DNA of 64,000 nt from Rhodococcoides fascians A25f (lineage in GTDB: Bacteria; Actinomycetota; Actinomycetes; Mycobacteriales; Mycobacteriaceae), in the NCBI RefSeq assembly GCF_000760935.2, contig NZ_CP049744.1:5549501-5613500 (forward strand). Direction: 5' to 3'. The position numbers were made by a program, and so were the translations under genes. Position 1 is the first letter of the stretch. Each line of letters starts with the position of its first letter. The notes beneath the pieces were generated by a model, which was not told the origin of the DNA, made no database searches, and saw only the letters and a program-made list of their open reading frames with translations. Shown piece by piece: positions 1-64,000 of the stretch.

Positions 1-1812
1 GTCACCAGCGGTAGCAAGGGAATTCACCTGTACGTTCCGCTCGACAAGCCGTTGTCGACGTCGGGCGCATCCACCGTCGCGAAACGTGTTGCCACGCTGC
101 TCGAAGAGCGCTCGCCGGATCGGGTGACCGCCACCATGGCGAAGGCGAAGCGCACCGGGAGAGTGTTCGTCGACTGGAGCCAGAACAACGGCAAGAAGAC
201 GACGGTCGCACCGTACTCACTCCGCGGGCGAGCACTCCCCACCGTCGCGGCACCTCGCACCTGGGACGAGCTGGAAGCGCCTGGCCTGCAACAGCTTCGG
301 TTCGAGGAAGTGCTCGAGCGCCTCACCGATATCGGCGATCTACTCGCCGACCTGGATCCCGCCGTGAACTCGGACGAGAAGCGACCCGAAAGCGACACCA
401 CCACAGACAAACTCGACAAGTATCGCAGCATGCGGAGCGCCGACCGAACTCCCGAGCCAGTGCCCGCGACCGCCGAGCCGCAGGGCGACAACGACACCTT
501 CGTCATCCAAGAGCACCATGCCCGACGCCTGCACTACGACTTCCGACTCGAACACGACGGCGTCCTGGTCTCGTGGGCCGTCCCCAAGAACATCCCGGAC
601 GATCCCAAGCAGAACCGGCTGGCGGTACACACCGAGGACCACCCACTCGAATACGCAACGTTCTCCGGTCGGATACCTAAGGGCGAGTACGGCGGTGGCG
701 ACGTATCGATCTGGGACAGCGGAACCTACGAGCTCGAGAAATGGCGCGACGACGAAGTCATCGTCGTCCTGAACGGATCGAAGGCCCGCGGCAGGTTCGC
801 TCTGATTCGCACCAAGGGCAACCAGTGGCTGATGCATCTGATGAAGGACGCACCCAGCGCAACGACCGAGAGCGCGACGACCGAAAATACCCCAGCCAAG
901 AACATCTCGCCGATGCTCGCCACCGCCGGCGACATTCTGGGTCTCGGCGACGACGAGTGGTCGTTCGAGGGCAAGTGGGACGGGTTCCGCATCGTCGCAG
1001 AACTCACACACGGGTCCATGACGCTCCGCACCCGCAGCGGCAACGACTACAGCGAGAAGTTCGGTGCGCTCCAATCTCTGGCGGACGACCTTTCCGACCA
1101 CGATGCCGTCGTCGACGGAGAGGTCGTCGTGTTCGACGACAACGGCATCAGCAGCTTCGAGATGCTGCAGAACGCGAACCGTGACGACATCCGTTTCATC
1201 GCCTTCGATCTGCTCTACCTCGACGGCACTTCACTGCTGCGTAAGAAGTACTCCGATCGACGACGGCTGCTCGAGCTGCTCACCACCGGACTCGACTCGG
1301 TGTTGGTGCCTGCCCGACTGACCGGCTCCGCCGCGGATGCCATCGCCGAAAGCCGAGAACGTGGGTGGGAAGGCGTCGTCGCCAAGCGAACCGACTCCGT
1401 CTACCAACCCGGCAAGCGCGCCCACACGTGGATCAAACACAAGAACTGGCGGACGCAGGAAGTCGTGATCGGTGGGTGGCGTCGGGGCCAGGGTCGTCGC
1501 GCGGGCGGGTTCGGCTCGTTGTTGATGGGGATACCCGACGGCGACGGCCTTCGCTACGTGGGTCGCGTCGGAACCGGGTTCGACGACCGTGCACTCGACA
1601 CTCTCGCCGCTCTTCTCACGCCCCTCGAGACGTCGGACAGTCCCTTCTCCTCGGCGCTGCCCACGGCCGACAGGAACGGTGCGGTGTGGGTGGAACCGAC
1701 TCTCGTCGGTGAGGTCCGGTTCTACGAAGCGACCGAATCGGGTCATCTACGGCATCCGAGTTGGCGCGGTCTTCGCTCCGACAAATCACCCGGGGACGTC
1801 GTTGCCGAATAG
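1..1812 (+). CDS. ligD: ATP-dependent DNA ligase LigD (3' part, 5' end outside window)
   Basis: Multifunctional non-homologous end-joining enzyme that polishes and seals double-strand breaks together with Ku. The frame is open from base 1, so the N-terminus lies upstream; 603 residues are visible. In order: the end of the primase-polymerase domain (TSGSKGIHLYVPL at residues 2-14 and FVDWSQNN near 55), the 3'-phosphoesterase domain (HHARRLHYDFRLEHDG near 171-186), then the ATP ligase domain with the nucleotidyl-transfer motif EGKWDGFR (catalytic Lys about residue 325), EGVVAKR and WIKHK motifs. The Pol-PE-Lig order is the mycobacterial arrangement. Mycobacterial LigD is about 760 residues, so roughly 150 are missing from view. 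No ku gene is visible; it may lie upstream. Confidence 0.95.
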   Translation, partial: VTSGSKGIHLYVPLDKPLSTSGASTVAKRVATLLEERSPDRVTATMAKAKRTGRVFVDWSQNNGKKTTVAPYSLRGRALPTVAAPRTWDELEAPGLQQLRFEEVLERLTDIGDLLADLDPAVNSDEKRPESDTTTDKLDKYRSMRSADRTPEPVPATAEPQGDNDTFVIQEHHARRLHYDFRLEHDGVLVSWAVPKNIPDDPKQNRLAVHTEDHPLEYATFSGRIPKGEYGGGDVSIWDSGTYELEKWRDDEVIVVLNGSKARGRFALIRTKGNQWLMHLMKDAPSATTESATTENTPAKNISPMLATAGDILGLGDDEWSFEGKWDGFRIVAELTHGSMTLRTRSGNDYSEKFGALQSLADDLSDHDAVVDGEVVVFDDNGISSFEMLQNANRDDIRFIAFDLLYLDGTSLLRKKYSDRRRLLELLTTGLDSVLVPARLTGSAADAIAESRERGWEGVVAKRTDSVYQPGKRAHTWIKHKNWRTQEVVIGGWRRGQGRRAGGFGSLLMGIPDGDGLRYVGRVGTGFDDRALDTLAALLTPLETSDSPFSSALPTADRNGAVWVEPTLVGEVRFYEATESGHLRHPSWRGLRSDKSPGDVVAE

Positions 1813-2045
1813 CGATACCGTCACGCCCGACACGACGTTCGGCACTTTCGAGAGAAACCGGCACAGAGACCGTTCTTCTGTTGCCATAGAATGTCCGAGT
1901 GCGTACCGTTCGTCCTATCGTTTCCGGGGGGAGCGTAACGAGTCACGCTCTAACAGCTATACCGATTTGCGGGCCGGCTCTACGGGGGCTTGCCGGATCA
2001 TCGGAACGCGCGTCGTTTCGATTCAGGCACGGAGGGGTTTAACAC

Positions 2046-3260
2046 ATGCGGGTTCTCAAATTGGCAGGCGCTGCCGGAATGACGGCGGTAGCACTGCTGT
2101 GTTCGTCGGTCGTCGGCGCAGGTCAGGCGGCGGCGGAGCCACTGATGCCGACCCCCATCGCGGACGGGTTCGGTGCGCCGCCTGCGGATCTGGACGCCCT
2201 CCAACCGGGAGATGTGATCTCCAGCCGACCCATGCCCCCGCCGCCCGGATTCTTCGATATCGACGTGTGGCAGCTGAAGTTCCGCTCGACCGACTCAGCG
2301 GGCGATCCCATTGCTGCAATCAATACGATTATGGTTCCGCATAACAAAGCGCCCAACGGCCCATTGCTTTCTTACCAACACATCATCAATGCACTCGGTC
2401 TCGAATGTGCACCTTCACAAGCACTCTGGTCCAATGACCCCAATTTGGCGATTCGCGAGGCACCGGCACTGAACGCTGTCCTGCAGCGCGGCTGGACTGT
2501 CGTCATCGCCGATCATCTCGGACCGAGAAGCGCCTACGGTGCTGCCAAGCTCGGCGGGCAGATCGTGCTCGACAGCATTCGCGCCACTCAGCGCTTCGAG
2601 CCCATCCAGGTTCAGCAGAGCCCGGTTGCGTTGGCCGGCTACTCCGGCGGCGGCATGGCCACGGCATGGGCGGCGGCGTTGCAGAACGATTACGCACCCG
2701 AGCTGAACATCGTCGGCAGCGCGAACGGTGGCGCTCCGATGAACCTCGAGCGCATGGCCCGCGATCTCGGTTTTGCCCCGCACCCCATGTTCGGACTCGC
2801 GTTTGCGGCCGCGCTCGGTATCGAACGCGAGTACCCCACCCGCATTCCGATCAGCTCTCAGCTCAACCCGGTGGGTAAGGAGATCGAGAGCAAGATCCAG
2901 AACGGGTGCACCAACGACATCATTGCCGCGGGCGCAGGCAAGAGTGCCATGGAGGTCGCCGGCACGCTGGACCTGATGAACAGCCCGGAGATGATCGCGG
3001 CCGTCAACGAGAACAGCGTCGAGTTGTATCCCGGAGTGCCGAAGGCACCGTATTTCGAGTGGCACAGCCCCACCGATGCGTTGATCCCGGTCAGCGCAAT
3101 CGACAATACAATCGCCCGATACTGCCGCGCCGGGGTACTGGTGACCGAGGTGAAGGTGCCCAGCAACGATCACCTGACCGCTGCGGTGCTGGGCCTGCCT
3201 CAGGCCCTCGAATGGATCGACCAGCGATTCGCGGGTGTGCCGGCCACGACCAACTGCTGA
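2046..3260 (+). CDS. Secreted LIP-family lipase
   Basis: A 404-residue exported alpha/beta hydrolase of the secretory lipase (LIP, Candida lipase A-like) family, expected to cleave acylglycerols or related esters outside the cytoplasm. A Sec signal peptide covers about residues 1-30 (hydrophobic core TAVALLCSSVV, cut near AAAEP). The nucleophile elbow is GYSGG at 198-202 (Ser200). The late Asp (HSPTDALIP) and His (NDHLTAAV) fit the catalytic triad. The ATG start has a GGAGGGG ribosome site about 10 bases upstream. Mycolate-containing actinomycetes often carry several such lipases. The exact substrate cannot be read from the sequence. Confidence 0.9.
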   Translation: MRVLKLAGAAGMTAVALLCSSVVGAGQAAAEPLMPTPIADGFGAPPADLDALQPGDVISSRPMPPPPGFFDIDVWQLKFRSTDSAGDPIAAINTIMVPHNKAPNGPLLSYQHIINALGLECAPSQALWSNDPNLAIREAPALNAVLQRGWTVVIADHLGPRSAYGAAKLGGQIVLDSIRATQRFEPIQVQQSPVALAGYSGGGMATAWAAALQNDYAPELNIVGSANGGAPMNLERMARDLGFAPHPMFGLAFAAALGIEREYPTRIPISSQLNPVGKEIESKIQNGCTNDIIAAGAGKSAMEVAGTLDLMNSPEMIAAVNENSVELYPGVPKAPYFEWHSPTDALIPVSAIDNTIARYCRAGVLVTEVKVPSNDHLTAAVLGLPQALEWIDQRFAGVPATTNC

Positions 3261-3301
3261 TCGCACCACCGACCCATGGCACGTGATCGAAGCTTTGATA
3301 G

Positions 3302-3320
3302 GTCGGTTAGGCTAACCTCG
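3302..3320 (+). promoter_or_regulatory. IdeR/DtxR-type iron box
   Basis: GTCGGTTAGGCTAACCTCG matches 15 of 19 positions of the DtxR/IdeR consensus, with a perfect core GGTTAGGCTAACC. It lies 26 bases before the start of the siderophore-binding lipoprotein, where a promoter is expected, so that gene should be repressed when iron is plentiful. IdeR itself is not in the window. Confidence 0.85.
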
Positions 3321-3345
3321 CTCAGTTCCTGCGCGAGGAGATCAC

Positions 3346-4335
3346 ATGAAGAAGTCTGTACAGCTCGTCGCCGCCGGTGCCTCAGTTCTGGCACTGGCGG
3401 TCGGCTGTTCGTCCGACAACACAACCGCCACAGCCGGTGATTCCGGAAGCGAGGCGGGCTTTCCCGTCACCATCGAGCACCATTTCGGCGAGACGGTCGT
3501 CGACGCCGAGCCCACCCGCGTAGTGACGATCGGGTTCAACGAGCAGGACTTCACGCTCGCTCTCGGAGTCAAGCCTGTGGCGACGCGCGGCAACCTGAGC
3601 TACGACTACCGGCAGCGCCCGTGGGCCCAGGAGGCACTGGGCGGCACCGAGATTCCCGAGGTCGGCAGCACCGACCTCAACCTCGAACAGATCGCCGCGC
3701 AGGCACCCGATCTGATCCTCGGGCCGTACTCCTTCATCGATCAGGGCCAGTACGACCAGCTTTCGGGAATGGCTCCGACGATCGCCGACATCGGCGGCTA
3801 CGACAACGTGCCCGCGGCAACCTGGCAAGAGGAGTTCGCGGTCGTCGGCAAAGCCCTCGGCAAGAGTCAGGAAGCACAGGACCAGACGGCCACGCTCGAG
3901 CAGAAGTTCGCCACCACCGAGGCCGAGAACCCCCAGTTCACCGGCAAGTCACTGTCTCTCGCGTTCGTCATGGACGACGGCAGCTACCTACTACTCGGCA
4001 AAGACGACATCCGGGCGCTGTTCTTCACCGACCTCGGCTTCGAGATTCCCGACGCATCCGAGACGATCAGTCCCGAGAACCTCGGGCGTCTCGATACCGA
4101 CGTCCTCGTCATCGCCGGCCAGAGCCGCGAGCAGCTCCAGGCAAACCCACTGATCGCGGCCCTCGACGTCGTGAAGCAGGATCGAACGGTCTACATCGGC
4201 TCGTTCAGCACGGATCTGCCCTCGGCTCTTGGCTATTCGAGCCCGCTGTCGCTGGACTACGCAATCGACGGATTCACCCCGATGCTCGCCGCGGCAACCG
4301 ACGACGACCCGTCCACAGTGGTGCCGGCACCCTGA
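3346..4335 (+). CDS. Iron-siderophore ABC transporter substrate-binding lipoprotein
   Basis: A 329-residue FecB/FhuD-type periplasmic-binding lipoprotein that should capture ferric siderophores at the outer face of the membrane. The signal peptide ends in the lipobox LAVGC with the lipidated Cys at residue 21. The rest fits the helical-backbone binding fold (PTRVVTIGFNEQDFTLALG, the early motif; later PDLILGPY and TDVLVIAG). Start ATG with AGGAG six bases upstream. An IdeR box sits directly upstream. No permease or ATPase for siderophore import is adjacent, so it is an orphan binding protein here. The 3' end overlaps the convergent ABC exporter by 79 bases. Confidence 0.9.
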   Translation: MKKSVQLVAAGASVLALAVGCSSDNTTATAGDSGSEAGFPVTIEHHFGETVVDAEPTRVVTIGFNEQDFTLALGVKPVATRGNLSYDYRQRPWAQEALGGTEIPEVGSTDLNLEQIAAQAPDLILGPYSFIDQGQYDQLSGMAPTIADIGGYDNVPAATWQEEFAVVGKALGKSQEAQDQTATLEQKFATTEAENPQFTGKSLSLAFVMDDGSYLLLGKDDIRALFFTDLGFEIPDASETISPENLGRLDTDVLVIAGQSREQLQANPLIAALDVVKQDRTVYIGSFSTDLPSALGYSSPLSLDYAIDGFTPMLAAATDDDPSTVVPAP

Positions 4336-6215
4336 AGTGCCTGGTCCGACCTGCCCGTCTGAGCAAACTGCGTCCGATGCAGCTCCTCGTAGCGGCCTCC
4401 CGCCGCGAGGAGCTCGTCGTGCGTGCCTCGCTCGGCGATTCGCCCGTCCTCGATCACCAGGATCACGTCGGCTGCCCTGATGGTCGACAGTCGGTGCGCG
4501 ATCACCACCGAGGTCTTCCCTTCCAACGCCTCGGACAGAGCCGCCTGCACCGCGGCCTCGGACGTGGAATCCAGTGACGCCGTGGCCTCGTCGAGAATGA
4601 CGACCCGTGGCTGCGCGATCAGCAACCGCGCGATCGTCAGGCGCTGACGCTCACCACCGGAGAGCCGGTATCCACGTTCACCGACAACCGTGTCCAGGCC
4701 GTCGGGCAGGGAACGAACGAGATCTGCGAGCCTCGCCCTCGACAGGGCATCCCACACTTCGTCGTCGGTGGCATCGGGCCTGGGCAACAACAGGTTGGAC
4801 CGGATGCTCTCGTGGAACAGATGACCGTCCTGGGTCACCATTCCGACTGTGCCGCGGACCGATTCGGCCGTCAGATCTCGCACGTCGATACCGCCGAGGC
4901 GGACGGCGCCGCCGTCGACGTCGTACAGGCGGGCAATCATCTGCGCAATCGTGGATTTGCCTGCACCGGAGGTCCCGACCAACGCCACCATCTGGCCGGG
5001 CTCGGCGCGGAACGACACACCGTGCAGAACCTGTTCTCCGCCGCGCGAATCCAAGGTTGCCACCTCTTCCAGAGAGGCGAGCGAAACCTTGTCCGCAGAG
5101 GGGTACGCGAACCGAACATCGTCGAGTTCGACGGCCACCGGCCCCGCAGGCAGGGTCTTCGCATCGGGCTTGTCGGTGATGAGCGGAACGAGATCGAGCA
5201 CCTCGAAGACCCGCTCGAAACTCACCAGTGCGCTCATCACCTCGACGCGCGCACTCGCCAGCGCGGTCAGGGGAGAGTAGAGCCGCGCAAGCAGAAGCGA
5301 CAGTGCCACAACTGAACCCGGGTCCAGTGACCCCCGGAGGGCATAAAAGCCGCCCAAGCCGTACACCACGGCCAGAGCCAGTGCCGAGACCAGCGTCAGT
5401 GCCGTCACGAACACCGTTTGCACCATGGCACTGCGAACGCCGATGTCGCGCACGCGCCGGGCGCGTACCGCGAACTCGACCGATTCCTGCTCGGGATGAC
5501 CGAACAGCTTCACCAGCGTCGCGCCGGGAGCCGAGAATCGCTCGGTCATCTGCGTGCTCATCGCCGAGTTGTGCGCTGCCGCTTCACGCTGCAGCCGAGC
5601 GAGGCGTCGACCCATCCGTCGCGCGGGAAGCACGAACACCGGCAGCAGAATCAGCGCGAGAAGCGTGATCTGCCAGGAAATTCCGATCATGACCACCAAC
5701 GTCAACGCCAACGTCACCAAGTTGCTGACGACCCCGGACAGCGTGGTGCTGAATGCGCGCTGCGCTCCGATCACATCGTTGTTGAGCCGGCTCACCAGCG
5801 CACCGGTGCGCGTCCGCGTGAAGAAGGCGATCGGCATGCGCTGGACATGGTCGAACACCGCCGTCCGCAGATCCAGGATCAAGCTCTCGCCGATGTTCGC
5901 CGAGAGCCACCGATTGATCAGACCGACCACGGCGTCCACCAGAGCGATCGCCGCGATGGCGATTGCCAGCAGCACCACCACGCGCAGCTCTCGTCCGTCC
6001 ACGATGGCGTTCACCACTCGGCCCGCCAGTACCGGCGTGGCCACCGCGAGAACAGCGGAGGCCACGCTGAGCACCAGGAACCCGCCCAGAGCGCGACGAT
6101 GCGGTGCCGCGAACGTCAGGATCCTGCGGGCCGTCTCCTTCGAGAACGACGACTGGGTATCGGGCCTGTTCATCGACCGATACATCTGGTTCCAGGCGGT
6201 CATCTCCATGCTCAT
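4257..6215 (-). CDS. ABC exporter, fused membrane and ATPase domains
   Basis: A 652-residue half-transporter with an N-terminal six-helix exporter domain (about residues 30-330) and a C-terminal nucleotide-binding domain. Visible motifs are Walker A GTSGAGKST (near 412), the signature LSGGERQRLT (near 516) and Walker B VVILDEATASLDS, followed by the H-loop IAHRLST. It probably works as a homodimer exporting lipids or drugs; the substrate is unknown. The start is ATG (MSMEM), with a second possible ATG two codons later. A MerR/SoxR-like promoter lies 36-66 bases upstream. The extra C-terminal tail (about 40 residues after the NBD) overlaps the end of the convergent lipoprotein gene. Confidence 0.9.
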   Translation of the reverse strand: MSMEMTAWNQMYRSMNRPDTQSSFSKETARRILTFAAPHRRALGGFLVLSVASAVLAVATPVLAGRVVNAIVDGRELRVVVLLAIAIAAIALVDAVVGLINRWLSANIGESLILDLRTAVFDHVQRMPIAFFTRTRTGALVSRLNNDVIGAQRAFSTTLSGVVSNLVTLALTLVVMIGISWQITLLALILLPVFVLPARRMGRRLARLQREAAAHNSAMSTQMTERFSAPGATLVKLFGHPEQESVEFAVRARRVRDIGVRSAMVQTVFVTALTLVSALALAVVYGLGGFYALRGSLDPGSVVALSLLLARLYSPLTALASARVEVMSALVSFERVFEVLDLVPLITDKPDAKTLPAGPVAVELDDVRFAYPSADKVSLASLEEVATLDSRGGEQVLHGVSFRAEPGQMVALVGTSGAGKSTIAQMIARLYDVDGGAVRLGGIDVRDLTAESVRGTVGMVTQDGHLFHESIRSNLLLPRPDATDDEVWDALSRARLADLVRSLPDGLDTVVGERGYRLSGGERQRLTIARLLIAQPRVVILDEATASLDSTSEAAVQAALSEALEGKTSVVIAHRLSTIRAADVILVIEDGRIAERGTHDELLAAGGRYEELHRTQFAQTGRSDQALQGAGTTVDGSSSVAAASIGVNPSIA

Positions 6216-6220
6216 GGCAG

Positions 6221-6248
6221 CACCCTCATGTCAGTCACCCTCATGTCA
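6221..6248 (-). repeat. 13-bp direct repeat in the 5' leader of the ABC exporter
   Basis: CACCCTCATGTCA occurs at 6221-6233 and again at 6236-6248. Read on the minus strand each copy supplies ATGAGGGTG, so the leader of the exporter gene carries two near-identical GAGGGTG ribosome-site-like stretches, only the nearer one being well placed for the ATG at 6215. It looks like a small tandem duplication. Confidence 0.7.
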
Positions 6249-6250
6249 TC

Positions 6251-6281
6251 ACGGTAGAACCTCGACATAGCTCGAGGTCAA
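6251..6281 (-). promoter_or_regulatory. MerR/SoxR-type promoter and operator
   Basis: On the minus strand a -35 element TTGACC (6281-6276) is followed by a perfect palindrome, ACCTCGAGCTATGTCGAGGT (6278-6259), that fills the spacer, and a weak -10 TACCGT (6256-6251) at 19-base spacing. Over-long spacers carrying a dyad are the hallmark of promoters activated by MerR-family proteins such as SoxR. It drives the ABC exporter. No merR/soxR gene is in the window, so the regulator would act in trans. Confidence 0.6.
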
Positions 6282-6302
6282 GCGCGGCTCCTCTCGCCAC
6301 GA

Positions 6303-8618
6303 TCAAGCCGCCGCGGATGCTGCCACCGGTTCCAGCGCGAGCGCCAGAATGTCGGCGACGTCGGTCATCGGTCGGACGTCCAACGCTTCCAGCACTTCTG
6401 CGGGCACGTCGTCCAGATCCGGTTCGTTGCGAGCCGGAATGAACACCGTCTTCAGCCCCGCTCGTTGCGCAGCGAGCAACTTCTGCTTCACCCCGCCGAT
6501 CGGCAGCACCCGACCGTTCAACGTGACCTCACCGGTCATGCCGACATCCGATCGCACCGGCCGTCCGGTGGCCATCGACACCAGTGCCGTCACCATGGTC
6601 ACGCCTGCCGACGGGCCGTCCTTCGGCACCGCGCCCGCCGGAACGTGCACGTGAATGCTGCGATCGAGCGATTCGGGCGTGACACCGAATTGTGCTGCGT
6701 GCGAACGTACATAGGACAACGCGATCTGCGCGGATTCCTTCATCACATCGCCCAGCTGACCGGTGAGCTTCAACCCGGGATCGCCGTCGGTGGAGGCCGC
6801 CTCGATGAACAGCACATCGCCGCCGAGTCCGGTGACCGCCAGACCCGTTGCCACACCCGGCACTTCCGTTCGCTCGTGCGCCTCGGGCGTGAAGCGTGGA
6901 CGACCGAGGTAGGTCACCAGATCCGGCTCGTCGATCTCCAGAACGTCGGCGGTACCCGCGAGTTTCGTCGCCACCTTACGTAGGGCCTTTGCCAACAACC
7001 GCTCCAGCTGCCGCACCCCGGGCTCGCGGGTGTAGTCGGCAGCGATCTTGCGCAGTGCGGCGTCGGTCACCGTCACCTCCTCGGACGTGACTGCTGCCCT
7101 GTCCATCTGACGAGGAAGCAGGTAGTTCCGCGCGATGACGACCTTGTCGTCCTCGGTGTATCCGTCGATGGTCACCAGTTCCATGCGATCGAGCAACGGC
7201 CCGGGAATCTGATCGATCACATTGGCCGTGGCGAGGAACACCACGTCGGACAGGTCGAGATCCAGATCGAGGTAGTGATCACGGAACGTGTGGTTCTGCG
7301 CCGGGTCCAGCACCTCGAGCAGTGCGGCACTCGGGTCGCCGCGGTAGTCCGAACCGACCTTGTCGATCTCGTCCAGCAGCACAACGGGATTCATCGATCC
7401 CGCCTCGCCGATGGCCCGCACGATTCGGCCCGGCAGTGCGCCGACGTAGGTGCGACGGTGCCCACGGATCTCGGCCTCGTCTCGAACGCCACCGAGAGCG
7501 ACGCGCACGAAGGTACGTCCGAGCGCACGTGCAACAGACTCGCCGAGTGAGGTCTTGCCCACCCCGGGTGGGCCCGCGAGCACCATGACGGCACCGGATC
7601 CGCGCCCACCGACGGACTGCAGGCCCCGTTCGGAGCGTCGCGCACGGACGGCCAGGTACTCCACGATCCGATCCTTCACATCGTCGAGTCCGTGATGATC
7701 CGCGTCGAGAACGGCACGCGCAGAATCGATATCGGTGTTGTCGGTCGTGGTGTTGTTCCACGGTAGGTCGAGCACGGTGTCGAGCCAGGTTCGGATCCAG
7801 CCCGATTCCGGACTCTGATCACTGGCGCGCTCCAGCTTGCCGACCTCGCGGAGCGCTTGTTCGCGCACCTTCTCGGGCAGGTCGGCGGCCTCGACGCGGC
7901 CACGATAGTCGTCGGCACCGTCGGGCTCGTCCTCGCCGAGTTCCTTGCGAATGGCGGCCAGCTGCTGCCGGAGCAGGAATTCCTTCTGGGTCTTTTCCAT
8001 CCCCTCGCGTACGTCGCCGGAGATCTTGTCGTTCACCTCGACCTCGGCGAGATGCGCCTTGGTCCACTCGATCAGAGAGTCCAGACGCGTTGCCACATCC
8101 GGGGTTTCGAGAAGGTCGCGCTTCTGCACGTCGGTGAGGTAGGACGCATATCCGGCCGTGTCGGCGATGGCACTCGGATCGGTGAGCTTGTTGACCGAGT
8201 CGATCACCTGCCAGGCGTCTCGGCGTTGCAGCATCGCCACGACGAGCTGTTTGTACTCGGCCGCAAGGGCTTTGAGGTCATCACTGGCGGTCACGTCCGG
8301 CACGGGCTCCGCCTCCACCCACAGGGCAGCACCGGGACCGCTGACTCCGTGGCCGATATGCGCGCGGCGCGTGGCCTTGATGACGGCGGCCGGTCGTCCG
8401 TCGGCCAGGCGGCCCATCTGCACGATCGTCGCGAGGACTCCGTACGCGGCATAGCGGTCTTCCAGACGGGGTGCGACGAGCAGCGTGCCGTCGTTGCTGG
8501 CCTTCGCCGCATCGACGGCGGCGCGCGCGGCCTCGTCGAGTTCGACGGGCACCACCATTCCGGGCAGGACTATCGGGTCGGTCAGGAACAGTACGGGGAC
8601 ACGAACGGTTTCGGTCAC
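6303..8618 (-). CDS. lon: ATP-dependent protease Lon
   Basis: A 771-residue cytoplasmic AAA+ serine protease that degrades misfolded and regulatory proteins. The order is: N-terminal LAN substrate-binding domain, AAA+ module with Walker A GPPGVGKT (near 350) and Walker [10 protein letters not shown], then the protease domain with catalytic Ser in KDGPSAGVT (near 669) and Lys in [10 protein letters not shown] (near 712). I chose the GTG at 8618 because GGAGGAG lies four bases before it. A longer TTG start at 8651 would place that ribosome site inside the gene. A separate LON-domain-only gene is at 32880-33518. Monocistronic; a strong hairpin separates it from the upstream DJ-1-type gene. Confidence 0.97.
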
Positions 8619-8682
8619 TTCTCCTCCAAAGATTGAGCTATCGGGACTCAACTTCGAAAGCAGTAGTGATGTTCCCGCTACT

Positions 8683-8714
8683 GGCCGGTGTTCTCCGTGG
8701 GCAGAACACCGGCC
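8683..8714 (-). terminator. Hairpin terminator after the DJ-1/PfpI gene
   Basis: Perfect 12-bp inverted repeat GGCCGGTGTTCT / AGAACACCGGCC with an 8-base loop, 25 bases past the stop codon of the upstream minus-strand gene and before lon. There is no U-tract, which is common for actinobacterial terminators. Confidence 0.75.
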
Positions 8715-8738
8715 GCCACCGTCTTCACATCAGGACGA

Positions 8739-9440
8739 CTACTTCAGTGCGCCGACCAGCTTCTCCGCGAGCGGACGCGTCGAGGCCGGGTTCTGTCCGG
8801 TGTAGAGGTTTCGGTCGACGACCACATGCGGCGACCATGCGTCAGCATTCTCGAACTTCGCACCGTTTTCACGCAACCGGGTTTCGAGGAGCCACGGGGC
8901 CTTGTCTGCGAGCCCGGCCTGGGTCTCCTCCTCGTCGGTGAAGCCGGTGAGCTCGTATCCGTCGAACGCCCAGGATCCATCGGAACGCACGGCAGGAAGC
9001 AGGGCGGCCGGCGCGTGGCACACCGCGGACACCACCTTGTCGGCGTCGAGGAAGTCGACCACCAGCGCACCGAAGCTCTCGGACACGGCGAGATCCTCCA
9101 TCGGTCCGTGACCGCCGGGAACGAACACGACGTCGAAGTCCGACGCCTTCTGCTCCTCCAGCACTGCGGGGGAGGACAGAATGGACTCGATGGACGCGAG
9201 GTAGCTCTTCTGATCCGCCACCTTCTGCTCGTCACCGCCGTTGGCGTCGACCGCCAGGCTGCCCTCGTCGACGACCGGTGCCTTGCCGCCCGGCGTGGCC
9301 ACCGTGACGTCCCATCCCGCGTCGACGAAGGTGCGGTGGGATTCGACGAGCTCTTCGGCCCAGTACCCGGTGGGGTGCTTGCTTCCGTCGTTCAATGTCC
9401 AGTGGTCGGCAGCGGTTACCGCGAACAGCAATGTAGTCAT
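8739..9440 (-). CDS. DJ-1/PfpI-family type 1 glutamine amidotransferase-like protein
   Basis: A 233-residue class I GATase-fold protein of the Hsp31/YajL-like group, associated in characterised relatives with glyoxalase, deglycase or chaperone activity. The nucleophile elbow is AVCHAPAAL with Cys near residue 140, preceded by the acidic-residue segment VFVPGGHGPMEDLA. Start ATG; its own hairpin terminator follows. It lies next to lon, consistent with protein quality control, but the gap and terminator say separate transcripts. The reaction cannot be assigned from sequence alone. Confidence 0.88.
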   Translation of the reverse strand: MTTLLFAVTAADHWTLNDGSKHPTGYWAEELVESHRTFVDAGWDVTVATPGGKAPVVDEGSLAVDANGGDEQKVADQKSYLASIESILSSPAVLEEQKASDFDVVFVPGGHGPMEDLAVSESFGALVVDFLDADKVVSAVCHAPAALLPAVRSDGSWAFDGYELTGFTDEEETQAGLADKAPWLLETRLRENGAKFENADAWSPHVVVDRNLYTGQNPASTRPLAEKLVGALK

Positions 9441-9488
9441 GGTCGACGAATGCCACCAAGACCCGCGATCGAAACACGCGCTGGATCG

Positions 9489-10250
9489 CTACGTGCTCGT
9501 CGACCCGATCACCACAACGGCGTCGAACATCTCGGATTCGCTGATACCGGCCGTGAACCCGGCCTCGTGGATGGCCTCGAACGTCGAATTCGCCAGCAGG
9601 GCACTGGTTTCGATGAACAGACTGCCGTGCGGAGCCAGCCACTCGTGGGCGTGCGCCGCTACCCGCCGATGGAGACGAGCACCGTCCACGCCGCCGTCGA
9701 GTGCGATGCGCGGCTCGTGAAGTCGCGCCTCTCTCGGCATCAGCCCGATCTCGCCCGTCGGAACGTACGGGGCGTTGACGACTATCGCGTCGAATCTGCC
9801 GTGCAGCTCCGGCGGCAGCGCGTCGAACAGGTCGCCGCGGTGCACCGTACCTCCGACGGCATTCAGGTTGCGTTCGGCGCACTCCACCGCCGCGGCGTCG
9901 ACATCGGCCGCATGCAACTCGGTGACGCCCGGAACCGACAGGCCGATCGCACCGGAACCACAACACAGGTCGAGGAGCGTCGAAGGATGCAGTGCTGCAG
10001 CGCATTCGACGAGGAATTCGGTGCGGCGGCGGGGAACGAACACACCCGGTTCGACGGCGATGCGTCGACCACAGAACCACACCCACCCGACGACGTGCTC
10101 GAGCGGTTCACCGGCGATGCGTCGCCCCAGCATGTGGGCGAGCTCTGCCGGGTTCGAGGCGGACTCGACGAGGATGTGTGCTTCCTCCTCGGCGAACACA
10201 CACCCGGCAGCGCGCAGCGCGGGCACCACCTCGTCGAACCCTGGTTCCAA
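9489..10250 (-). CDS. HemK/PrmC-like N5-glutamine methyltransferase homologue
   Basis: A 253-residue class I SAM-dependent methyltransferase. Motif I is LLDLCCGSGAIGLS, and the HemK-type active-site tetrapeptide appears as NAPY (about 157-160), followed by VPTGEIGLMPREARLHEP. The classical PrmC motif is NPPY; the NAPY variant marks an actinobacterial paralogue, so I do not call it PrmC, which normally sits beside prfA. The TTG start is supported by AGGAGG nine bases upstream. The methylated protein is unknown. Confidence 0.8.
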   Translation of the reverse strand: MEPGFDEVVPALRAAGCVFAEEEAHILVESASNPAELAHMLGRRIAGEPLEHVVGWVWFCGRRIAVEPGVFVPRRRTEFLVECAAALHPSTLLDLCCGSGAIGLSVPGVTELHAADVDAAAVECAERNLNAVGGTVHRGDLFDALPPELHGRFDAIVVNAPYVPTGEIGLMPREARLHEPRIALDGGVDGARLHRRVAAHAHEWLAPHGSLFIETSALLANSTFEAIHEAGFTAGISESEMFDAVVVIGSTST

Positions 10251-10334
10251 CGCGCTCGACCTCCTGGATTGCTGTGCGCCCAGCTACCCCGCTGAAATAC
10301 TGTAGCCCGGTATGTCGCAGCAAAGGAGAGGGCG

Positions 10335-10718
10335 ATGAGCTGGGATGCCACAGTCCGTCGAATGTGCTTGGCGCTGCCCGAGACGTACGAGGAACAGGCC
10401 TGGGTCGGTGAGCGCTGGCGGATACGCGGTCGCACGTTTGCCCACCTACTCGAGATTCGCGACGGTAGTCCGCCGGCATTCGCGAAGGCCGCAGGCACCG
10501 ACGGCCCAGCCCATGTCCTCATCTTCCGTTCTCGCGGAATCGAACTCGACGCATTGTCGAAGCGGGACGGCTTCTTCGCTCCGGGTTGGGGACCCGAGAT
10601 CATCGGCATGAAACTCGACGGCTCCGTGGACCGCGTGGAACTCGGCGAGCTGATCACCGAGAGTTACTGCAACCGGGCACCGAAGAAGCTCGTCGCACTG
10701 CTCGATCTACCCGAGTGA
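10335..10718 (+). CDS. MmcQ/YjbR-family protein
   Basis: A 127-residue small cytoplasmic protein of the MmcQ/YjbR (CyaY-like fold) family, often listed as putative DNA-binding. Typical features are the opening SWDATVRRMCLALPETYEEQ, the central PPAFAKAAG segment and the C-terminal ITESYCNRAPKKLV. ATG start with AAAGGAGAG six bases before it. Stands between a divergent methyltransferase and a downstream pentapeptide-repeat gene 43 bases away, with which it may be cotranscribed. Molecular role unknown. Confidence 0.85.
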   Translation: MSWDATVRRMCLALPETYEEQAWVGERWRIRGRTFAHLLEIRDGSPPAFAKAAGTDGPAHVLIFRSRGIELDALSKRDGFFAPGWGPEIIGMKLDGSVDRVELGELITESYCNRAPKKLVALLDLPE

Positions 10719-10761
10719 ATCTCGTTTGACGCTGACGCACGCCGAGGGACACAGTGGACGC

Positions 10762-11571
10762 ATGGCTGCCCCGAGCGAGAACTTGCTGGCCGATTGCGGC
10801 AGTTGTTTCGGGCTCTGTTGCGTCGCTCTGCCCTTCGCGAAGTCATCGGATTTCGCAATGGACAAGGCCGCTGGGGAACCGTGCCGCAACCTCCTGGAGG
10901 ACTCGCGGTGCGGCATTCACTCGTCGCTCCGGGAGAAGGGCTTTCCCGGGTGCACGGTGTACGACTGTTTCGGTGCGGGCCAGAAGGTGTCGCAGTCCAC
11001 GTTCGAGGGACGTGACTGGCGGCAGCAGCCGTCGAACGCGTCGGAGATGTTCGCGGTCTTTCCGGTGATGCGTGATCTGCACGAACTGCTCTGGTATCTG
11101 GCGGATGCGCGTGGCCGGACGTCGACCGAAAGCCTGCACACCCGGCTTGCCTGCGAGTACGACGAGCTGGATGCGCTCACTTCGGCGACTCCCGAGATCC
11201 TGATGTCGGTCGACATCTCCGTCCTGCGCTCGCGTATCAACGACGTGCTGCTCGATGCCGGCGACCAGGTGCGCGCCGAGGTCGTGGGCAAGAAGACGAA
11301 CTACCGCGGACGCGACATGATCGGCGCGAAGCTTGCCGGTGCCGATCTGCGCGGCGCAAGCTTGCGCGGCACCTACCTCATCGGAGCCGACCTGCGCGGG
11401 GCCGACCTGCGACTGGCGGACGTGATCGGTGCGGATCTTCGCGGTGCCGACCTCAGAGGCGCAGACCTGCGCGGCAGCATCTATGCCACGCAGTTCCAGA
11501 TCAACGCCGCACGGGGTGACCGAGCGACACGGCTACCCGAATCCCTGACCCGTCCGAGCCACTGGGCCTGA
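10762..11571 (+). CDS. Cysteine-cluster and pentapeptide-repeat protein
   Basis: A 269-residue two-part protein. The N-terminal third carries a Cys-rich cluster (CGSCFGLCC near residues 12-20, CRNLLEDSRCGIH, CTVYDCFG) resembling zinc/iron-cluster proteins of the YkgJ type. The C-terminal part (about 185-250) has at least nine pentapeptide repeats of the A(D/S)LRG type, e.g. GADLRGADLRGADLRG, expected to fold as a right-handed quadrilateral beta-helix. Pentapeptide helices in MfpA/Qnr mimic DNA and protect gyrase, but that role is not established for this architecture. I start at the ATG at 10762; an upstream in-frame start at 10726 adds only 12 unconvincing residues. Confidence 0.8.
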   Translation: MAAPSENLLADCGSCFGLCCVALPFAKSSDFAMDKAAGEPCRNLLEDSRCGIHSSLREKGFPGCTVYDCFGAGQKVSQSTFEGRDWRQQPSNASEMFAVFPVMRDLHELLWYLADARGRTSTESLHTRLACEYDELDALTSATPEILMSVDISVLRSRINDVLLDAGDQVRAEVVGKKTNYRGRDMIGAKLAGADLRGASLRGTYLIGADLRGADLRLADVIGADLRGADLRGADLRGSIYATQFQINAARGDRATRLPESLTRPSHWA

Positions 11572-11574
11572 CCA

Positions 11575-11784
11575 TCAGCCGAGTGATCTACCGGTCTGCT
11601 CCAATGCTGCTTGGACGACCGTGAGCGCCTTCGGACCTACACCGTGCAGCTTTCTCAACTCTGCCGCCGACACACCTGCGAGGTCGTCCAGACACAGGTA
11701 GCCCGCCGCACGGAACGCCCGAGACGCAGGATTTCCGGTCCCCTTCGGAAAGGCCGGATGTTCATCGGTTTCTGCTGTGCTCAC
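11575..11784 (-). CDS. Small helix-hairpin-helix protein
   Basis: A 69-residue protein with a helix-hairpin-helix/RpoA-CTD-like fold: LCLDDLAGVSAAELRKLHGVGPKALTVV, whose HGVGPKAL hairpin is the usual non-specific DNA-binding loop. GTG start with AGGA about eight bases upstream. Convergent with the pentapeptide gene (3 bases apart), divergent from the SDR gene. Partner and function unknown. Confidence 0.75.
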   Translation of the reverse strand: MSTAETDEHPAFPKGTGNPASRAFRAAGYLCLDDLAGVSAAELRKLHGVGPKALTVVQAALEQTGRSLG

Positions 11785-11819
11785 GGGCGCATCCTAAAGC
11801 AGACCGGTAGCCTGACGCC

Positions 11820-12707
11820 GTGCCTGAAACCAAGCAGAGACGCGTTGTCATCACCGGAGCGAACACCGGTATCGGCTACTTCACCGCCTTGGAGTTCGCG
11901 AACCGTGGCGACCATGTGACGCTCGCCTGCCGTAACCAGGAGAAAGCCGAGTCCGCAGCGGCGAAGATCCGAGCGGAGGCACCGAACGGAACCGTCGACA
12001 CGGCGACCCTGAATCTCGCCGACCTGGCCTCGGTGCGGGAATATGCCGCGTCGGCTCCCGAGTCGATCGACGTACTGATCAACAATGCAGGCGTCATGAT
12101 GCCGGCCTCGCGGACCGAGACCGAGGACGGATTCGAGCTTCAGCTCGGCACCAATCACCTCGGCCACTTCGCCCTGACCGGCCTGCTGTTTCCCAAGCTC
12201 GCCGACGACGCGAAGATCACCACCATCGCGTCCGTCGCGCACCGTCAGCGCCCCAAACTCGACTTCGACAATCTCCAGCTCGAGCGGGGCTACAGCGCTC
12301 AGCGTGGGTACGCGAACTCCAAGCTCGCGAACATCTTGTTCGCGCTGGAATTGCAGCGCCGGATCGACAAGGCCGGATCGAAGGTGACCAGCAATGCTGC
12401 GCACCCCGGCATCTCCTCCACCGAGCTGTACTCGAGCCCGGACGGCTTGGGCAGCAACAAGATCCTGGCGGCACTGGCACCCATCGGACTGAAGTTCATC
12501 TCGCAATCCGCCCGTGCCGGAGCACTTCCCACGATCTATGCCGTCGACGTCGCAGGCGGCGGCACCTACAGCGGCCCCACGTCGCTGTTCGAGTCACGCG
12601 GCAAGCCGGGCCCGGCGTCGATGACTCGCATGGCACAGGATCCCGCACTCGCGGCGAAGCTGTGGGACGTCAGCGAGAAGTTGACCGGAGTCGGCTACCC
12701 GCTCTGA
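11820..12707 (+). CDS. SDR-family oxidoreductase, retinol-dehydrogenase-like
   Basis: A 295-residue NAD(P)-dependent short-chain dehydrogenase. The cofactor loop TGANTGIG is at the N-terminus, NNAGVM follows near 89, and the catalytic YxxxK is in YANSKLAN. The long C-terminal part (FISQSARAGALPTIYAV) is typical of retinol-dehydrogenase/WW-oxidoreductase-like members. GTG start. Its 3' end overlaps the convergent TetR gene by 13 bases. Physiological substrate unknown. Confidence 0.88.
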   Translation: MPETKQRRVVITGANTGIGYFTALEFANRGDHVTLACRNQEKAESAAAKIRAEAPNGTVDTATLNLADLASVREYAASAPESIDVLINNAGVMMPASRTETEDGFELQLGTNHLGHFALTGLLFPKLADDAKITTIASVAHRQRPKLDFDNLQLERGYSAQRGYANSKLANILFALELQRRIDKAGSKVTSNAAHPGISSTELYSSPDGLGSNKILAALAPIGLKFISQSARAGALPTIYAVDVAGGGTYSGPTSLFESRGKPGPASMTRMAQDPALAAKLWDVSEKLTGVGYPL

Positions 12708-13237
12708 TTCTCCGCCCCCTTAGCACCCTCGAGGTAGACGGCGATCGGATACCGTAGCGCTGCAACGGTATTCGATGTCCGACGGCCGAACACCACGTCG
12801 GCAACCAAGCCCTCGCAGAGCGAGACGAGTCCGTCGCCGTGAGCGGGTTCGTCGAACAGTTCGCGGGCCAGTTCGAGCGAAAAGAACGAGCGGGCCAGGA
12901 CATCCCGAACATCCTGCGCAACAGCAGGATCGAGCATCAGGGCGTAACGAGCCCGCAGTTCGGTCATGCGATGGGTGAGCGCACGGTGGAGGTACTGCCC
13001 CACCACCGTGGCGACATCGGTCTCGTGGTCGGCAATGTCCACGAACGACGCGTGCGACAGCTCGACCAGCCTGGCGGCCACCGCAGCGAGCAGATCGGAC
13101 TTGGTTCGGAAGTAGTACGACGTGGACCCGGCCGGGTACTCGAGCGTCGAGTCGATCGCGCGGTGGGTCAACGCGCGCAGACCATCGCGAGCAACGACGC
13201 CGAGCGCGGCGTCGGCGATGGCAGTTCGACGATCCAT
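12695..13237 (-). CDS. TetR-family transcriptional regulator
   Basis: A 180-residue repressor-type protein. The N-terminal helix-turn-helix runs IADAALGVVARDGLRALTHRAI ... GSTSYYFRTKSDLLAAV (residues about 5-50), and the remainder is an effector-binding helical domain. I start at the ATG at 13237; the reading frame is open further upstream but the added residues are not TetR-like and would run into the divergent zapE gene. A perfect 7-bp-arm palindrome lies 22 bases upstream, between this gene and zapE, and is the likely operator. Confidence 0.9.
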   Translation of the reverse strand: MDRRTAIADAALGVVARDGLRALTHRAIDSTLEYPAGSTSYYFRTKSDLLAAVAARLVELSHASFVDIADHETDVATVVGQYLHRALTHRMTELRARYALMLDPAVAQDVRDVLARSFFSLELARELFDEPAHGDGLVSLCEGLVADVVFGRRTSNTVAALRYPIAVYLEGAKGAENQSG

Positions 13238-13258
13238 GGGCGTGAGCCTACACACGCA

Positions 13259-13274
13259 CTCTACAAATGTAGAG
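13259..13274. promoter_or_regulatory. Candidate TetR operator
   Basis: CTCTACAAATGTAGAG is a dyad with perfect 7-base arms (CTCTACA/TGTAGAG) and a 2-base centre, located in the 60-base divergent gap between tetR (minus) and zapE (plus). It is placed to let the TetR protein control both genes. Confidence 0.65.
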
Positions 13275-13297
13275 CCTGTCGGAGTACGGTTCGGTTC

Positions 13298-14212
13298 ATG
13301 AGGCCGACTGCACCGCGATGCACCTTCGACACCGACTTCATCCTGGACGATGCCCAGGCCGCAGCAGCTGACGCGCTGTCCACGCCCGGCAAGAAGGGCC
13401 TCTATCTGTGGGGGCCGGTCGGACGCGGTAAGACCTGGTTGCTCGACACCTATTTCGACAACGTCGACGTCACGGCCAAGAAGCGCGTCCATTTCCACAG
13501 CTTCTTCCGCGACCTGCACGCGGCGTACTTTCGCCGCAACTTCTCGATCGACGCGGCCATCGACGACATCCTGTCGACGGAATCCTCTCCTGCATCACTG
13601 CTGTGCTTCGACGAATTCCACGTCCACGACATCGGCGATGCCCGCCTCATCACCCGCATGCTCGACGCCCTCTTCGCTCGCGGAGTCGTCCTGGTCGTCA
13701 CCTCGAACTACGCGCCCGACGAGTTGCTGCCGAATCCGCTGTTCCACCCGACGTTCCTGCCGACGATCGAGAAACTGAAGGAAGAACTCGACGTGGTCTG
13801 CGTCGACGGTCCCGTCGACTACCGTTCCGCCGGCGCCAGCGGATCGCGATTCGCGTCGGGGAGTTGGAGTCTCGAGCCGGTCTCGGGTGGTCATACGTTT
13901 GCCGAGTTGTGCTACGCCGCTCGTTCGACAGGTGACTACCTCCAGATGATCGAGACGGCAACGAGTTTGACGGTCACCGAGATTCCGGCTCTTGCGGGTG
14001 TCGACGAATTCGCCGCTCAGCGCTTCGCGAATCTCGTGGATGTCCTGTACGACCGGGACGTACGGACCGACTTCCACGCTCTCGTCCCGCTGCACGAATT
14101 TGCCGTCGGGTGTTCCGGTCTCGACACCGATCGGTTGGTCAGTCGACTCAGCGAATTGGGGTCTTCTTCACGCGAGCGCACGGCGGACAGCGTCGACGCC
14201 GCCGGTACGTAA
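13298..14212 (+). CDS. zapE: AFG1/ZapE-family ATPase
   Basis: A 304-residue P-loop ATPase of the AFG1/ZapE family, which in proteobacteria acts at the division ring and in mitochondria helps protein quality control. Walker A is GPVGRGKTWLLD (about 39-50), Walker B is LLCFDEFHV (about 101-109) with the family-typical HDIGDARLITRML, then VVTSNYAPDELL (sensor). The ATG at 13298 fits the family N-terminus; the frame is open further upstream only through the divergent tetR. Its 3' end overlaps a convergent hypothetical gene by 45 bases. Confidence 0.9.
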   Translation: MRPTAPRCTFDTDFILDDAQAAAADALSTPGKKGLYLWGPVGRGKTWLLDTYFDNVDVTAKKRVHFHSFFRDLHAAYFRRNFSIDAAIDDILSTESSPASLLCFDEFHVHDIGDARLITRMLDALFARGVVLVVTSNYAPDELLPNPLFHPTFLPTIEKLKEELDVVCVDGPVDYRSAGASGSRFASGSWSLEPVSGGHTFAELCYAARSTGDYLQMIETATSLTVTEIPALAGVDEFAAQRFANLVDVLYDRDVRTDFHALVPLHEFAVGCSGLDTDRLVSRLSELGSSSRERTADSVDAAGT

Positions 14213-14548
14213 CAGCTCTTCGCCGCGAGCCAGGAGAACGACCTCGTTGCCGTCGAGCGCGAGCCCGCGGCATGCCAGTCCGGCTCCTTCCCACAGCAGA
14301 ACCAGTTCGAGAATCAGCCGCGCGAGGGTGGCGTCGGGATTGCGGCGGATGCTCCAGGACCAAGTACTGACTCGGATTCCGGCGTCACGGGCGAGCGATT
14401 CACCCAGCCGCGCGCCCGTCATCAACGGGTAAGGGTCGTCGATCACCGGCACGAAGGCGGAGACGAGCAACCGGGCGGCGAGATCTCTGCGATCCTGCCG
14501 AAGCAGTGTCTGCACTTCGATCGCCGACGTGTTGTCTTTCTTGGACAC
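14168..14548 (-). CDS. Hypothetical protein, 126 aa
   Basis: I do not recognise this family. The protein is rich in Leu, Ala and Arg with predicted helices (VQTLLRQDRRDLAARLLVSAF; LARLILELVLLWEGAG) and no signal peptide or clear membrane span. GTG start at 14548 without a strong ribosome site. It overlaps the end of zapE tail-to-tail. Codon bias supports coding, but function is unknown. Confidence 0.6.
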   Translation of the reverse strand: MSKKDNTSAIEVQTLLRQDRRDLAARLLVSAFVPVIDDPYPLMTGARLGESLARDAGIRVSTWSWSIRRNPDATLARLILELVLLWEGAGLACRGLALDGNEVVLLARGEELLRTGGVDAVRRALA

Positions 14549-14767
14549 ACGGGCAGCTTAAGTGCCGTCGGCGTGAAACTCAGCGAAGGGCGTTCCACGC
14601 TCGGTACGGTCATCGAAGTCGCGCGACTATCGCGTTCGGTGTAGTTGCCGCATCCGCGCGATCGGACCGAAGAACTACTTCAGCACAACAAAACCAGGGA
14701 TGTGCCGACCACCATGACGACGTTCGACGAGCAGCGAATCGCGCTCCTCCGATAGAGCGCGGCAGAC

Positions 14768-15268
14768 CTACTCCGCACCGAGCGGTTTGATCATCACGAC
14801 TTCGAACTCATGGGGAGCCAAAGGGTAGGGAACTCTTTCACCGGTAGCGCTGAATCCCCTGCGCCGATAGAAGGCCTGGGCGCGTCGATTGTGCTCGTGC
14901 ACCTCGAGCGTCAGCTGGTCGTGCCCGCGTTCGCCGGCCCAACGCTCGATTTCGAGCAGCAAGGCTTCGGCGAGGCCTTCGCCGCGGAGGAGGGGCGTCA
15001 CGTAGACGCCCAGCAGAAATGTCCTACCGTCTTCGACCCGCGCCCGCATGATTCCTACCCACCGACCCGCGTCGTCCACCGCGGCGAAGCCACACGAGAA
15101 CGCAGAATTGGTTTCGGCGGCTCGCCGCACCCAGTCGTCATCCGATTGTCGCGACGCAGCATCGAGAGTCTCGACGAACGCCTTCGGCGAGTCTGCCAAC
15201 ATCTCGAGCCGAAGAGCGCGGAACAGCGGCCAGGACTCGGCCGTGACAGGAACGATGCGAAACGCCAT
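14768..15268 (-). CDS. GNAT-family N-acetyltransferase
   Basis: A 166-residue acetyl-CoA-dependent acyltransferase. Motif A is VYVTPLLRGEGLAEALL (the R/QxxGxG/A pyrophosphate-binding loop appears as LRGEGLA), followed by LEVHEHNRRAQAFYRRRGF, the usual motif B ending. I start at the ATG at 15268 (MAFRIVPV); the longer frame adds 14 unlikely residues. Acceptor unknown. The preceding 219-base gap (14549-14767) shows no gene or clear structure. Confidence 0.88.
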   Translation of the reverse strand: MAFRIVPVTAESWPLFRALRLEMLADSPKAFVETLDAASRQSDDDWVRRAAETNSAFSCGFAAVDDAGRWVGIMRARVEDGRTFLLGVYVTPLLRGEGLAEALLLEIERWAGERGHDQLTLEVHEHNRRAQAFYRRRGFSATGERVPYPLAPHEFEVVMIKPLGAE

Positions 15269-15319
15269 GACGTCGATGCTAGGGAAAGAGTCGGGCCGAC
15301 GAGGGCTCACAAATTAAGG

Positions 15320-15371
15320 GAGACACCCACTACTGACGGCGGTCGGGGGCGACAGCAGCAGCGGGTGTCTC
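15320..15371. repeat. Inverted repeat with long loop in a divergent gap
   Basis: GAGACACCC (15320-15328) and GGGTGTCTC (15363-15371) form a perfect 9-bp dyad separated by 34 bases, between the GNAT gene (minus) and a small plus-strand gene. It could be a 5'-leader hairpin or a looped operator pair; nothing identifies it further. Confidence 0.4.
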
Positions 15372-15463
15372 ATTGACCATTCGGGGCCCGTCACCGGGTG
15401 GATGGGTATCGGATGGGAAATTCTTTCGAAGTTTTTTCACCCGCCCGGGCATAGCCTGTGACC

Positions 15464-15838
15464 ATGCCTTTCACAGCAGCGAACCACTACGAGTTCAGTG
15501 GCGACGACATCACCGGAACCGTGGACGCCCATCGATCCGCCGGCGTCTGGGCGGCGCAGCTCGTCCTCAGTGGTGAGACGCTGGAATCCACGGACGTCAC
15601 CCGCTCCGATCTGGGATTCGAGGTGCGCACCCTCGTGAAGACTCTCTCGGACGGCAACCGGACCCACCTACTCATCGTTCTGCCGCGGATCAACATCGAC
15701 GCGGAGGACGGCCAAGACGTCACGTTCACCTCCTATGCAGTGCTGTACACCGTGCACGGCGGGTCGTCCGAGCAGCACGGCGCGGCCGAGTCGTACGACG
15801 TGCGTTCGCTCGGCGGAACCGCGTCGCTCGTCCGGTGA
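15464..15838 (+). CDS. Hypothetical protein, 124 aa
   Basis: I do not recognise the family. The sequence reads as an alternating beta-strand protein (EFSGDDITGTVDAHRSAGVW, HLLIVLPRINID, VTFTSYAVLYTVHGG) without cysteines, signal peptide or membrane span. ATG at 15464 chosen over an in-frame GTG two codons upstream. It stands 86 bases ahead of the broken LLM gene and may share its transcript. Confidence 0.7.
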   Translation: MPFTAANHYEFSGDDITGTVDAHRSAGVWAAQLVLSGETLESTDVTRSDLGFEVRTLVKTLSDGNRTHLLIVLPRINIDAEDGQDVTFTSYAVLYTVHGGSSEQHGAAESYDVRSLGGTASLVR

Positions 15839-15924
15839 TCGACACGGAATAGCCCGAACGGCACGTCGGTTGTACGGCGTAGTCGATGCAAACGCATGAA
15901 CTTTTGTTCGGGTAGGAGCGCACC

Positions 15925-17014
15925 ATGCAGTTCGGAATTTTCTCCGTCGGAGACATCACCACCGACCCCACGACCGGTGTGACGCCCACCGAACACGAGC
16001 GCATCCGCGCGATGGTCACCATCGCCGAACATGCCGAAGAAGTGGGCCTCGACGTTTTTGCTACCGGCGAGCACCACAACCCGCCGTTCGTGCCGTCGTC
16101 GCCCACGACGATGCTCGGCTACATCGCGGCCCGGACCGAGAAGCTGATTCTGTCCACGTCGACCACGTTGATCACCACCAACGACCCGGTGAAGATCGCC
16201 GAGGACTACGCGATGCTCCAGCATCTGTCCGAGGGACGCGTCGACCTCATCATGGGTCGCGGCAACACCGGTCCGGTCTACCCGTGGTTCGGCCAGGACA
16301 TCCGTCAGGGAATTCCGCTCGCGCTGGAGAACTACCAACTCCTCCGACGACTGTGGACCGGGACGTCGTGAGCTGGAAGGGCAACTTCCGCACCCCCTCG
16401 ACGGGTTCACCTCGACGCCGCGCCCACTCGACCACATTGCGCCGTTCGTGTGGCACGGCTCGATCCGCAGCCCGGAGATCGCAGAGATCGCCGCGTATCA
16501 CGGCGACGGTTTCTTCGCGAACAACATCTTCTGGCCCAAGGAGCACTACATCGCGCTGATCGACCTGTATCGCGAACGGTACGAGCACTACGGCCACGGC
16601 CGTGCCGACCAGGCCATCGTCGGCCTGGGTGGTCAGGTGTTCATGCGCAAGAACAGCCAGGACGCGGTCAAGGAGTTCCGGCCGTACTTCGACAACGCAC
16701 CCGTCTACGGCCACGGCCCCACCATGGAGGACTTCACCGAGCAGACCCCACTGACCGTCGGATCTCCGCAGCAGGTGATCGAGAAGACGCTCGCATTCGC
16801 GGACTACTTCGGCGACTACCAGCGTCAACTGTTCCTGATGGACCACGCCGGTCTGCCGTTGAAGACCGTGCTCGAACAGCTCGACATCCTGGGCGAGGAC
16901 GTGGTGCCGGTACTGCGCAGAGAATTCGCTGCCCGACGCCCCGAGGGTGTTCCGGAGAATCCCCCGACTCACGCGTCGATGCTGGCGGAGAAAGAAGCAG
17001 CTGTTGCCGTCTGA
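15925..17014 (+). pseudogene. LLM-class flavin-dependent oxidoreductase, two frameshifts
   Basis: The product would be a luciferase-like flavin monooxygenase of about 363 residues using reduced FMN/F420-type cofactor. The first part (frame of 15925, MQFGIFSVGDIT ... NYQLLRRLWTG) stops at 16371; the C-terminal part (FVWHGSIRSPEIAEIAA to KEAAVAV) is in another frame from about 16397 to 17014. A short middle part (DVVSWKGNFRTP) is in the third frame at 16362-16396. Two one-base losses explain all of it, one in the GGG at 16360-16362 and one in the CCCCC at 16393-16397. All parts fit one family protein, so this is either a sequencing artefact in homopolymers or a very recent pseudogene. It precedes marR and pirin in a tight cluster. 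Confidence 0.85.
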
Positions 17015-17462
17015 CACCGAGTTGTCGATCCAGGCCTGGGAGGCGCTGTTTCGCTCCCAGGTCGCGCTGATGCGCCGGTTCACCGCAGACGACATCTGGG
17101 ATCCGATCGGCATGCGTGAGTACGACGTGTTGTTCACCCTGAGTACCAGTCCGAACCGCCGACTCCGGTTGCACGAACTCAACGACGAGATCCTGCTCAG
17201 CCAACCGTCGCTCAGTCGGATGTGCGACCGCCTTGCAGCATTGGGTTACGTTGCCCGAGAACCTGATCCGTCGGACAAACGCGGGACGGTCATCTGCCTG
17301 ACCGATACGGGAGCGGACGTGCAGACGAACATCGGACGGAAACACGCCGCCCGCATCAGGCGCTACGTCGGCGACGCTCTGAATGCCGACGAGCTGAAGA
17401 CACTCCGAAGTCTGTGCACCAAGCTCAGACTCGCCCAGACCGACATCCGGGAGCACACATGA
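17004..17462 (+). CDS. MarR-family transcriptional regulator
   Basis: A 152-residue winged-helix regulator: LRLHELNDEILLSQPSLSRMCDRLAALGYV is the recognition helix region and EPDPSDKRGTVICLTDTG the wing. The likely start is the TTG at 17004 (LPSDTELSIQAWE), overlapping the end of the LLM frame by 11 bases with a GGAGAAAGAAG stretch upstream; a longer frame from 16947 lies inside the LLM gene. It is followed by pirin with an ATGA overlap, so it probably controls this small redox operon. Confidence 0.85.
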   Translation: MPSDTELSIQAWEALFRSQVALMRRFTADDIWDPIGMREYDVLFTLSTSPNRRLRLHELNDEILLSQPSLSRMCDRLAALGYVAREPDPSDKRGTVICLTDTGADVQTNIGRKHAARIRRYVGDALNADELKTLRSLCTKLRLAQTDIREHT

Positions 17463-18343
17463 TCCAGGTCCTCACCCCTCGTGAAGTTCCACTCGGCGGT
17501 CCCCGCGCCATGAAGGTTCGTCGCACCCTGCCCCACAAGGATCGATCCCTCATCGGCGCATGGTGTTTCGCCGATCACTACGGCCCGGAGCGCTCGCGCA
17601 TGGATGTCGCACCGCACCCGCACACCGGACTGCAGACGGTCAGCTGGCTGTTCTCGGGCGAGATCGAGCACCGCGACAGTGTGGGTTCGCACGCCATGGT
17701 TCGGCCGGGCGAACTGAACCTGATGACGGCCGGGCATGGCATCAGTCACTCCGAGGTCTCCACCCCGCAGACCGACATCCTGCACGGCATGCAGTTGTGG
17801 GTCGCTCTTCCGGCCGTATCCCGTTTTGTGGCACCGACATTCGAGCACTACGTGCCGGAACCGGTCACTGCACCCGGACTCGCCGCCCGAGTGTTCCTCG
17901 GCACCGTGCTCGGCGAGACCTCACCGGTGTCGACGTACACCCCACTGCTCGGGGCAGAGATGGTGCTCGACGCCGGCGCGCGGGTCACTCTCGAAGTCGA
18001 CCCGACGTTCGAGCACGGGATCATCGTCGACCGAGGATCGGTGACCCTGGCCGATGTCGATCTAGGCGCTGCCGAACTGGGTTATGTCGAACCCGGTGAA
18101 CACGAACTGCACCTGCACAATTCGATGCAGGAGCCGGTTCGGTTCCTGCTACTGGGCGGTCCGCCGTTCGGCGAGCAGATCGTGATGTGGTGGAACTTCG
18201 TCGGCCGCAGCCACGAAGACGTCGTCGAGTATCGAGCGGCCTACGAGGCCGAGAACGGTCAGTTCGGCACCGTCGAGGGCTATCCCGGGCCGCGGCTCCA
18301 TGCGCCCGAACTTCCGAACGCCCGCATGAAACCTCGCGGCTGA
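17459..18343 (+). CDS. Pirin-family bicupin protein
   Basis: A 294-residue cupin-fold pirin. The metal-binding histidines sit in APHPHTGLQTVSWL and MTAGHGISHSE in the N-terminal cupin; the C-terminal cupin ends with RFLLLGGPPFGEQIVMWWN, a pirin hallmark. Pirins are reported as iron-binding regulators or quercetinases, so the activity is open. The ATG at 17459 overlaps the marR stop codon (ATGA), indicating translational coupling. Convergent with rnhA, only 17 bases apart. Confidence 0.92.
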   Translation: MIQVLTPREVPLGGPRAMKVRRTLPHKDRSLIGAWCFADHYGPERSRMDVAPHPHTGLQTVSWLFSGEIEHRDSVGSHAMVRPGELNLMTAGHGISHSEVSTPQTDILHGMQLWVALPAVSRFVAPTFEHYVPEPVTAPGLAARVFLGTVLGETSPVSTYTPLLGAEMVLDAGARVTLEVDPTFEHGIIVDRGSVTLADVDLGAAELGYVEPGEHELHLHNSMQEPVRFLLLGGPPFGEQIVMWWNFVGRSHEDVVEYRAAYEAENGQFGTVEGYPGPRLHAPELPNARMKPRG

Positions 18344-18360
18344 CTGCCGAGCACAAACCG

Positions 18361-18975
18361 TCAGAACAGCGTCGCGATCTCCGGCTCCGACGACCGCGGA
18401 GCTGCGCTCTTGCGGCGCTGGGTCACAGCGGGCACGGCCTCGGCAGGCTCGTCCTCGGCAGGCTTGGTCACGGCAGGCTTGGTCACGGCCGGTGCGGTCA
18501 CGGCCGGTGCGGTCACGGCCGGCTTGGACCCGGCGTTGGCTCCCGCTGCTGCGATTGCCCTGGCAGCTTCGCCTGCCAAGGCGTCGGCTGCTTCGTTGAA
18601 GTGATTGCCGACGTGTCCACGGACCCACCGGAACCGGACGGGTCCTTCACGATCGGTGATGGCCCGCTCGATGTTCTGCACGAGCTCGAGGTTGCGTACC
18701 GGAGTGCCGCTCGCCGTCTTCCAACCCTTGCGCTTCCAGCCGGCGAGCCACTCGGACGCACACTTGATTGCGTACTGAGAATCGGACTCGATCAACAGCG
18801 GTTCGGGCCCGGGGTGGGCCAGCACTGCCTCGAGCAGGGCACGGAGCTCGGCTACCTGGTTGGTGCCCGAGGGCTCACCACCGGAGTTGCTCGGCCCCGT
18901 GTGGTTGACCCACGCCCACCCGATTGCTCCGCCGGGGTTACGCAGACACGAGCCGTCCGTACTCACGATGATCAC
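18361..18975 (-). CDS. rnhA: Ribonuclease HI with repetitive C-terminal tail
   Basis: Cleaves the RNA strand of RNA/DNA hybrids. The catalytic domain covers about residues 1-143, with carboxylates in STDGSCLRNPG (Asp7), NQVAELRALL (Glu), IESDSQYAI (Asp) and HFNEAADALA (Asp). A low-complexity tail of about 60 residues follows, made of A/K-PAVT units. I use the GTG at 18975, which puts VIIVSTDGS at the N-terminus as in the family; a longer frame to 19032 is possible. This is a plain RNase HI with a tail, unlike the mycobacterial RNase HI-phosphatase fusion. Confidence 0.92.
   Translation of the reverse strand: MIIVSTDGSCLRNPGGAIGWAWVNHTGPSNSGGEPSGTNQVAELRALLEAVLAHPGPEPLLIESDSQYAIKCASEWLAGWKRKGWKTASGTPVRNLELVQNIERAITDREGPVRFRWVRGHVGNHFNEAADALAGEAARAIAAAGANAGSKPAVTAPAVTAPAVTKPAVTKPAEDEPAEAVPAVTQRRKSAAPRSSEPEIATLF
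18451..18525 (-). repeat. 15-bp in-frame tandem repeat in rnhA
   Basis: Five consecutive 15-base units of the type GGTCACGGCCGGTGC (units start at 18451, 18466, 18481, 18496 and 18511; the first is degenerate). Being a multiple of three, copy-number changes would lengthen or shorten the Pro-Ala-Val-Thr tail of RNase HI without breaking the frame. Confidence 0.85.
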
Positions 18976-19087
18976 GGTCTCAGACCCTACGTCGGGCCAC
19001 CGACAAACTCCGGGTGACTCGCTCACCGCCATCGAGTTACTTGGTGATCGTCTGCGCTGTGCTGAGAACCGATCTCGGCGAACCGGG

Positions 19088-20281
19088 TCACGACGTGCCG
19101 GTACCCGTGGCCCTTCGGCCGTCGACGGTGAGCAGCACGAACGCCACCGCTGCCAGCGCCGCGATCAGCGCCGAGAACACCAGCCCCGCAGTCACCAGGC
19201 CCCACTCCGTCGCCGCAGCCCCGGCACCGATCACCGGGACCGAAATCGCCACGTAGAGCACGACGAAGAAGGTGGAGGTCACTTCGGCGCGCCGGTGCGG
19301 CGGAAGCTGCGCACCGATCGCGGCCATCCCGTTGCTGAACGTCACGCCCTGCCCGATTCCGCAGAGCAGCGCCGCGCACACCAACACGACCAGAGACGTC
19401 AGTAGCAACGACGCGGCAAGCAGCGCCAGACCGAACACCAAGACCAGGCATCCCCAGCGCTGAGCCGAGGTGGGATCGGCTGCGCGCAGCGTGATCTGGG
19501 CGGTCGCGGACGCGGCGAAGACGGCGAACACCACCACACCTGTGATCGCGTGATTGTCGATCCCCAGCACACCGGCGATGAATCCCGGTGAGACGGCGGT
19601 GAACAACCCCAGTACCGCGAACCCTGCGAAACCGCCCACCGCAGCGCGCAAGAACGTGCCGCGCACCTCCACCGGAACGGACAGACGCTGCACGTGCGGA
19701 CGCGCACCGGCGACGACTCGGACGGTTTCGGGCGCGAAGTACACAGCAACTGCCGCCACGAGAAGCAGCGCGATGTCGACGAAGAACGTCAGCCGCAAGG
19801 GCTGCGGCAGGTATTCCACCAACAGACCTGCCACCAGCGGCCCGAGACCCAGACCTCCGATATTGGCGGCCGTGGCGATCGCCGGAGCCCGATCACGCCA
19901 CGATTCGGGAACCAGTTCGAGCAGGGTCACCGTGGCGGTACCCACGAAGATCCCGGCCGAGACACCGGACAACACGCGCCCGATCACCAGGGCCGTCAAT
20001 GAGTCCGCGGTCACGAACACCACGGCACTGACGAGACCGAAAGCGATCGCCGCCAACAACATCGGACGTCGACCGAGCGAATCGGACCAGCGACCGAAGG
20101 CCAACAGTGCCCCGAGCACGCCCACTGCGTACGCGGCGAACACCAACGTGACGACGAATACCGAGAACCCGAATTCGAACTCGTACAACGCGTAGAGCGG
20201 CGTCGGCATCGTCGTGCCCATCATCGCGACGACGAACGCGAATGCGACCCCGACGAACGATGCTGCCCTCGATCGAGTCAC
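19088..20281 (-). CDS. MFS transporter (12-TM drug/metabolite exporter)
   Basis: A 397-residue major facilitator protein. The loop 2-3 motif A reads GRWSDSLGRRPMLL and motif C-like segments follow (GLGLGPLVAGLL), suggesting a drug:proton antiporter. Start moved to the GTG at 20281 (VTRSRAASFVGV) because AAGGAGGA lies six bases upstream; a longer frame to 20404 adds 41 basic, non-membrane residues. Divergent from the AlkA-like gene across a 122-base gap in which I see no clear operator. Substrate unknown. Confidence 0.9.
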   Translation of the reverse strand: MTRSRAASFVGVAFAFVVAMMGTTMPTPLYALYEFEFGFSVFVVTLVFAAYAVGVLGALLAFGRWSDSLGRRPMLLAAIAFGLVSAVVFVTADSLTALVIGRVLSGVSAGIFVGTATVTLLELVPESWRDRAPAIATAANIGGLGLGPLVAGLLVEYLPQPLRLTFFVDIALLLVAAVAVYFAPETVRVVAGARPHVQRLSVPVEVRGTFLRAAVGGFAGFAVLGLFTAVSPGFIAGVLGIDNHAITGVVVFAVFAASATAQITLRAADPTSAQRWGCLVLVFGLALLAASLLLTSLVVLVCAALLCGIGQGVTFSNGMAAIGAQLPPHRRAEVTSTFFVVLYVAISVPVIGAGAAATEWGLVTAGLVFSALIAALAAVAFVLLTVDGRRATGTGTS

Positions 20282-20403
20282 GGTTGTCCTCCTTGTACGG
20301 GTACACGATATTTCCCGTCGACTCCGCCGAGGGTGTTGACTGGGCTCTGCCAGAGATACACCGTCGACGCTGGTCCTGACAGTCCGGGAGGTGACGAACC
20401 GCA

Positions 20404-21336
20404 ATGTCCGACGCCACCGGGTCGAGCGGAACCGTACGCGTCGTCACGTCCGAGAAGCGGCTCGACGTGCGGATGTCGCTGTCGCCGTTGCGTCGGGGCC
20501 GCGGCGATCCCACCTACGAGTCGACGCCGGACGGCGGAATCTGGCGCACGTCGCGGATGAAGTCGGGTCCGGTGACCTACCGTCTGACCCAAGCGTCGCC
20601 GACCAGCGTCCAGGCCCGAGCATGGGGCCCCGGCGCACTCGAACTGCTGGACGCGGTGCCCGCGCTGCTCGGCCACGGCGACGATGCCAGCACATTCGCA
20701 CCGGAGCACCCGATTCTGCGAGAGGCACACCGGCAGCTGCCGCATCTGCGTCTCGGCCGAACCGACCTGGTACTCGAGGCGTTGATCCCGGCGATCATCG
20801 AGCAACGCGTACACGGCATTTCGGCGTTCGGTTCGTGGCGTTATCTGGTGAGCAAGTTCGGCGAGAGCGCACCGGGGCCGACTCCCAAGCCCATGTTCGT
20901 CTTCCCCGCACCCGACGTGTGGCGTCGTATCCCCTCGTGGGAGTACCACCGCGCCAACGTCGACCCCGCCCGGTCGAAGACCATCGTCCGCGCCGCGCAG
21001 GCGGCCGGACGCCTGGAGGAGGCGTCGACGATGACACCCGAGGATGCGCAACGCAGGCTGCGGGCGATCCCGGGCGTCGGTATCTGGACCGCGGCAGAGA
21101 CCGCGCAGCGTGCCCTGGGGGATCCCGACGCGTTATCGGTCGGCGACTATCACCTGGCTGCGGTGGTGGGTTGGTCGCTGTTGGGCAGGCCCATCAACGA
21201 CGCCGAAATGGTCGAGTACCTGCGGCCCCTGGCTCCGCATCGGCATCGCGCGATTCGCTTGCTGTACCTGAGTGGGAAGGCCACCAAGCCGAAGTTCGGT
21301 CCGCGAACCGCTCTGGTGGATCACACGTGGCACTGA
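20404..21336 (+). CDS. AlkA-like DNA-3-methyladenine glycosylase family protein
   Basis: A 310-residue helix-hairpin-helix base-excision glycosylase. The HhH is LRAIPGVGIWTAAETAQ, and the catalytic Asp lies in LSVGDYHL about 20 residues later, as in AlkA. The N-terminal part (about 1-110) corresponds to the variable AlkA N-domain. It should remove alkylated bases in the cytoplasm; substrate range cannot be read. Followed 51 bases later by an aldo/keto reductase. Confidence 0.87.
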   Translation: MSDATGSSGTVRVVTSEKRLDVRMSLSPLRRGRGDPTYESTPDGGIWRTSRMKSGPVTYRLTQASPTSVQARAWGPGALELLDAVPALLGHGDDASTFAPEHPILREAHRQLPHLRLGRTDLVLEALIPAIIEQRVHGISAFGSWRYLVSKFGESAPGPTPKPMFVFPAPDVWRRIPSWEYHRANVDPARSKTIVRAAQAAGRLEEASTMTPEDAQRRLRAIPGVGIWTAAETAQRALGDPDALSVGDYHLAAVVGWSLLGRPINDAEMVEYLRPLAPHRHRAIRLLYLSGKATKPKFGPRTALVDHTWH

Positions 21337-21387
21337 GCCCTCGGCTGCTCGTACAGTCGAGTTGTTCGCCAACGTAAGGAGTACTTC

Positions 21388-22332
21388 GTGGTTGCCATCG
21401 GCACGTCCGATCTCGACATCTTTCCGCTCGCCCTCGGCGGGAACACCTTCGGCTGGACCAGCGACGAGGCTGCGTCCTTCGAGATTCTCGACGCCTTCAC
21501 CGCCGGTGGAGGCAACTTCGTCGACACCGCCGACTCGTACTCGGCCTTTGCCGACGGCAACTCCGGCGGCGAGTCGGAGACGATCATCGGCAACTGGATA
21601 ACTGCCCGCGGCAACCGCGACGACGTCGTCATCGCCACCAAGGTCAGCCAACATCCCGAGTTCCGTGGGTTGGCCCCGGACAACATCCGAGCCGCGGCCG
21701 ACGCGTCGCTGGCCCGGCTGCAGACCGACCGCATCGACGTCTACTACGCGCACTACGACGACGACAAGACCCCGCTGGTGGAGTCCCTCGCCGCGTTCGA
21801 CGAGTTGGTCACGGCTGGCAAGGTTCGCTATGTCGCCATCTCGAACTACACCCCGGCGCGGGTGCGCGAGTGGCTCGAACTGGCGAAGGAGAACGGGTTC
21901 GCCGCTCCGATCGCGCTGCAACCGCACTACAACCTGGTCGCCCGCCGCGACTACGAGGGCGAACTGCAGAAGCTGGCCGTCGATCACGACCTCGGCGTGT
22001 TTCCCTACTTCTCCCTCGCTGCCGGATTCCTGACGGGCAAGTACCGCACCCGCGAGGACCTGGCCGGCCAACAGCGCGAGCGGCTGACCACGGGATACTT
22101 CTCCGATGCCGGGCTCGATGTGGTGCAGGGCCTGCGTGAGATCGCCGAATCGCGATCCGCGGAGATTTCGAGCGTTGCACTGGCCTGGCTGCTGGCTCGT
22201 CCGGGCATCACTGCGCCCATTGCCAGTGCGAGCAAGATTTCTCAGCTGCCCGCCCTGCTCGACGCACCGGCTTTGGCTCTGACCAGTCAGGAAGTCGAGA
22301 AACTGACGGTTCTGTCCGACGCCGTGGCATAG
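21388..22332 (+). CDS. Aldo/keto reductase
   Basis: A 314-residue NADPH-dependent (beta/alpha)8 oxidoreductase. The catalytic tetrad is visible: Asp and Tyr in NFVDTADSYSAF, Lys in VVIATKVS and His in VYYAHYDDD. The C-terminal cofactor loop is APIASASKISQL. GTG start with AAGGAG nine bases before it. A hairpin terminator follows immediately. Substrate unknown. Confidence 0.92.
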   Translation: MVAIGTSDLDIFPLALGGNTFGWTSDEAASFEILDAFTAGGGNFVDTADSYSAFADGNSGGESETIIGNWITARGNRDDVVIATKVSQHPEFRGLAPDNIRAAADASLARLQTDRIDVYYAHYDDDKTPLVESLAAFDELVTAGKVRYVAISNYTPARVREWLELAKENGFAAPIALQPHYNLVARRDYEGELQKLAVDHDLGVFPYFSLAAGFLTGKYRTREDLAGQQRERLTTGYFSDAGLDVVQGLREIAESRSAEISSVALAWLLARPGITAPIASASKISQLPALLDAPALALTSQEVEKLTVLSDAVA

Positions 22333-22347
22333 AACACGAAAGTTGTA

Positions 22348-22387
22348 GTCAGCAACCGGGAACAGAACGAGTTCCCCGGTTGCTGAC
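22348..22387 (+). terminator. Hairpin terminator after the aldo/keto reductase
   Basis: GTCAGCAACCGGGAAC and GTTCCCCGGTTGCTGAC pair as a long stem with a single unpaired base (three Gs against four Cs). It directly follows the reductase stop codon and precedes the MFS gene. The one-base defect is in a G run, the same error type as the frameshifts nearby. Confidence 0.75.
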
Positions 22388-22393
22388 CTTCGG

Positions 22394-23694
22394 GTGGCCC
22401 CAGCATCGAACACGTCGTCAACGAACACAGCCGTAGCCAGCACGCCGGTGACCGACACCTCGGCTCCGGTGACCGAGCCGACGTCGCGGGAGCGCCTGCG
22501 GGTGATTCTCGTACTCGGCGCGCTCATCGCCCTCGGTCCGCTGACCATCGACATGTACCTGCCGGCTCTACCGGCCATCGCCGACGACCTGAACACTCCG
22601 TCGTCCGCCGTGCAGCTCACGCTCGCCGGCACGTTGGTCGGGCTCGCCCTCGGACAACTCGTCATCGGGCCGCTGTCGGACATCGTCGGGCGACGGCTTC
22701 CCCTGATCGTCGGTACCGGCGTGCACATCCTCGCTTCCGTGGCCTGCATCGTGGCCCCGAACATCGCCGTGCTCGGTGGCTTACGCGTCGTGCAGGGTCT
22801 CGGAGCTGCGGCGGCAGCGGTGGTGGCGATGGCCATCGTGCGCGATCTGTTCACCGGCCGCGCTGCCGCCACCGTGCTGTCGCGTCTGATGCTCGTCATG
22901 GGCGTCGCGCCCGTGCTGGCTCCGTCGCTCGGCGGTGCCGTGCTGCTGGTCGGATCATGGCGTCTCGTCTTCGCAGCGCTGGCGATCCTGGGCGTCGGCC
23001 TTTTGACGTTGGCGATCGTGTCGCTGCGCGAGACCCTGCCACCCGAGCGTCGTCGAGCCAGTGGCGTCATGCCGGTGTTGCGCACCTACCGCTCGCTGTT
23101 GCGTGATGCCCAGTTCGTCGTACTCGTCCTGGTCGCCGCACTGGCGATGTCGTCGCTGTTCGCCTACGTGGCCGGGTCGTCGTTCGTGCTGCAGGAGGAG
23201 TTCGGCCTCGACGAGCAGCAGTTCGCGATCGTCTTCGCTGCAGGCGCGATTTCCCTGATCGGCGCGTCCCAGCTCAACGTCCTGCTGCTCGGACGCTTCG
23301 CACCGGTACAGATCGTCCTGTCGGCACTGTCGTTCGGCGTCGTCGCCGGCGGCGTCATGGTGGCATTGGCGGTGACCGGGACCGGCGGTATGGCGGGATT
23401 CGTCGTCCCGCTGTGGTTCGTGCTCGGGGCGTCGGATTCGTGATGCCCAACGCTCCCGCACTCGCCCTGTCTCGGCACGGTGAGGCCGCCGGTGGTGCTG
23501 CTGCACTCCTCGGAGCGGCGCAGTTCGGTCTCGGTGCCATCGTCGCGCCCATCGTCGGCGCACTCGGAAACGATGCGGTGGCCGTGTCCACGACGATGGT
23601 CGTGACGTCCGCTGCAGCACTGATCGCCCTGGGCGTCATCACCGCGCGGTCGTCTGCGCCGCAACCGGCCGAGGGAGTGGCACCCACCCACTAG
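22394..23694 (+). pseudogene. Bcr/CflA-type multidrug MFS exporter, one frameshift
   Basis: A 12-TM drug resistance transporter of about 433 residues if repaired. Family marks include TIDMYLPALPAIADDL in helix 1, GPLSDIVGRRLPLIVG (motif A) and RVVQGLGAAAAAVVAMAIVRDLF (helix 4). The frame from GTG 22394 breaks after LWFVLGA at about 23429; the last two helices continue in the next frame (GVGFVMPNAPALALSRH to 23694). One missing G in the GGGG run at 23428-23431 restores the protein. This may be a sequencing artefact rather than a true pseudogene. Stop is followed closely by the DUF309 gene, suggesting an operon. Confidence 0.88.
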
Positions 23695-23704
23695 GGTGAC
23701 CGCC

Positions 23705-24220
23705 ATGACCGAACGCGAGCGCGATGCGCGCGGTAAACCCCTCAATGCCAGGCCTCGCGACGGTCTCGGGCGGCCACTCGCCCGCGGTGGAAGCGGAACC
23801 CCACGCGTGCCCGACGACGTACGACTTCCGCCCGGCGCAGCTCTCGTCGAGGCACAGAAGTTTCTCGATGCGAACATGCCGTTCCACGCACACGAAGTAC
23901 TCGAGGGCACGTGGAAGAGCTGCCCGACCGACGAGCGTCCGTTGTGGCAGGGTCTCGCCCAACTCGCCGTCGGGCTGACGCACCTTCTCCGCGGCAATCG
24001 CATCGGTGCCGCGTCGCTGCTTCGGCAAGGACACGATCGCTTGATCGGCTTCGAGGCCGACCCACCGCACAGTGTCGACGTCAGCGGCTTGTTGGCCTGG
24101 TCCGAAGGGCTGCTGGACGACCTGGAGACCGGAACCCTGCCGGTCTCCCCCGGTGTTCCGATGCTGCGCGCCACCGATCCCCGCCGGGGTGTGCCGGCAC
24201 CCGATTCCGGCTCGAGCTAG
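23705..24220 (+). CDS. DUF309-family protein
   Basis: A 171-residue small soluble protein with the DUF309 helical core FLDANMPFHAHEVLEGTWK ... RPLWQGLAQLAVGLTHLLRGN, whose E/H-rich helices are conserved in the family. Start ATG at 23705 (an in-frame GTG lies three codons upstream). Ten bases after the MFS stop codon, so probably cotranscribed. Role unknown. Confidence 0.85.
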   Translation: MTERERDARGKPLNARPRDGLGRPLARGGSGTPRVPDDVRLPPGAALVEAQKFLDANMPFHAHEVLEGTWKSCPTDERPLWQGLAQLAVGLTHLLRGNRIGAASLLRQGHDRLIGFEADPPHSVDVSGLLAWSEGLLDDLETGTLPVSPGVPMLRATDPRRGVPAPDSGSS

Positions 24221-24230
24221 CCTGAGAGAA

Positions 24231-24249
24231 TTAGGTAAGGCTAGGACAA
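24231..24249 (+). promoter_or_regulatory. Candidate IdeR/DtxR iron box
   Basis: TTAGGTAAGGCTAGGACAA agrees with the DtxR/IdeR consensus at 14 of 19 positions; the left half is nearly perfect and the right half is weak. It lies 12 bases before the condensation-like gene, overlapping the expected promoter. Weaker than the box at 3302-3320. Confidence 0.5.
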
Positions 24250-24261
24250 TCTGCACCGGAA

Positions 24262-24999
24262 GTGGGGTTCGTCGGCGTGACCGTGTTCGCACCGCTGAGA
24301 GTCGCACGACAGGGACTCTCAGGGGAGACCATCAGCCCAGCTCAGCTCGGACGCACCCTGTGCACCGAGGTCGCCGAACAGGTTCCCTACTGGGTTGCCG
24401 TGTTGACCCCCGCCGAGCGGCCTCTGCTCGACGCCCGATCGGCATCGGGTCGTTCCGAGCAGGCTTCGGTGACGCTCGACCTTCCCCAGAGCCCTCACCA
24501 CCCCCATGCCCTGCTGCTCGCGGCGCTCGGGTCGGCGGTGTGCACGTGGCAGCGGAACAACCGACGTGGCTCGTCGGCCGGCGTGCTGGTCGACCTGGAT
24601 CTCGACGCCACGAGCGCAGTGCACCCGGTTCGCCTCCCCGCCGTCCACACCGACGCGCTCGCCGTGCCCACGCACGGCAAGAACCTCGTCGACGATGTCT
24701 CCAGGAAACTGGACTCGGTGCCGAACGGCGGCCGCGACTACGCGCTCACCCGCAACTATCCCGCGCTCGCATCACGCGCAGGGGCGCAGATCATCGTGCG
24801 TGACCACACATCGACGGAGCCGAAGGACGGATACGCGATCGATGTCAGGATTGCTGTCACGGACGCCGGCACCGCGGTGGCACGGGTCAGCTGGGCCGGC
24901 GAACTGCAGGAAGTCGACGAGCTGATCCGACTGTGGTCGGTAGCCGTCCATCACCTGACAACGACGGCAGCCGCGGCTACAGGCTCTTCAGCAGCCTGA
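24262..24999 (+). CDS. Orphan NRPS condensation/epimerisation-domain-like protein
   Basis: A 245-residue protein that resembles the C-terminal half of a non-ribosomal peptide synthetase epimerisation/condensation domain: EQVPYWVAVLTPAERPLLD, HALLLAALGSAVCTWQ and KLDSVPNGGRDYALTR match the order of E-domain core segments, while the catalytic HHxxxDG is absent. No adenylation or carrier domain is attached, and the nearest NRPS-like gene is 4.3 kb away. The iron box upstream suggests a tie to siderophore metabolism. Starts at GTG 24262 or GTG 24277; neither has a strong ribosome site. Its 3' end overlaps the convergent endonuclease gene by 23 bases. Confidence 0.65.
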   Translation: MGFVGVTVFAPLRVARQGLSGETISPAQLGRTLCTEVAEQVPYWVAVLTPAERPLLDARSASGRSEQASVTLDLPQSPHHPHALLLAALGSAVCTWQRNNRRGSSAGVLVDLDLDATSAVHPVRLPAVHTDALAVPTHGKNLVDDVSRKLDSVPNGGRDYALTRNYPALASRAGAQIIVRDHTSTEPKDGYAIDVRIAVTDAGTAVARVSWAGELQEVDELIRLWSVAVHHLTTTAAAATGSSAA

Positions 25000-25741
25000 C
25001 GTCGTCCTCGATGCCTTCGGGCGGCGTCTCGAGAATCACCGGCGCGTCGGCGGCCAATGCGACGGCGGTCAGGATCTCGGCGTCGATGGTTCCGGTGCCG
25101 AGGTTAGCGTGTCGGTCTCTGGCCGAGTCGAACTCGTCGCGCGAGTTGTTCAGGTGCACCAGATCGATTCGTCCGGTGATGGCTTTGATGCGGTCGACGA
25201 CGTCGACGAGATCCTCGCCCCCGGCCCACGCATGGCAGGTGTCGAGGCAGAAGCCGGCACCGAACTCGCCGATCGCATCCCAGAGCCGGGCGATGTCGTC
25301 GAAGTGACGCGCCATCGCCGAATCCCCACCCGCGGTGTTCTCGACGAAGATCGGCACCGCGAAGCCGCCCTGCTCGGCCTGACGCTCGAAGAGCTTGCGC
25401 CAGTTGTCGATTCCCTTGGCGGTATCCTCGCCCTCGCGGACGTGGCCGCCGTGGACGACCAGCCCGATGGCCCCGATCTCGGCTGCGGCAGCCGCCTGCT
25501 CGACGACGGCCTTCCTGGACGGGATGCGAATCCGATTGTTCAAGCTCGCGACGTTGAGCACGTACGACGAGTGCACCACCACATCGACCGAGCCGGCCAG
25601 CAGAGCCTCACCCTGCGGGTGTGGTTCGAGCTTGTTCCACTTCTGCGGATCGGTGAGAAACATCTGGACTAGATCGACGCCGAGCGCCTCGGCGGTACCG
25701 AGAGGGTCGGTGCTGTCGCGGACGTGTGCTCCGATGCGCAT
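24977..25741 (-). CDS. nfo: Endonuclease IV (AP endonuclease)
   Basis: A 254-residue TIM-barrel nuclease that cuts at abasic sites in base-excision repair. Metal-ligand segments are RIGAHVRDS, VVHSSYVLNVAS, GLVVHGGHVREGED, IFVENTAGGDS, FCLDTCHAWAGG, LVHLNNSRDEF, and a final VILETPPEG. The length is close to the mycobacterial enzyme. I use ATG 25741 (MRIGAHV); ATGs at 25750 and 25753 are also possible and the open frame upstream to 25975 is not convincing. Confidence 0.92.
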   Translation of the reverse strand: MRIGAHVRDSTDPLGTAEALGVDLVQMFLTDPQKWNKLEPHPQGEALLAGSVDVVVHSSYVLNVASLNNRIRIPSRKAVVEQAAAAAEIGAIGLVVHGGHVREGEDTAKGIDNWRKLFERQAEQGGFAVPIFVENTAGGDSAMARHFDDIARLWDAIGEFGAGFCLDTCHAWAGGEDLVDVVDRIKAITGRIDLVHLNNSRDEFDSARDRHANLGTGTIDAEILTAVALAADAPVILETPPEGIEDDVRLLKSL

Positions 25742-25816
25742 GACGTCCATCATAGGGGTCGTGTTCAGGGTCTCCCCTGATAGCAACCGGCGCAGAACAC
25801 TGAAACACTGGAGCGT

Positions 25817-26551
25817 ATGAGCGACATTGCCGCGCGCGCGGTCGACGTATCGAAGGTCTACGGCTCCGGGGACACCCAGGTGCACGCACTGTCCGGGGTG
25901 AGCGTCGAGTTCGCTCGCGGAGAATTCACCGCCATCATGGGCCCGTCGGGTTCGGGCAAGTCCACCCTCATGCATTGTCTGGCCGGATTGGACACCGCGT
26001 CGTCGGGCACGGTGACCATCGGAGACACCGAGCTGACGGCGCTCTCCGACAAGGAGATGACCGGATTACGCAGGGACCGAATCGGATTCGTGTTCCAGGC
26101 ATTCAATCTGGTGCCCACGCTGACCGCGCTGGAGAACATCACCCTGCCACTCGACATCGCGGGCCGCGCCCCGGATCAGGGGTGGCTCGACACCGTCGTC
26201 GACCGACTCGGCCTCCGCGATCGCCTCGATCACCGCCCCAGCGAACTCTCGGGCGGGCAGCAACAACGAGTGGCGTGCGCCCGCGCGCTCGCCGGCCGAC
26301 CCGACATCGTGTTCGGCGACGAGCCAACCGGCAACCTGGATTCTCGCTCCTCCGGCGAGGTGCTGTCGATTCTGCGCACTGCCGCAGACGAATTCGACCA
26401 GACCGTCGTCATCGTCACCCACGATCCACGCGCAGCCAGCTATGCCGACCGCGTCGTGTTCCTCGCCGACGGTGCCGTCATCGATCAGCTGAACTCGCCC
26501 ACGGCCGACGCCGTACTCGAGCGGATGAAGAAGCTGGAAACGGTCCGATAA
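25817..26551 (+). CDS. ABC transporter ATP-binding protein, MacB/LolD type
   Basis: A 244-residue ATPase with Walker A GPSGSGKST (near 41-49), Q-loop FVFQAFNLVPTLTALEN, signature LSGGQQQRVACARAL, Walker B DIVFGDEPTGNLDS and H-loop IVTHDPRAAS. The Q-loop context and DEPTGNLD are typical of MacB/LolD/FtsE-type mechanotransmission transporters. Overlaps the FtsX-like permease gene in TAATG, so the two form one transporter. Confidence 0.95.
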   Translation: MSDIAARAVDVSKVYGSGDTQVHALSGVSVEFARGEFTAIMGPSGSGKSTLMHCLAGLDTASSGTVTIGDTELTALSDKEMTGLRRDRIGFVFQAFNLVPTLTALENITLPLDIAGRAPDQGWLDTVVDRLGLRDRLDHRPSELSGGQQQRVACARALAGRPDIVFGDEPTGNLDSRSSGEVLSILRTAADEFDQTVVIVTHDPRAASYADRVVFLADGAVIDQLNSPTADAVLERMKKLETVR

Positions 26552-29127
26552 TGGCGCATTCTGTCTCCAACAAGACTCAACGACACAAGCCGGCGGGCAA
26601 TCCCATGCGCAAGGTGTCACTGAGAAACCTTGCTGCACACAAGGTTCGATTGGCACTGACGGTGCTGTCCGTCGTACTCGGCACGGCATTCGTCGCTGGT
26701 TCGTTCGTGTTCACCGACACCCTCCAGCGCACCTTCTCGTCACTGTTCGCCGATACCGCACAGGGCGCAGACGTACGGGTGAGTCCCGAGGACGCGCGCT
26801 CGAGCGGCGTGCCCAACGAGGACATCGCGGCAATCGCTGCCCTGCCGAACGTGCGCGCCGTATCGCCGTACGCCGGCGGACAGCTCGTACTGCTGGGCAC
26901 CGACGGTGCCGCAGTGCAATCCGGCGGCGCACCGACCATCGGCGAGTCCTACCTTCCGGACGACCAACGACTCGGAGACCCGACCACCTTCGTCGAAGGC
27001 TCGGCTCCCACCACTCCCGGTCAGGTCGCGATCAATGCCGGCGGTGCCGAGCGCGCCGGGTTGAAGGTGGGCGACGCCACCCAGGTGCTCGTGCCGTCCA
27101 AGGGCATCACCGATATCACGATTTCCGGAATCTATTCCACTGCAACAGAATCCGGCGGGTACATCGGAATCCAGTTCGTGCAGAGCCAGGCGAACGAGTT
27201 GTTCACCGACGGGGCCCACGTGCAGTACATCGACGTCGCAGGTAACGATCTCACCGCACAGGGGCTCACGCAGAGCGATCTGCGGGACGAGATTTCCGCG
27301 GCGCTCCCCGGCTTGAAGGTGCAGACGGCCGCGGACGTACAGGAAGAGACCCAGGCCGAGGTGGAGTCGGCCCTGTCGTTCATCAATTACTTCCTGCTCG
27401 CCTTCGGCGGAATCGCACTGCTCGTCGGTACCTTCATCATCTACAACACGTTCTCGATGATCGTTGCCCAGCGAGTCCGTGAGCTGGCGCTGCTGCGGGC
27501 CATCGGGGCCAGCCGCGGCCAGGTCAGCCGCTCGGTGGTACTCGAAGCACTCGTCGTCGGCGTCATCGGCAGTGTCCTCGGCTTCGCGGGCGGAGTCGGG
27601 CTGGCCTACGGCCTGCGCGCTCTGCTCAACGCCTTCGATCTGGGATTGCCGTCGGGGCCACTGGCACTCGAACCCCGCACCGTCGCCGTCGCCTTCGCGG
27701 TGGGCATCATCGTCACCGTCCTGAGCGCATACGCACCGGCGCGTCGAGCAGCCAAGATTCCGCCGGTCGCCGCGATGCGCGAGGAGTTCGCCTCGGCCGG
27801 CGACACCCTGCGCACTCGGACGTTCGTCGGTGTCGGGCTGGGAATCGCCGGTGCGGCTGCACTGGTCATCGGCGCACAGTCGACCGGCGGAGCCGCGGCC
27901 GCGACGGTCGGGGCAGGTGCAGTCGCACTCATCGTCGCCACCGCACTGGCCGCACCGTCCCTGTCGCGGCCCATCGTCGGTGCACTCGGTGCCGTCATCA
28001 CCCGTCCGTTCGGAGCGATAGGACGGCTGGCCAGAACCAACTCGGTGCGCAACCCGCGTCGCACCGCGGCCACCGCCTTCGCTCTGATGCTCGGCCTCAT
28101 GCTCGTCACCGTGATCGGCGTGCTGGGATCCACTGCGAAAGCCAGCGTCGATTCGCTCGTCGACACCGGTGTGGAGGCCGACTACATCCTCTCGGGCCCC
28201 CAGTCGATCGGCGTTCCGACCGGTGCCACCACAGCAGCGCAACAAGTGAACGGCGTGGACCGAACCGCAGTTCTGCACCCGGTGTTCGTCACGATCGCCG
28301 GCGAGGAGGAGTACGGAGCCGCCATCGACGGTTCGCCGGAAGGCCTGCTCGATCTGTCGATGGTCCAGGGCACGGCAGACCTCGACAGCAACGGCTTCTC
28401 GGTATCGGAAACCGAGGCCGCCGGCCGCGGATGGACCGTGGGCACCCAGGTCACCTTCGACACCGTCGACGGGGCTTCGGTGCCGGTCACCGTCACCGGG
28501 GTGTTCACCGACAATCCGCTGATCGGAAACTGGATCGTCTCGGGCGACATCTATCAGAAAGTGACGCCGTCCATCACGCGGTCGGATCTTCTGGTGCTAG
28601 TGAAGGCCGTGCCGGGAACCGATCTCGGTACCCTTCGCACCGACCTCGAGGCCGCCACCAAGCCGTTCGTCGTCGTTCAGGTTCAGGACGTCGAAGAGTT
28701 CAAGGGCAGTCAGGGACAACAGATCGACACCCTGCTCGCCGTGTTGTACGGATTGTTGGCACTGGCCGTCGTCATCGCCGTGCTCGGCATCGTCAACACG
28801 CTGGCCCTGTCCGTCGTGGAGCGTCGGCGAGAAATCGGGATGCTGCGGGCCATCGGCATGCAGCGTCCACAGGTTCGTCGCATCATCTACCTCGAGTCGT
28901 TGCTCATCGCGCTGTTCGGCGCGATCGTGGGCGTCGTCCTCGGCATCGCCTTCGGCTGGGGATTCGTGCAGACCCTGCGCGACGAGGGCCTGGGGACCAT
29001 GACCGTCCCCTGGGGACAGGTGGCGTCCATGTTGGTGGGATCTGCCGTCGTAGGAGTACTGGCCGCACTGTGGCCTGCTGTGCGGGCGGCTCGCACGAAG
29101 CCTCTGGAGGCGATCGCAGACCTCTAG
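26551..29127 (+). CDS. FtsX-like (MacB-type) ABC permease
   Basis: An 858-residue membrane protein with one N-terminal membrane helix (RLALTVLSVVLGTAFVAGSF), a large extracytoplasmic domain, an FtsX core of three helices at about 270-410, three or four further helices, a second extracytoplasmic domain, and a second FtsX core at about 725-858 (VNTLALSVVERRREIGMLRAIGM). This duplicated layout is common in actinobacterial MacB-like permeases. Start at ATG 26551 overlapping the ATPase stop; ATG 26605 (MRKVSLRNL) is an alternative. Likely exports a lipid, peptide or lipoprotein; cargo unknown. A U-tract terminator follows. Confidence 0.93.
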   Translation: MAHSVSNKTQRHKPAGNPMRKVSLRNLAAHKVRLALTVLSVVLGTAFVAGSFVFTDTLQRTFSSLFADTAQGADVRVSPEDARSSGVPNEDIAAIAALPNVRAVSPYAGGQLVLLGTDGAAVQSGGAPTIGESYLPDDQRLGDPTTFVEGSAPTTPGQVAINAGGAERAGLKVGDATQVLVPSKGITDITISGIYSTATESGGYIGIQFVQSQANELFTDGAHVQYIDVAGNDLTAQGLTQSDLRDEISAALPGLKVQTAADVQEETQAEVESALSFINYFLLAFGGIALLVGTFIIYNTFSMIVAQRVRELALLRAIGASRGQVSRSVVLEALVVGVIGSVLGFAGGVGLAYGLRALLNAFDLGLPSGPLALEPRTVAVAFAVGIIVTVLSAYAPARRAAKIPPVAAMREEFASAGDTLRTRTFVGVGLGIAGAAALVIGAQSTGGAAAATVGAGAVALIVATALAAPSLSRPIVGALGAVITRPFGAIGRLARTNSVRNPRRTAATAFALMLGLMLVTVIGVLGSTAKASVDSLVDTGVEADYILSGPQSIGVPTGATTAAQQVNGVDRTAVLHPVFVTIAGEEEYGAAIDGSPEGLLDLSMVQGTADLDSNGFSVSETEAAGRGWTVGTQVTFDTVDGASVPVTVTGVFTDNPLIGNWIVSGDIYQKVTPSITRSDLLVLVKAVPGTDLGTLRTDLEAATKPFVVVQVQDVEEFKGSQGQQIDTLLAVLYGLLALAVVIAVLGIVNTLALSVVERRREIGMLRAIGMQRPQVRRIIYLESLLIALFGAIVGVVLGIAFGWGFVQTLRDEGLGTMTVPWGQVASMLVGSAVVGVLAALWPAVRAARTKPLEAIADL

Positions 29128-29142
29128 TACTCCCGAACCCGA

Positions 29143-29190
29143 CCGGGCATTTCGCAACGACACCTATTTGTTGTGAAATGTCCGGTTTTT
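29143..29190 (+). terminator. Rho-independent terminator with U-tract
   Basis: CCGGGCATTTCGCAAC (29143-29158) pairs with GTTGTGAAATGTCCGG (29170-29185) as a 16-bp stem including two G-U pairs, followed by TTTTT at 29186-29190. It closes the ABC operon before the NRPS-like gene. Confidence 0.9.
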
Positions 29191-29307
29191 GGCTTGCGCC
29201 GAAAGGTGATGCACGTCTACCTTTGAGACGGTAAAACAGTCTTCAAGTAGGTTTGCAGTCCGCAAACCAACTCTGTCATCACGGGTCGGGCTCGTGCAAG
29301 GAGAATC

Positions 29308-31848
29308 ATGTCGGTTCAAGACATCGATGCACCCACCCGTCCCGCACTGGCCCCACTGTGCCGGCCCGAGAGCCGCGACACACTGATGGCGCGCTACCGG
29401 GAAGTCGCTCACGTTCTGCCGAACGCCGTTGCACTCTCCGTAGGCGGAACCTCGCTCACCTTCGACGAACTGCTGCACCGCGCATACTCGCAGGCTCGGA
29501 AGATCGCCACCCTCTTCCCCGGGGACTCTCGGCCGCTTGCCGTCGATACCGACGACACTCCGATCTCGATCGTGCTGATGCTGGCCGTCGTCGCCTCCGG
29601 TCACCCTCTCGTGCCGCTCGATCCCATGCTTCCCGCCGAGCGACGCGCCACGATCATCGACCGAGCCGGTGCGACGGCGATCGACGCCGCCACCGTTGCC
29701 GAGACCGTGGATTCCTGCGTGCCACTACCGACGCTGTCGGGCGATCACACCGCGGTGATCAACTACACCTCGGGATCGACAGGCACCGCCAAGGGCGTGA
29801 TCCTCAGCCATCGCATGTGTCTGACCAAGGCATACGAGGTCGCCACCGCGTTGTCGATCGGCCCGCACGATCGCATCGGAAATTCGCTGCCGGTCAGTTT
29901 CGGTGCCGGGTTGAACACGCTCTTCGCCGGGCTGCTCAGCGGTGCCGCGGTCCACTGCCGAGACCCTCGGTCGGGTGCCCCGTCCGACACCGCCGAATGG
30001 ATCGCCGAGCAGTCACTGACCACGCTGCACTGCTCCTCGTCACTGCTGCGCACGATCGCGGCAGCCGACCACGGGCACGCTGCCGTGCCCAGTCTGCGCG
30101 TGGTCACCACGTACGGGGAGTCCCTGCATTCCGACGACGTCGACAATTTCAGGCAAATGTTCGACGGGCATGCAACGGTCGTGAACTGGTACGCGACCAC
30201 AGAGGCCGGGGCCGTCGCCTACAGCGAGTTCCCTCCGGAGCGGACGCTGCCGTCCGGCTTCCTGCCGGCCGGAAGGCCCATTCCCGGCAAGCTCGTCGAG
30301 GTCGTCACCACCGACGGCTCGGTGTGTATGCCCGACGCGATCGGCGAAGTCCGAGTGACGTCGACCTGCCTGGCCGACGGTTACCTCGGCGACGCAGGCC
30401 TGGATTCAGAACGATTCGCCGCTCTCGACGATGGCCTGTTCCGGTACCGAACCGGCGATCTGGGGCGTCTGGACGAACACGGGACGCTGCATCTGGCCGG
30501 ACGCATCGACGACGCCGTCAAGGTTCGCGGCTACCTGGTCGAGCCGGCCGAGATCGAGGCAGCCCTGCGAGCCATGCCGGAGATCGACGAGGCCGCGGTG
30601 ATCGGCAGACACTCGGGTACCGACACCGACCTGGTGGCCTACGTGTGCTCGGCGGGATCGGCCAAGCGTCCCTCCGTCGGCGAGATCAGAGCGTCGCTGC
30701 GCCGGACCCTGCCGGAATGGATGGTGCCCACGCACATCGTCGCGCTCGACGCGATGCCGCGCAACGAACGCGGCAAGCTCGATCGCATGGCATTGCCCGA
30801 GCCCGCGGATCGACGGGTCGAGCGAACAGCGGTCGGGCCGACCGAATACATCGTCGCCGAGGCTGCGCGGGCTGCCATCGGTCTGGACTCCATCGGCCGA
30901 GACGAGGACTTCCTGGCTCTCGGCGGTAATTCGCTGACGACAACGGCGATGCTCGCCCAACTGCGGGAGGGGTTGAAGGTCGATCTCACGGCGGAGGACG
31001 TGTTCGCGGCGACGACCGTTCGAACTCTCGCTACGACGGTCGATGCCCGCCTGCGAGACGCGGCCACCGTTCGTCGACGCACGTCCGGCGAACACGATGT
31101 GCTGGTGCCCCTGCGCACCGAGGGCAGCAAGGCACCGATCTTCCTGATCGGCGGAGCCGGCGTCGGCGCGATGGCATTCCTCAAGCTCGTCAAGCACATC
31201 GACGACGACCATCCGGTGTACGCATTGCAGGCGCACGGCCGGGGTAAGCGCGGACGACCGGACCGCACCATCCGACGAACCGCGAGGCGATACGTCGACG
31301 CGATACGCACCGTCCAGCCCGAGGGACCGTTCCATCTGGTCGGCCATTCGCTCGGCGGGTGGATCGCCATCGCGATGGCCGAGAGAATCCGCGACTGTGG
31401 TCTCGGATCTCCGCACCTGCTTCTGTTGGACACCCGGCTGTTTCGGCATCTGCTGGACAAGCTGCCCGGCGGTACCGAGGTTCCGGCTGCACCTCCGGCC
31501 CAGACGCGGGAAGAAGCGGGCTTCCACCTCGGCCGCCTCGGCACGGCCGCTCTGTGGATCCGCATGCAGTTCGCCGGGTTGTTGCGCTACCCGACGACCA
31601 TGGAATGGTTGGTCTTCGCAAGCATCGGGTACGTGGCGTTGAACAAGCACGTGCCGACTCCGTGGTCGGGCTCGATGACCGTGGTTCGCACAGCGGAGAA
31701 CGTGAAAGATGCCCGGTCGTGGCAGACAGTTGCTTCTGGTGAACTGACTTTCGTCGACATCAACGGCGATCACGGTGACATGCTGAGCGAACCGATGGCC
31801 GAGGAACTGGCCAAGATCATCGACGACACCGTCGGCAGCGGGCGCTGA
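29308..31848 (+). CDS. Stand-alone NRPS-like A-T-TE enzyme
   Basis: An 846-residue three-domain synthetase. Adenylation domain about 30-520: A3 YTSGSTGTAKGV (152-163), A5 NWYATTEAG, A7 YRTGDLGR, A8 GRIDDAVKVRGYL, A10 Lys in RNERGKLDR. Carrier domain with GGNSL (Ser542 carries phosphopantetheine). Thioesterase about 600-846 with GHSLGG (Ser681), Asp near 709, and His822 in GDHGDM. There is no condensation domain. Where amino-acid-activating domains have F-D in core A4, this one has F198-G199 (SFGAGLNTLF), so the substrate is probably not an alpha-amino acid. Such A-T-TE enzymes dimerise or release aryl or keto acids in other organisms. ATG with AAGGAG upstream; monocistronic between two separate units. 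Confidence 0.88.
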   Translation: MSVQDIDAPTRPALAPLCRPESRDTLMARYREVAHVLPNAVALSVGGTSLTFDELLHRAYSQARKIATLFPGDSRPLAVDTDDTPISIVLMLAVVASGHPLVPLDPMLPAERRATIIDRAGATAIDAATVAETVDSCVPLPTLSGDHTAVINYTSGSTGTAKGVILSHRMCLTKAYEVATALSIGPHDRIGNSLPVSFGAGLNTLFAGLLSGAAVHCRDPRSGAPSDTAEWIAEQSLTTLHCSSSLLRTIAAADHGHAAVPSLRVVTTYGESLHSDDVDNFRQMFDGHATVVNWYATTEAGAVAYSEFPPERTLPSGFLPAGRPIPGKLVEVVTTDGSVCMPDAIGEVRVTSTCLADGYLGDAGLDSERFAALDDGLFRYRTGDLGRLDEHGTLHLAGRIDDAVKVRGYLVEPAEIEAALRAMPEIDEAAVIGRHSGTDTDLVAYVCSAGSAKRPSVGEIRASLRRTLPEWMVPTHIVALDAMPRNERGKLDRMALPEPADRRVERTAVGPTEYIVAEAARAAIGLDSIGRDEDFLALGGNSLTTTAMLAQLREGLKVDLTAEDVFAATTVRTLATTVDARLRDAATVRRRTSGEHDVLVPLRTEGSKAPIFLIGGAGVGAMAFLKLVKHIDDDHPVYALQAHGRGKRGRPDRTIRRTARRYVDAIRTVQPEGPFHLVGHSLGGWIAIAMAERIRDCGLGSPHLLLLDTRLFRHLLDKLPGGTEVPAAPPAQTREEAGFHLGRLGTAALWIRMQFAGLLRYPTTMEWLVFASIGYVALNKHVPTPWSGSMTVVRTAENVKDARSWQTVASGELTFVDINGDHGDMLSEPMAEELAKIIDDTVGSGR

Positions 31849-31950
31849 AGCCCGGCAGCCCGTAGGACGGTCTGTCGCGACCGCGGCACAGCTTGTACGT
31901 TTGTGCCAGAAGGCGCGGCAGGTCCGAACTATTCGACAGGGAGGCCGACT

Positions 31951-32883
31951 ATGAGTTCATCGTACGAATTGCAGTCCGTGGAACTACACAAGGACGTCCT
32001 GCGTTACGTCGACATCGGCGACGGTCCGCCCGTGATCCTCGTGCACGGTCTCCTCGGATCGCATCAATCGTGGGCACCCCAGCTCGAGCGCCTCTCGCAC
32101 AAGTACCGGGTGATCGCGCCGGACCTGTTCGGGCACGGCGAGTCCGACAAGCCGACCGGTGACTACTCGCTGAGCTCACACTCGGCCACCATTCGCGATC
32201 TGATGGATCACCTGAAGATCGACTCCGCTCCGCTGGTCGGTCACTCCCTCGGCGGCGGCATCATCATGCAGCTGACGTATCTCTTCCCCGAGCGGGTCGA
32301 TCGCCTCGCCCTGGTCAGCAGTGGCGGCCTCGGCCCCGAAGTGAGCCTCCTGCTCAAGGCCGCGACGCTGCCCGGTAGCGAGTTGGTACTTCCGCTGCTT
32401 GCGTCCGATTGGTTCCGCAAGAACGCCGAGGGCGCACTGTCGCAGCTGGGCAAGTGGGGCCTTCCGGTCAAGCCCGGTCCGAGCATGGCCGAGACCTGGC
32501 GATCGTTCCGGTCGGTCGCCGACCGCTCCACTCGTGAGGCCTTCCTGGCGTCGACGCGAGCAGTGGTCGGCCCACGCGGTCAGACCGTAAGCGCCAAACA
32601 GCATTTCGAGAAGTTCGAGTCGATTCCGTCTCTGCTCGTCTGGGGCGGTAAAGACCGCATGATTCCCGCCAAACATGCGGACAACATCCGACGCGAGGTG
32701 CCCAACAGCCGCGTCGAGATCTTCCCCGATGCCGGCCACTTTCCCCAGCTCGACGAGCCCGATTTCTTCTTCCGACTTCTGGACGAGTTCCTGGACTCGA
32801 ACGGGCAGGGGAAGGACGTCGCGGCAGGGACCGACGCGCGCGAAGACATCACTCCGGCAGTCATGCCGCTGCAACGCCCGTGA
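31951..32883 (+). CDS. Alpha/beta-fold hydrolase
   Basis: A 310-residue serine hydrolase. Oxyanion segment VILVHGLLGSHQSW, nucleophile elbow VGHSLGGG, acid in WGGKDRMIP and His in PDAGHFPQLDEP. The fold is close to meta-cleavage and haloperoxidase-type hydrolases. I start at ATG 31951 (MSSSYELQ) with GGGAGG upstream; an in-frame start at 31903 adds 16 doubtful residues. Its stop overlaps the GTG of the LON-domain gene. Confidence 0.9.
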   Translation: MSSSYELQSVELHKDVLRYVDIGDGPPVILVHGLLGSHQSWAPQLERLSHKYRVIAPDLFGHGESDKPTGDYSLSSHSATIRDLMDHLKIDSAPLVGHSLGGGIIMQLTYLFPERVDRLALVSSGGLGPEVSLLLKAATLPGSELVLPLLASDWFRKNAEGALSQLGKWGLPVKPGPSMAETWRSFRSVADRSTREAFLASTRAVVGPRGQTVSAKQHFEKFESIPSLLVWGGKDRMIPAKHADNIRREVPNSRVEIFPDAGHFPQLDEPDFFFRLLDEFLDSNGQGKDVAAGTDAREDITPAVMPLQRP

Positions 32884-33518
32884 GTGTCATCCCGATGTTC
32901 CCGCTCGGGAGCGTGCTGCTTCCCGGCGAACGTCTACCGCTGCACATCTTCGAGCCTCGCTACCAGGCGCTGGTACAAGACTGCCTGAAGCAGGACGACC
33001 CGAGCTTCGGCGTCGTTCTCATCGCGCGCGGCCACGAGGCCGGGGGCGGCGACGTTCGACACGACGTGGCGACGGTCGCGCACATCATCGGGCACGAGGC
33101 CATCGGAGACGGCAGGTACCTACTCGAGTGTGTCGGCGGCGAACGGATCCGGATCGACGCCTGGCTGCCCGACGATCCCTACCCCTTGGCAGACGTTCGA
33201 CCGTGGCACGACGAGGACGCCGAGTCGGTGATCGCCGATTCCGAATTCGACACCACCTGGGCGCGGGTCGAGGATCTGTACGAGCTCATCGGCCGACTCG
33301 AATCCACCGAAAGCATTGCCACTCCGGGCTTTCCGGACTTTCTGAGCCTGCCGATCTCGGCCGCCGAGAAAATCTGGTCGCTGGCTGCACTGATTCCGAT
33401 GGGACAGTCCGATCGCCTCGACATTCTGTCGGCACCGGACGCCCGGGCCCGCAAGACGGCACTCGACGACGCCATCGAGAACGTCACGGCCGTCGTACAG
33501 TTCAGACTGCAACCCTGA
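32880..33518 (+). CDS. LON-substrate-binding-domain protein (protease-less)
   Basis: A 212-residue protein consisting only of the Lon N-terminal (LAN/ASCH-like) domain: IPMFPLGSVLLPGERLPLHIFEPRYQALVQD at the start and FGVVLIARGHE after it. It lacks AAA+ and protease domains. GTG start overlapping the hydrolase stop (GTGA), so translationally coupled to it. Possibly an adaptor or substrate-recognition protein; function unproven. A 16-bp hairpin follows. Confidence 0.9.
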   Translation: MSVIPMFPLGSVLLPGERLPLHIFEPRYQALVQDCLKQDDPSFGVVLIARGHEAGGGDVRHDVATVAHIIGHEAIGDGRYLLECVGGERIRIDAWLPDDPYPLADVRPWHDEDAESVIADSEFDTTWARVEDLYELIGRLESTESIATPGFPDFLSLPISAAEKIWSLAALIPMGQSDRLDILSAPDARARKTALDDAIENVTAVVQFRLQP

Positions 33519-33530
33519 TACGTACGAAAC

Positions 33531-33565
33531 ACGTCAGGCCCGACACGATGTGTCGGGCCTGACGT
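33531..33565. terminator. Bidirectional hairpin terminator
   Basis: ACGTCAGGCCCGACAC and GTGTCGGGCCTGACGT form a perfect 16-bp stem with a 3-base loop, between the LON-domain gene (plus) and the 3' end of tRNA-fMet (minus). It can terminate both. TTT follows on the minus strand. Confidence 0.9.
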
Positions 33566-33571
33566 ACGTAG

Positions 33572-33645
33572 TAGCGGGGACAGGATTTGAACCTGCGACC
33601 TCTGGGTTATGAGCCCAGCGAGCTACCGAGCTGCTCCACCCCGCG
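33572..33645 (-). tRNA. Initiator tRNA-fMet (CAT)
   Basis: A 74-nt cloverleaf on the minus strand, 5' end at 33645. Anticodon CAT sits in a loop closed by GGG/CCC pairs (GGGCTCATAACCC), and the first base (C1) is mismatched with position 72; both are marks of initiator rather than elongator tRNA-Met. T-arm is GCAGGTTCAAATCCTGT. CCA is not encoded. Confidence 0.96.
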
Positions 33646-33718
33646 CTGTGTGTCCCCAACGGTACATGCCATCTCGGCAGTCTCCCAATCGCCTGGTCAA
33701 CGCTCTACGGTTCTCGGT

Positions 33719-34498
33719 ATGCCCACCGAGTCCTCCCCAGTCCTGTCGTATCCGTTCGATGCCGTCGCACAAATCACGCTGAGCAACCCACCGGTCAACG
33801 CACTGACCCGTCCGGCGACGCGGCGGCTGCATGCCGTTCTGCGAGAACTGGCTCGGGACGCCACAATTCGAGCGGTGGTCCTCACCGGCGAGCGGGTGTT
33901 CAGCGCCGGCTCGGACATCTCCGAAATGCCGGATATGCAGAACGACGGCGACGTGCTGGCACGCAAGAGCACCCTCGAGAACGCCACGCTCGATCTGCTG
34001 GCCGCACTGCCGCTTCCGACGGTCGCGGCGATCGACGGATTCGCATTGGGCGGCGGACTCGAGATGGCACTGTGCTGCGATCTCGTCGTCGCCGACGCAG
34101 GAGCTCGACTCGGACTGCCGGAGATCGACCTCGGCGTCATCCCCAGCAGCGGCGGATCGATGCGCGCCTTGCGCCGTGTGGGTCAGGCCCATGCGGCCGA
34201 ACTCGTCCTGCTCGGCGAGCCGATCACCGCCGAGACCGCGCTCGAGTGGGGTCTGATCAATCGGGTGGCACCGCATGGTGCATCGCTGTCGGTGGCCTTG
34301 GACCTGGCGCAGACGCTCGCTCGGAAGTCCCGTTCTGCGGTGCACGCGAACAAGCGAGCACTCGAGCTCGTCTTCGGGCCATCCCCGTACGAACCGGCAC
34401 AACGGGCATTGCCGGTATTCGAGGAAGCGTTCGGGTCGACGGACGGACGGGAAGGCGTTCGCGCCTTTCTCGCCAAGGAATCACCGAGATTTCGATAG
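33719..34498 (+). CDS. Enoyl-CoA hydratase/isomerase family protein
   Basis: A 259-residue crotonase-fold enzyme. The oxyanion-hole segments are FSAGSDISEMP and IDGFALGGGLEMALCCD, and the acidic residue is in GLPEIDLGVIPSSGGS. It probably acts on an enoyl-CoA in fatty acid or aromatic breakdown; the exact substrate is not determinable. ATG 33719 fits the family start, while the open frame upstream runs through the tRNA. Convergent overlap of 18 bases with the DUF998 gene. Confidence 0.9.
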   Translation: MPTESSPVLSYPFDAVAQITLSNPPVNALTRPATRRLHAVLRELARDATIRAVVLTGERVFSAGSDISEMPDMQNDGDVLARKSTLENATLDLLAALPLPTVAAIDGFALGGGLEMALCCDLVVADAGARLGLPEIDLGVIPSSGGSMRALRRVGQAHAAELVLLGEPITAETALEWGLINRVAPHGASLSVALDLAQTLARKSRSAVHANKRALELVFGPSPYEPAQRALPVFEEAFGSTDGREGVRAFLAKESPRFR

Positions 34499-35098
34499 GC
34501 GGCTCTGCGCGAGAATTGTTGCGCCGGTGACGATCTCCCAGCCGATTATGGTGTAAACCGAGATCCGCTCGAACGTTCCGCCGCCGAGGATCCCCGTGTC
34601 GGCGAGAAACAGGGCCAGACCGGCCAGGCCGACGACCCCCGCAGTGGCGCTACCGAGCGTGTACCAACGCGGCGCTCCGACGCGGCCGCCGTACCGGCCT
34701 GCAGCCAGGAGCACCAGGTTTCCGCCGATGATGGCCATACCCGCGCCCGCCGCGTGCGGTGCCGACGCTCCGTCGACCGAGGCATGCGCGAGCCCGACCA
34801 CGATGCTGCCGACGCCGTGCACAACCGAGGTACCCAGCACCATCCACCGCGCTCGGCCCTCGAACAGCACCGACAATCCGAGGCCGGCAAGAACGAACAG
34901 CGTGCCGTCGACCACAAAACCGGTGTTCATCACCGGGTGCCACGGTGAGATGTCCGGAATCCCGAGGTCACTGATGTTGTTGCGCGCGTAGCTGTACGGC
35001 CGATCGGTCCAGCCCAGCGCCGCAACCGCTTCGGCGGCCAGATAGGTCACCCCGCCGACGAGAAAGGCTCCAGCGGCCAGGACCGTAGTTCTCTTCAC
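34481..35098 (-). CDS. DUF998-family membrane protein
   Basis: A 205-residue integral membrane protein with about six helices (TTVLAAGAFLVGGVTYLAAEAV; VDGTLFVLAGLGLSVLF; MVLGTSVVHGVGSIVVGLA; IIGGNLVLLAAG; AGVVGLAGLALFLA; IIGWEIVTGATIL). The early YSYARNNISDLG segment is characteristic of DUF998. Start is uncertain: GTG 35098 or GTG 35113, neither with a clear ribosome site; the frame upstream overlaps the divergent tetR and is rejected. Probably co-regulated with tetR-ubiB through the shared operator. Function unknown. Confidence 0.82.
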   Translation of the reverse strand: MKRTTVLAAGAFLVGGVTYLAAEAVAALGWTDRPYSYARNNISDLGIPDISPWHPVMNTGFVVDGTLFVLAGLGLSVLFEGRARWMVLGTSVVHGVGSIVVGLAHASVDGASAPHAAGAGMAIIGGNLVLLAAGRYGGRVGAPRWYTLGSATAGVVGLAGLALFLADTGILGGGTFERISVYTIIGWEIVTGATILAQSRLSKSR

Positions 35099-35141
35099 AA
35101 CTGCAGTATTCACTGCCTGCTTGCCCCGGATGCACCCGGCG

Positions 35142-35157
35142 TGTACCGATTGGTACA
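35142..35157. promoter_or_regulatory. Candidate TetR operator
   Basis: TGTACCGATTGGTACA is a dyad with perfect 6-base arms and a 4-base centre in the divergent gap between the DUF998 gene and tetR, ending 10 bases before the tetR ATG. Likely autoregulatory site. Confidence 0.65.
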
Positions 35158-35167
35158 GTACCGGCTC

Positions 35168-35731
35168 ATGAGCGATCGCCACGACGTGGTGCCGATACTC
35201 GCAGGGGTGTTCCGCGACCACGGGTTCGACGGTTCGTCTCTCGCGGTCATCAGCAGGCAGACCGGCCTGGGGAAAGGCAGTCTCTACCACTACTTTCCGC
35301 GCGGCAAGCAGGAGATGGCCGAGGCCGTCCTCGACGACGTGGAGCAGTGGTTTCACCACAACGTGTTCGAGCCGCTGCGGCACGGCACCGATGCCGCGTC
35401 GACCACGCACGACATGTTCGAGCAAACCGCCCGCTACTTCCGCTCCAATCGCCTGGTGTGCCTGTTCGGGGCGTTCACACTCGGCCTGGAGCGCGCGGCC
35501 TTCTCCGGACGCGTCGCAGCACATTTCGCGCACTGGATCGAGGCACTCACCCCGGTACTGAATCGGCTCGGACACGGCGACTCGGCGGCCGAACTGGCCG
35601 AGGAGATCGTCGCCGGCATCCAAGGCGCGTTGGTGCTCTCGCGCGCATCGGACGACGAGACGAGATTCGATCGACTGTTGTCGAGGCTGGAAGCATCGGC
35701 CGCACGCCTGCCCGCAGGAGTACACGCATGA
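35168..35731 (+). CDS. TetR/AcrR-family regulator
   Basis: A 187-residue regulator with the N-terminal HTH PILAGVFRDHGFDGSSLAVISRQTGLGKGSLYHYFPRGKQEM, and a C-terminal segment like that of YxaF/LmrA-type TetRs. ATG at 35168; nine extra upstream residues are possible but overlap the operator. Its stop overlaps the ATG of the UbiB-family kinase gene (ATGA), so the two are cotranscribed. Confidence 0.9.
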   Translation: MSDRHDVVPILAGVFRDHGFDGSSLAVISRQTGLGKGSLYHYFPRGKQEMAEAVLDDVEQWFHHNVFEPLRHGTDAASTTHDMFEQTARYFRSNRLVCLFGAFTLGLERAAFSGRVAAHFAHWIEALTPVLNRLGHGDSAAELAEEIVAGIQGALVLSRASDDETRFDRLLSRLEASAARLPAGVHA

Positions 35732-37113
35732 CTCCCGATGCCACGACACCCGAGCCCGCTGTACCCGAAGCCTTGACGCCCGAGCCCGCACCCGAGCTGA
35801 GGACCTTCGGGATACGAGAACTGCTGCGGCTGATCGTCATCGGTTCGGTGTTGACGTACTTCCAGGTCGTTGCGATCGGACGCTGGGTTCGTGCGCCCCG
35901 ACGCGGATGGCCGATACATGCCTCGGAGGCCGTCGTCGACGCGTTCTTCGCTCTCGGACCCACATTCGTCAAAGTCGGGCAGCTCATGGGCTCGTCGCCG
36001 GGACTGTTCCCGAAGGTCCTCGCCGATACGTGCCTGCGGTGCCTCGACGAGGTTCCACCGTTCCCCGGCTCGCAAGCACGCGCGGTGATCGAGGCCGACC
36101 TGGGCCGCGGAATCGACGATCTGTTCTCCTCGTTCGACGACGTGCCGCTCTCGTCAGCGTCGGTTGCTCAGGTACACCTGTGCGTGCGCCGCGACAACGG
36201 ACGCGAAGTGGTCATGAAGGTGCAGCGGCGGGGCATCTACCACCGCATGAAGATCGATCTACGGATCGCGTACCTCATTGCCCGCGGGCTGGAGAAGTTC
36301 ATTCCGTTCTTCGCCACCGCCAATGCGTCGGCCATCATCGTGGACCTGCATGCCGCCACCTTCGCGGAACTGGACAGCGCCGTGGAGGCCAAGCGGCAGG
36401 ACAGCTTTCGCGCGGCCATCGGTGCGTTCGGAGACAACGAGCACGTCACCGCGCCCGAGGTGTTCCTCGACTACTGCGGCGGCCGCGTCATCTGCATGGA
36501 ACGCATGCACGGCTCCCCACTCGACCGCTACGAGCCCGGCGAGCAGTCCGAGCTCATCGTCCGCCGAGCGGCCAAGGTCTGGATGGAAGCGCTTGTGCTG
36601 CACGGTCTCTTCCACGGCGACGTGCATGCGGGCAACGTGTGGGTGCTCGACGACGGCAGGGTGGCGTTCCTCGACTTCGGAGTCATGGGCGAGGTGGACG
36701 AGCAATGGCGCGCGCTGCTACTCGACCTGTTCCATGCCACCGTGATCGACGGCGACTTCACCCGGCTCGCAGGTACTGTCAAGCGCCTGGGAATCGTTGC
36801 ACCACAGATGGGTTCGGACGCCGAGGTCGGGGCGATACTGCAGTCGGTGTTCGCCCCGATGCTCTCGACGACGCTCGCGCACTTCAGTCTGGCGGACTTC
36901 ATCCGGGCCCTGGTGAACATGGGCAAGCAGTACAAGACGTCGAGCCCCGAGGAGTTGATCCTGGTGGCCAAGCAACTCGGCTACTTCGAGAGATACGCCA
37001 TCGAACTCGCACCCAACTGGGCTCTGGGCACGGATCCGTTCGTCTTCAAGAATGTCTTCCCCGCCGAGATAGCCGCCTTGGCCGAGGCGAGGGGTGTCGA
37101 GCTGCCGGAGTGA
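35728..37113 (+). CDS. ABC1/UbiB-family atypical kinase
   Basis: A 461-residue protein-kinase-like ATPase of the UbiB/COQ8 family, linked elsewhere to quinone and isoprenoid lipid homeostasis. The family KxGQ motif is TFVKVGQLMGSSPGLFP (near 72-88), the Ala-rich loop region reads SSASVAQVHL, the catalytic loop is LFHGDVHAGNVWV and the metal motif is FLDFGVMGE. An N-terminal helix (LIVIGSVLTYFQVVAIG) suggests membrane contact. ATGA overlap with tetR, GCAGGAG upstream. Actinomycetes make menaquinone rather than ubiquinone, so the lipid partner is open. Confidence 0.92.
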   Translation: MTPDATTPEPAVPEALTPEPAPELRTFGIRELLRLIVIGSVLTYFQVVAIGRWVRAPRRGWPIHASEAVVDAFFALGPTFVKVGQLMGSSPGLFPKVLADTCLRCLDEVPPFPGSQARAVIEADLGRGIDDLFSSFDDVPLSSASVAQVHLCVRRDNGREVVMKVQRRGIYHRMKIDLRIAYLIARGLEKFIPFFATANASAIIVDLHAATFAELDSAVEAKRQDSFRAAIGAFGDNEHVTAPEVFLDYCGGRVICMERMHGSPLDRYEPGEQSELIVRRAAKVWMEALVLHGLFHGDVHAGNVWVLDDGRVAFLDFGVMGEVDEQWRALLLDLFHATVIDGDFTRLAGTVKRLGIVAPQMGSDAEVGAILQSVFAPMLSTTLAHFSLADFIRALVNMGKQYKTSSPEELILVAKQLGYFERYAIELAPNWALGTDPFVFKNVFPAEIAALAEARGVELPE

Positions 37114-37134
37114 ACCGGCAGTCCGCACACCCGA

Positions 37135-38112
37135 TCACAGACTGAAGTCGAGCACCACTTTACCTGCGGCAGTCCGGTTTTCCAGTGACGCGATGGCCGC
37201 AGCGGCATCGGCAGCCGGGAACACCGAGGGCTCGGGAGCCACGAGGGAACCGTCGGCGAGCAGCGGTTCGATCTCGGCCCACTGGGTGGCGAGGTAGCCC
37301 GGCCGCGTCATCCACCACGCGCCCCAACCGACGCCGACGACATCGACGTTGTTGAGCAGTAGCCGATTCACCTTCACCGTCGGAATCTCACCACCGGTGA
37401 AGCCCAGCACCAGAATTCGACCCGACGGTGCGAGCGAGCGGATGCTGTCGGTGAACCGATCGCCGCCCACCGGATCCACGACCACATCGACCCCGCGTCC
37501 GCCGGTCAGCTCCTTGACCGCGTCCTTCCACCCGTCGACGAGAACGACGTCGGTGGCTCCGGCGGAGCGGGCGATGTCGGCCTTCGCCTCCGAGCTCACG
37601 ACGGCGATCACCCGGGACGCACCGAGTACCGGAGCCATCCGCAGCGCCGAGGTTCCGATTCCGCCTGCGGCACCGTGCACCAGCACCGTCTCGCCCGCCG
37701 CCAGCCGGCCGCGTTCACGCAGCGCGAAGTGCACCGTCAAGTCGTTGAACAACAGACCGGCCCCTGCAGTGAGCGATACCGACTCCGGCAGCGCGAACAC
37801 CGTATCGGGTGAGACCACGGCGACCTCTGCCATGCCGTCGCTCAAGCCCGTCAGCGCCGCGACGCGATCGCCTGCCGAAAAGCCGGACTCCGCCGGAGCC
37901 GACCGGACGACACCGGCGATCTCGCTTCCGGGAACGAACGGCAATTCCGGCTTGTACTGGTACAGCCCACGGGTGAGCAGCGCATCGGGAAAGGCGACGC
38001 CCGCGGCATGGACCTCGATGACCACCGACCCGTCGCGCGGGGCAGGTTCGTCGATGTCCACCACGCTCACCGAGTCGGGTCCGTCGAGGCTGGAGATCTG
38101 TACCGCGCGCAT
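37135..38112 (-). CDS. NADPH:quinone reductase, zinc-free MDR family
   Basis: A 325-residue medium-chain reductase. The GroES-like N-domain (AAGVAFPDALLTRGLYQ, FVPGSEIAGVV) lacks zinc-ligand cysteines, and the Rossmann motif is VLVHGAAGGIGTSALRMA. ATG 38112 with AGAGGA upstream; 13 upstream residues of the longer frame are rejected. Likely reduces quinones or enones. Divergent from the dienelactone hydrolase gene. Confidence 0.92.
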   Translation of the reverse strand: MRAVQISSLDGPDSVSVVDIDEPAPRDGSVVIEVHAAGVAFPDALLTRGLYQYKPELPFVPGSEIAGVVRSAPAESGFSAGDRVAALTGLSDGMAEVAVVSPDTVFALPESVSLTAGAGLLFNDLTVHFALRERGRLAAGETVLVHGAAGGIGTSALRMAPVLGASRVIAVVSSEAKADIARSAGATDVVLVDGWKDAVKELTGGRGVDVVVDPVGGDRFTDSIRSLAPSGRILVLGFTGGEIPTVKVNRLLLNNVDVVGVGWGAWWMTRPGYLATQWAEIEPLLADGSLVAPEPSVFPAADAAAAIASLENRTAAGKVVLDFSL

Positions 38113-38218
38113 GAATGGTCCTCTCGGTCGGGATCGTTCCCTGCACGCCACCGTACAAAACTGCCGAACTCACCGCAGCTACCGGCATGCGGTACCGGTG
38201 ATGTGCTCCAATCGAAGG

Positions 38219-38905
38219 GTGAACACCACTCCCCTCACCGTCGTCCAGCCCGACGGCACCGCCCGTGGCGGCGTCATCGTCATCCAGGAAGCCTTCGGCG
38301 TCACCGACCACATCGTCGACGTCTGCAATCGGGTTGCGGCCGCAGGGTGGGTCGCGGTCGCTCCGCATCTGTTCCACCGGCAGGACGGCGTCACTGTGCT
38401 CGACTACTCGGACATGGACTCGGCCATGGCGGCCATCGGGAAATTGAAGGCGGATGAGGTGGACTCCGACGTGGACGCGGCGGCGAGTGCGCTCGCCGAA
38501 CTCGGATTCGAGCCCTCGTCCATCGCGATCGTCGGCTTCTGCATGGGCGGCACTGTCGCGTTCCATACCGCTGTTCGGCGGCAACTCGGTGCGGCATCGA
38601 CATTCTACGGAGGTGGAATCACGAAGGGCCGCTTCGGTTATCCTGCGATGGACTCGGTAGGCGACGCTCTCCAGACACCCTGGCACGGCTTCTTCGGAGA
38701 CCTGGACGAGGGCATACCGTTCCAAGACGTCGAGACGTTGCGCGAGATCACCGCGACGGCCCCGGTCGACACCGAGATCACCCGCTACGCCCACGGCAAG
38801 CACGGGTTTCACTGCGACGACCGCCCTGCCGTGTTCGACGCCGATGCCGCGGCCGATGCCTGGGGCAAGACTCTCGAGTGGTTCGACGCCCATGTCGCAC
38901 GCTGA
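38219..38905 (+). CDS. Dienelactone hydrolase family protein
   Basis: A 228-residue alpha/beta hydrolase with Cys nucleophile in VGFCMGG, Asp in GDLDEGIP and His in GKHGFHC, the dienelactone hydrolase triad. Such enzymes open lactones in (chloro)catechol breakdown, although many members act on other esters. GTG 38219 chosen (VNTTPLTVVQPDG); an ATG six codons upstream is possible. Overlaps the amidohydrolase gene by 14 bases, implying coupled expression. Confidence 0.9.
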   Translation: MNTTPLTVVQPDGTARGGVIVIQEAFGVTDHIVDVCNRVAAAGWVAVAPHLFHRQDGVTVLDYSDMDSAMAAIGKLKADEVDSDVDAAASALAELGFEPSSIAIVGFCMGGTVAFHTAVRRQLGAASTFYGGGITKGRFGYPAMDSVGDALQTPWHGFFGDLDEGIPFQDVETLREITATAPVDTEITRYAHGKHGFHCDDRPAVFDADAAADAWGKTLEWFDAHVAR

Positions 38906-39800
38906 ACAACCGCGCTCCGACGCCGAACTTCTCGAAGAGACGGAACGCATCGTCGCCTTCTGGACCGAGCTGTCGTTGCCCGGCCTGTTCGACGTCCACA
39001 CACACTTCATGCCGAAGAACGTGATGGACAAGGTGTGGAGCTACTTCGACAGTGCCGGGCCGTTGACCGGCAGCGTGTGGCCCATTTCGTATCGCTTTGC
39101 CGAAGACCGACGGCTGCAGGTCATTCGCGGGTTCGGGGTGCGCAAGTTCACCTCGATGATCTACCCGCACAAGCCGTCGATGGCGGCGTGGCTCAACTCG
39201 TGGGGTGCCGATTTCGCGGCCCGGACTCCCGACTGCCTGCAGACCGCTACCTTCTACCCCGAGGACGGTGCCGCCGAGTACGTCGAGCAGGCATTGACGA
39301 ACGGTGCCCGAATCTTCAAGTCGCACATCCAAGTCGGCAACTACTCACCGAACGATCCCCTGCTCGACGGCGTCTGGGGCGCACTCTCGGACGCGCAGGT
39401 ACCCGTGGTGATCCACTGCGGCTCCGGTCCGGCACCCGGCACCCACACCGGACCGGAGCCGATTGCCGCACTGCTGCAACGGTTCCCCGAGCTCCCGTTG
39501 ATCATCGCGCACATGGGCATGCCCGAGTACGTCGACTTCCTCGACCTGGCCGATCGCTACGAGAACGTTCGACTGGACACCACGATGGCGTTCACCGACT
39601 TCTCGGAGGCGGGCGCACCCTTTCCGAGACACGAGCTGCCACGACTGCTCGATCTGCAGAATCGCATTCTGTTCGGCAGCGACTTTCCCAACATCCCGTA
39701 TCCGTACCTGGACGCTCTGCACGCAGTACGCCGACTCGACCTGGGAGACGACTGGGTTCGCGCAGTGTGCTGGGAAAACGGGGCTGCACTGTTCGGCTGA
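38892..39800 (+). CDS. Amidohydrolase-2 family metal hydrolase/decarboxylase
   Basis: A 302-residue TIM-barrel enzyme of the ACMS-decarboxylase-like amidohydrolase group. Metal ligands: HxH in FDVHTHFMP, His in VVIHCGSG and IIAHMGMPEY, Asp in FGSDFPNIPY. ATG 38892 overlaps the dienelactone hydrolase stop. Together the two genes suggest handling of a ring-cleavage or lactone metabolite, which is an inference from neighbourhood. A short direct repeat covers its stop codon. Confidence 0.9.
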   Translation: MSHAEQPRSDAELLEETERIVAFWTELSLPGLFDVHTHFMPKNVMDKVWSYFDSAGPLTGSVWPISYRFAEDRRLQVIRGFGVRKFTSMIYPHKPSMAAWLNSWGADFAARTPDCLQTATFYPEDGAAEYVEQALTNGARIFKSHIQVGNYSPNDPLLDGVWGALSDAQVPVVIHCGSGPAPGTHTGPEPIAALLQRFPELPLIIAHMGMPEYVDFLDLADRYENVRLDTTMAFTDFSEAGAPFPRHELPRLLDLQNRILFGSDFPNIPYPYLDALHAVRRLDLGDDWVRAVCWENGAALFG

Positions 39801-39819
39801 GCAACTGTTCGGCTGAGCA
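39789..39819 (+). repeat. 15-bp tandem duplication spanning a stop codon
   Basis: CTGTTCGGCTGAGCA occurs at 39789-39803 and 39805-39819, one base apart. The first copy contains the amidohydrolase stop TGA, and the second lies just outside the gene. Confidence 0.85.
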
Positions 39820-39837
39820 CCCAGGCAGAGCAGTTCT

Positions 39838-40683
39838 CTAGACCCAGAACTCGGCGATACGCTCGGCGATGGCATTGCCCTGCGCTCGTCCGGCCACGGC
39901 CGCAGCTGATCGGACGGCGACGTCGGTGGCGTCGGGTCCGATTGCCGCCGACGAATCGGCGTCGGGTGCAACCACTTCCACCTTCGAGCCACCCTTCACC
40001 AACCGCTCTCGTTCGATGTCGAAGGGATCGTGCTCCAGGTCGAGTGCGCCCACCCTGAACACCAGCACCTTCTCGAAACCGACTGCCAGATCGGCGTTTT
40101 CGCTCGCACGGATACCTCCGTCGACGTAACGATGATCGCCGATCGTCACCGGGGGCCACATTCCCGGGATGGCGCAGCTCGCGGCCACCGCGTCGACCAG
40201 CTGAACGCCCGAGCCACGATCGAGTACCCGATGCCGGCCGGTCAGCGCGTCGACGGTGACGATCCGCAGGTCGCGGATCGGCCATGAGTGCGACGGCAGC
40301 CGTCGCTCGATGATGGCCCTGCGCTCACGCTCGGTGATCGTCGAGGCCGCCAGCGCCTCGCTGCCGATGCGACGGCGAGTGTCGATGGCACTTCCGTCCG
40401 AATTCTGAGCCGCCCGAGCCAGCATGGAGACCAGCTCGTCGATGGTTGCCTCGGCGTGCGGCTCGTCGTCCTGTTTCGATTCGTCTGCCTGACGCTCGAA
40501 CAACTCGGCCAACGTGGCACCGCTCGAGATCTGCGCTGCCACCGAGGAGCCGGCCGATGTTCCCAGCAGCATCTCGGCATCGGTGACGTCGGCTCCGGAT
40601 TCCGCCAATCCCAGTAGGACACCCGTCTGCCACGCAATACCTGCGACTCCGCCGCCGCCCAATACGAGTGCTCGCCTGGTCAT
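39838..40683 (-). CDS. Patatin-like phospholipase family protein
   Basis: A 281-residue patatin-fold acyl hydrolase with a Ser-Asp dyad: oxyanion motif LGGGGVAGIAW, nucleophile elbow GTSAGS (Ser about 45) and Asp in YVDGGIRAS. It should hydrolyse lipid esters in the cytoplasm or at the membrane face. ATG start. Thirty bases from the monoacylglycerol-lipase-like gene on the same strand, so a lipid-turnover pair is plausible. Confidence 0.93.
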   Translation of the reverse strand: MTRRALVLGGGGVAGIAWQTGVLLGLAESGADVTDAEMLLGTSAGSSVAAQISSGATLAELFERQADESKQDDEPHAEATIDELVSMLARAAQNSDGSAIDTRRRIGSEALAASTITERERRAIIERRLPSHSWPIRDLRIVTVDALTGRHRVLDRGSGVQLVDAVAASCAIPGMWPPVTIGDHRYVDGGIRASENADLAVGFEKVLVFRVGALDLEHDPFDIERERLVKGGSKVEVVAPDADSSAAIGPDATDVAVRSAAAVAGRAQGNAIAERIAEFWV

Positions 40684-40712
40684 GGCCTTACTCCCTTCAT
40701 CGAAAAGATCCG

Positions 40713-41579
40713 TCAGGAACTTACAGCGCTGGTCTGTACTCGCGGACGCAGCCAGGCGATGAGGTCGTCGAGGACGCGCTCCTTCTCCGGTTCGTTGAAC
40801 ACTTCGTGGAACAGCCCGTCGTACTTCTTCAGGGTCAGGTCGTCGGATCCGGCCAGCTCGGCGATGAGTTCGCTGCCGGAGACATCGGCCAATCCGTCCG
40901 CGGTTCCGTGCTGAAGCAACACCGGGATCGTCAGCGACGGCAGGCGCGCCGGGAAACTGTCACCGGCACCGAGCATCGCTGCGGCCAGGCCTGCCGAAAC
41001 GCTGCCGTGGTACCCCAACGGATCGGCAACGTAGGCGTCGACGACGTTCTTGTCCCGCGAGACCAGGTTGGGGTCGAGCTTCAGTACGGGAGCTGCCGGT
41101 ACCAGGCGCCCGAGGATCTTGCCCACCGCCACCAGGGCTTTCGGTTGCCCGACGCTGGGAACCACTGCTGGGCCGGACAGCATCAGCCCATCGAGGTCGG
41201 CCTGATGGTCGAGGGCGTAGGACAGTGCGATCGCGCCGCCCATGCTGTGGCCGAGCAGGAAAGTGCGCTTGTTCGGATACTCGTCGGCTGCGATTCCGAA
41301 CAGCGTGTGCAGGTCGTCGGTGAAGTCGGACCACTTCGCCAATGCCACCCGCTTGCCACCGGAGCGCCCGTGCCCGCGGTGATCGGGCGCGTAGACGACA
41401 AGGCCGAGAGTGCCGAGCCGTTCGATGACGTGCCGGTACCGACCCGCGTGCTCGGCCAGGCCGTGGGCCAGCACGACAACCCCGGTCGGTGTGTTCTCGG
41501 CTGCAGTCTCGGGGGTCCACACGTCGTAGACGATTCGGGTTCCGTGGACTCCGGCGAACGACGAATCGACATGCTTCAT
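40713..41579 (-). CDS. Monoacylglycerol lipase-like alpha/beta hydrolase
   Basis: A 288-residue hydrolase. Oxyanion motif LAHGLAEHAGRY, GHGRSGG, nucleophile elbow GHSMGGAIAL, Asp in HGTADGLAD and His in GLFHEVFNEPEKERV match bacterial and mycobacterial monoacylglycerol lipases. ATG 41579 chosen; the longer frame to 41690 adds 37 residues lacking family similarity. Adjacent to the patatin gene downstream. Confidence 0.93.
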   Translation of the reverse strand: MKHVDSSFAGVHGTRIVYDVWTPETAAENTPTGVVVLAHGLAEHAGRYRHVIERLGTLGLVVYAPDHRGHGRSGGKRVALAKWSDFTDDLHTLFGIAADEYPNKRTFLLGHSMGGAIALSYALDHQADLDGLMLSGPAVVPSVGQPKALVAVGKILGRLVPAAPVLKLDPNLVSRDKNVVDAYVADPLGYHGSVSAGLAAAMLGAGDSFPARLPSLTIPVLLQHGTADGLADVSGSELIAELAGSDDLTLKKYDGLFHEVFNEPEKERVLDDLIAWLRPRVQTSAVSS

Positions 41580-41745
41580 GCGGTCACCGTACAAGGGTGG
41601 CGGGTCGGGCGACGGCCCATCGGCGAACCCGCAAAGATTCGCTCGAGTAACTATCCTGGCCGAGCGGGCGATGTCATTGTGAGACGCCACTACCGCCGAA
41701 CCGCGGCCCGAGGTTCGGCCACAAACCAGGAGTTACGAATCCAGA

Positions 41746-42933
41746 ATGCGTGATCAGTCCGCCACCAGCACGTCGCCTCGGTGGCGCGACCCCAAGCGCT
41801 ACCTGTGGCCGCTGGGATTGACGATTCCGCTGAGTCCGTTCCTGGCCTGGGGTCTGGTGACCCTCCTCGGTCCCGGCGCTTTCTGGACCCTCGGCCTGAT
41901 GATCATGGGCATCGCGCTGCCCCTGGTGGACAAGTTCGCCGGCGTCGACCGCAGCAATCCCCCCGACGAGGCGATCGCCGCGCTGGAGAAGGACCCCTAC
42001 TACCGGTGGTGCGTCTACCTGTTCCTGCCGCTGCAGTACGCGGGACTCGTTGCCGCCTGCTACCTGTGGGCGCACGGACCGCTGGGGGTTCCCGAGCGAA
42101 TCGGCCTGGCCATCACCGTCGGCATAGTCGGCGGAGTCGGCATCAATGCCGCCCACGAACTGGGCCACAAGCGTGCCCGCCTCGAACGATGGCTCTCGAA
42201 GGTGACGTTGGCACAGACTCTGTACGGCCACTTCTACGTCGAACACAATCACGGCCACCACCTCCGCGTTGCCACCCCGGAGGATCCGGCATCGGCGAAA
42301 TTCGGCGAGTCGTTCTGGAAGTTTCTGCCGCGCACCGTCGTGCACGGCCTGCGATCGGCCTGGGAGCTGGAATCCCGACGCCTCGCCCGGCAAGGCCTGT
42401 CGCGGTGGTCGTACCGAAACAATCTGTTCAACGCCGCGGCCATGAGCGTCGCGCTGTTCGGCGTACTGATCGCCGTCTTCGGCACCGTGATCGTGCCGTA
42501 TCTGGTGTTGCAGGCCGCGATCGCCATCGTTCTGTACGAGGCGGCCAACTACCTCGAGCACTACGGGCTGTTGCGTCGGAAGCGGCCGAGCGGGCGATAC
42601 GGCAAACCGACTCATCGGGACAGCTGGAACAGCGATCACCTGTGGAGCAACCTGTTCCTCTACCACCTACAACGCCACAGCGATCATCACGCCAATCCGG
42701 TGCGCCGCTATCAGGCCCTGCGCACCGTCGACGAGTCCCCGCAGCTACCGGCCGGATACGCCGTGATGATCTTCTGCTCGCTGGTTCCGCCGCTGTGGCG
42801 CAGAGTGATGGACCAGCGACTGATCGACTTCTACGACGGTGACGCAGACCTCGTCAACGTCGATCGCTCCGACCCGAGGGCAGTACGGAAGCTCGAGCAG
42901 CTGTGCGTCGAGCGAGCCGAGGCGCACCGATAG
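41746..42933 (+). CDS. alkB: Alkane 1-monooxygenase (AlkB family)
   Basis: A 395-residue integral membrane diiron hydroxylase that oxidises terminal carbons of n-alkanes. The histidine motifs are HELGHKR, EHNHGHH, NYLEHYGL and LQRHSDHH, on a six-helix scaffold. The family needs rubredoxin and rubredoxin reductase for electrons, but neither is adjacent: both flanking genes are on the other strand and unrelated. Start ATG 41746; the nearest AGGAG is about 15 bases upstream, which is long. Confidence 0.95.
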   Translation: MRDQSATSTSPRWRDPKRYLWPLGLTIPLSPFLAWGLVTLLGPGAFWTLGLMIMGIALPLVDKFAGVDRSNPPDEAIAALEKDPYYRWCVYLFLPLQYAGLVAACYLWAHGPLGVPERIGLAITVGIVGGVGINAAHELGHKRARLERWLSKVTLAQTLYGHFYVEHNHGHHLRVATPEDPASAKFGESFWKFLPRTVVHGLRSAWELESRRLARQGLSRWSYRNNLFNAAAMSVALFGVLIAVFGTVIVPYLVLQAAIAIVLYEAANYLEHYGLLRRKRPSGRYGKPTHRDSWNSDHLWSNLFLYHLQRHSDHHANPVRRYQALRTVDESPQLPAGYAVMIFCSLVPPLWRRVMDQRLIDFYDGDADLVNVDRSDPRAVRKLEQLCVERAEAHR

Positions 42934-42934
42934 T

Positions 42935-44137
42935 TCACACCGCCGCGGGTTCGTCGGTCTGCGCGCGCAGATAGCGACCGAAGTGCGGCACCGTGAATGC
43001 GATGGTGCCGCGCTCGGCCGAGTAGATCAGGCCCTTCTTGATCAGGCCGTCGCGGGCCGGGGACAGTGACGCCGGCTTGCGCTTCAGTTCGGTCGCCACG
43101 GCCGAGGTCGGCACCGAGCCGTCGTCCACCGACAGTTCGGCCATCGCGCGCATGTATTCACGCTCGGCGGGTGTGGCGCGTTCGTAGCGAGAACCGAAGA
43201 ATCCGACGGCCAGTTCCTCTTCCGCCGCCGGGGCGGCGACGCGCACGTCCTCGACGGTGATCGGGGTGTCGGCGGCGAGATCCCACGTCGCCTTGCCGTA
43301 GGCCTGCACGAAGTACGGATAACCGTCGGCGGCCGCGTACAGCGCGTCGAGGGCATCCGGGGTGAATTCGACGTCCTCGCGGTCGGCCGGGGCGATCAAC
43401 GCAAGGTCGGCCGCGGCCCGCTCCAGCCGACCGATCCGGTGGTAGCTGAACAGCCGCTCGGAGTAACTCTTGGATGCCGACAGCACCGCAGGTAGGTGCG
43501 GCAAGCCGGCACCGACGATGATCAGCGGGGCGGTGTCCTGGCTGAGCTCGTGACAGGCCGCGCACAGTGCGGAGATGTCTGCGGGCCCTAGGTCCTGCAT
43601 CTCGTCGATGAAGATGGCGATACCCACGCCCACGTCGCCGGCCAGCGCGGAGGCGTCGAGCAACAGCTCGACGAGGTCGATCTCGATGTCGCCGGAGTCG
43701 GCTCGGCCGGTCTTGGCCGGGACGTCGATGCCTGGTTGCCACCGCTCCCGCATGCCCTTGTCGGCGGTGGAGCGCAGCGCGAAGGCCTTGAGCACCCCGA
43801 GGAATTCGTCGACGCGTTCGGGATCGCGATGCGAGGCCGCGATCCCGCGGACGGCCATGTGCAGCGCCGAGGACAGTGGTCGACGCAGTTCCTGGTCCGG
43901 GCGGGCCTCGATCTTCCCGGTTCCCCATCCGCGGGCGATGGCTGCGGAACGGAGCTGATTGAGCAGCACCGTTTTCCCGACGCCCCGCAGACCGGTGAGT
44001 ACGACACTGCGCTCCGGTCGGCCGCGGGTGATGCGTTCGAGCACGACGTCGAAGGCGTCGAGCTGCTTCTTTCGGCCTGCGAGCTCGGGTGGGCGCTGGC
44101 CGGCGCCGGGAGCGTAAGGGTTACGCACGGGGTCCAT
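42935..44137 (-). CDS. AAA/Orc1-like ATPase with C-terminal winged helix (paralogue A)
   Basis: A 400-residue soluble P-loop ATPase. Walker A GLRGVGKT at 49-56, Walker B IAIFIDEMQDL, sensor-like LIIVGAGLPHLP, then YPYFVQAYGKATWDLA and a C-terminal winged-helix-like part (KRKPASLSPARDGLIKKGLI). It starts RNPYAPGAG. ATG 44137 is chosen because the paralogue starts at the same point; the longer frame is rejected. Paralogue B lies at 44898-46091 with identical Walker A position. Role unknown; similar ATPases occur next to transposition, defence or regulatory genes, but none is evident. Confidence 0.85.
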   Translation of the reverse strand: MDPVRNPYAPGAGQRPPELAGRKKQLDAFDVVLERITRGRPERSVVLTGLRGVGKTVLLNQLRSAAIARGWGTGKIEARPDQELRRPLSSALHMAVRGIAASHRDPERVDEFLGVLKAFALRSTADKGMRERWQPGIDVPAKTGRADSGDIEIDLVELLLDASALAGDVGVGIAIFIDEMQDLGPADISALCAACHELSQDTAPLIIVGAGLPHLPAVLSASKSYSERLFSYHRIGRLERAAADLALIAPADREDVEFTPDALDALYAAADGYPYFVQAYGKATWDLAADTPITVEDVRVAAPAAEEELAVGFFGSRYERATPAEREYMRAMAELSVDDGSVPTSAVATELKRKPASLSPARDGLIKKGLIYSAERGTIAFTVPHFGRYLRAQTDEPAAV

Positions 44138-44252
44138 GGGGCCAAAGTTACAACGGATCGTGCGATATATGCGGACATCTAGCTCGTGTCCTAGAGATCT
44201 GTATTCACTCGATACTTGCGCGCGGCTGCGACGAAGGACTACTTTCTGGGGT

Positions 44253-44294
44253 GTGAAGCGCATTCTCGTAGTACGCCGCCGTAGCGGGGTCTGA
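44253..44294 (+). CDS. Branched-chain leader peptide (13 codons)
   Basis: GTG AAG CGC ATT CTC GTA GTA CGC CGC CGT AGC GGG GTC TGA encodes a 13-residue peptide with Ile-Leu-Val-Val in a row and ends inside the first of two competing hairpins. It lies 72 bases before a LeuA-domain gene, as expected for ribosome-mediated attenuation of branched-chain amino acid genes. The ribosome site is weak (AAGGA, 14 bases upstream). Confidence 0.7.
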   Translation: MKRILVVRRRSGV

Positions 44295-44321
44295 TTCGGA
44301 CCGACCCCTCGCTGCGGGTCG
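44283..44321 (+). promoter_or_regulatory. Attenuator-like competing hairpins
   Basis: Hairpin 1: AGCGGGGTC (44283-44291) with GACCCCTCGCT (44303-44313), one small bulge. Hairpin 2: CGACCC (44302-44307) with GGGTCG (44316-44321). They share bases 44303-44307, so only one can form, and hairpin 1 begins within the leader peptide's last codons. A ribosome stalled at the Ile-Leu-Val-Val codons versus one at the stop codon would favour different structures. Confidence 0.6.
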
Positions 44322-44365
44322 TCGTGCTCTCTCGGTCCTCCCTTCACATTCGGAAGACCATCCTC

Positions 44366-44833
44366 ATGAATGCACTTGCTTCCTCTTTCGCCACAGATCC
44401 GTTCCATTCCCGTTTCGGCTGCGCCCTGCCGCGCACGATGCGCGACGAGATCACCTGGCAACACATGTCGTGGGCGAATTTCACCGAACGCTTCTCACCC
44501 ACCACCGGACCGCTCCGACTGGGGTCGTGGACTGCCGGCAGGGCAACCGGCGGGAGGACTGCTTACGACGCGACCTTCGGAATCAGCGACACCATCATCA
44601 CCTGTGCCGCAACGACATACGGGCCGATCGAGGCACTGTCGTCGATGTTGCACGATGCCGGCTTCCGCATCGAGATCCTGTCGTTCCACCAGCAGATCGT
44701 CGGCGACGAGACCGCAACCTTCGTCTCGATCGAGTGCGACGGCCGCCGAGAATGGTCGATGGCAATCGAGGCCGACACCACCCTGTCGTCCATCAAGGCA
44801 GTCGTCGCCGGGGCCAACCTTCTGCATCGGTAG
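44366..44833 (+). CDS. Orphan LeuA regulatory (allosteric) domain protein
   Basis: A 155-residue protein whose C-terminal 90 residues match the leucine-sensing dimer domain of 2-isopropylmalate synthase: GPIEALSSMLHDAGFRIEI, ATFVSIECDGRREWSMAI and TTLSSIKAVVAGANLL. The catalytic TIM barrel is absent. The first 60 residues (FHSRFGCALPRTMRDEI; FSPTTGPLRLG) are not part of the standard domain. ATG start; a leuA-type leader and attenuator lie upstream. It may bind leucine and act as a sensor or regulatory subunit, which is inference. Confidence 0.78.
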   Translation: MNALASSFATDPFHSRFGCALPRTMRDEITWQHMSWANFTERFSPTTGPLRLGSWTAGRATGGRTAYDATFGISDTIITCAATTYGPIEALSSMLHDAGFRIEILSFHQQIVGDETATFVSIECDGRREWSMAIEADTTLSSIKAVVAGANLLHR

Positions 44834-44838
44834 CGCTT

Positions 44839-44876
44839 TCTTCGCCTGTCTAGCGCTTGCGCAAGACAGGCGAAGA
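44839..44876. terminator. Bidirectional hairpin terminator
   Basis: TCTTCGCCTGTCT and AGACAGGCGAAGA form a perfect 13-bp stem around a 12-base loop between the LeuA-domain gene (plus) and ATPase paralogue B (minus), able to stop transcription from both sides. Confidence 0.85.
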
Positions 44877-44897
44877 TCTCGCTAGGGAAACCGACAC

Positions 44898-46091
44898 TCA
44901 GGTCGGAGGTTGACCGTCGATCTCCGGCATGTATCGGCGCATGAACCGATCGAACTGGGGAACGGTGAACTTCGCGTAACCGTAATTCGGGGTGTATAGC
45001 AAACCCTTGTTGATCAATCGCGAGCGCAGCGGCGATACCTGTTCCGATTGATTTTGCAGGAGGAGCGCCACGTCGACGGCCTTCTGTTCCTTCGGTCCAA
45101 GCTCGGCCATAGCCCGCATGTAGCGGAGCTCTTCCTTCGTGCAGCGCTGAACACGTGTCCGGAAGAAGCTGTCGTCGAGTTCATCGTCGACGAGATCGGC
45201 AGCAGCGACTGCGTCAGCTTCCGTGATCCTCGGACCCTCGGCCAAGTTCCACACTGCTCTCCCGAATTCCTGGATGAAGTAGGGATACCCCTCGGTATAG
45301 TGCAGGATCTTGTCTATGGCTCCGACGTCGTATTCGACGCCTTCGAGCTTCGCTGGTTCGGTCAGGGCCGCGATCGCTTCCGGCCCGGGTAACTCACCGA
45401 TAGACGGGAATCGGAACAGTCGCTCAGCGTAGGACTTGGCATCACCTGCCAAACCCGGAAGCTGCGGCAGACCAGCACCCGCGAACGTGATCGGAAGCTC
45501 CCGCTGGACAGTTCTGTGGACGGCACCGATCAACGCTTCCAGCTCACCCTTCGACAGAAATTGAATCTCGTCGAAAAGGAATACCACCCCGATGTCGCTT
45601 TCCCGAGCGGCCAACCCGACTGCCTCGAAGACATCAGCCAGGTCGTCATTCAGGTTTCCCGTGTCGGCCTGTCCAGCAGCTGGATCGACGTCCAAACCGA
45701 TATTCAGTGATCCATCCGGTTGGATCGACAACGAGAACGACTTGAGCACCGCGGCTGATCTGTGTATGCGGTCGTTCCACTTCGCCTTCGGTGACGTCTG
45801 CAACAAAGCGCGCCTGGCCAGGCTGGCAATCTGCGGACCGAATGCGGTGCTCTTCGATACCTCGGCTTCGACTGCGACCCAGCCCTCATCCTCAGCTATC
45901 TCGCGGTACCGACCGAGTAAAACAGTCTTGCCGACGCCGCGCAGGCCGGTCACGATCAGCGACTGCTCGGAATAGCCCCTCCGCAACCGATAGAGCAGGG
46001 TGCGAAAGTCATCGAGTTCCACCTCGCGACCCGCCAAGTAACGCGGCGGCGCGCCAGCGTTGGGCGTATACGGGTTCCGCCGACGGTCCAC
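44898..46091 (-). CDS. AAA/Orc1-like ATPase with C-terminal winged helix (paralogue B)
   Basis: A 397-residue ATPase collinear with the gene at 42935-44137: RNPYTPNAG start, Walker A GLRGVGKT at 49-56, Walker B VVFLFDEIQFL, TFAGAGLPQLPG, YPYFIQEFGRAVWNLAEG and the winged-helix end (LLQNQSEQVSPLRSRLINKGLL). GTG start with GGGGGA seven bases upstream. By eye it uses more A/T-ending codons than its neighbours (for example around 45540-45760), suggesting separate acquisition. A TTTAAC/GTTAAA dyad lies 34 bases upstream. Function unknown. Confidence 0.85.
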   Translation of the reverse strand: MDRRRNPYTPNAGAPPRYLAGREVELDDFRTLLYRLRRGYSEQSLIVTGLRGVGKTVLLGRYREIAEDEGWVAVEAEVSKSTAFGPQIASLARRALLQTSPKAKWNDRIHRSAAVLKSFSLSIQPDGSLNIGLDVDPAAGQADTGNLNDDLADVFEAVGLAARESDIGVVFLFDEIQFLSKGELEALIGAVHRTVQRELPITFAGAGLPQLPGLAGDAKSYAERLFRFPSIGELPGPEAIAALTEPAKLEGVEYDVGAIDKILHYTEGYPYFIQEFGRAVWNLAEGPRITEADAVAAADLVDDELDDSFFRTRVQRCTKEELRYMRAMAELGPKEQKAVDVALLLQNQSEQVSPLRSRLINKGLLYTPNYGYAKFTVPQFDRFMRRYMPEIDGQPPT

Positions 46092-46124
46092 TGCTCATCC
46101 CCCGAATAGACAACCTGACCGTAC

Positions 46125-46143
46125 TTTAACAAGTGTCGTTAAA
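46125..46143. promoter_or_regulatory. Inverted repeat upstream of ATPase paralogue B
   Basis: TTTAACAAGTGTCGTTAAA has perfect 6-base arms (TTTAAC/GTTAAA) around 7 bases and sits 34 bases before the ATPase start, in an unusually A+T-rich patch. Candidate operator; the binding protein is unknown. Confidence 0.45.
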
Positions 46144-46270
46144 CCTTGCATAGCTCGTAAAACTGTCCCCGACGATCGAGAAGTCGGGTGACCCGTTCGA
46201 TCACATCGATCGATATACGCGCGCCGCAGGCACCCACCTTCGATGAATGGCAGTCCCCGGCCCGCGTGGA

Positions 46271-46786
46271 CTAGGGCATCTCGATGGTCTCGGCTCGGTG
46301 GACTTCGGCCAACGCTCGGCGCAGGTAGGTCTCGGCCCTGGCGCGGCGCACCGCGAGTAGGTCCGCGACCACCAACAACGCGTGCGCCGGACGGGGCCTG
46401 GAGCGGGATTGCTCTTCTGTGTCTGCGACACCCAGGGCTCCGGTGAGCACCTCGACGAACCCGGCGATATCCAGATTCGGCAGCCAGTGCGCACCTCGTA
46501 CGGTGCGGCCGAGCACCTCCTGGACGTTCTCGCCGGTCAATCCGTCGCTATATACCTCCTCGAGCAACGTGCGTACCATTTCGGCATGCACGTGACCGGC
46601 TTGCGCCGAGTCCGAGCGGCCCAACAGCTCGACGGCGTCGTCGAACGCGATCGGATCCCCCGCCGCAACAGCGGCCAGGGCATCGTTCGTGGCATCGGCG
46701 ATCCGTCGAACCTCGGCCGGCCACTCGGCAGGCCACGTGATGGGGACGGTGCTCGGGGGAACTGCCGCTGGGGAGGGGTCGGTCAT
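46271..46786 (-). CDS. Hypothetical protein, 171 aa
   Basis: I do not recognise the family. The protein is mostly helical and acidic (ATNDALAAVAAGDPIAFDDAVELLG; VEVLTGALGVADTEEQ; RRARAETYLRRALAEVHRAE), with a Pro/Thr-rich N-terminus and no signal peptide or membrane span. ATG start. It lies divergent from the diiron hydrolase operon across a gap with a palindromic promoter, so it may be co-regulated with it. Confidence 0.7.
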   Translation of the reverse strand: MTDPSPAAVPPSTVPITWPAEWPAEVRRIADATNDALAAVAAGDPIAFDDAVELLGRSDSAQAGHVHAEMVRTLLEEVYSDGLTGENVQEVLGRTVRGAHWLPNLDIAGFVEVLTGALGVADTEEQSRSRPRPAHALLVVADLLAVRRARAETYLRRALAEVHRAETIEMP

Positions 46787-46823
46787 TGCAGAAGTCTCTC
46801 ATTCACGACCGACATGGTTCCTT

Positions 46824-46847
46824 TTACATGTAACCGGTGTTTATACT
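46824..46847 (+). promoter_or_regulatory. Promoter with palindromic operator
   Basis: A perfect 10-base palindrome TTACATGTAA (46824-46833) lies nine bases before a near-consensus -10 TATACT (46842-46847), 55 bases upstream of the hydrolase ATG. The dyad overlaps the -35 region, fitting a repressor site; TACATGTA-like dyads occur in front of lipid-related operons in actinomycetes, but the regulator is not identified. Confidence 0.55.
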
Positions 46848-46901
46848 AAGTTGCGCTCTGTGGCATCGGCCACACATGCGAACGTGGAGGAGGTGGACTC
46901 G

Positions 46902-47801
46902 ATGAGCGAGCGGAAAGTCGTCGCATCGGACCCCGGCGAAGTGATGCTGCAAGCCAGGAACGTCAAGTTCGACTGGACCGATCTACCGATGCACTGGGTG
47001 CCGGGCGATCCGTACACCACGCACGTTCTCAACGTGCTGCACCTGTTGCTGCCCGCCGGCGAGCACTGGTTCGTGGACACCTTCAAAGAAGCTCTGCCGT
47101 ACATCGACGACGAGAAGCTGCGCGACGACGTCATCGGTTTCATCGGGCAGGAAGCCGTTCACGCCGAGGCACATACCGGCGTCCTCGTCCATCTTCAGGC
47201 CAAAGGCCTCGACCCGACACCGTTCACCGACCAGATGGAGTGGGCCTTCGGCAAGGTCCTCGGATCCGACTCTGTGACCAGCCTGCGATCGAAGAACAAC
47301 CTGGTCGAGCGACTGGCTATGATCGCCGCCATCGAACACGTGACGGCATTTCTCGGCGACTGGGTGCTCAACGCCGACGGTCTCGACCGCGCGGGCATCC
47401 ACCCCACCATGCTCGACCTTCTGCGCTGGCACGGTGCCGAAGAGGTCGAGCATCGCTCGGTCGCGTACGACACGCTCCGCTACTTCGACAAGCGCGAAGT
47501 TCGTCGGCTGCGCACGTTCGTGGTCGTCGTGCCGTTGATGGCGTACATCTGGATGCGCGGGATCATCTTCTTGATGAAGAACGATCCGGAACTGCAGTCG
47601 GCACCGAAATCCGTACGCAAGCCGCGCTCGGCACTGTGGAGAAAGTCGGTCCGCCGCGGCACCCTGCCCGCGCTGACGCACGTTGGCCGCAGCATGTCAC
47701 GCTACCTCAAGAAGTCGTACCACCCCAGCCAGGAAGGCTCCACTGCCCAGGCCGTCCGATACCTGGCGTCCTCCCCGGCCGCGCAGGCTGCGGCGAGGTG
47801 A
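46902..47801 (+). CDS. PF10118-type metal-dependent hydrolase (diiron-like)
   Basis: A 299-residue helical protein of the metal-dependent hydrolase family PF10118. Metal-ligand-like pairs are spread as in ferritin-like diiron proteins: LLPAGEHWFVDTF, GQEAVHAEAHTG, AIEHVTAFLGDW and WHGAEEVEHRSVAYD. A hydrophobic segment (TFVVVVPLMAYIWMRGIIFLM) suggests membrane association. ATG with GGAGGAGG eight bases upstream. The stop overlaps the GTG of a PDR-type reductase, which could supply electrons, suggesting an oxygenase rather than a hydrolase; that is inference. Confidence 0.85.
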   Translation: MSERKVVASDPGEVMLQARNVKFDWTDLPMHWVPGDPYTTHVLNVLHLLLPAGEHWFVDTFKEALPYIDDEKLRDDVIGFIGQEAVHAEAHTGVLVHLQAKGLDPTPFTDQMEWAFGKVLGSDSVTSLRSKNNLVERLAMIAAIEHVTAFLGDWVLNADGLDRAGIHPTMLDLLRWHGAEEVEHRSVAYDTLRYFDKREVRRLRTFVVVVPLMAYIWMRGIIFLMKNDPELQSAPKSVRKPRSALWRKSVRRGTLPALTHVGRSMSRYLKKSYHPSQEGSTAQAVRYLASSPAAQAAAR

Positions 47802-48904
47802 AGCTCACCTCACGCCGCGTCCCACGGCTGCTCCCCAAGGATGCACCGCCGGATCTGCGCGGACGCGGACGCCCGGATCGCTCGATGCAGCTCCTCGGCA
47901 CGTTTCTCAACGGGTACATGCAGGCGGCTGCCGGCGCGGAGTACAACGATGCCGTCGCTGGACACAACCCCGATTCCGCGTTGCGATTGGTCGTCACAGA
48001 ACGCGAGATCGTCGCCGAGGACAACGATGTCGCTGCCCTCACCCTCGCGTCGCCGACGGGAGAGCAGCTGCCGATCTGGCATCCGGGCTGCCACCTCGAT
48101 CTGCACCTACCGTCGGGCCGCCGTCGGCAGTACTCCCTGTGCGGCAACCCATCCGACCGCAGTTCCTATCGCATCGCGGTGCGCCGAATCCCCACCGGCG
48201 CAGGCGGTTCCATCGAGATGCACGGACTGCAACCCGGCACCGAGGTCACTGTTCGCGGCCCCCGCAACGGTTTTCCCTTCGTCGGCGACGGCAGCGCACT
48301 CTTCATCGCCGGTGGGATCGGAATCACTCCCATCATCGCGATGGTCCGTGCCGCAAGGATTCTCGGCATGGACTGGCAGTTCGTCTACTGCGGTCGCTCC
48401 CGCGACACGATGCCCTTTCTCGACGAGATCGAGAGCTGGGAATCGGACCGCGTGTTCATCCGGACCGACGATGTGCACGGATACCCCGGTGAGGGCGAAC
48501 TGCTCGAGCGCGCCCCGGCCGGCGGTGCCGTCTATTGTTGCGGCCCCACCCCCATGCTCGACGCCGTCCGTCGCGACTTCCGTCAGTGCCCCGCCACCGC
48601 ACTGCATTTCGAGCGCTTCGGCCCGCCGCCGATTCTCGACGGCCAACCCTTCGAGGTGCAGCTGATCAGCACCGGAGCTGTGCTCGACGTAGCCGCAGAC
48701 GCCTCCGTACTGACCGCGGTCAAGGAACAGAAGCCCAATATCGCGTACTCGTGCCAGCAGGGCTTCTGCGGTACTTGCAAGGTGCGTGTGCTTTCCGGTG
48801 AGCCCGAGCACCTCGAAACGCGATTGACCCCCGAAGAGCAGCGCGATCACATGCTCATCTGCGTCTCCCGCTCACGCAGCGGGCGTCTCGTACTCGATCT
48901 ATAG
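47798..48904 (+). CDS. PDR-type flavin/2Fe-2S oxidoreductase
   Basis: A 368-residue phthalate-dioxygenase-reductase-like protein. Flavin-binding RRQYSLCGNPSD, nucleotide-binding FIAGGIGITPIIAMVRAA and YCCGPTPML, then a C-terminal plant-type ferredoxin with cluster cysteines in SCQQGFCGTC and LICVS. It passes electrons from NAD(P)H through flavin to a partner, most likely the diiron-type protein encoded just upstream (GTGA overlap). An N-terminal extension of about 65 residues precedes the flavin domain. Confidence 0.9.
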   Translation: MKLTSRRVPRLLPKDAPPDLRGRGRPDRSMQLLGTFLNGYMQAAAGAEYNDAVAGHNPDSALRLVVTEREIVAEDNDVAALTLASPTGEQLPIWHPGCHLDLHLPSGRRRQYSLCGNPSDRSSYRIAVRRIPTGAGGSIEMHGLQPGTEVTVRGPRNGFPFVGDGSALFIAGGIGITPIIAMVRAARILGMDWQFVYCGRSRDTMPFLDEIESWESDRVFIRTDDVHGYPGEGELLERAPAGGAVYCCGPTPMLDAVRRDFRQCPATALHFERFGPPPILDGQPFEVQLISTGAVLDVAADASVLTAVKEQKPNIAYSCQQGFCGTCKVRVLSGEPEHLETRLTPEEQRDHMLICVSRSRSGRLVLDL

Positions 48905-48916
48905 AACGGAAAACTG

Positions 48917-49807
48917 TTGAGCAGCAATGCAGTTCGCACGACGGTCGTCAACGAAGGAATTCGATTGGCGGTGTTCGAGAGCGGAAACCCGAACGGCGAT
49001 CCGATCGTCCTCGTGCACGGCTGGCCCGATACTCACGAACTGTGGAGTCACATCGTGCCCCAGCTCGAGGATCGCTTCCGGGTGATCAGCTACGACTCCC
49101 GCGGTGCAGGCGAAAGCACGGTGCCCACCGAGCAGTCGGCGTACAAATTGGCGCGGCTGGCATCGGACTTCTATGCCGTTGCCGATGCGGTCAGCCCCGA
49201 TGCTCCCGTGCACGTGCTCGCTCACGACTGGGGTGCCGTGGAGGTATGGGAGGCCGCAGCTCAACCGCAGGCGAAGGACCGAATTCGTTCCTACACATCG
49301 ATTTCGGGACCCAATCTCGACCATCTCGGCAAGTGGTCGCAGTCGCGGCTCCGCAAACCCACCCTCACCGGCATCAAGCAGGTCCTCGCCCAGACGCGAG
49401 CGTCCTGGTACACCGTCACCTTCCACATCCCCGGCCTGTCGACGCTGCGGATCAAGCGGCAGTTCGCCAAGGGCTGGCCGGCGTTCCTCCACGAGTTCTC
49501 GGGAGTCGACCCGAAGCTCGTCACCCAGAACCCCACTCTGTGGTCGGATGCCACCAACGGCACCAATCTGTATCGAGCCAACATCATTCCGCTGCTGACC
49601 AATCCGCGAGATCGATACATCGACATCCCCGTTCACCTCATCGTCAACACCGAGGACGTCGCGGTGCGTCCGTACCACTACGACGACACCGGCAAGTGGG
49701 TGAAGAACCTCACGCGCAACGACATTCCGGCGGGGCATTGGTCGCCCATCTCCCATGCCGACGACATCTCCAGGCTGACAAAGGAATTCATCGACTCTCT
49801 GGGCTGA
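48917..49807 (+). CDS. Alpha/beta hydrolase, EphD N-domain-like
   Basis: A 296-residue epoxide-hydrolase-like protein: oxyanion HGWPDTHELW, SYDSRGAGEST, nucleophile LAHDWGAVEVWE (Asp in the elbow, as in epoxide hydrolases), acid region LIVNTEDVAVRPY and His in AGHWSPISHAD. It resembles the N-terminal half of mycobacterial EphD but lacks the fused SDR domain. TTG start with AACGGA upstream; 12 bases after the reductase, third gene of the operon. The stop codon is the first unit of an 8-bp repeat. Confidence 0.87.
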   Translation: MSSNAVRTTVVNEGIRLAVFESGNPNGDPIVLVHGWPDTHELWSHIVPQLEDRFRVISYDSRGAGESTVPTEQSAYKLARLASDFYAVADAVSPDAPVHVLAHDWGAVEVWEAAAQPQAKDRIRSYTSISGPNLDHLGKWSQSRLRKPTLTGIKQVLAQTRASWYTVTFHIPGLSTLRIKRQFAKGWPAFLHEFSGVDPKLVTQNPTLWSDATNGTNLYRANIIPLLTNPRDRYIDIPVHLIVNTEDVAVRPYHYDDTGKWVKNLTRNDIPAGHWSPISHADDISRLTKEFIDSLG

Positions 49808-49840
49808 TGGGCTGATGGGCTGATGGGCTGATGGGCTGAT
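49801..49840. repeat. 8-bp tandem repeat, five perfect copies
   Basis: GGGCTGAT is repeated five times without error (49801-49840) and followed by GGG. It begins in the last codons of the EphD-like gene, contains its stop codon, and ends 4 bases before the end of the convergent MDR gene. Typical slippage-prone microsatellite. Confidence 0.97.
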
Positions 49841-49843
49841 GGG

Positions 49844-50779
49844 TCAGGGGACCAGTACCAGCTTGTGACGGGTGCGTGGGGTTCGCTCCCATGCACTCGC
49901 GACCTCTGCCAGTGGCACGTTCTCGTATTCCACTGCGAGCTGCCCGGTAACGGCCCAGTCGGTGAGGGTGCGATACGCCTGCGAGGTTGCATCGGGTCCG
50001 TAGTGCATCGGCATGAAGCCGACGATGCTCGCCCCGAGTGATCGTAGGAGCTGCGCTGGAACGGTGACCTCGGCACCGGCTCGGTCGCCGATCTGTACCA
50101 GACGAACGAGCCGGTTGCCGGCACGTAGCGCGGCCAGAGCGACTGCGCCCCAGGCGTAATCGACGATCACATCGGCCCCGGCAGATGCCTGCCGAATGGC
50201 CGAGCTCAGCTCGTCGACGCTGCTGTCTCCGATGGCAACCGTCGCCGTGGCCCCGAGATCACGGGTGGATTCGAGCGCGGCCTCATCGCGTCCCACGACC
50301 GTGATCGATCCTGCGCCGAGCAACCGCGCAGTCTGCACCGCGAGGCGGCCGACCACCCCGGTACCTCCGAGGATCACCACGTTCTCCCCTGGCGTCATGC
50401 GACCCCCATGGGTCAGTGGCATCAGTGCAGCGAGGCCGGCATTGCCCAGCGTCGCGGCGGTCGAGAAGTCCAGCCCGTCGGGTAGTTCGATGAGCGACGT
50501 CGTCGGTACCAACGCCTGCTGCGCCATCGAACCGTAGGGCGGGACGGGCGGGGAGAAGTACACTCGCCGACCGTCCGACGTCGTACCGACGCCTTCGATA
50601 CCGCTCACGGTCGGAAGGGACTTCGGGCTCAAATAGTGCGTGCCGGAAGCGATCACCACGTCGACTGCATTGAGCGTTGCGGCCGCAACGTCGATGACCT
50701 CCATACCCTCGGCCGGCGTCGGCTCGGCGTGATCGGCGTACCTCGGCACTCCGAACTCGGTCAGTACTGCTGCTTTCAT
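49844..50779 (-). CDS. Zinc-free MDR/quinone oxidoreductase
   Basis: A 311-residue medium-chain reductase with Rossmann motif VVILGGTGVVGRLAVQTA and no zinc-ligand cysteines. GroES-like N-domain MKAAVLTEFGVPRY. ATG 50779. Divergent from a TetR gene with a perfect 20-base operator between them, so it is the likely target of that repressor. Reaction probably NADPH-dependent reduction of an enone, quinone or aldehyde. Confidence 0.9.
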   Translation of the reverse strand: MKAAVLTEFGVPRYADHAEPTPAEGMEVIDVAAATLNAVDVVIASGTHYLSPKSLPTVSGIEGVGTTSDGRRVYFSPPVPPYGSMAQQALVPTTSLIELPDGLDFSTAATLGNAGLAALMPLTHGGRMTPGENVVILGGTGVVGRLAVQTARLLGAGSITVVGRDEAALESTRDLGATATVAIGDSSVDELSSAIRQASAGADVIVDYAWGAVALAALRAGNRLVRLVQIGDRAGAEVTVPAQLLRSLGASIVGFMPMHYGPDATSQAYRTLTDWAVTGQLAVEYENVPLAEVASAWERTPRTRHKLVLVP

Positions 50780-50805
50780 ATCCACCCCTTCGACGAATTG
50801 GCATT

Positions 50806-50825
50806 CACTGAATCTGGATTCAGTG
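50806..50825. promoter_or_regulatory. TetR operator, perfect dyad
   Basis: CACTGAATCTGGATTCAGTG has perfect 9-base arms around a 2-base centre. It lies 27 bases from the MDR start (minus) and 42 bases from the tetR start (plus), and TGAATCNNGATTCA-like dyads are usual for TetR proteins next to such reductases. Confidence 0.85.
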
Positions 50826-50866
50826 TGTATCGTGACGGCAGAGGTGTCAACAGGAGGTAGAAAGCG

Positions 50867-51454
50867 GTGGCAGCCACCACAAGGGCGCAGCAGGCCGAAC
50901 AGACCCGAAACGAGCTGGAGAGCGCGGCCTGCGTCGTGTTCGCCCGATCCGGCTATCTCAACACCAAGATCGTCGACATAACCAGACAGGCGGGCCGGGC
51001 AGCGGGGTCGTTCTACAACCACTACTCCGGCAAGGACGAACTGCTGTTGGCGCTCGCCGAGCAGATCGGTGTGGATGCCGACGTCATCGTCGCCGCCCAG
51101 GACCCGACTGCGCGTGAGCACCCGACGATGCGGCCCCACGTCGAGGTGTTCTGGCAGTTGTTCACTCGACACCGCGTGGTGATCGATGCCCTCCGCGATG
51201 CAGCGCTGGTCAATGCGGACTTCGCTCAGCGAGTACAGCAATTCACACAGGTTCAGTTCGAGCCGTGGGTAGACCGCCTCGCGAATTTCGAGAAGGCAGG
51301 CGTCGAGCTCCCGGCATCCCCTGCCACCACCGCGATGCTGATCGGCAGCGCGGCGGAGAACTTCGCCCGGCTGTGGCAGGGCTCGCCCGAGGACGGTCTC
51401 GACGCTCTGGTGACGTTCGTCGATCGAGGAGTCTTCGGGCCTGCCGCTCAGTGA
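50867..51454 (+). CDS. TetR-family transcriptional regulator
   Basis: A 195-residue regulator with HTH ELESAACVVFARSGYLNTKIVDITRQAGRAAGSFYNHYSGKDELL (about 16-60). GTG start with AGGAGG nine bases upstream. It is divergent from the MDR gene and probably represses both through the dyad at 50806-50825. Its 3' end overlaps the convergent LLM monooxygenase by 7 bases. Confidence 0.92.
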   Translation: MAATTRAQQAEQTRNELESAACVVFARSGYLNTKIVDITRQAGRAAGSFYNHYSGKDELLLALAEQIGVDADVIVAAQDPTAREHPTMRPHVEVFWQLFTRHRVVIDALRDAALVNADFAQRVQQFTQVQFEPWVDRLANFEKAGVELPASPATTAMLIGSAAENFARLWQGSPEDGLDALVTFVDRGVFGPAAQ

Positions 51455-52716
51455 GCCAGGTGCCCGCGAAGCGTCGATGAGGTGTAGTCCGCACGAAAGA
51501 GACTGCGCTGCTGCAGGATAGGGACCACCTGATCGACGAAGTCGGTGAGCGAGTCCGGGTAGCGCGGGCACATCAGGTTGAATCCGTCGGCACCGCGACC
51601 GATCCACGATTCCATCTCGTCGGCGATGGACTCCGGTGTACCGATCATCGTTGCGTGCCCGCCGCCGGCAGCCAGCGTGCCGAGCAACTCACGCACGGTG
51701 GGGGCGTCCTTCTCGACGATGCGCAGAATCGTCTCGTAGCGACCCTGCGGTCCGGTGAACTCTGCTGCCGGCGGTAGCGGCGGCACCGGTTCATCGAGTT
51801 CCCAAGCAGCACAGCCCTGCCCGGTGAAGGTCGACAACATTGCCAGTGACTGCTCGGTAGGCAGTAGCTGATCCAGTTCGGCCTTCTTGCGTCGGGCCTC
51901 GTCCATCGTCGATCCGATGTACGTCACCAAACCCGGCATGATGCCCACTGCCGCACTGTCTCGGCCCGCGTGGACGATGCGCGCCTTCACGTCGTCGTAA
52001 TAGCTCTGCGCTGCAACGAGATCGTAGGCGACGGCATAGATCGCCTCGGCGTACTTCGCAGCGAGATCACGACCCGGCCCCGACGCCCCGGCCTGGAACA
52101 GCACCGGCCGACCCTGCGGTGAACGCGGCACCGTCAACGGACCGTCGACGCGAAAGTGTTTGCCGTCGTGATCGATGGCATGCACCTTGGCCGGGTCCGC
52201 ATACGCTCCAGCGCGATCGAGCGTCAACGCGTCGGCATCCCACGAATCCCAGAGCGCCAGTGCAGTATCGACGAACTCTTCGGCGCGGGCATAGCGCTCC
52301 TCACGAGCCGGGATGACATCCATCCCGTGATTGCGTGCCTCGGCGTCGAACATGGAAGTGACGACGTTCCAGCCCGCCCGGCCACCGCTGATGTGATCCA
52401 ACGACGCCAGCATGCGCGCGGCATGGAACGGCGTGTAGAACGTCGAGGACACGGTGGTGACCAGCCCGATATGGGTGGTCGCTCTGGCCATGGCCGACAG
52501 CGCGGTGATCGGTTCGAGAAACCAGGTCCCTGCGCCTGCCGGGTCTCGCACCGAATGTCCGTCGGCGAAGAACACCGCGTCGAACTTTCCCCGTTCGGCG
52601 AGCTGCGCAAGTTCCTCGTAGTAAGAGATGTTGCCCAGGTCCTCCACTCGCGAATCGGGATGACGCCACGCCGCGCTGTGGTGACCGCAGCCGTAGAGAA
52701 AAGCGTTGAGGTGCAT
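51448..52716 (-). CDS. NtaA/SnaA/DmoA-type FMN-dependent monooxygenase (LLM)
   Basis: A 422-residue luciferase-like monooxygenase of the NtaA/SnaA/DszA/DmoA group, which oxidise C-N or C-S bonds of small molecules with FMNH2 delivered by a separate reductase. Typical segments are AWRHPDSRVEDLGNISYY at the start, FFADGHSVRDP, ISGGRAGWNVVTS and RGADGFNLMCPRYPDSLTDF near the end. ATG one base after the SDR stop codon, so it is the second gene of the operon behind the TPP riboswitch. The substrate is unknown; the riboswitch suggests a thiamine-related compound. Confidence 0.9.
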   Translation of the reverse strand: MHLNAFLYGCGHHSAAWRHPDSRVEDLGNISYYEELAQLAERGKFDAVFFADGHSVRDPAGAGTWFLEPITALSAMARATTHIGLVTTVSSTFYTPFHAARMLASLDHISGGRAGWNVVTSMFDAEARNHGMDVIPAREERYARAEEFVDTALALWDSWDADALTLDRAGAYADPAKVHAIDHDGKHFRVDGPLTVPRSPQGRPVLFQAGASGPGRDLAAKYAEAIYAVAYDLVAAQSYYDDVKARIVHAGRDSAAVGIMPGLVTYIGSTMDEARRKKAELDQLLPTEQSLAMLSTFTGQGCAAWELDEPVPPLPPAAEFTGPQGRYETILRIVEKDAPTVRELLGTLAAGGGHATMIGTPESIADEMESWIGRGADGFNLMCPRYPDSLTDFVDQVVPILQQRSLFRADYTSSTLRGHLAH

Positions 52717-52717
52717 C

Positions 52718-53479
52718 TCAGTCCTTGACCAGGCCGCCGTCGACCACCAGATTCTGACCGGTCACCGACCGCGCCCACGGCGAGGCGAAGAACAGCAGGG
52801 CGTCGGCGAACTCCTCCGGGGTGGTGACCCGTTGCAGCGGGGTCGAGGCCGCAATGAAATCGAACACCTCGGCCGGAGTGGCGGCACTGGCGTCGGTGGT
52901 GCGCAGCAGTCCACCCGAGACCATGTTGACGGTGATGTTGTCTGCGCCGAGGTCTGCGGACAGAGTCCGGGTCAGCGAGAGCAGTGCGGCCTTGGACGCG
53001 GTGTAATCGTGGTACGGCACCACCGGATTCTGAAACAAGTTGGTGCCCACGTTGATGATTCGGCCGAAGCCCGCCTCGCGCATACCCGGCAGAGCAGCCT
53101 GCGTGGTGAGCAACGCTGCACGGACACTGCCGCGCAGCTGAGCGTCGAAGCGGTCCCAGGTGATGGTGTCGGCCTTGGGCCGGGCATCACCGTCGAAGGA
53201 GAAGTCGGCCAGCGCGTTGTTGACGACAGTGGTGATCGGAGTGCCGAAATGCTCACGTGCCGAGTCGAACACCGTGGCCACCGCGCTCTCGTCCGTCACG
53301 TCACCCTGAACCGCGAATGCACTTTTGCCGAGGCGATCGGCCAGCGCTTCGGCGGCATCCTTGCTGTTGCGGTAGTCGATCACCACGCGTGCTCCCTCAC
53401 CGGCGAAAGCAGCGGCAATCGCTGCTCCCAGTCCGCGGCCGCCGCCGGTGATCAACACCGTCTGCTCGTCGAATTTCAT
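52718..53479 (-). CDS. SDR-family oxidoreductase in a TPP-riboswitch operon
   Basis: A 253-residue FabG-like short-chain dehydrogenase: TGGGRGLGAAIAAAF cofactor loop, VVNNALAD in place of the usual NNAG, and YTASKAAL. Thirteen residues before the catalytic Tyr the expected Ser is Thr (INVGTNLFQN). ATG 53479 (MKFDEQTV) with GAGGCGAGG upstream; the longer frame would run through the riboswitch. First gene of a two-gene unit with the LLM monooxygenase. A CCTC/GAGG hairpin (53483-53503 region) could hide the ribosome site. Substrate unknown. Confidence 0.9.
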   Translation of the reverse strand: MKFDEQTVLITGGGRGLGAAIAAAFAGEGARVVIDYRNSKDAAEALADRLGKSAFAVQGDVTDESAVATVFDSAREHFGTPITTVVNNALADFSFDGDARPKADTITWDRFDAQLRGSVRAALLTTQAALPGMREAGFGRIINVGTNLFQNPVVPYHDYTASKAALLSLTRTLSADLGADNITVNMVSGGLLRTTDASAATPAEVFDFIAASTPLQRVTTPEEFADALLFFASPWARSVTGQNLVVDGGLVKD

Positions 53480-53538
53480 GCGCCTCGCCTCTCGTTCGAG
53501 GTCGGGACCGTCACGAGGGACAGGAATACCGAACGTCA

Positions 53539-53614
53539 CGACATTCCCTTCGCTGGTCCTAACCAGATCAGGTTCGACGGGTGTGATCTCAGCCCTGCCG
53601 GGCACCCCGTGTCG
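53539..53614 (-). promoter_or_regulatory. TPP (THI-box) riboswitch
   Basis: Minus-strand aptamer with every conserved THI element in order: P1 CGACA (53614-53610) pairing TGTCG (53543-53539), GGGGTGCC, the GGGCTGAGA core, ACCCG, GAACCTGATCTGGTTAG and ACCAGCGAAGGGAA. This is a near-consensus thiamine pyrophosphate sensor. It lies 59 bases upstream of the SDR start, on the same strand, so the SDR-LLM operon should be shut off when TPP is abundant, probably at translation because the SD lies next to a possible hairpin. Confidence 0.95.
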
Positions 53615-53724
53615 CGCTCGACTGTACCCATCGGCCTCGGCAAGGCGCTGCATTGCCGTCGATACAGCTCTCTAGCGCGAGTGATAGACACCCGAATACG
53701 ACGATGACAAGTTATTGTGCCGCC

Positions 53725-54039
53725 ATGGCCGAACGCGTCTACCTGGAGTATCGCCTCGACGAGAACGTGATTTTCGTACTCGACCACCGCACGGTCGAAG
53801 CGTTCGACGCCGCCGTGAGGACCGCAGCCGGTGGGCGCTGCCGATGGCACGTCGATCAGCTCGGCGTGGACGCGAAGCCGACGCGAGACGGCACCAAGAT
53901 CGTCCTCGGTCTGCGCGCATCCGACGGCAGCATCGGCTACTCGGGCGACCGTATGAAGTTCACCGTGACCGACGAACAGCTGCCGCATCTGCTGGCGTTC
54001 TTCGACCGCGCGAAGGCAGCAAGGGACCTCAGCCGATGA
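53725..54039 (+). CDS. Hypothetical protein, 104 aa
   Basis: I do not recognise the family. A small alpha/beta protein (VYLEYRLDENVIFVLDHRTVEAFDAA; DQLGVDAKPTRDGTKIVLGL; QLPHLLAFFDRAKAARDLS) with no cysteine cluster beyond Cys38 region and no signal. ATG 53725 is one choice; ATG 53704 is in frame seven codons upstream. Divergent from the riboswitch operon; 11-base convergent overlap with the GH13 gene. Confidence 0.65.
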   Translation: MAERVYLEYRLDENVIFVLDHRTVEAFDAAVRTAAGGRCRWHVDQLGVDAKPTRDGTKIVLGLRASDGSIGYSGDRMKFTVTDEQLPHLLAFFDRAKAARDLSR

Positions 54040-55324
54040 CGGCCCAGCCGTGCGGCGGAACGCTCACCCGGCCGTCGTTCAGGTGCGCCTCACCGGCCAG
54101 TACTTCGCTACCCTGAGCCGGGTAGTCGATGGCATCGTCGCCAAGGTTGAGCGCCACCGTGATCGAATTGTCTTCCCCGGACACGCGGTAGAGCAGCGCG
54201 GTGTTGGTGAGCTCGAGCGTCTCGGTGCGCGCGGAGTACATCCATGGATTACGACGCCGTACTCCGATCAGCTCCTGGTGTACGCGATAGACCGGCCAAC
54301 CGTACGGGGCCAGATCATCCGGGGATTCGGGGTACTCGGGACGCACGTCGTCGTCACCGCCGACGCGATCTTCCTTGATACCGCGGAATGCCTGTTCGTC
54401 GCCGTAGTAGATCATCGGCATCCCACCCACGGTGAACAGAACCACCAACGCGTGCAGCAGATGTCGCTCGTCCTCGACGACGCTGGCAATGCGATTGACG
54501 TCGTGATTTCCGACGAACGTGGCGGGCACGAACGCGTCGAGCCAGCCGTTGTGACGCTCCAGCGCGTGCGAGAGCTCGAAGAAATTCTTCTCGCTCAGGC
54601 CACTCCAGATGGCCTTCCACAGCTCGTACTGGGTAACCGAGTTCAGCGTGGAGGCCGAGACGATCCGGTCGTAATCACCGTGGATGACCTCGCCGAGAAA
54701 ATATGCGTCCGAATGCTTCTCGCGAACCTTGGGTATCACCGCGGCCCAGAAGCGTGGCGACACAGCGTAGGCAGCGTCGAGCCGCCAGGCGTCGACGCCG
54801 CGGTCGAGCCAGTGCGAGAGCACGTCGACGACGTACTCCTGCACGTGCGGGCTCTCGTGGTTGAGCGCCACCAGTTCGTCGTGGCCCTCGAAGTTGCGAT
54901 GCGTCGGCGTGTCCCCGGACCAGTCGAGGTGGAACCACTGCGCGGCCTCGGAGTCCGGTCCCTCGGCCAGAGCCTGTCGGAACTTCGGAAAGCTCTGCGC
55001 CACATGGTTGAAGACACCGTCGAACATGACCTTCAGGCCTCGGCCGTGCGCGGCAGCGATCAGGGAGTCGATGTCCTCGTCGGTGCCGAGCCTGCCGTCG
55101 ACATGGTAGTAGTCGACCGTGTCGTAGCCGTGCTTCTCGGATTCGAAGATCGGCCCGAGGGCGATGCCCGACGCACCGAGCTCGAGTGTGTAGTCGAGCC
55201 ACTTCTCGATTCTGTTCAGCCGGTGCAGATCCGACTGCGATTCACCGTCCCAGCCGTGCACCGGCGCACCGGTGAAGCCGAGCGGGTACAGGTGCCACCA
55301 GATTGCGTACTTCGTCCACTCCAT
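54029..55324 (-). CDS. GH13 alpha-amylase-family glycosidase
   Basis: A 431-residue (beta/alpha)8 glycoside hydrolase of the alpha-amylase family. Region I KVMFDGVFNHVA, nucleophile Asp in VDAWRLDAAYAV (about 183), acid Glu in YFLGEVIHG (about 212), stabiliser Asp in FVGNHDVNRI (about 275). It probably acts on alpha-glucans or transfers glucosyl units intracellularly, since there is no signal peptide. ATG 55324 overlaps the stop of the lactate monooxygenase gene by one base, so they are coupled. Confidence 0.9.
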   Translation of the reverse strand: MEWTKYAIWWHLYPLGFTGAPVHGWDGESQSDLHRLNRIEKWLDYTLELGASGIALGPIFESEKHGYDTVDYYHVDGRLGTDEDIDSLIAAAHGRGLKVMFDGVFNHVAQSFPKFRQALAEGPDSEAAQWFHLDWSGDTPTHRNFEGHDELVALNHESPHVQEYVVDVLSHWLDRGVDAWRLDAAYAVSPRFWAAVIPKVREKHSDAYFLGEVIHGDYDRIVSASTLNSVTQYELWKAIWSGLSEKNFFELSHALERHNGWLDAFVPATFVGNHDVNRIASVVEDERHLLHALVVLFTVGGMPMIYYGDEQAFRGIKEDRVGGDDDVRPEYPESPDDLAPYGWPVYRVHQELIGVRRRNPWMYSARTETLELTNTALLYRVSGEDNSITVALNLGDDAIDYPAQGSEVLAGEAHLNDGRVSVPPHGWAVIG

Positions 55325-56502
55325 CAGGACTCCATGACCGAGTCGAGGCCCAATTCGCCGGCGCCGGTGTGACCCGACAAACTCGTCACCAGGTCGAATT
55401 CGGCGAGTAGGCAACGTAATACGTGTGCAACACCTTCTTGTCCACCGAGCGCGAGACCGTACAGGAACGGCCGGCCGAGCAAGACCGCATCCGCTCCGAG
55501 CGCCAACGCCTTGGCCATGTCGGCACCGGTGCGCACACCGGAGTCGAACAGGATCGTCAGATCGTCTCCGACCGCATCGACGATGGACGGCAACGCGTCG
55601 AGTGACGGCCTGGCACCGTCGATCTGACGTCCGCCGTGGTTGGAGACCACGATGCCGTCGACACCGTGCGCTGCTGCCTCCTGGGCGTCGCCGACGGTGC
55701 AGATTCCCTTGAGCACGATCGGACCGCTCCAATGCTCGCGCAGGAACGCCAGATTCTTCCACGACAGCCCGGGATTGGGGAACATCTGTGCCCAATGCAT
55801 CGCGGCGGCAACAGGATTCTCCTCGACGGGCTGCGCCAGTCCGGCCTGGAACGCCGGGTCGCTCAGGTAGTTCTCGATGCCGAGATTGGCGAGGAAGGGA
55901 AGGTACCCGCGGTCGAGATCGGCAGGCCGCCAGCCCAGCAACGTGGTGTCGAGAGTCAGCACCAAGGTGGTGAACCCGGTGTCCTTCGCGCGCTGCAGGA
56001 AGCTCAGCAGTACCGATTCGTCCGTCGGCCAGTACAACTGATACCAGCGGGGAGCATCTCCCCCTGCCTCGGCGATCTGCTCGAACGAATGCGATGCCTG
56101 CGTCGAATGGATGTACGGCACACCGAGTTCCGCAGCCGCTCGCACCGTCGCGAGCTCACCGTCGGGATGGGCGAGAGTCTGGATGCCGACGGGCGCGATC
56201 AGCAGCGGAGCCGGCATATCGGTGCCGAGCACGGTGCATGCGTGATCACGCGAGGCCGAACTGCGGAGCATCCGCGGCGTTATAGCCCATTTGTCGAACG
56301 CCGTCCGGTTGGCCCGCGCCGTCGATCCGCTGCCCGCGCTGGCGACGATGTAGCCCAACGCCTCGGGCGAAAGCTTCTCGGCAGCTTGGTCCTCCAGCCG
56401 TGCCAGGTTGGTGGTGATCGGCGGTGTCTGCTGCGCGAACATCCCGGCGGCGTAGATGCCGAGTTGGTGATCGCTGAAGTTGCTGGGCCTGGCCTCGGTC
56501 AT
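55324..56502 (-). CDS. Lactate 2-monooxygenase / FMN-dependent 2-hydroxy-acid oxidase
   Basis: A 392-residue TIM-barrel FMN enzyme. N-terminal FSDHQLGIYAAGMF, PLLIAPVGIQTLAHPDGELATVRAAAE, catalytic His/Arg segment GIVVSNHGGRQIDGA and FMN-phosphate loop FDSGVRTGADMAKALALGADAVLLGRPFLYG. Similarity is closest to lactate 2-monooxygenase, which converts L-lactate to acetate and CO2. Nine bases after the GATase gene and overlapping GH13 (TGA/ATG), middle gene of an operon. Confidence 0.92.
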   Translation of the reverse strand: MTEARPSNFSDHQLGIYAAGMFAQQTPPITTNLARLEDQAAEKLSPEALGYIVASAGSGSTARANRTAFDKWAITPRMLRSSASRDHACTVLGTDMPAPLLIAPVGIQTLAHPDGELATVRAAAELGVPYIHSTQASHSFEQIAEAGGDAPRWYQLYWPTDESVLLSFLQRAKDTGFTTLVLTLDTTLLGWRPADLDRGYLPFLANLGIENYLSDPAFQAGLAQPVEENPVAAAMHWAQMFPNPGLSWKNLAFLREHWSGPIVLKGICTVGDAQEAAAHGVDGIVVSNHGGRQIDGARPSLDALPSIVDAVGDDLTILFDSGVRTGADMAKALALGADAVLLGRPFLYGLALGGQEGVAHVLRCLLAEFDLVTSLSGHTGAGELGLDSVMES

Positions 56503-56511
56503 CGTTTGACC

Positions 56512-57225
56512 CTACCGGGGCACCGCCGAGGATCGGGCGAGAAAGGCGTCCAGCAGAGCCGAGCACCGCGCCCGAGCTGCCAGTTCCGCGTCGGCGATAT
56601 CTCTCCTGATCTCGTGCACGTCCACCCCGTGTTCGACGCCGTCGCGGTCCCACGCAGCTGCCCACGCGTCGTAGGTGTCGAGGTCGATCTCGGGGTGGAA
56701 CTGCAAGCCGAGGTGCGGGCCGCACACGAAGGCCTGTTGCGCGGCATCGTTCCGGGCGATCACCGTGGCCTGCGGGGGAGCGGTGAACGTATCGCCGTGG
56801 AACTCCATCCACGGTCCGGGGGCGATGAGCTCGGGCTCGGACGTCTCGACGTCGACGAATCCGTACTCGGAATGCTCGGACTTGCGGACGGTGCCGCCCA
56901 GTACCCGCGCGAGCAGCTGCCCGCCGAAGCACACACCGAGAACCGGGACCTGCGCGTCGATCGCGCCCTGCACGTACGCAATTTCCGGCGCGAGCCACGT
57001 CAGCGTGTCGTCGTACGCGGCATCGGGTGAGCCCATGACCACCACCAACTGCGCGTCGGACAGCAGCGGCGGTGCGACATCGGGGCTGTGGTCGAAGGAG
57101 TGCACGTCCAACTGGAAACCCCTGGTGCGCAATTCGGCAGCGAGAGTGCCGATGTCGCGTCGCGCAAGGATCGGATCCTGATCGTGGACGAGTACTACGG
57201 CGCGCGGGTGGTTCGGGTATGTCAC
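56512..57225 (-). CDS. Class I glutamine amidotransferase-like protein
   Basis: A 237-residue GATase fold: nucleophile Cys in LGVCFGGQLLARVLGG, and the His-Glu pair in GLQFHPEID, so the hydrolase triad is complete. It is a stand-alone amidase of the GuaA-N type, possibly acting on gamma-glutamyl compounds. GTG 57225 with AAGGAG four bases upstream. First gene of the three-gene minus-strand operon. Confidence 0.9.
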   Translation of the reverse strand: MTYPNHPRAVVLVHDQDPILARRDIGTLAAELRTRGFQLDVHSFDHSPDVAPPLLSDAQLVVVMGSPDAAYDDTLTWLAPEIAYVQGAIDAQVPVLGVCFGGQLLARVLGGTVRKSEHSEYGFVDVETSEPELIAPGPWMEFHGDTFTAPPQATVIARNDAAQQAFVCGPHLGLQFHPEIDLDTYDAWAAAWDRDGVEHGVDVHEIRRDIADAELAARARCSALLDAFLARSSAVPR

Positions 57226-57273
57226 AGGGCTCCTTTACGGTGTTCGTGCACACCGTACGACAGACTGGATCCG

Positions 57274-59229
57274 ATGCCACCTCGTAGACGCACAGCCCGA
57301 TCCACCACTGCCCGCACCGTCAAGGCCGGGCAGAGCAGTGCCGCGCGAAAGTTCGCGGCCGCGAAGAACGGCGAGCCCGCCGCTGCACAGAAGAAAGCTG
57401 CCCCGAAAAAAGCAGCACCGCGCAAGAGATCGGCCCCGCGCAAGACCTCGCCCCGCAAGTCGGCCGCACCCGATCTGCGGGTTCCCGATCCCGGTGAGCG
57501 CGTCTGGGTGCTGGACGTGCCGTTCGAGGATCGATCGGCGGCGGGTGCGGCCGGGGCGCGGTGGTATCCCGGGCCTCGGGTGTTCGCGTACTACGGCACC
57601 GAGTTGCCGGAGTACCTGCAGCCCTACGAGTCGACTCCGTACAGCCTGCAGCGTTGGCTCGAGGACGACGCGAACGACACGTGGCGCGACGAGATGGTTC
57701 GGCAGCGGGCGATGCAGCCCCGAGAAACTCAACTCGAATCGGTTCGACGGCATCTCGCCGCGCTCGACGCCGGATTCCCGTACTTCGCGCAGATGGATTC
57801 GACGGGTCTGGGCAAGACGCTGGCGGTGTGCGAGGCCGTTCGGCAGATGTCGGCGGCCGAGATCGGGACCGTACTGGTGGTTGCGCCCAAGGGGGCGTTA
57901 CCGGGATGGCGTCGTACCATCGCCGACAGCGAAGCCGACATCGAACCATCCGATCGCAAGCGCTGGCTGCTGATCACCTATCAGTCGACGAAGAAGCTGC
58001 TGTCGGTTCCGCCCGAGACCGATCTGGGCAAACGTAAACGGACACAGAACAAACGGACCATCTCGCTCGGTGAGCTGCGATTCGACATCGATGTGGTGAT
58101 CGCGGACGAGTCGCACGCGCTGATGAACATCGAATCCCAGCAGTCGCAGATCCTCTGGCGGTACCAGGAGGCGGCCCGCTCGGTGGTGTGGATGTCCGCG
58201 ACGCCCGGCTATCAACCGTTGCACTTCGCGTACATGGCTCGCGCGGTCGAGCGCAGCCGCGGGGTCGAGATCCTGGGTGACGACGAATATCTCGGTTACG
58301 CGGTAACGATGAAGTGGGCGGAGTTCCTCATCGAGTCCGGGTTCTCCGTCAAGGCAGGCAAGGCCACGACCGGTTTGACCACGTGGCGGTGGGAGCCGGA
58401 GGACGCGTCGAAACGGGCCCGCGACATCGCATCGGTGCACGGTTGGTTGTCGGGAGGTGCCGTGCCGTGGTCTATTTCGCGGCCGTCGCCGCCGACTCCG
58501 CGGGAACCACTCGGTCAGGAACTCACCGCCGCGCAGAAGCGGCTGTACAACTCCGCGTGGGTGGACTACCGCAAGGAGGTGGGCCTGCCGAACTGGAAAG
58601 CCGTGGGTGGCAAGCGAGTGCTGCAGAAGAACCCCAGTACCCGCGCCGCGACGCTGCGATTTCGCCAGAAGTGTTCGTATCTGCGCATTCCCGCGTCGGC
58701 CGACCAGGTGCGGACGTGGGTCAAGGCCGGCAACCAGGTGTTCGTCTCGATGTTCTACCGAGAGTCGGTCGCGGCACTGGCGCAGACTCTGCGGGACGAG
58801 GGACTCGACGTTGCCGTGGTCGACGGCAGCATGAGCAGCCCCGAGCAGGAGGCGTCGATCAGACGCTTCCAGACCGGGGCCGCGTCGGTCATCGTCTCGA
58901 CCACCACCAGCGCAATCAACCTGCATACCAACGAGTTACTGCTCCCCGAAGGGGAGGTGTCCACTCTCGCCCCGCGCGTGACGCTGATCCACGATCCTCG
59001 GTGGACACCCATCGACATCAGGCAGATCGAGGGCCGCGCCAACCGCATCGACAAGGACCACAACCACACGACGTCGACCTGTTACTACGGTTACGCCGAG
59101 GGCACCGTGGAAGAGGAAATGGTGCTCACCGGCATCGAACGTATCGCTGACCTGGGATCGATCGTCGGGCAGTCGGATCTGATCGACCCGGAGGCATTTC
59201 TCGCAGCGAAAGTGGATGCCGGAAAATAG
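57274..59229 (+). CDS. SNF2-like DEAD/H helicase with basic tail and DUF5710-like domain
   Basis: A 651-residue superfamily 2 ATPase. Residues 1-68 form a Lys/Arg/Ala/Pro tail like histone H1 (QKKAAPKKAAPRKRSAPRKT). Residues about 77-110 (VWVLDVPFEDRSAAGAAGARW then YPGPRVFAYYG) match DUF5710. The helicase core follows: Walker A DSTGLGKTL (K181), Walker B ADESHALMN (278), motif III WMSATPGYQP, and motif VI DIRQIEGRANRID (about 582-594). ATG 57274; the longer frame overlaps the divergent GATase gene. Such layouts occur in phage and mobile-element helicases, but no phage genes are nearby. Confidence 0.85.
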   Translation: MPPRRRTARSTTARTVKAGQSSAARKFAAAKNGEPAAAQKKAAPKKAAPRKRSAPRKTSPRKSAAPDLRVPDPGERVWVLDVPFEDRSAAGAAGARWYPGPRVFAYYGTELPEYLQPYESTPYSLQRWLEDDANDTWRDEMVRQRAMQPRETQLESVRRHLAALDAGFPYFAQMDSTGLGKTLAVCEAVRQMSAAEIGTVLVVAPKGALPGWRRTIADSEADIEPSDRKRWLLITYQSTKKLLSVPPETDLGKRKRTQNKRTISLGELRFDIDVVIADESHALMNIESQQSQILWRYQEAARSVVWMSATPGYQPLHFAYMARAVERSRGVEILGDDEYLGYAVTMKWAEFLIESGFSVKAGKATTGLTTWRWEPEDASKRARDIASVHGWLSGGAVPWSISRPSPPTPREPLGQELTAAQKRLYNSAWVDYRKEVGLPNWKAVGGKRVLQKNPSTRAATLRFRQKCSYLRIPASADQVRTWVKAGNQVFVSMFYRESVAALAQTLRDEGLDVAVVDGSMSSPEQEASIRRFQTGAASVIVSTTTSAINLHTNELLLPEGEVSTLAPRVTLIHDPRWTPIDIRQIEGRANRIDKDHNHTTSTCYYGYAEGTVEEEMVLTGIERIADLGSIVGQSDLIDPEAFLAAKVDAGK

Positions 59230-59322
59230 CGACAATCGTGACCATTCCTCCATCTCGGTGGCGTAGCTTCGGTCCTATCGGCATCCGCCGGTACCGGGCT
59301 CACCCCAACTTCAGGAGTGGTC

Positions 59323-59478
59323 ATGATCGTTCTCGGAATTATCCTCGCCCTCATCGGCTATTTCGCCGGCATTTCAATTTTGACGACTGTCGGCATCATC
59401 TTGGTGGTCGTCGGCGCAGTTCTGACGGTGCTCGGTTCGATGGGGCGCGCAGTCGGTGGCCGCAAGACATGGTTCTGA
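59323..59478 (+). CDS. DUF6131-type small membrane protein (51 aa)
   Basis: A micro-protein with two hydrophobic helices, MIVLGIILALIGYFAGISI and GIILVVVGAVLTVLGSMG, ending GRAVGGRKTWF. This two-helix hairpin with a basic GG(R/K) end is the pattern of the DUF6131 family in actinomycetes. ATG with AGGAG seven bases upstream. Monocistronic, between the helicase gene and a LexA box. Function unknown. Confidence 0.85.
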   Translation: MIVLGIILALIGYFAGISILTTVGIILVVVGAVLTVLGSMGRAVGGRKTWF

Positions 59479-59486
59479 CTACGCGT

Positions 59487-59502
59487 TAGAACATACGTTC
59501 GA
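59487..59502 (+). promoter_or_regulatory. LexA (SOS) box
   Basis: TAGAACATACGTTCGA matches the actinobacterial SOS consensus TCGAACN4GTTCGA at all but one fixed position. A -10-like TAGTGT follows at 59510-59515, so LexA would block this promoter. Downstream genes on the same strand are the zinc-ribbon gene (59608) and the small alarmone synthetase (59900). Confidence 0.7.
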
Positions 59503-59607
59503 TTTCTGTTAGTGTGAATGCGCCCCCGGAGTTGGCGACGCAGCCAGCCGAGCCACTTCGGGCGGTCCATATCGAGCGGTAGACATTGTCGAAGGCGGTT
59601 GCGCGCG

Positions 59608-59925
59608 ATGGCATCCGGCGAGCGCAATACCGACCCGGTTGCCGGATCGCTCTACCGCGTCGGCGATCGGTGGGCCGAACGAGCACCTACCCACTGCACC
59701 AACGGCCACCCACTCGTCGCCGGCTCGGTGTTGGTGGGTTCACGTGCATGCTCGTGCGAGAGAGGGCATCACCGCACGCATCAATGCCAGAGCTGTGGTC
59801 TCGTGCGTTTCACCCCGGAACTCGGTCCGACATGCAGTGATGCCAGCTTCGATTCCCGCGCCGCGCGCGCTCGCCCCGCCGTCGTGGACAATCGTGGTCA
59901 TGAGCGAGGTCATGAAGAACGGTGA
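59608..59925 (+). CDS. Small zinc-ribbon-like protein
   Basis: A 105-residue protein with a metal-site pattern common in small actinobacterial proteins: HCTNGHPL, then ACSCERGHHRTHQCQSCG and GPTC. Start taken at ATG 59608; the frame is open to an ATG at 59518 directly behind the -10 element, but those 30 residues are Arg/Ser-rich and unlike a protein. The 3' end overlaps the alarmone synthetase gene by 26 bases, so the genes are coupled. It lies behind a LexA box. Function unknown. Confidence 0.6.
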   Translation: MASGERNTDPVAGSLYRVGDRWAERAPTHCTNGHPLVAGSVLVGSRACSCERGHHRTHQCQSCGLVRFTPELGPTCSDASFDSRAARARPAVVDNRGHERGHEER

Positions 59926-60658
59926 GACTGCGGTCGACCTGGGTCGACTGAGACAAGATTTCACGCGATTCATGATGAGCTACAAGTTCGGGATCGACGA
60001 ACTGATCACGAAGATCAACATCTTGAAGCAGGAATTCACCCACATCCACCGGTACAGCCCCATCGAGCACGTCTCGTCGAGGCTCAAGACACCCGAGAGC
60101 ATCTTCGACAAGGCTCAGCGGAAGAAGTGCGCGCTGACGCTCGACGCCATTCGCGAGAATATCCTCGACGTTGCCGGTGTCCGCATCACCTGCAGCTTCA
60201 TTTCCGACACGTACCGCATCGCGGACATGCTCAGCAGTCAGACCGACATTCGGGTCGTCGAGGTCAAGGACTACATCGCGAACCCGAAAGCCAACGGCTA
60301 CAAGAGTTTGCACCTCATCGTCGAAATCCCGGTCTTCATGTCCGACCGCGTCCAACCGGTACTGGTCGAACTGCAGATCCGCACGATTGCCATGGACTTC
60401 TGGGCGAGCCTCGAGCACAAGATCTTCTACAAATACCGCGGAGAGATTCCGCCCACTCTGCAGGCCGAACTGGCCGAGGCCGCCGAGAGCGCGAACAAGC
60501 TCGACGAGAAGATGGAAAGGCTGCACGACGAGGTGACGGAGCTGAACGGCGATGCCGACAACTCCATCACCCTCGGTTCGTTGCCTCCGATGGCCGTGCC
60601 GCCGGAGTTGTTGCACATGCTGCTCACCGCGCAGGCCGACGCAATCGACCCGGACTGA
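59900..60658 (+). CDS. Small alarmone synthetase (RelQ/YjbM-type, RelA/SpoT domain)
   Basis: A 252-residue stand-alone (p)ppGpp synthetase with no hydrolase, TGS or ACT domains. ATP/pyrophosphate-binding motif RLKTPESIFDK (61-71), GVRITCSFISDTYRIADML, KDYIANPKANGYKSLHL and the GTP/Mg motif VELQIRTIAMDFWASLEHK (Glu157). The long C-terminal helix is typical of RelQ/RelP oligomerisation. ATG 59900 (a second ATG is four codons on). Overlaps the zinc-ribbon gene; hairpin terminator downstream. Likely under SOS control with that gene. Confidence 0.92.
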   Translation: MSEVMKNGETAVDLGRLRQDFTRFMMSYKFGIDELITKINILKQEFTHIHRYSPIEHVSSRLKTPESIFDKAQRKKCALTLDAIRENILDVAGVRITCSFISDTYRIADMLSSQTDIRVVEVKDYIANPKANGYKSLHLIVEIPVFMSDRVQPVLVELQIRTIAMDFWASLEHKIFYKYRGEIPPTLQAELAEAAESANKLDEKMERLHDEVTELNGDADNSITLGSLPPMAVPPELLHMLLTAQADAIDPD

Positions 60659-60679
60659 GCGCACGCCTTCGAAGGAAAA

Positions 60680-60708
60680 CCCCGCTGCTCGACGGGTGAG
60701 CAGCGGGG
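60680..60708. terminator. Bidirectional hairpin terminator
   Basis: CCCCGCTGCTC and GAGCAGCGGGG form a perfect 11-bp stem with a 7-base loop between the alarmone synthetase (plus) and the DHA2 exporter (minus). Confidence 0.88.
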
Positions 60709-60727
60709 CCTGTGTGTCCAGCGAGAG

Positions 60728-62311
60728 CTATCCGATATGCACCGGGGTGTCGCCGACGGGCAGGTCGTCCTTCTTCGCACGAACGAGTCCCAGCACCACC
60801 GGGCACACCAGCGCGACGAGAATCGCGGCGGTACCGAATGCCCAGGCGTAGCCGGAGACCTCGGCCGCGAACGCGTGGTCGATGGTGGCGAGCACGAAGT
60901 TGCGGATCGGCTCCGGGAGCGAGGCCAGTACTTCGGCGCTGGGGATCTCCTGGCCCGCGAGAGCTTCCGCAGGAACTCCGGCCGGCGGAGTCGGTGCCGG
61001 GTTGTCGGCCAGGTACGAGGTCTTGGACGAGGTGTAGACCGTCGTGAACACTGCCGCGCCGAGAGCGCCACCGACCTGCAGCGTGGCGTTGATCAGCGCA
61101 GATGCGGCACCCGCGTCGTGATCGGCGACCCCGATGAGCGCGACGTTCTGCATCGGCACCATCAGCAGGCCGAGACCGAGACCGAGCAGCACGACGCCGG
61201 GCAGCACGTGCGTCCAGTACGAGGTGTCGACGCCGATCTGCGTCAGCAGGAGCAGGCCGATCGCCGAGACGACGGGACCGACGGCCATCAGCGGCTTGGG
61301 TCCGATCTTCGGCACGAGTGCGGACGCGAGCGCTGCGGTGATCAGGATTCCGCCGGTCATCGGGAGTGACGCGACACCCGCGATCACCGGGCTCATCTCG
61401 AGCACGATCTGGAAGTAGAACGTGAGGTACAACGTGCCACCGAGCAGGGCAGCACCGATGACGGCCGAGCCGATGTACGCGGCACCGCGGTCACGGTCGA
61501 GCAGCACGCTCAACGGCAGCAGCGGGTTGGCGGACTTGGATTCGACCACGACGAACGCGGCCAGCAGAGCCAGGCCCAACGCGATGAACGAGATGGTGGG
61601 TACCGTCGCCCAACCGTTTTCGGCTTCGGTGAAGCCGTAGACCAGCGAGGCCAGACCCAGAGCGACGAGGATCGCGCCGGGCAGGTCGTAGCGGGTGTCT
61701 CCGTGTGCCTTGCTCTCCTTCACCAGCGGCACTGCTGCGGCGATGGCGATCACTGCGACCGGGATGTTGACCAGAAGGCACCAGCGCCAGTTCGCGTACT
61801 CGGTGAGCACGCCGCCGAGAAGCAGACCGACGGCTGCGCCGCCACCGGCGATCGCGCCGAAGACACCGAACGCTTTGGCGCGCTCCTTGGTGTCGGTGAA
61901 GGTGACGGTCAGGATGGCCAGTGCTGCAGGTGCGAGCAGTGCAGCGAAAACTCCCTGGCCGGCGCGTGCGATGAACAGCTGCCAGCCTTCCTGGGCGAGT
62001 CCACCGATGGCGGAGGCAACGGCGAAGCCTGCCATGCCGACGATGAACGAGCGCTTGCGTCCCCAGTAGTCCGCAATGCGACCGCCGAGCAGCAGCAACG
62101 CACCGAATGCCAGAGCGTAGGCGGTGATAACCCAGGTGCGGCTGGTGTCACTGATGCCCAGGTCTATCTGCGCCTGCGGTAGCGCGATGTTGACGATGGT
62201 GCCGTCCAGCACGATTGTGAGCTGCGTGATGGCGACGATGCACAGCACCAGCCATCGGCGCTCGTAGTTCGGATTCAGATCCGGCGCTTCGCGCTCGGAG
62301 TGCTGCGACAT
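60728..62311 (-). CDS. DHA2-family (EmrB/QacA-type) MFS exporter
   Basis: A 527-residue 14-TM drug:proton antiporter. Motif D1 in helix 1 TQLTIVLDGTIVNIALPQAQ, motif A GGRIADYWGRKRSFIVG, motif C-like GAIAGGGAAVGLLLGGVLTEY. A polar loop near the C-terminus (DNPAPTPPAGVPAEALAG) lies between the last two helices. ATG 62311; the long frame further upstream has no membrane or family similarity. Divergent from a TetR gene with a dyad between them; probably a TetR-controlled efflux system. Confidence 0.93.
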   Translation of the reverse strand: MSQHSEREAPDLNPNYERRWLVLCIVAITQLTIVLDGTIVNIALPQAQIDLGISDTSRTWVITAYALAFGALLLLGGRIADYWGRKRSFIVGMAGFAVASAIGGLAQEGWQLFIARAGQGVFAALLAPAALAILTVTFTDTKERAKAFGVFGAIAGGGAAVGLLLGGVLTEYANWRWCLLVNIPVAVIAIAAAVPLVKESKAHGDTRYDLPGAILVALGLASLVYGFTEAENGWATVPTISFIALGLALLAAFVVVESKSANPLLPLSVLLDRDRGAAYIGSAVIGAALLGGTLYLTFYFQIVLEMSPVIAGVASLPMTGGILITAALASALVPKIGPKPLMAVGPVVSAIGLLLLTQIGVDTSYWTHVLPGVVLLGLGLGLLMVPMQNVALIGVADHDAGAASALINATLQVGGALGAAVFTTVYTSSKTSYLADNPAPTPPAGVPAEALAGQEIPSAEVLASLPEPIRNFVLATIDHAFAAEVSGYAWAFGTAAILVALVCPVVLGLVRAKKDDLPVGDTPVHIG

Positions 62312-62394
62312 GTTTCTACCCCACTCGTACTCGTTGATTCTGGGCACGAAAAATGTCCCGATCAGAAAGGTAAGCCACTCGGCACCGACTGTCA

Positions 62395-62410
62395 AACGAA
62401 CTAGTTGGTT
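62395..62410. promoter_or_regulatory. Candidate TetR operator
   Basis: AACGAACTAGTTGGTT is a 16-base dyad with a perfect AACTAGTT core and one mismatched pair, in the divergent gap between the DHA2 exporter and tetR, 19 bases before the chosen tetR start. Confidence 0.6.
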
Positions 62411-62428
62411 GGGGGTATGGTGACCGCC

Positions 62429-62995
62429 ATGAAACCTGACGCCAGCGCGACCCGCGCCCGCATCGTCGTCGCCGCCCGTGACGAGTTCTCGGTGCACGGA
62501 CTGGCCGGAGCTCGAGTCGATCGCATCGCGGTTGCGGCCAAGGCCAGCAAGGAGCGCCTGTACGCATACTTCGGCGACAAACAAGCCCTGTTCCGCGCTG
62601 TGGTCGAGGACGGGTTCGCGCGGTTCATCGAAGAAGTACCTTTCTCCATCGACGACCTCGGCGGGTATGCGGCACGCGAATACCTGCATCTCGCAGCACA
62701 TCCCGAGGAACACCGCCTACTTCTGTGGACCCAGCTCCAGGGCGGTATGGCAGCATCGGGCACCGATGACATCCACTCGGTCATCGCAGAACGACGCAAC
62801 GCCATGGCCGCCGCCCAACGAGACGGACTGATCTCCGACGCCTTCACCGTCGACGACCTGATCACCATGATGTTCGGGATCACCTCGGCCTGGATGACCG
62901 CGCCGAGCAGAGCCTGCGAATCCGCCGACGACGCCGAGATTCAGCGCAGGGCGTCGAAAATCGAGGCCGCAGTGCGACGACTCTGCACTCCGTAG
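62429..62995 (+). CDS. TetR-family regulator (divergent to the exporter)
   Basis: A 188-residue regulator: HTH RARIVVAARDEFSVHGLAGARVDRIAVAAKASKERLYAYFGDKQALF (about 9-55). ATG 62429 (MKPDASATRARI) has GGTGA five bases upstream; ATG 62417 and GTG 62420 are alternatives. Likely repressor of the divergent DHA2 exporter and itself. Confidence 0.9.
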   Translation: MKPDASATRARIVVAARDEFSVHGLAGARVDRIAVAAKASKERLYAYFGDKQALFRAVVEDGFARFIEEVPFSIDDLGGYAAREYLHLAAHPEEHRLLLWTQLQGGMAASGTDDIHSVIAERRNAMAAAQRDGLISDAFTVDDLITMMFGITSAWMTAPSRACESADDAEIQRRASKIEAAVRRLCTP

Positions 62996-63114
62996 TCTTG
63001 TCTATCGTTCTCTAGCATCTTCGCAAGAGTCTCGAATATTGGGGTAGCTGCCTCGTTCCCCGCAAATGCGCGCGCGTTTGTCAGATGCGAGCGAGTTCGA
63101 TACCGATCTCGAAG

Positions 63115-64000
63115 CTATTCCGAACGCGTCTGACGATTCCGCGCGCGTCTGTCGAGTTCACCGACCTCTGCACGCCCCACGCCCGCGAGAATTGCCGCCT
63201 CACGGTCGGCGGAGAGTCCGACAGGCGGCCGGTCGCGTCTCGTCGACGGCTCACCATTCACTGACTGCAGCCAGGTCCACGTGTCTGCGACGGTCTCCTG
63301 GATCGGCCGTGCCCGAAGCCCCTCCGCGAACGCCTTCGACACGTCGGACGCGTGCAACGAGTCATGATCTGCGCCAGGCGGAATCCAGATCGGTAGCTCC
63401 GTCCACGGCTGCACTCCGGCAGCATTGAGGACGTCCGGTTCCACCCAACGCAGGCGAGCATCGGACCGTGTCGCGGCAACACAGGCCTGCAGAACCTCGC
63501 GCATCGTTGCATGCCCGGGCCGACTCACCACGTCGTACGGACCCCCGAGCCCACGGGCAGCCGCGTCCAGAGCCCAGCCGACAAGATCGCGCGCGTCGAT
63601 GTACTGCAGTGCCAGGTCGGCGGGACCGGGCGCTAGAACATCCCCGGCACGCCCATTCTGGTCACTCCGCAGGCTCCGCTCCTGCCCAATTCTGTTGAGC
63701 CACCATGGAAGTCGACCGATATTCTCGTACGGTCCCAGGATCAATCCGGCCCGGACCAACAAGGCTCTAACACCGAATGCTGTGACGGCGGCCTGCTCAC
63801 CACCGAGCTTGCATCGTGCGTAGTCATCGCCAGGCCCTTGTACCGTCGGCCAGGTCTCGGTCGCACCTGCTCCAGGCGCGTCGTACACCGATCGGCTCGA
63901 CACATAGACGTAGCTGCGCACTCGACCGGTAAGCGCAGAAGCCGACTGCGCCACTACACCGGGCTCCCACGACCAAGTATCGAAGGCAATGTCCCAGTTA
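63115..64000 (-). CDS. NAD-dependent epimerase/dehydratase (extended SDR), 5' part outside window
   Basis: The frame is open through the right edge (codons before 63954 read ...DIAFDTWSWEPGVV), so the N-terminal Rossmann motif lies beyond the window; about 294 residues are visible. The active-site Ser is in SYVYVSSRSVYD, and YxxxK is in YARCKLGGEQA. Then LLVRAGLILGPYE and YIDARDLVGWALDAA, as in UDP-sugar or isoflavone-reductase-like extended SDRs. The last 20 residues (RAEVGELDRRARNRQTRSE) are not typical of the family. Substrate unknown. The gap 62996-63114 before it holds no recognisable gene. Confidence 0.85.
   Translation of the reverse strand, partial: NWDIAFDTWSWEPGVVAQSASALTGRVRSYVYVSSRSVYDAPGAGATETWPTVQGPGDDYARCKLGGEQAAVTAFGVRALLVRAGLILGPYENIGRLPWWLNRIGQERSLRSDQNGRAGDVLAPGPADLALQYIDARDLVGWALDAAARGLGGPYDVVSRPGHATMREVLQACVAATRSDARLRWVEPDVLNAAGVQPWTELPIWIPPGADHDSLHASDVSKAFAEGLRARPIQETVADTWTWLQSVNGEPSTRRDRPPVGLSADREAAILAGVGRAEVGELDRRARNRQTRSE

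Follow-up and report, generated by a model that had tools for sequence, protein, structure and literature searches.

A TPP riboswitch-linked SDR and LLM monooxygenase operon in Rhodococcoides fascians, a candidate for salvage of the pyrimidine half of thiamine

Introduction

The closest described relatives of the locus reported here belong to the TPP riboswitch regulon, in which the THI element is found with thiC, tenA-thiXYZ, thiM and thiV. TenA and YlmB have roles in pyrimidine salvage, the goal of which is to obtain HMP from degraded thiamine. An SDR named oarX is said to have been listed as THI-regulated by Rodionov et al. in 2002; oarX may be the SDR studied here, and no paper that treats oarX together with thiamin was found in the open-licence literature. 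As to the LLM monooxygenases, we know of no TPP-regulated member among CmoJ (YtnJ), NtaA, EmoA, BdsA/DszA, RcaE and DmoA. Likewise, among the open-licence literature matches listed, there was no paper on a TPP riboswitch with either an LLM monooxygenase or an SDR.

The uptake branch of the regulon is represented by a THI-regulated PanF-like symporter that was named thiV (PMC2211319), and ThiV is the likely HMP importer of SAR11 (PMC11452348).

Here, we analyze a locus of R. fascians A25f that lies within a stretch of 64,000 nucleotides (contig NZ_CP049744.1, positions 5,549,501 to 5,613,500), hereafter called the window. The locus has the same aptamer as the regulon described above, and differs from it in that the aptamer precedes genes of an SDR and an LLM monooxygenase without an assigned thiamine function.

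Results and Discussion

Organization of the Locus

The operon occupies the minus strand of the window and comprises the following elements:

53527..53619, minus strand: TPP riboswitch aptamer (RF00059), cmscan 69.9 bits, E 1.1e-11, with a P1 stem CGACA/TGTCG
53480..53526, minus strand: leader from the aptamer to the SDR start, without an intrinsic terminator on scan
52718..53479, minus strand: SDR oxidoreductase of 253 aa, NF006393/PRK08642, "3-oxoacyl-ACP reductase"
51448..52716, minus strand: LLM-class FMN-dependent monooxygenase of 422 aa, TIGR03860, NtaA/DmoA family

An earlier note, made from the letters of this DNA, had placed a TPP aptamer at 53614-53539 of the minus strand and had named an Infernal search with RF00059 as the way to check it. 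The search returned a full-length match that encloses this span and scores above the gathering score of 54.3. The two downstream genes are separated by one base (52717), just as the note had it. A consensus scan of positions 51300-54000 revealed neither intrinsic terminators nor sigma-70-like promoters. A TetR-type gene on the plus strand (50867-51454) converges on the LLM gene and shares 7 bases with its end. No flavin reductase gene was found in the operon or among the 8 neighbours first scanned; a gene for a 2Fe-2S/FAD/NAD reductase is located at 47840-48904, 2.5 kb from the LLM gene, and has no known link to it.

Three TPP matches are present in the 5.9 Mb genome, and the window copy scores best. 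The second lies ahead of tenA and of ABC-transporter genes that were taken for thiY, thiX and thiZ, and the third, at 52 bits (below the cut-off), precedes genes that were taken for thiO, thiS and thiG. The TenA and ThiG of this genome were confirmed by profile.

Properties of the Two Enzymes

The SDR matches NF006393/PRK08642 above its cut-off (437.5 bits; cut-off 292). Its YxxxK sequence is located at Y159-K163, both Y159 and K163 being invariant in 23 orthologue rows, and Thr146 stands where a catalytic Ser is usual; we take these positions to be the SDR active-site motif. A secondary match to NF047923, the SDR-type pyridoxal 4-dehydrogenase, reached 152.4 bits, far below the cut-off of 325, and membership in this family was ruled out; the pyridoxal enzyme, too, is an SDR whose substrate is a heteroaromatic aldehyde/alcohol.

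The second protein had been assigned to the NtaA-type LLM class, and TIGR03860 agrees with this, matching at 530.3 bits (cut-off 279.7) with the family fold present. In the AlphaFold model of the LLM protein (mean pLDDT 91.2), the nearest solved folds are those of BdsA, NtaA, CmoJ, EmoA and RcaE. The CmoJ reaction releases an aldehyde (PMC10863075), and RcaE strips the ribityl chain from riboflavin (PMC12746152). Among the 120 LLM relatives listed, out of 5098 at E <= 1e-100, PF00296 is the sole domain in every case, and no fusion proteins were found.

Conservation of the Aptamer Link

LLM orthologues (67-100% identity) were detected in 16 of 121 same-family genomes. An aptamer lies upstream of 15 of these 16 loci, the exception being L011; in L016, it stands directly before the LLM gene, with no SDR gene in between. 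Among relatives at about 50% identity, an aptamer was present at none of the 14 fetched loci, and the difference between the two groups disfavours chance. The TPP-linked LLM clade has a signature of its own, which includes, for example, MFDxEARNHG, as well as YAVAYD where most relatives at about 50% identity have FTAQRT. The nearest named proteins, among the matches listed, are from Rhodococcus sp. 1R11 and IEGM1428 and from Rhodococcoides fascians.

Named genome contigs were scanned for relatives, 453 of which were confirmed; the best 80 were retained (L036-L115) and searched using an aptamer model that had been built on 16 examples. An aptamer was found upstream on the coding strand in 70 of these best 80 loci, a count that is not independent of the family count because the two collections overlap, several loci being from genomes that occur in both. 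The named loci span Actinobacteria, Betaproteobacteria and Gammaproteobacteria. The gene nearer to the aptamer is that of the SDR in 65 of the 70 loci and that of the LLM protein in 5. The ten loci without an aptamer of their own are L079 and nine from Achromobacter, where the only aptamer is that of the adjoining symporter (checked with Rfam in five of the nine).

The survey proposed in the earlier note, that of homologues of both genes behind TPP aptamers, thus gave positive results in several lineages. TPP control of the SDR and LLM genes is well supported by these comparisons. Judged by sequence, the operon is a real and conserved member of the thiamine regulon and not a new kind of system.

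Mode of Switching

In the Dietzia leaders (L073, L077 and L078), the aptamer includes an SD-like GAAGGG, and the LLM ATG stands 6 nt past AGGGA. In L059, from the R. erythropolis group, GGAGG is located inside the aptamer, and the SDR ATG (a script-picked start) follows 7 nt past AGGGA. In these leaders, aptamer formation should bury the SD, and TPP would thus turn expression OFF. Many of the other leaders carry, ahead of the SD, a CCTTCGC-like element that is complementary to GCGAAGG of the aptamer. Complementarity between aptamer and linker gave a combined p of 2.7e-8 over 23 related leaders and pairing with the SD was weaker (p 0.001), both values being rough since the leader rows are related. 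For this test, 24 of 27 leaders were entered and 23 were scored, L045 being skipped because its linker was too short. The window leader showed no significant switching pairing (p 0.57 for aptamer and linker, 0.53 for the SD).

The leaders were also folded, L050 being dropped from the 27 prepared because of an aptamer pattern mismatch. Over the remaining 26, mean SD accessibility was 0.32 in the free state and 0.30 with the aptamer enforced, and it was lower when bound in 18 of the 26; in five of the 26, where no SD motif was found, a fixed stretch was substituted. In the window leader, accessibility was higher when bound (0.06 to 0.21). Plain folding did not separate the free and bound states, and SD occlusion on aptamer formation was not seen with it. 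Control is likely to be exerted by a translational OFF switch, as suggested by the leader motifs; for the window copy, such a switch is a candidate only.

Linked Transport and Thiamine Genes

At all 19 proteobacterial loci, a sodium:solute symporter gene with a TPP aptamer directly upstream was found within the 6 kb fetched. All three symporters scanned for PF00474 matched it above the cut-off; three scanned with NCBIfam matched the superfamily model TIGR00813, but below its cut-off. The symporter appears to be ThiV-like and to resemble a pyrimidine importer, the likeness to ThiV being one of description. At two Micrococcales-type loci, the neighbours include ThiM: in Pseudarthrobacter (L072), ThiM- and ThiE-like genes are located between the aptamer and the SDR gene, and in Yaniella (L093), a ThiD-MFS-ThiM-ThiE unit comes after. 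In several genomes, the operon thus has as its neighbours either a symporter under TPP control or thiM/thiE or thiD, in keeping with the known regulon.

In all eight genomes sampled from the genus of the window, ThiC is absent and ThiG is present, and TenA is present in all six of the eight that were tested. Lacking ThiC, the sampled genomes should depend on salvaged pyrimidine. ThiG was found in 119 of the 121 family genomes, these eight included. In a set of 50 out of the 80 named LLM-bearing genomes, ThiG is intact in 49, ThiC in 29 and ThiM in 22, and 40 have a TenA match; here, G139 and G166 were scored as being without intact ThiC (a stop-interrupted remnant or three pieces only), G170, with two pieces located at contig ends, as having it, and G151 and G163, whose matches are partial or weak, as being without intact ThiM. 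R. jostii and R. opacus have ThiC along with the operon. Both ThiC and ThiM are missing from 11 of the 50, and two of these 11 also have no TenA.

At the family level, ThiC has been lost in 10 of 16 genomes with the operon versus 18 of 105 without it (Fisher p 3e-4), an association that may reflect clade structure, since it disappears among the 28 genomes of Rhodococcus sensu stricto, where ThiC is missing from 7 of 22 that carry the operon and from 3 of 6 that do not (Fisher p 0.63). We do not base the proposed function on this correlation.

Proposed Function and Alternatives

The reading that we favour, tentatively and with somewhat less than even confidence, is that of a TPP-repressed operon through which the LLM monooxygenase and the SDR recover the pyrimidine (HMP) half of thiamine. 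When TPP is scarce, the empty aptamer would allow both enzymes to be made; once TPP is bound, expression would drop, most likely at translation. The LLM enzyme, dependent on FMNH2, would oxidatively cleave a C-N or C-S bond beside the pyrimidine CH2 in a thiamine vitamer that is substituted or damaged, and the product proposed is 4-amino-2-methylpyrimidine-5-carbaldehyde. The SDR would reduce this aldehyde to HMP for use by ThiD and ThiE, and would do the same with aldehyde that is imported or formed elsewhere. Both reactions are conjectural; that the target is the pyrimidine branch is moderately supported. It is possible, if doubtful, that the scheme holds in its full extent, i.e., that an oxidative pyrimidine route in which the LLM enzyme dealkylates damaged or substituted thiamine pyrimidines and the SDR delivers HMP runs parallel to TenA in several lineages of Actinobacteria and Proteobacteria and aids bacteria that have lost ThiC. 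Such a route would share its goal with TenA, whose aptamer-preceded gene is present in the same genome, and would differ from it in being oxidative and reductive, TenA being hydrolytic. Several findings count against this explanation: the operon is not tied to the loss of ThiC within Rhodococcus sensu stricto, ThiC is kept in 29 of the 50 LLM-bearing genomes, the ThiM/ThiE genes beside the two Micrococcales-type loci fit a thiazole role too, nine Achromobacter loci have only the aptamer of the symporter, and neither folding nor the pairing test gave a sign of switching in the window leader.

The distribution of the two genes bears on whether their products act in sequence. The earlier note treated them as a tight pair, and the two genes do stand side by side at 15 of the 16 family loci and at 68 of the 80 named ones. 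An SDR orthologue (E <= 1e-50) is, however, present in 34 of the 121 family genomes, 18 of which have no LLM orthologue. Among the best 30 of these 34 SDR loci, 27 have the aptamer, as do 13 of the 14 SDR-only loci among them; in L116 and L118, from the genus of the window and without an LLM orthologue, the aptamer is followed by the SDR gene alone. In wider SDR-only stretches, the next downstream predicted gene is on the opposite strand in 10 of 11 cases, according to crude gene calls. Conversely, the LLM gene stands alone behind the aptamer at five loci (L073, L077, L078, L096 and L112) from Dietzia, Nocardiopsis merdipullorum and one MAG. Since each gene occurs behind the aptamer without the other, the tight-pair reading was too strong, and a strict two-step model is weakened.

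These solitary genes are what one would expect if the enzymes were independent, the SDR making HMP or another precursor from an outside aldehyde and the LLM enzyme attacking a different thiamine-related compound, with a joint operon arising through shared use in thiamine shortage. The prevailing adjacency of the pair argues against such independence, which we regard as rather unlikely.

A role in recovery of the thiazole half would require the LLM enzyme to open or dealkylate a thiazolium compound and the SDR to convert a thiazole aldehyde by reduction into hydroxyethylthiazole, the substrate that ThiM would phosphorylate. ThiM is found in the window genome, and the Pseudarthrobacter and Yaniella neighbourhoods are also consistent with this scheme. 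Yet 28 of the 50 LLM-bearing genomes have no intact ThiM, so that thiazole salvage via ThiM is closed to them and cannot be the general role, and with ThiG in 49 of the 50, these genomes should make their own thiazole. The symporter of the 19 proteobacterial loci, too, resembles an importer of pyrimidine. On balance, we consider the thiazole role unlikely. Of the salvage proposed in the earlier note, then, the thiamine context is supported by the aptamer-bearing symporters, the ThiM/ThiE/ThiD neighbours and the absence of ThiC, while thiazole recovery via ThiM as a general function is not.

Instead of salvage, the operon might serve to detoxify or degrade antimetabolites of thiamine, such as bacimethrin-like pyrimidines, upon induction at low TPP. 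Xenobiotic breakdown is common among LLM enzymes, and an antivitamin would be expected to lower TPP and hence to induce the operon; the neighbours identified are, however, import and synthesis genes, which makes this quite improbable. That the aptamer is stranded by accident beside unrelated catabolic genes is highly improbable, for although the SDR and LLM family names bear no thiamine label, the link is conserved across lineages while the flanking genes change.

Implications

The operon is probably an undescribed step in bacterial scavenging of part of vitamin B1. Although the metabolism of thiamine is considered well mapped, the SDR and LLM families recur behind a TPP switch in several bacterial lineages with no reaction assigned to them in the open-licence literature searched. 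The small number of candidate substrates makes a direct test feasible. The reaction, if found, would add to the vitamers for which bacteria compete and which they share, and would probably give the NtaA/RcaE family of flavoenzymes a new substrate.

Genes Adjacent to the SDR-LLM Unit

The reading frame of the SDR gene (the short-chain-type oxidoreductase gene that follows the TPP aptamer) continues upstream without a stop codon across the aptamer, for a total of 311 codons (window 52718-53653, minus strand). An automatic gene caller could place the SDR start within the riboswitch.

Beyond the LLM gene, which encodes the NtaA/DmoA-type FMN-dependent monooxygenase, lie the following:

49844-51454, TetR-type regulator (plus strand, convergent with the LLM gene) and its divergent neighbor
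47840-48904, plus strand, 2Fe-2S/FAD/NAD reductase (matches to PF00111, PF00970 and PF00175)

The ends of the TetR-type regulator and LLM genes share 7 bases. The divergent neighbor is quinone oxidoreductase-like, scoring below the cut-off of that family, and no connection to thiamine was seen for either gene of the 49844-51454 region. The reductase is 2.5 kb from the LLM gene and is at most a possible source of reduced flavin for the monooxygenase.

Additional TPP Aptamers

In locus L093, the SDR-LLM unit is immediately followed by a second TPP aptamer (7320-7414). The genes that this aptamer precedes were interpreted as ThiD, MFS transporter, ThiM and ThiE genes, with the MFS protein as a candidate carrier of thiamine precursors. 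In the Arthrobacter rhombi locus (L088, 2215-4811), a TPP aptamer is divergent from the SDR-LLM unit, and the genes behind it look, from their translations, like an ECF-type transporter. The Achromobacter pulmonis locus (L115) carries two equally scoring TPP aptamers (1910-2015 and 5766-5871), both on one strand and separated by 3.9 kb, with the sodium:solute symporter downstream of the first only. The pair may reflect a duplication or an assembly effect.

Loss of ThiC

ThiC remnants were found in two genomes: in Dietzia alimentaria (G139, locus L076) the match is short and interrupted by an in-frame stop, and in Kocuria tytonis (G166, locus L113) it is split into three separate pieces. In the genus of the window, ThiC was missing and ThiG was found in all eight sampled genomes (G000 and others of the same genus). 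Since ThiC is absent while ThiG is present, these genomes are predicted from gene content to be auxotrophic for HMP, the pyrimidine half of thiamine.
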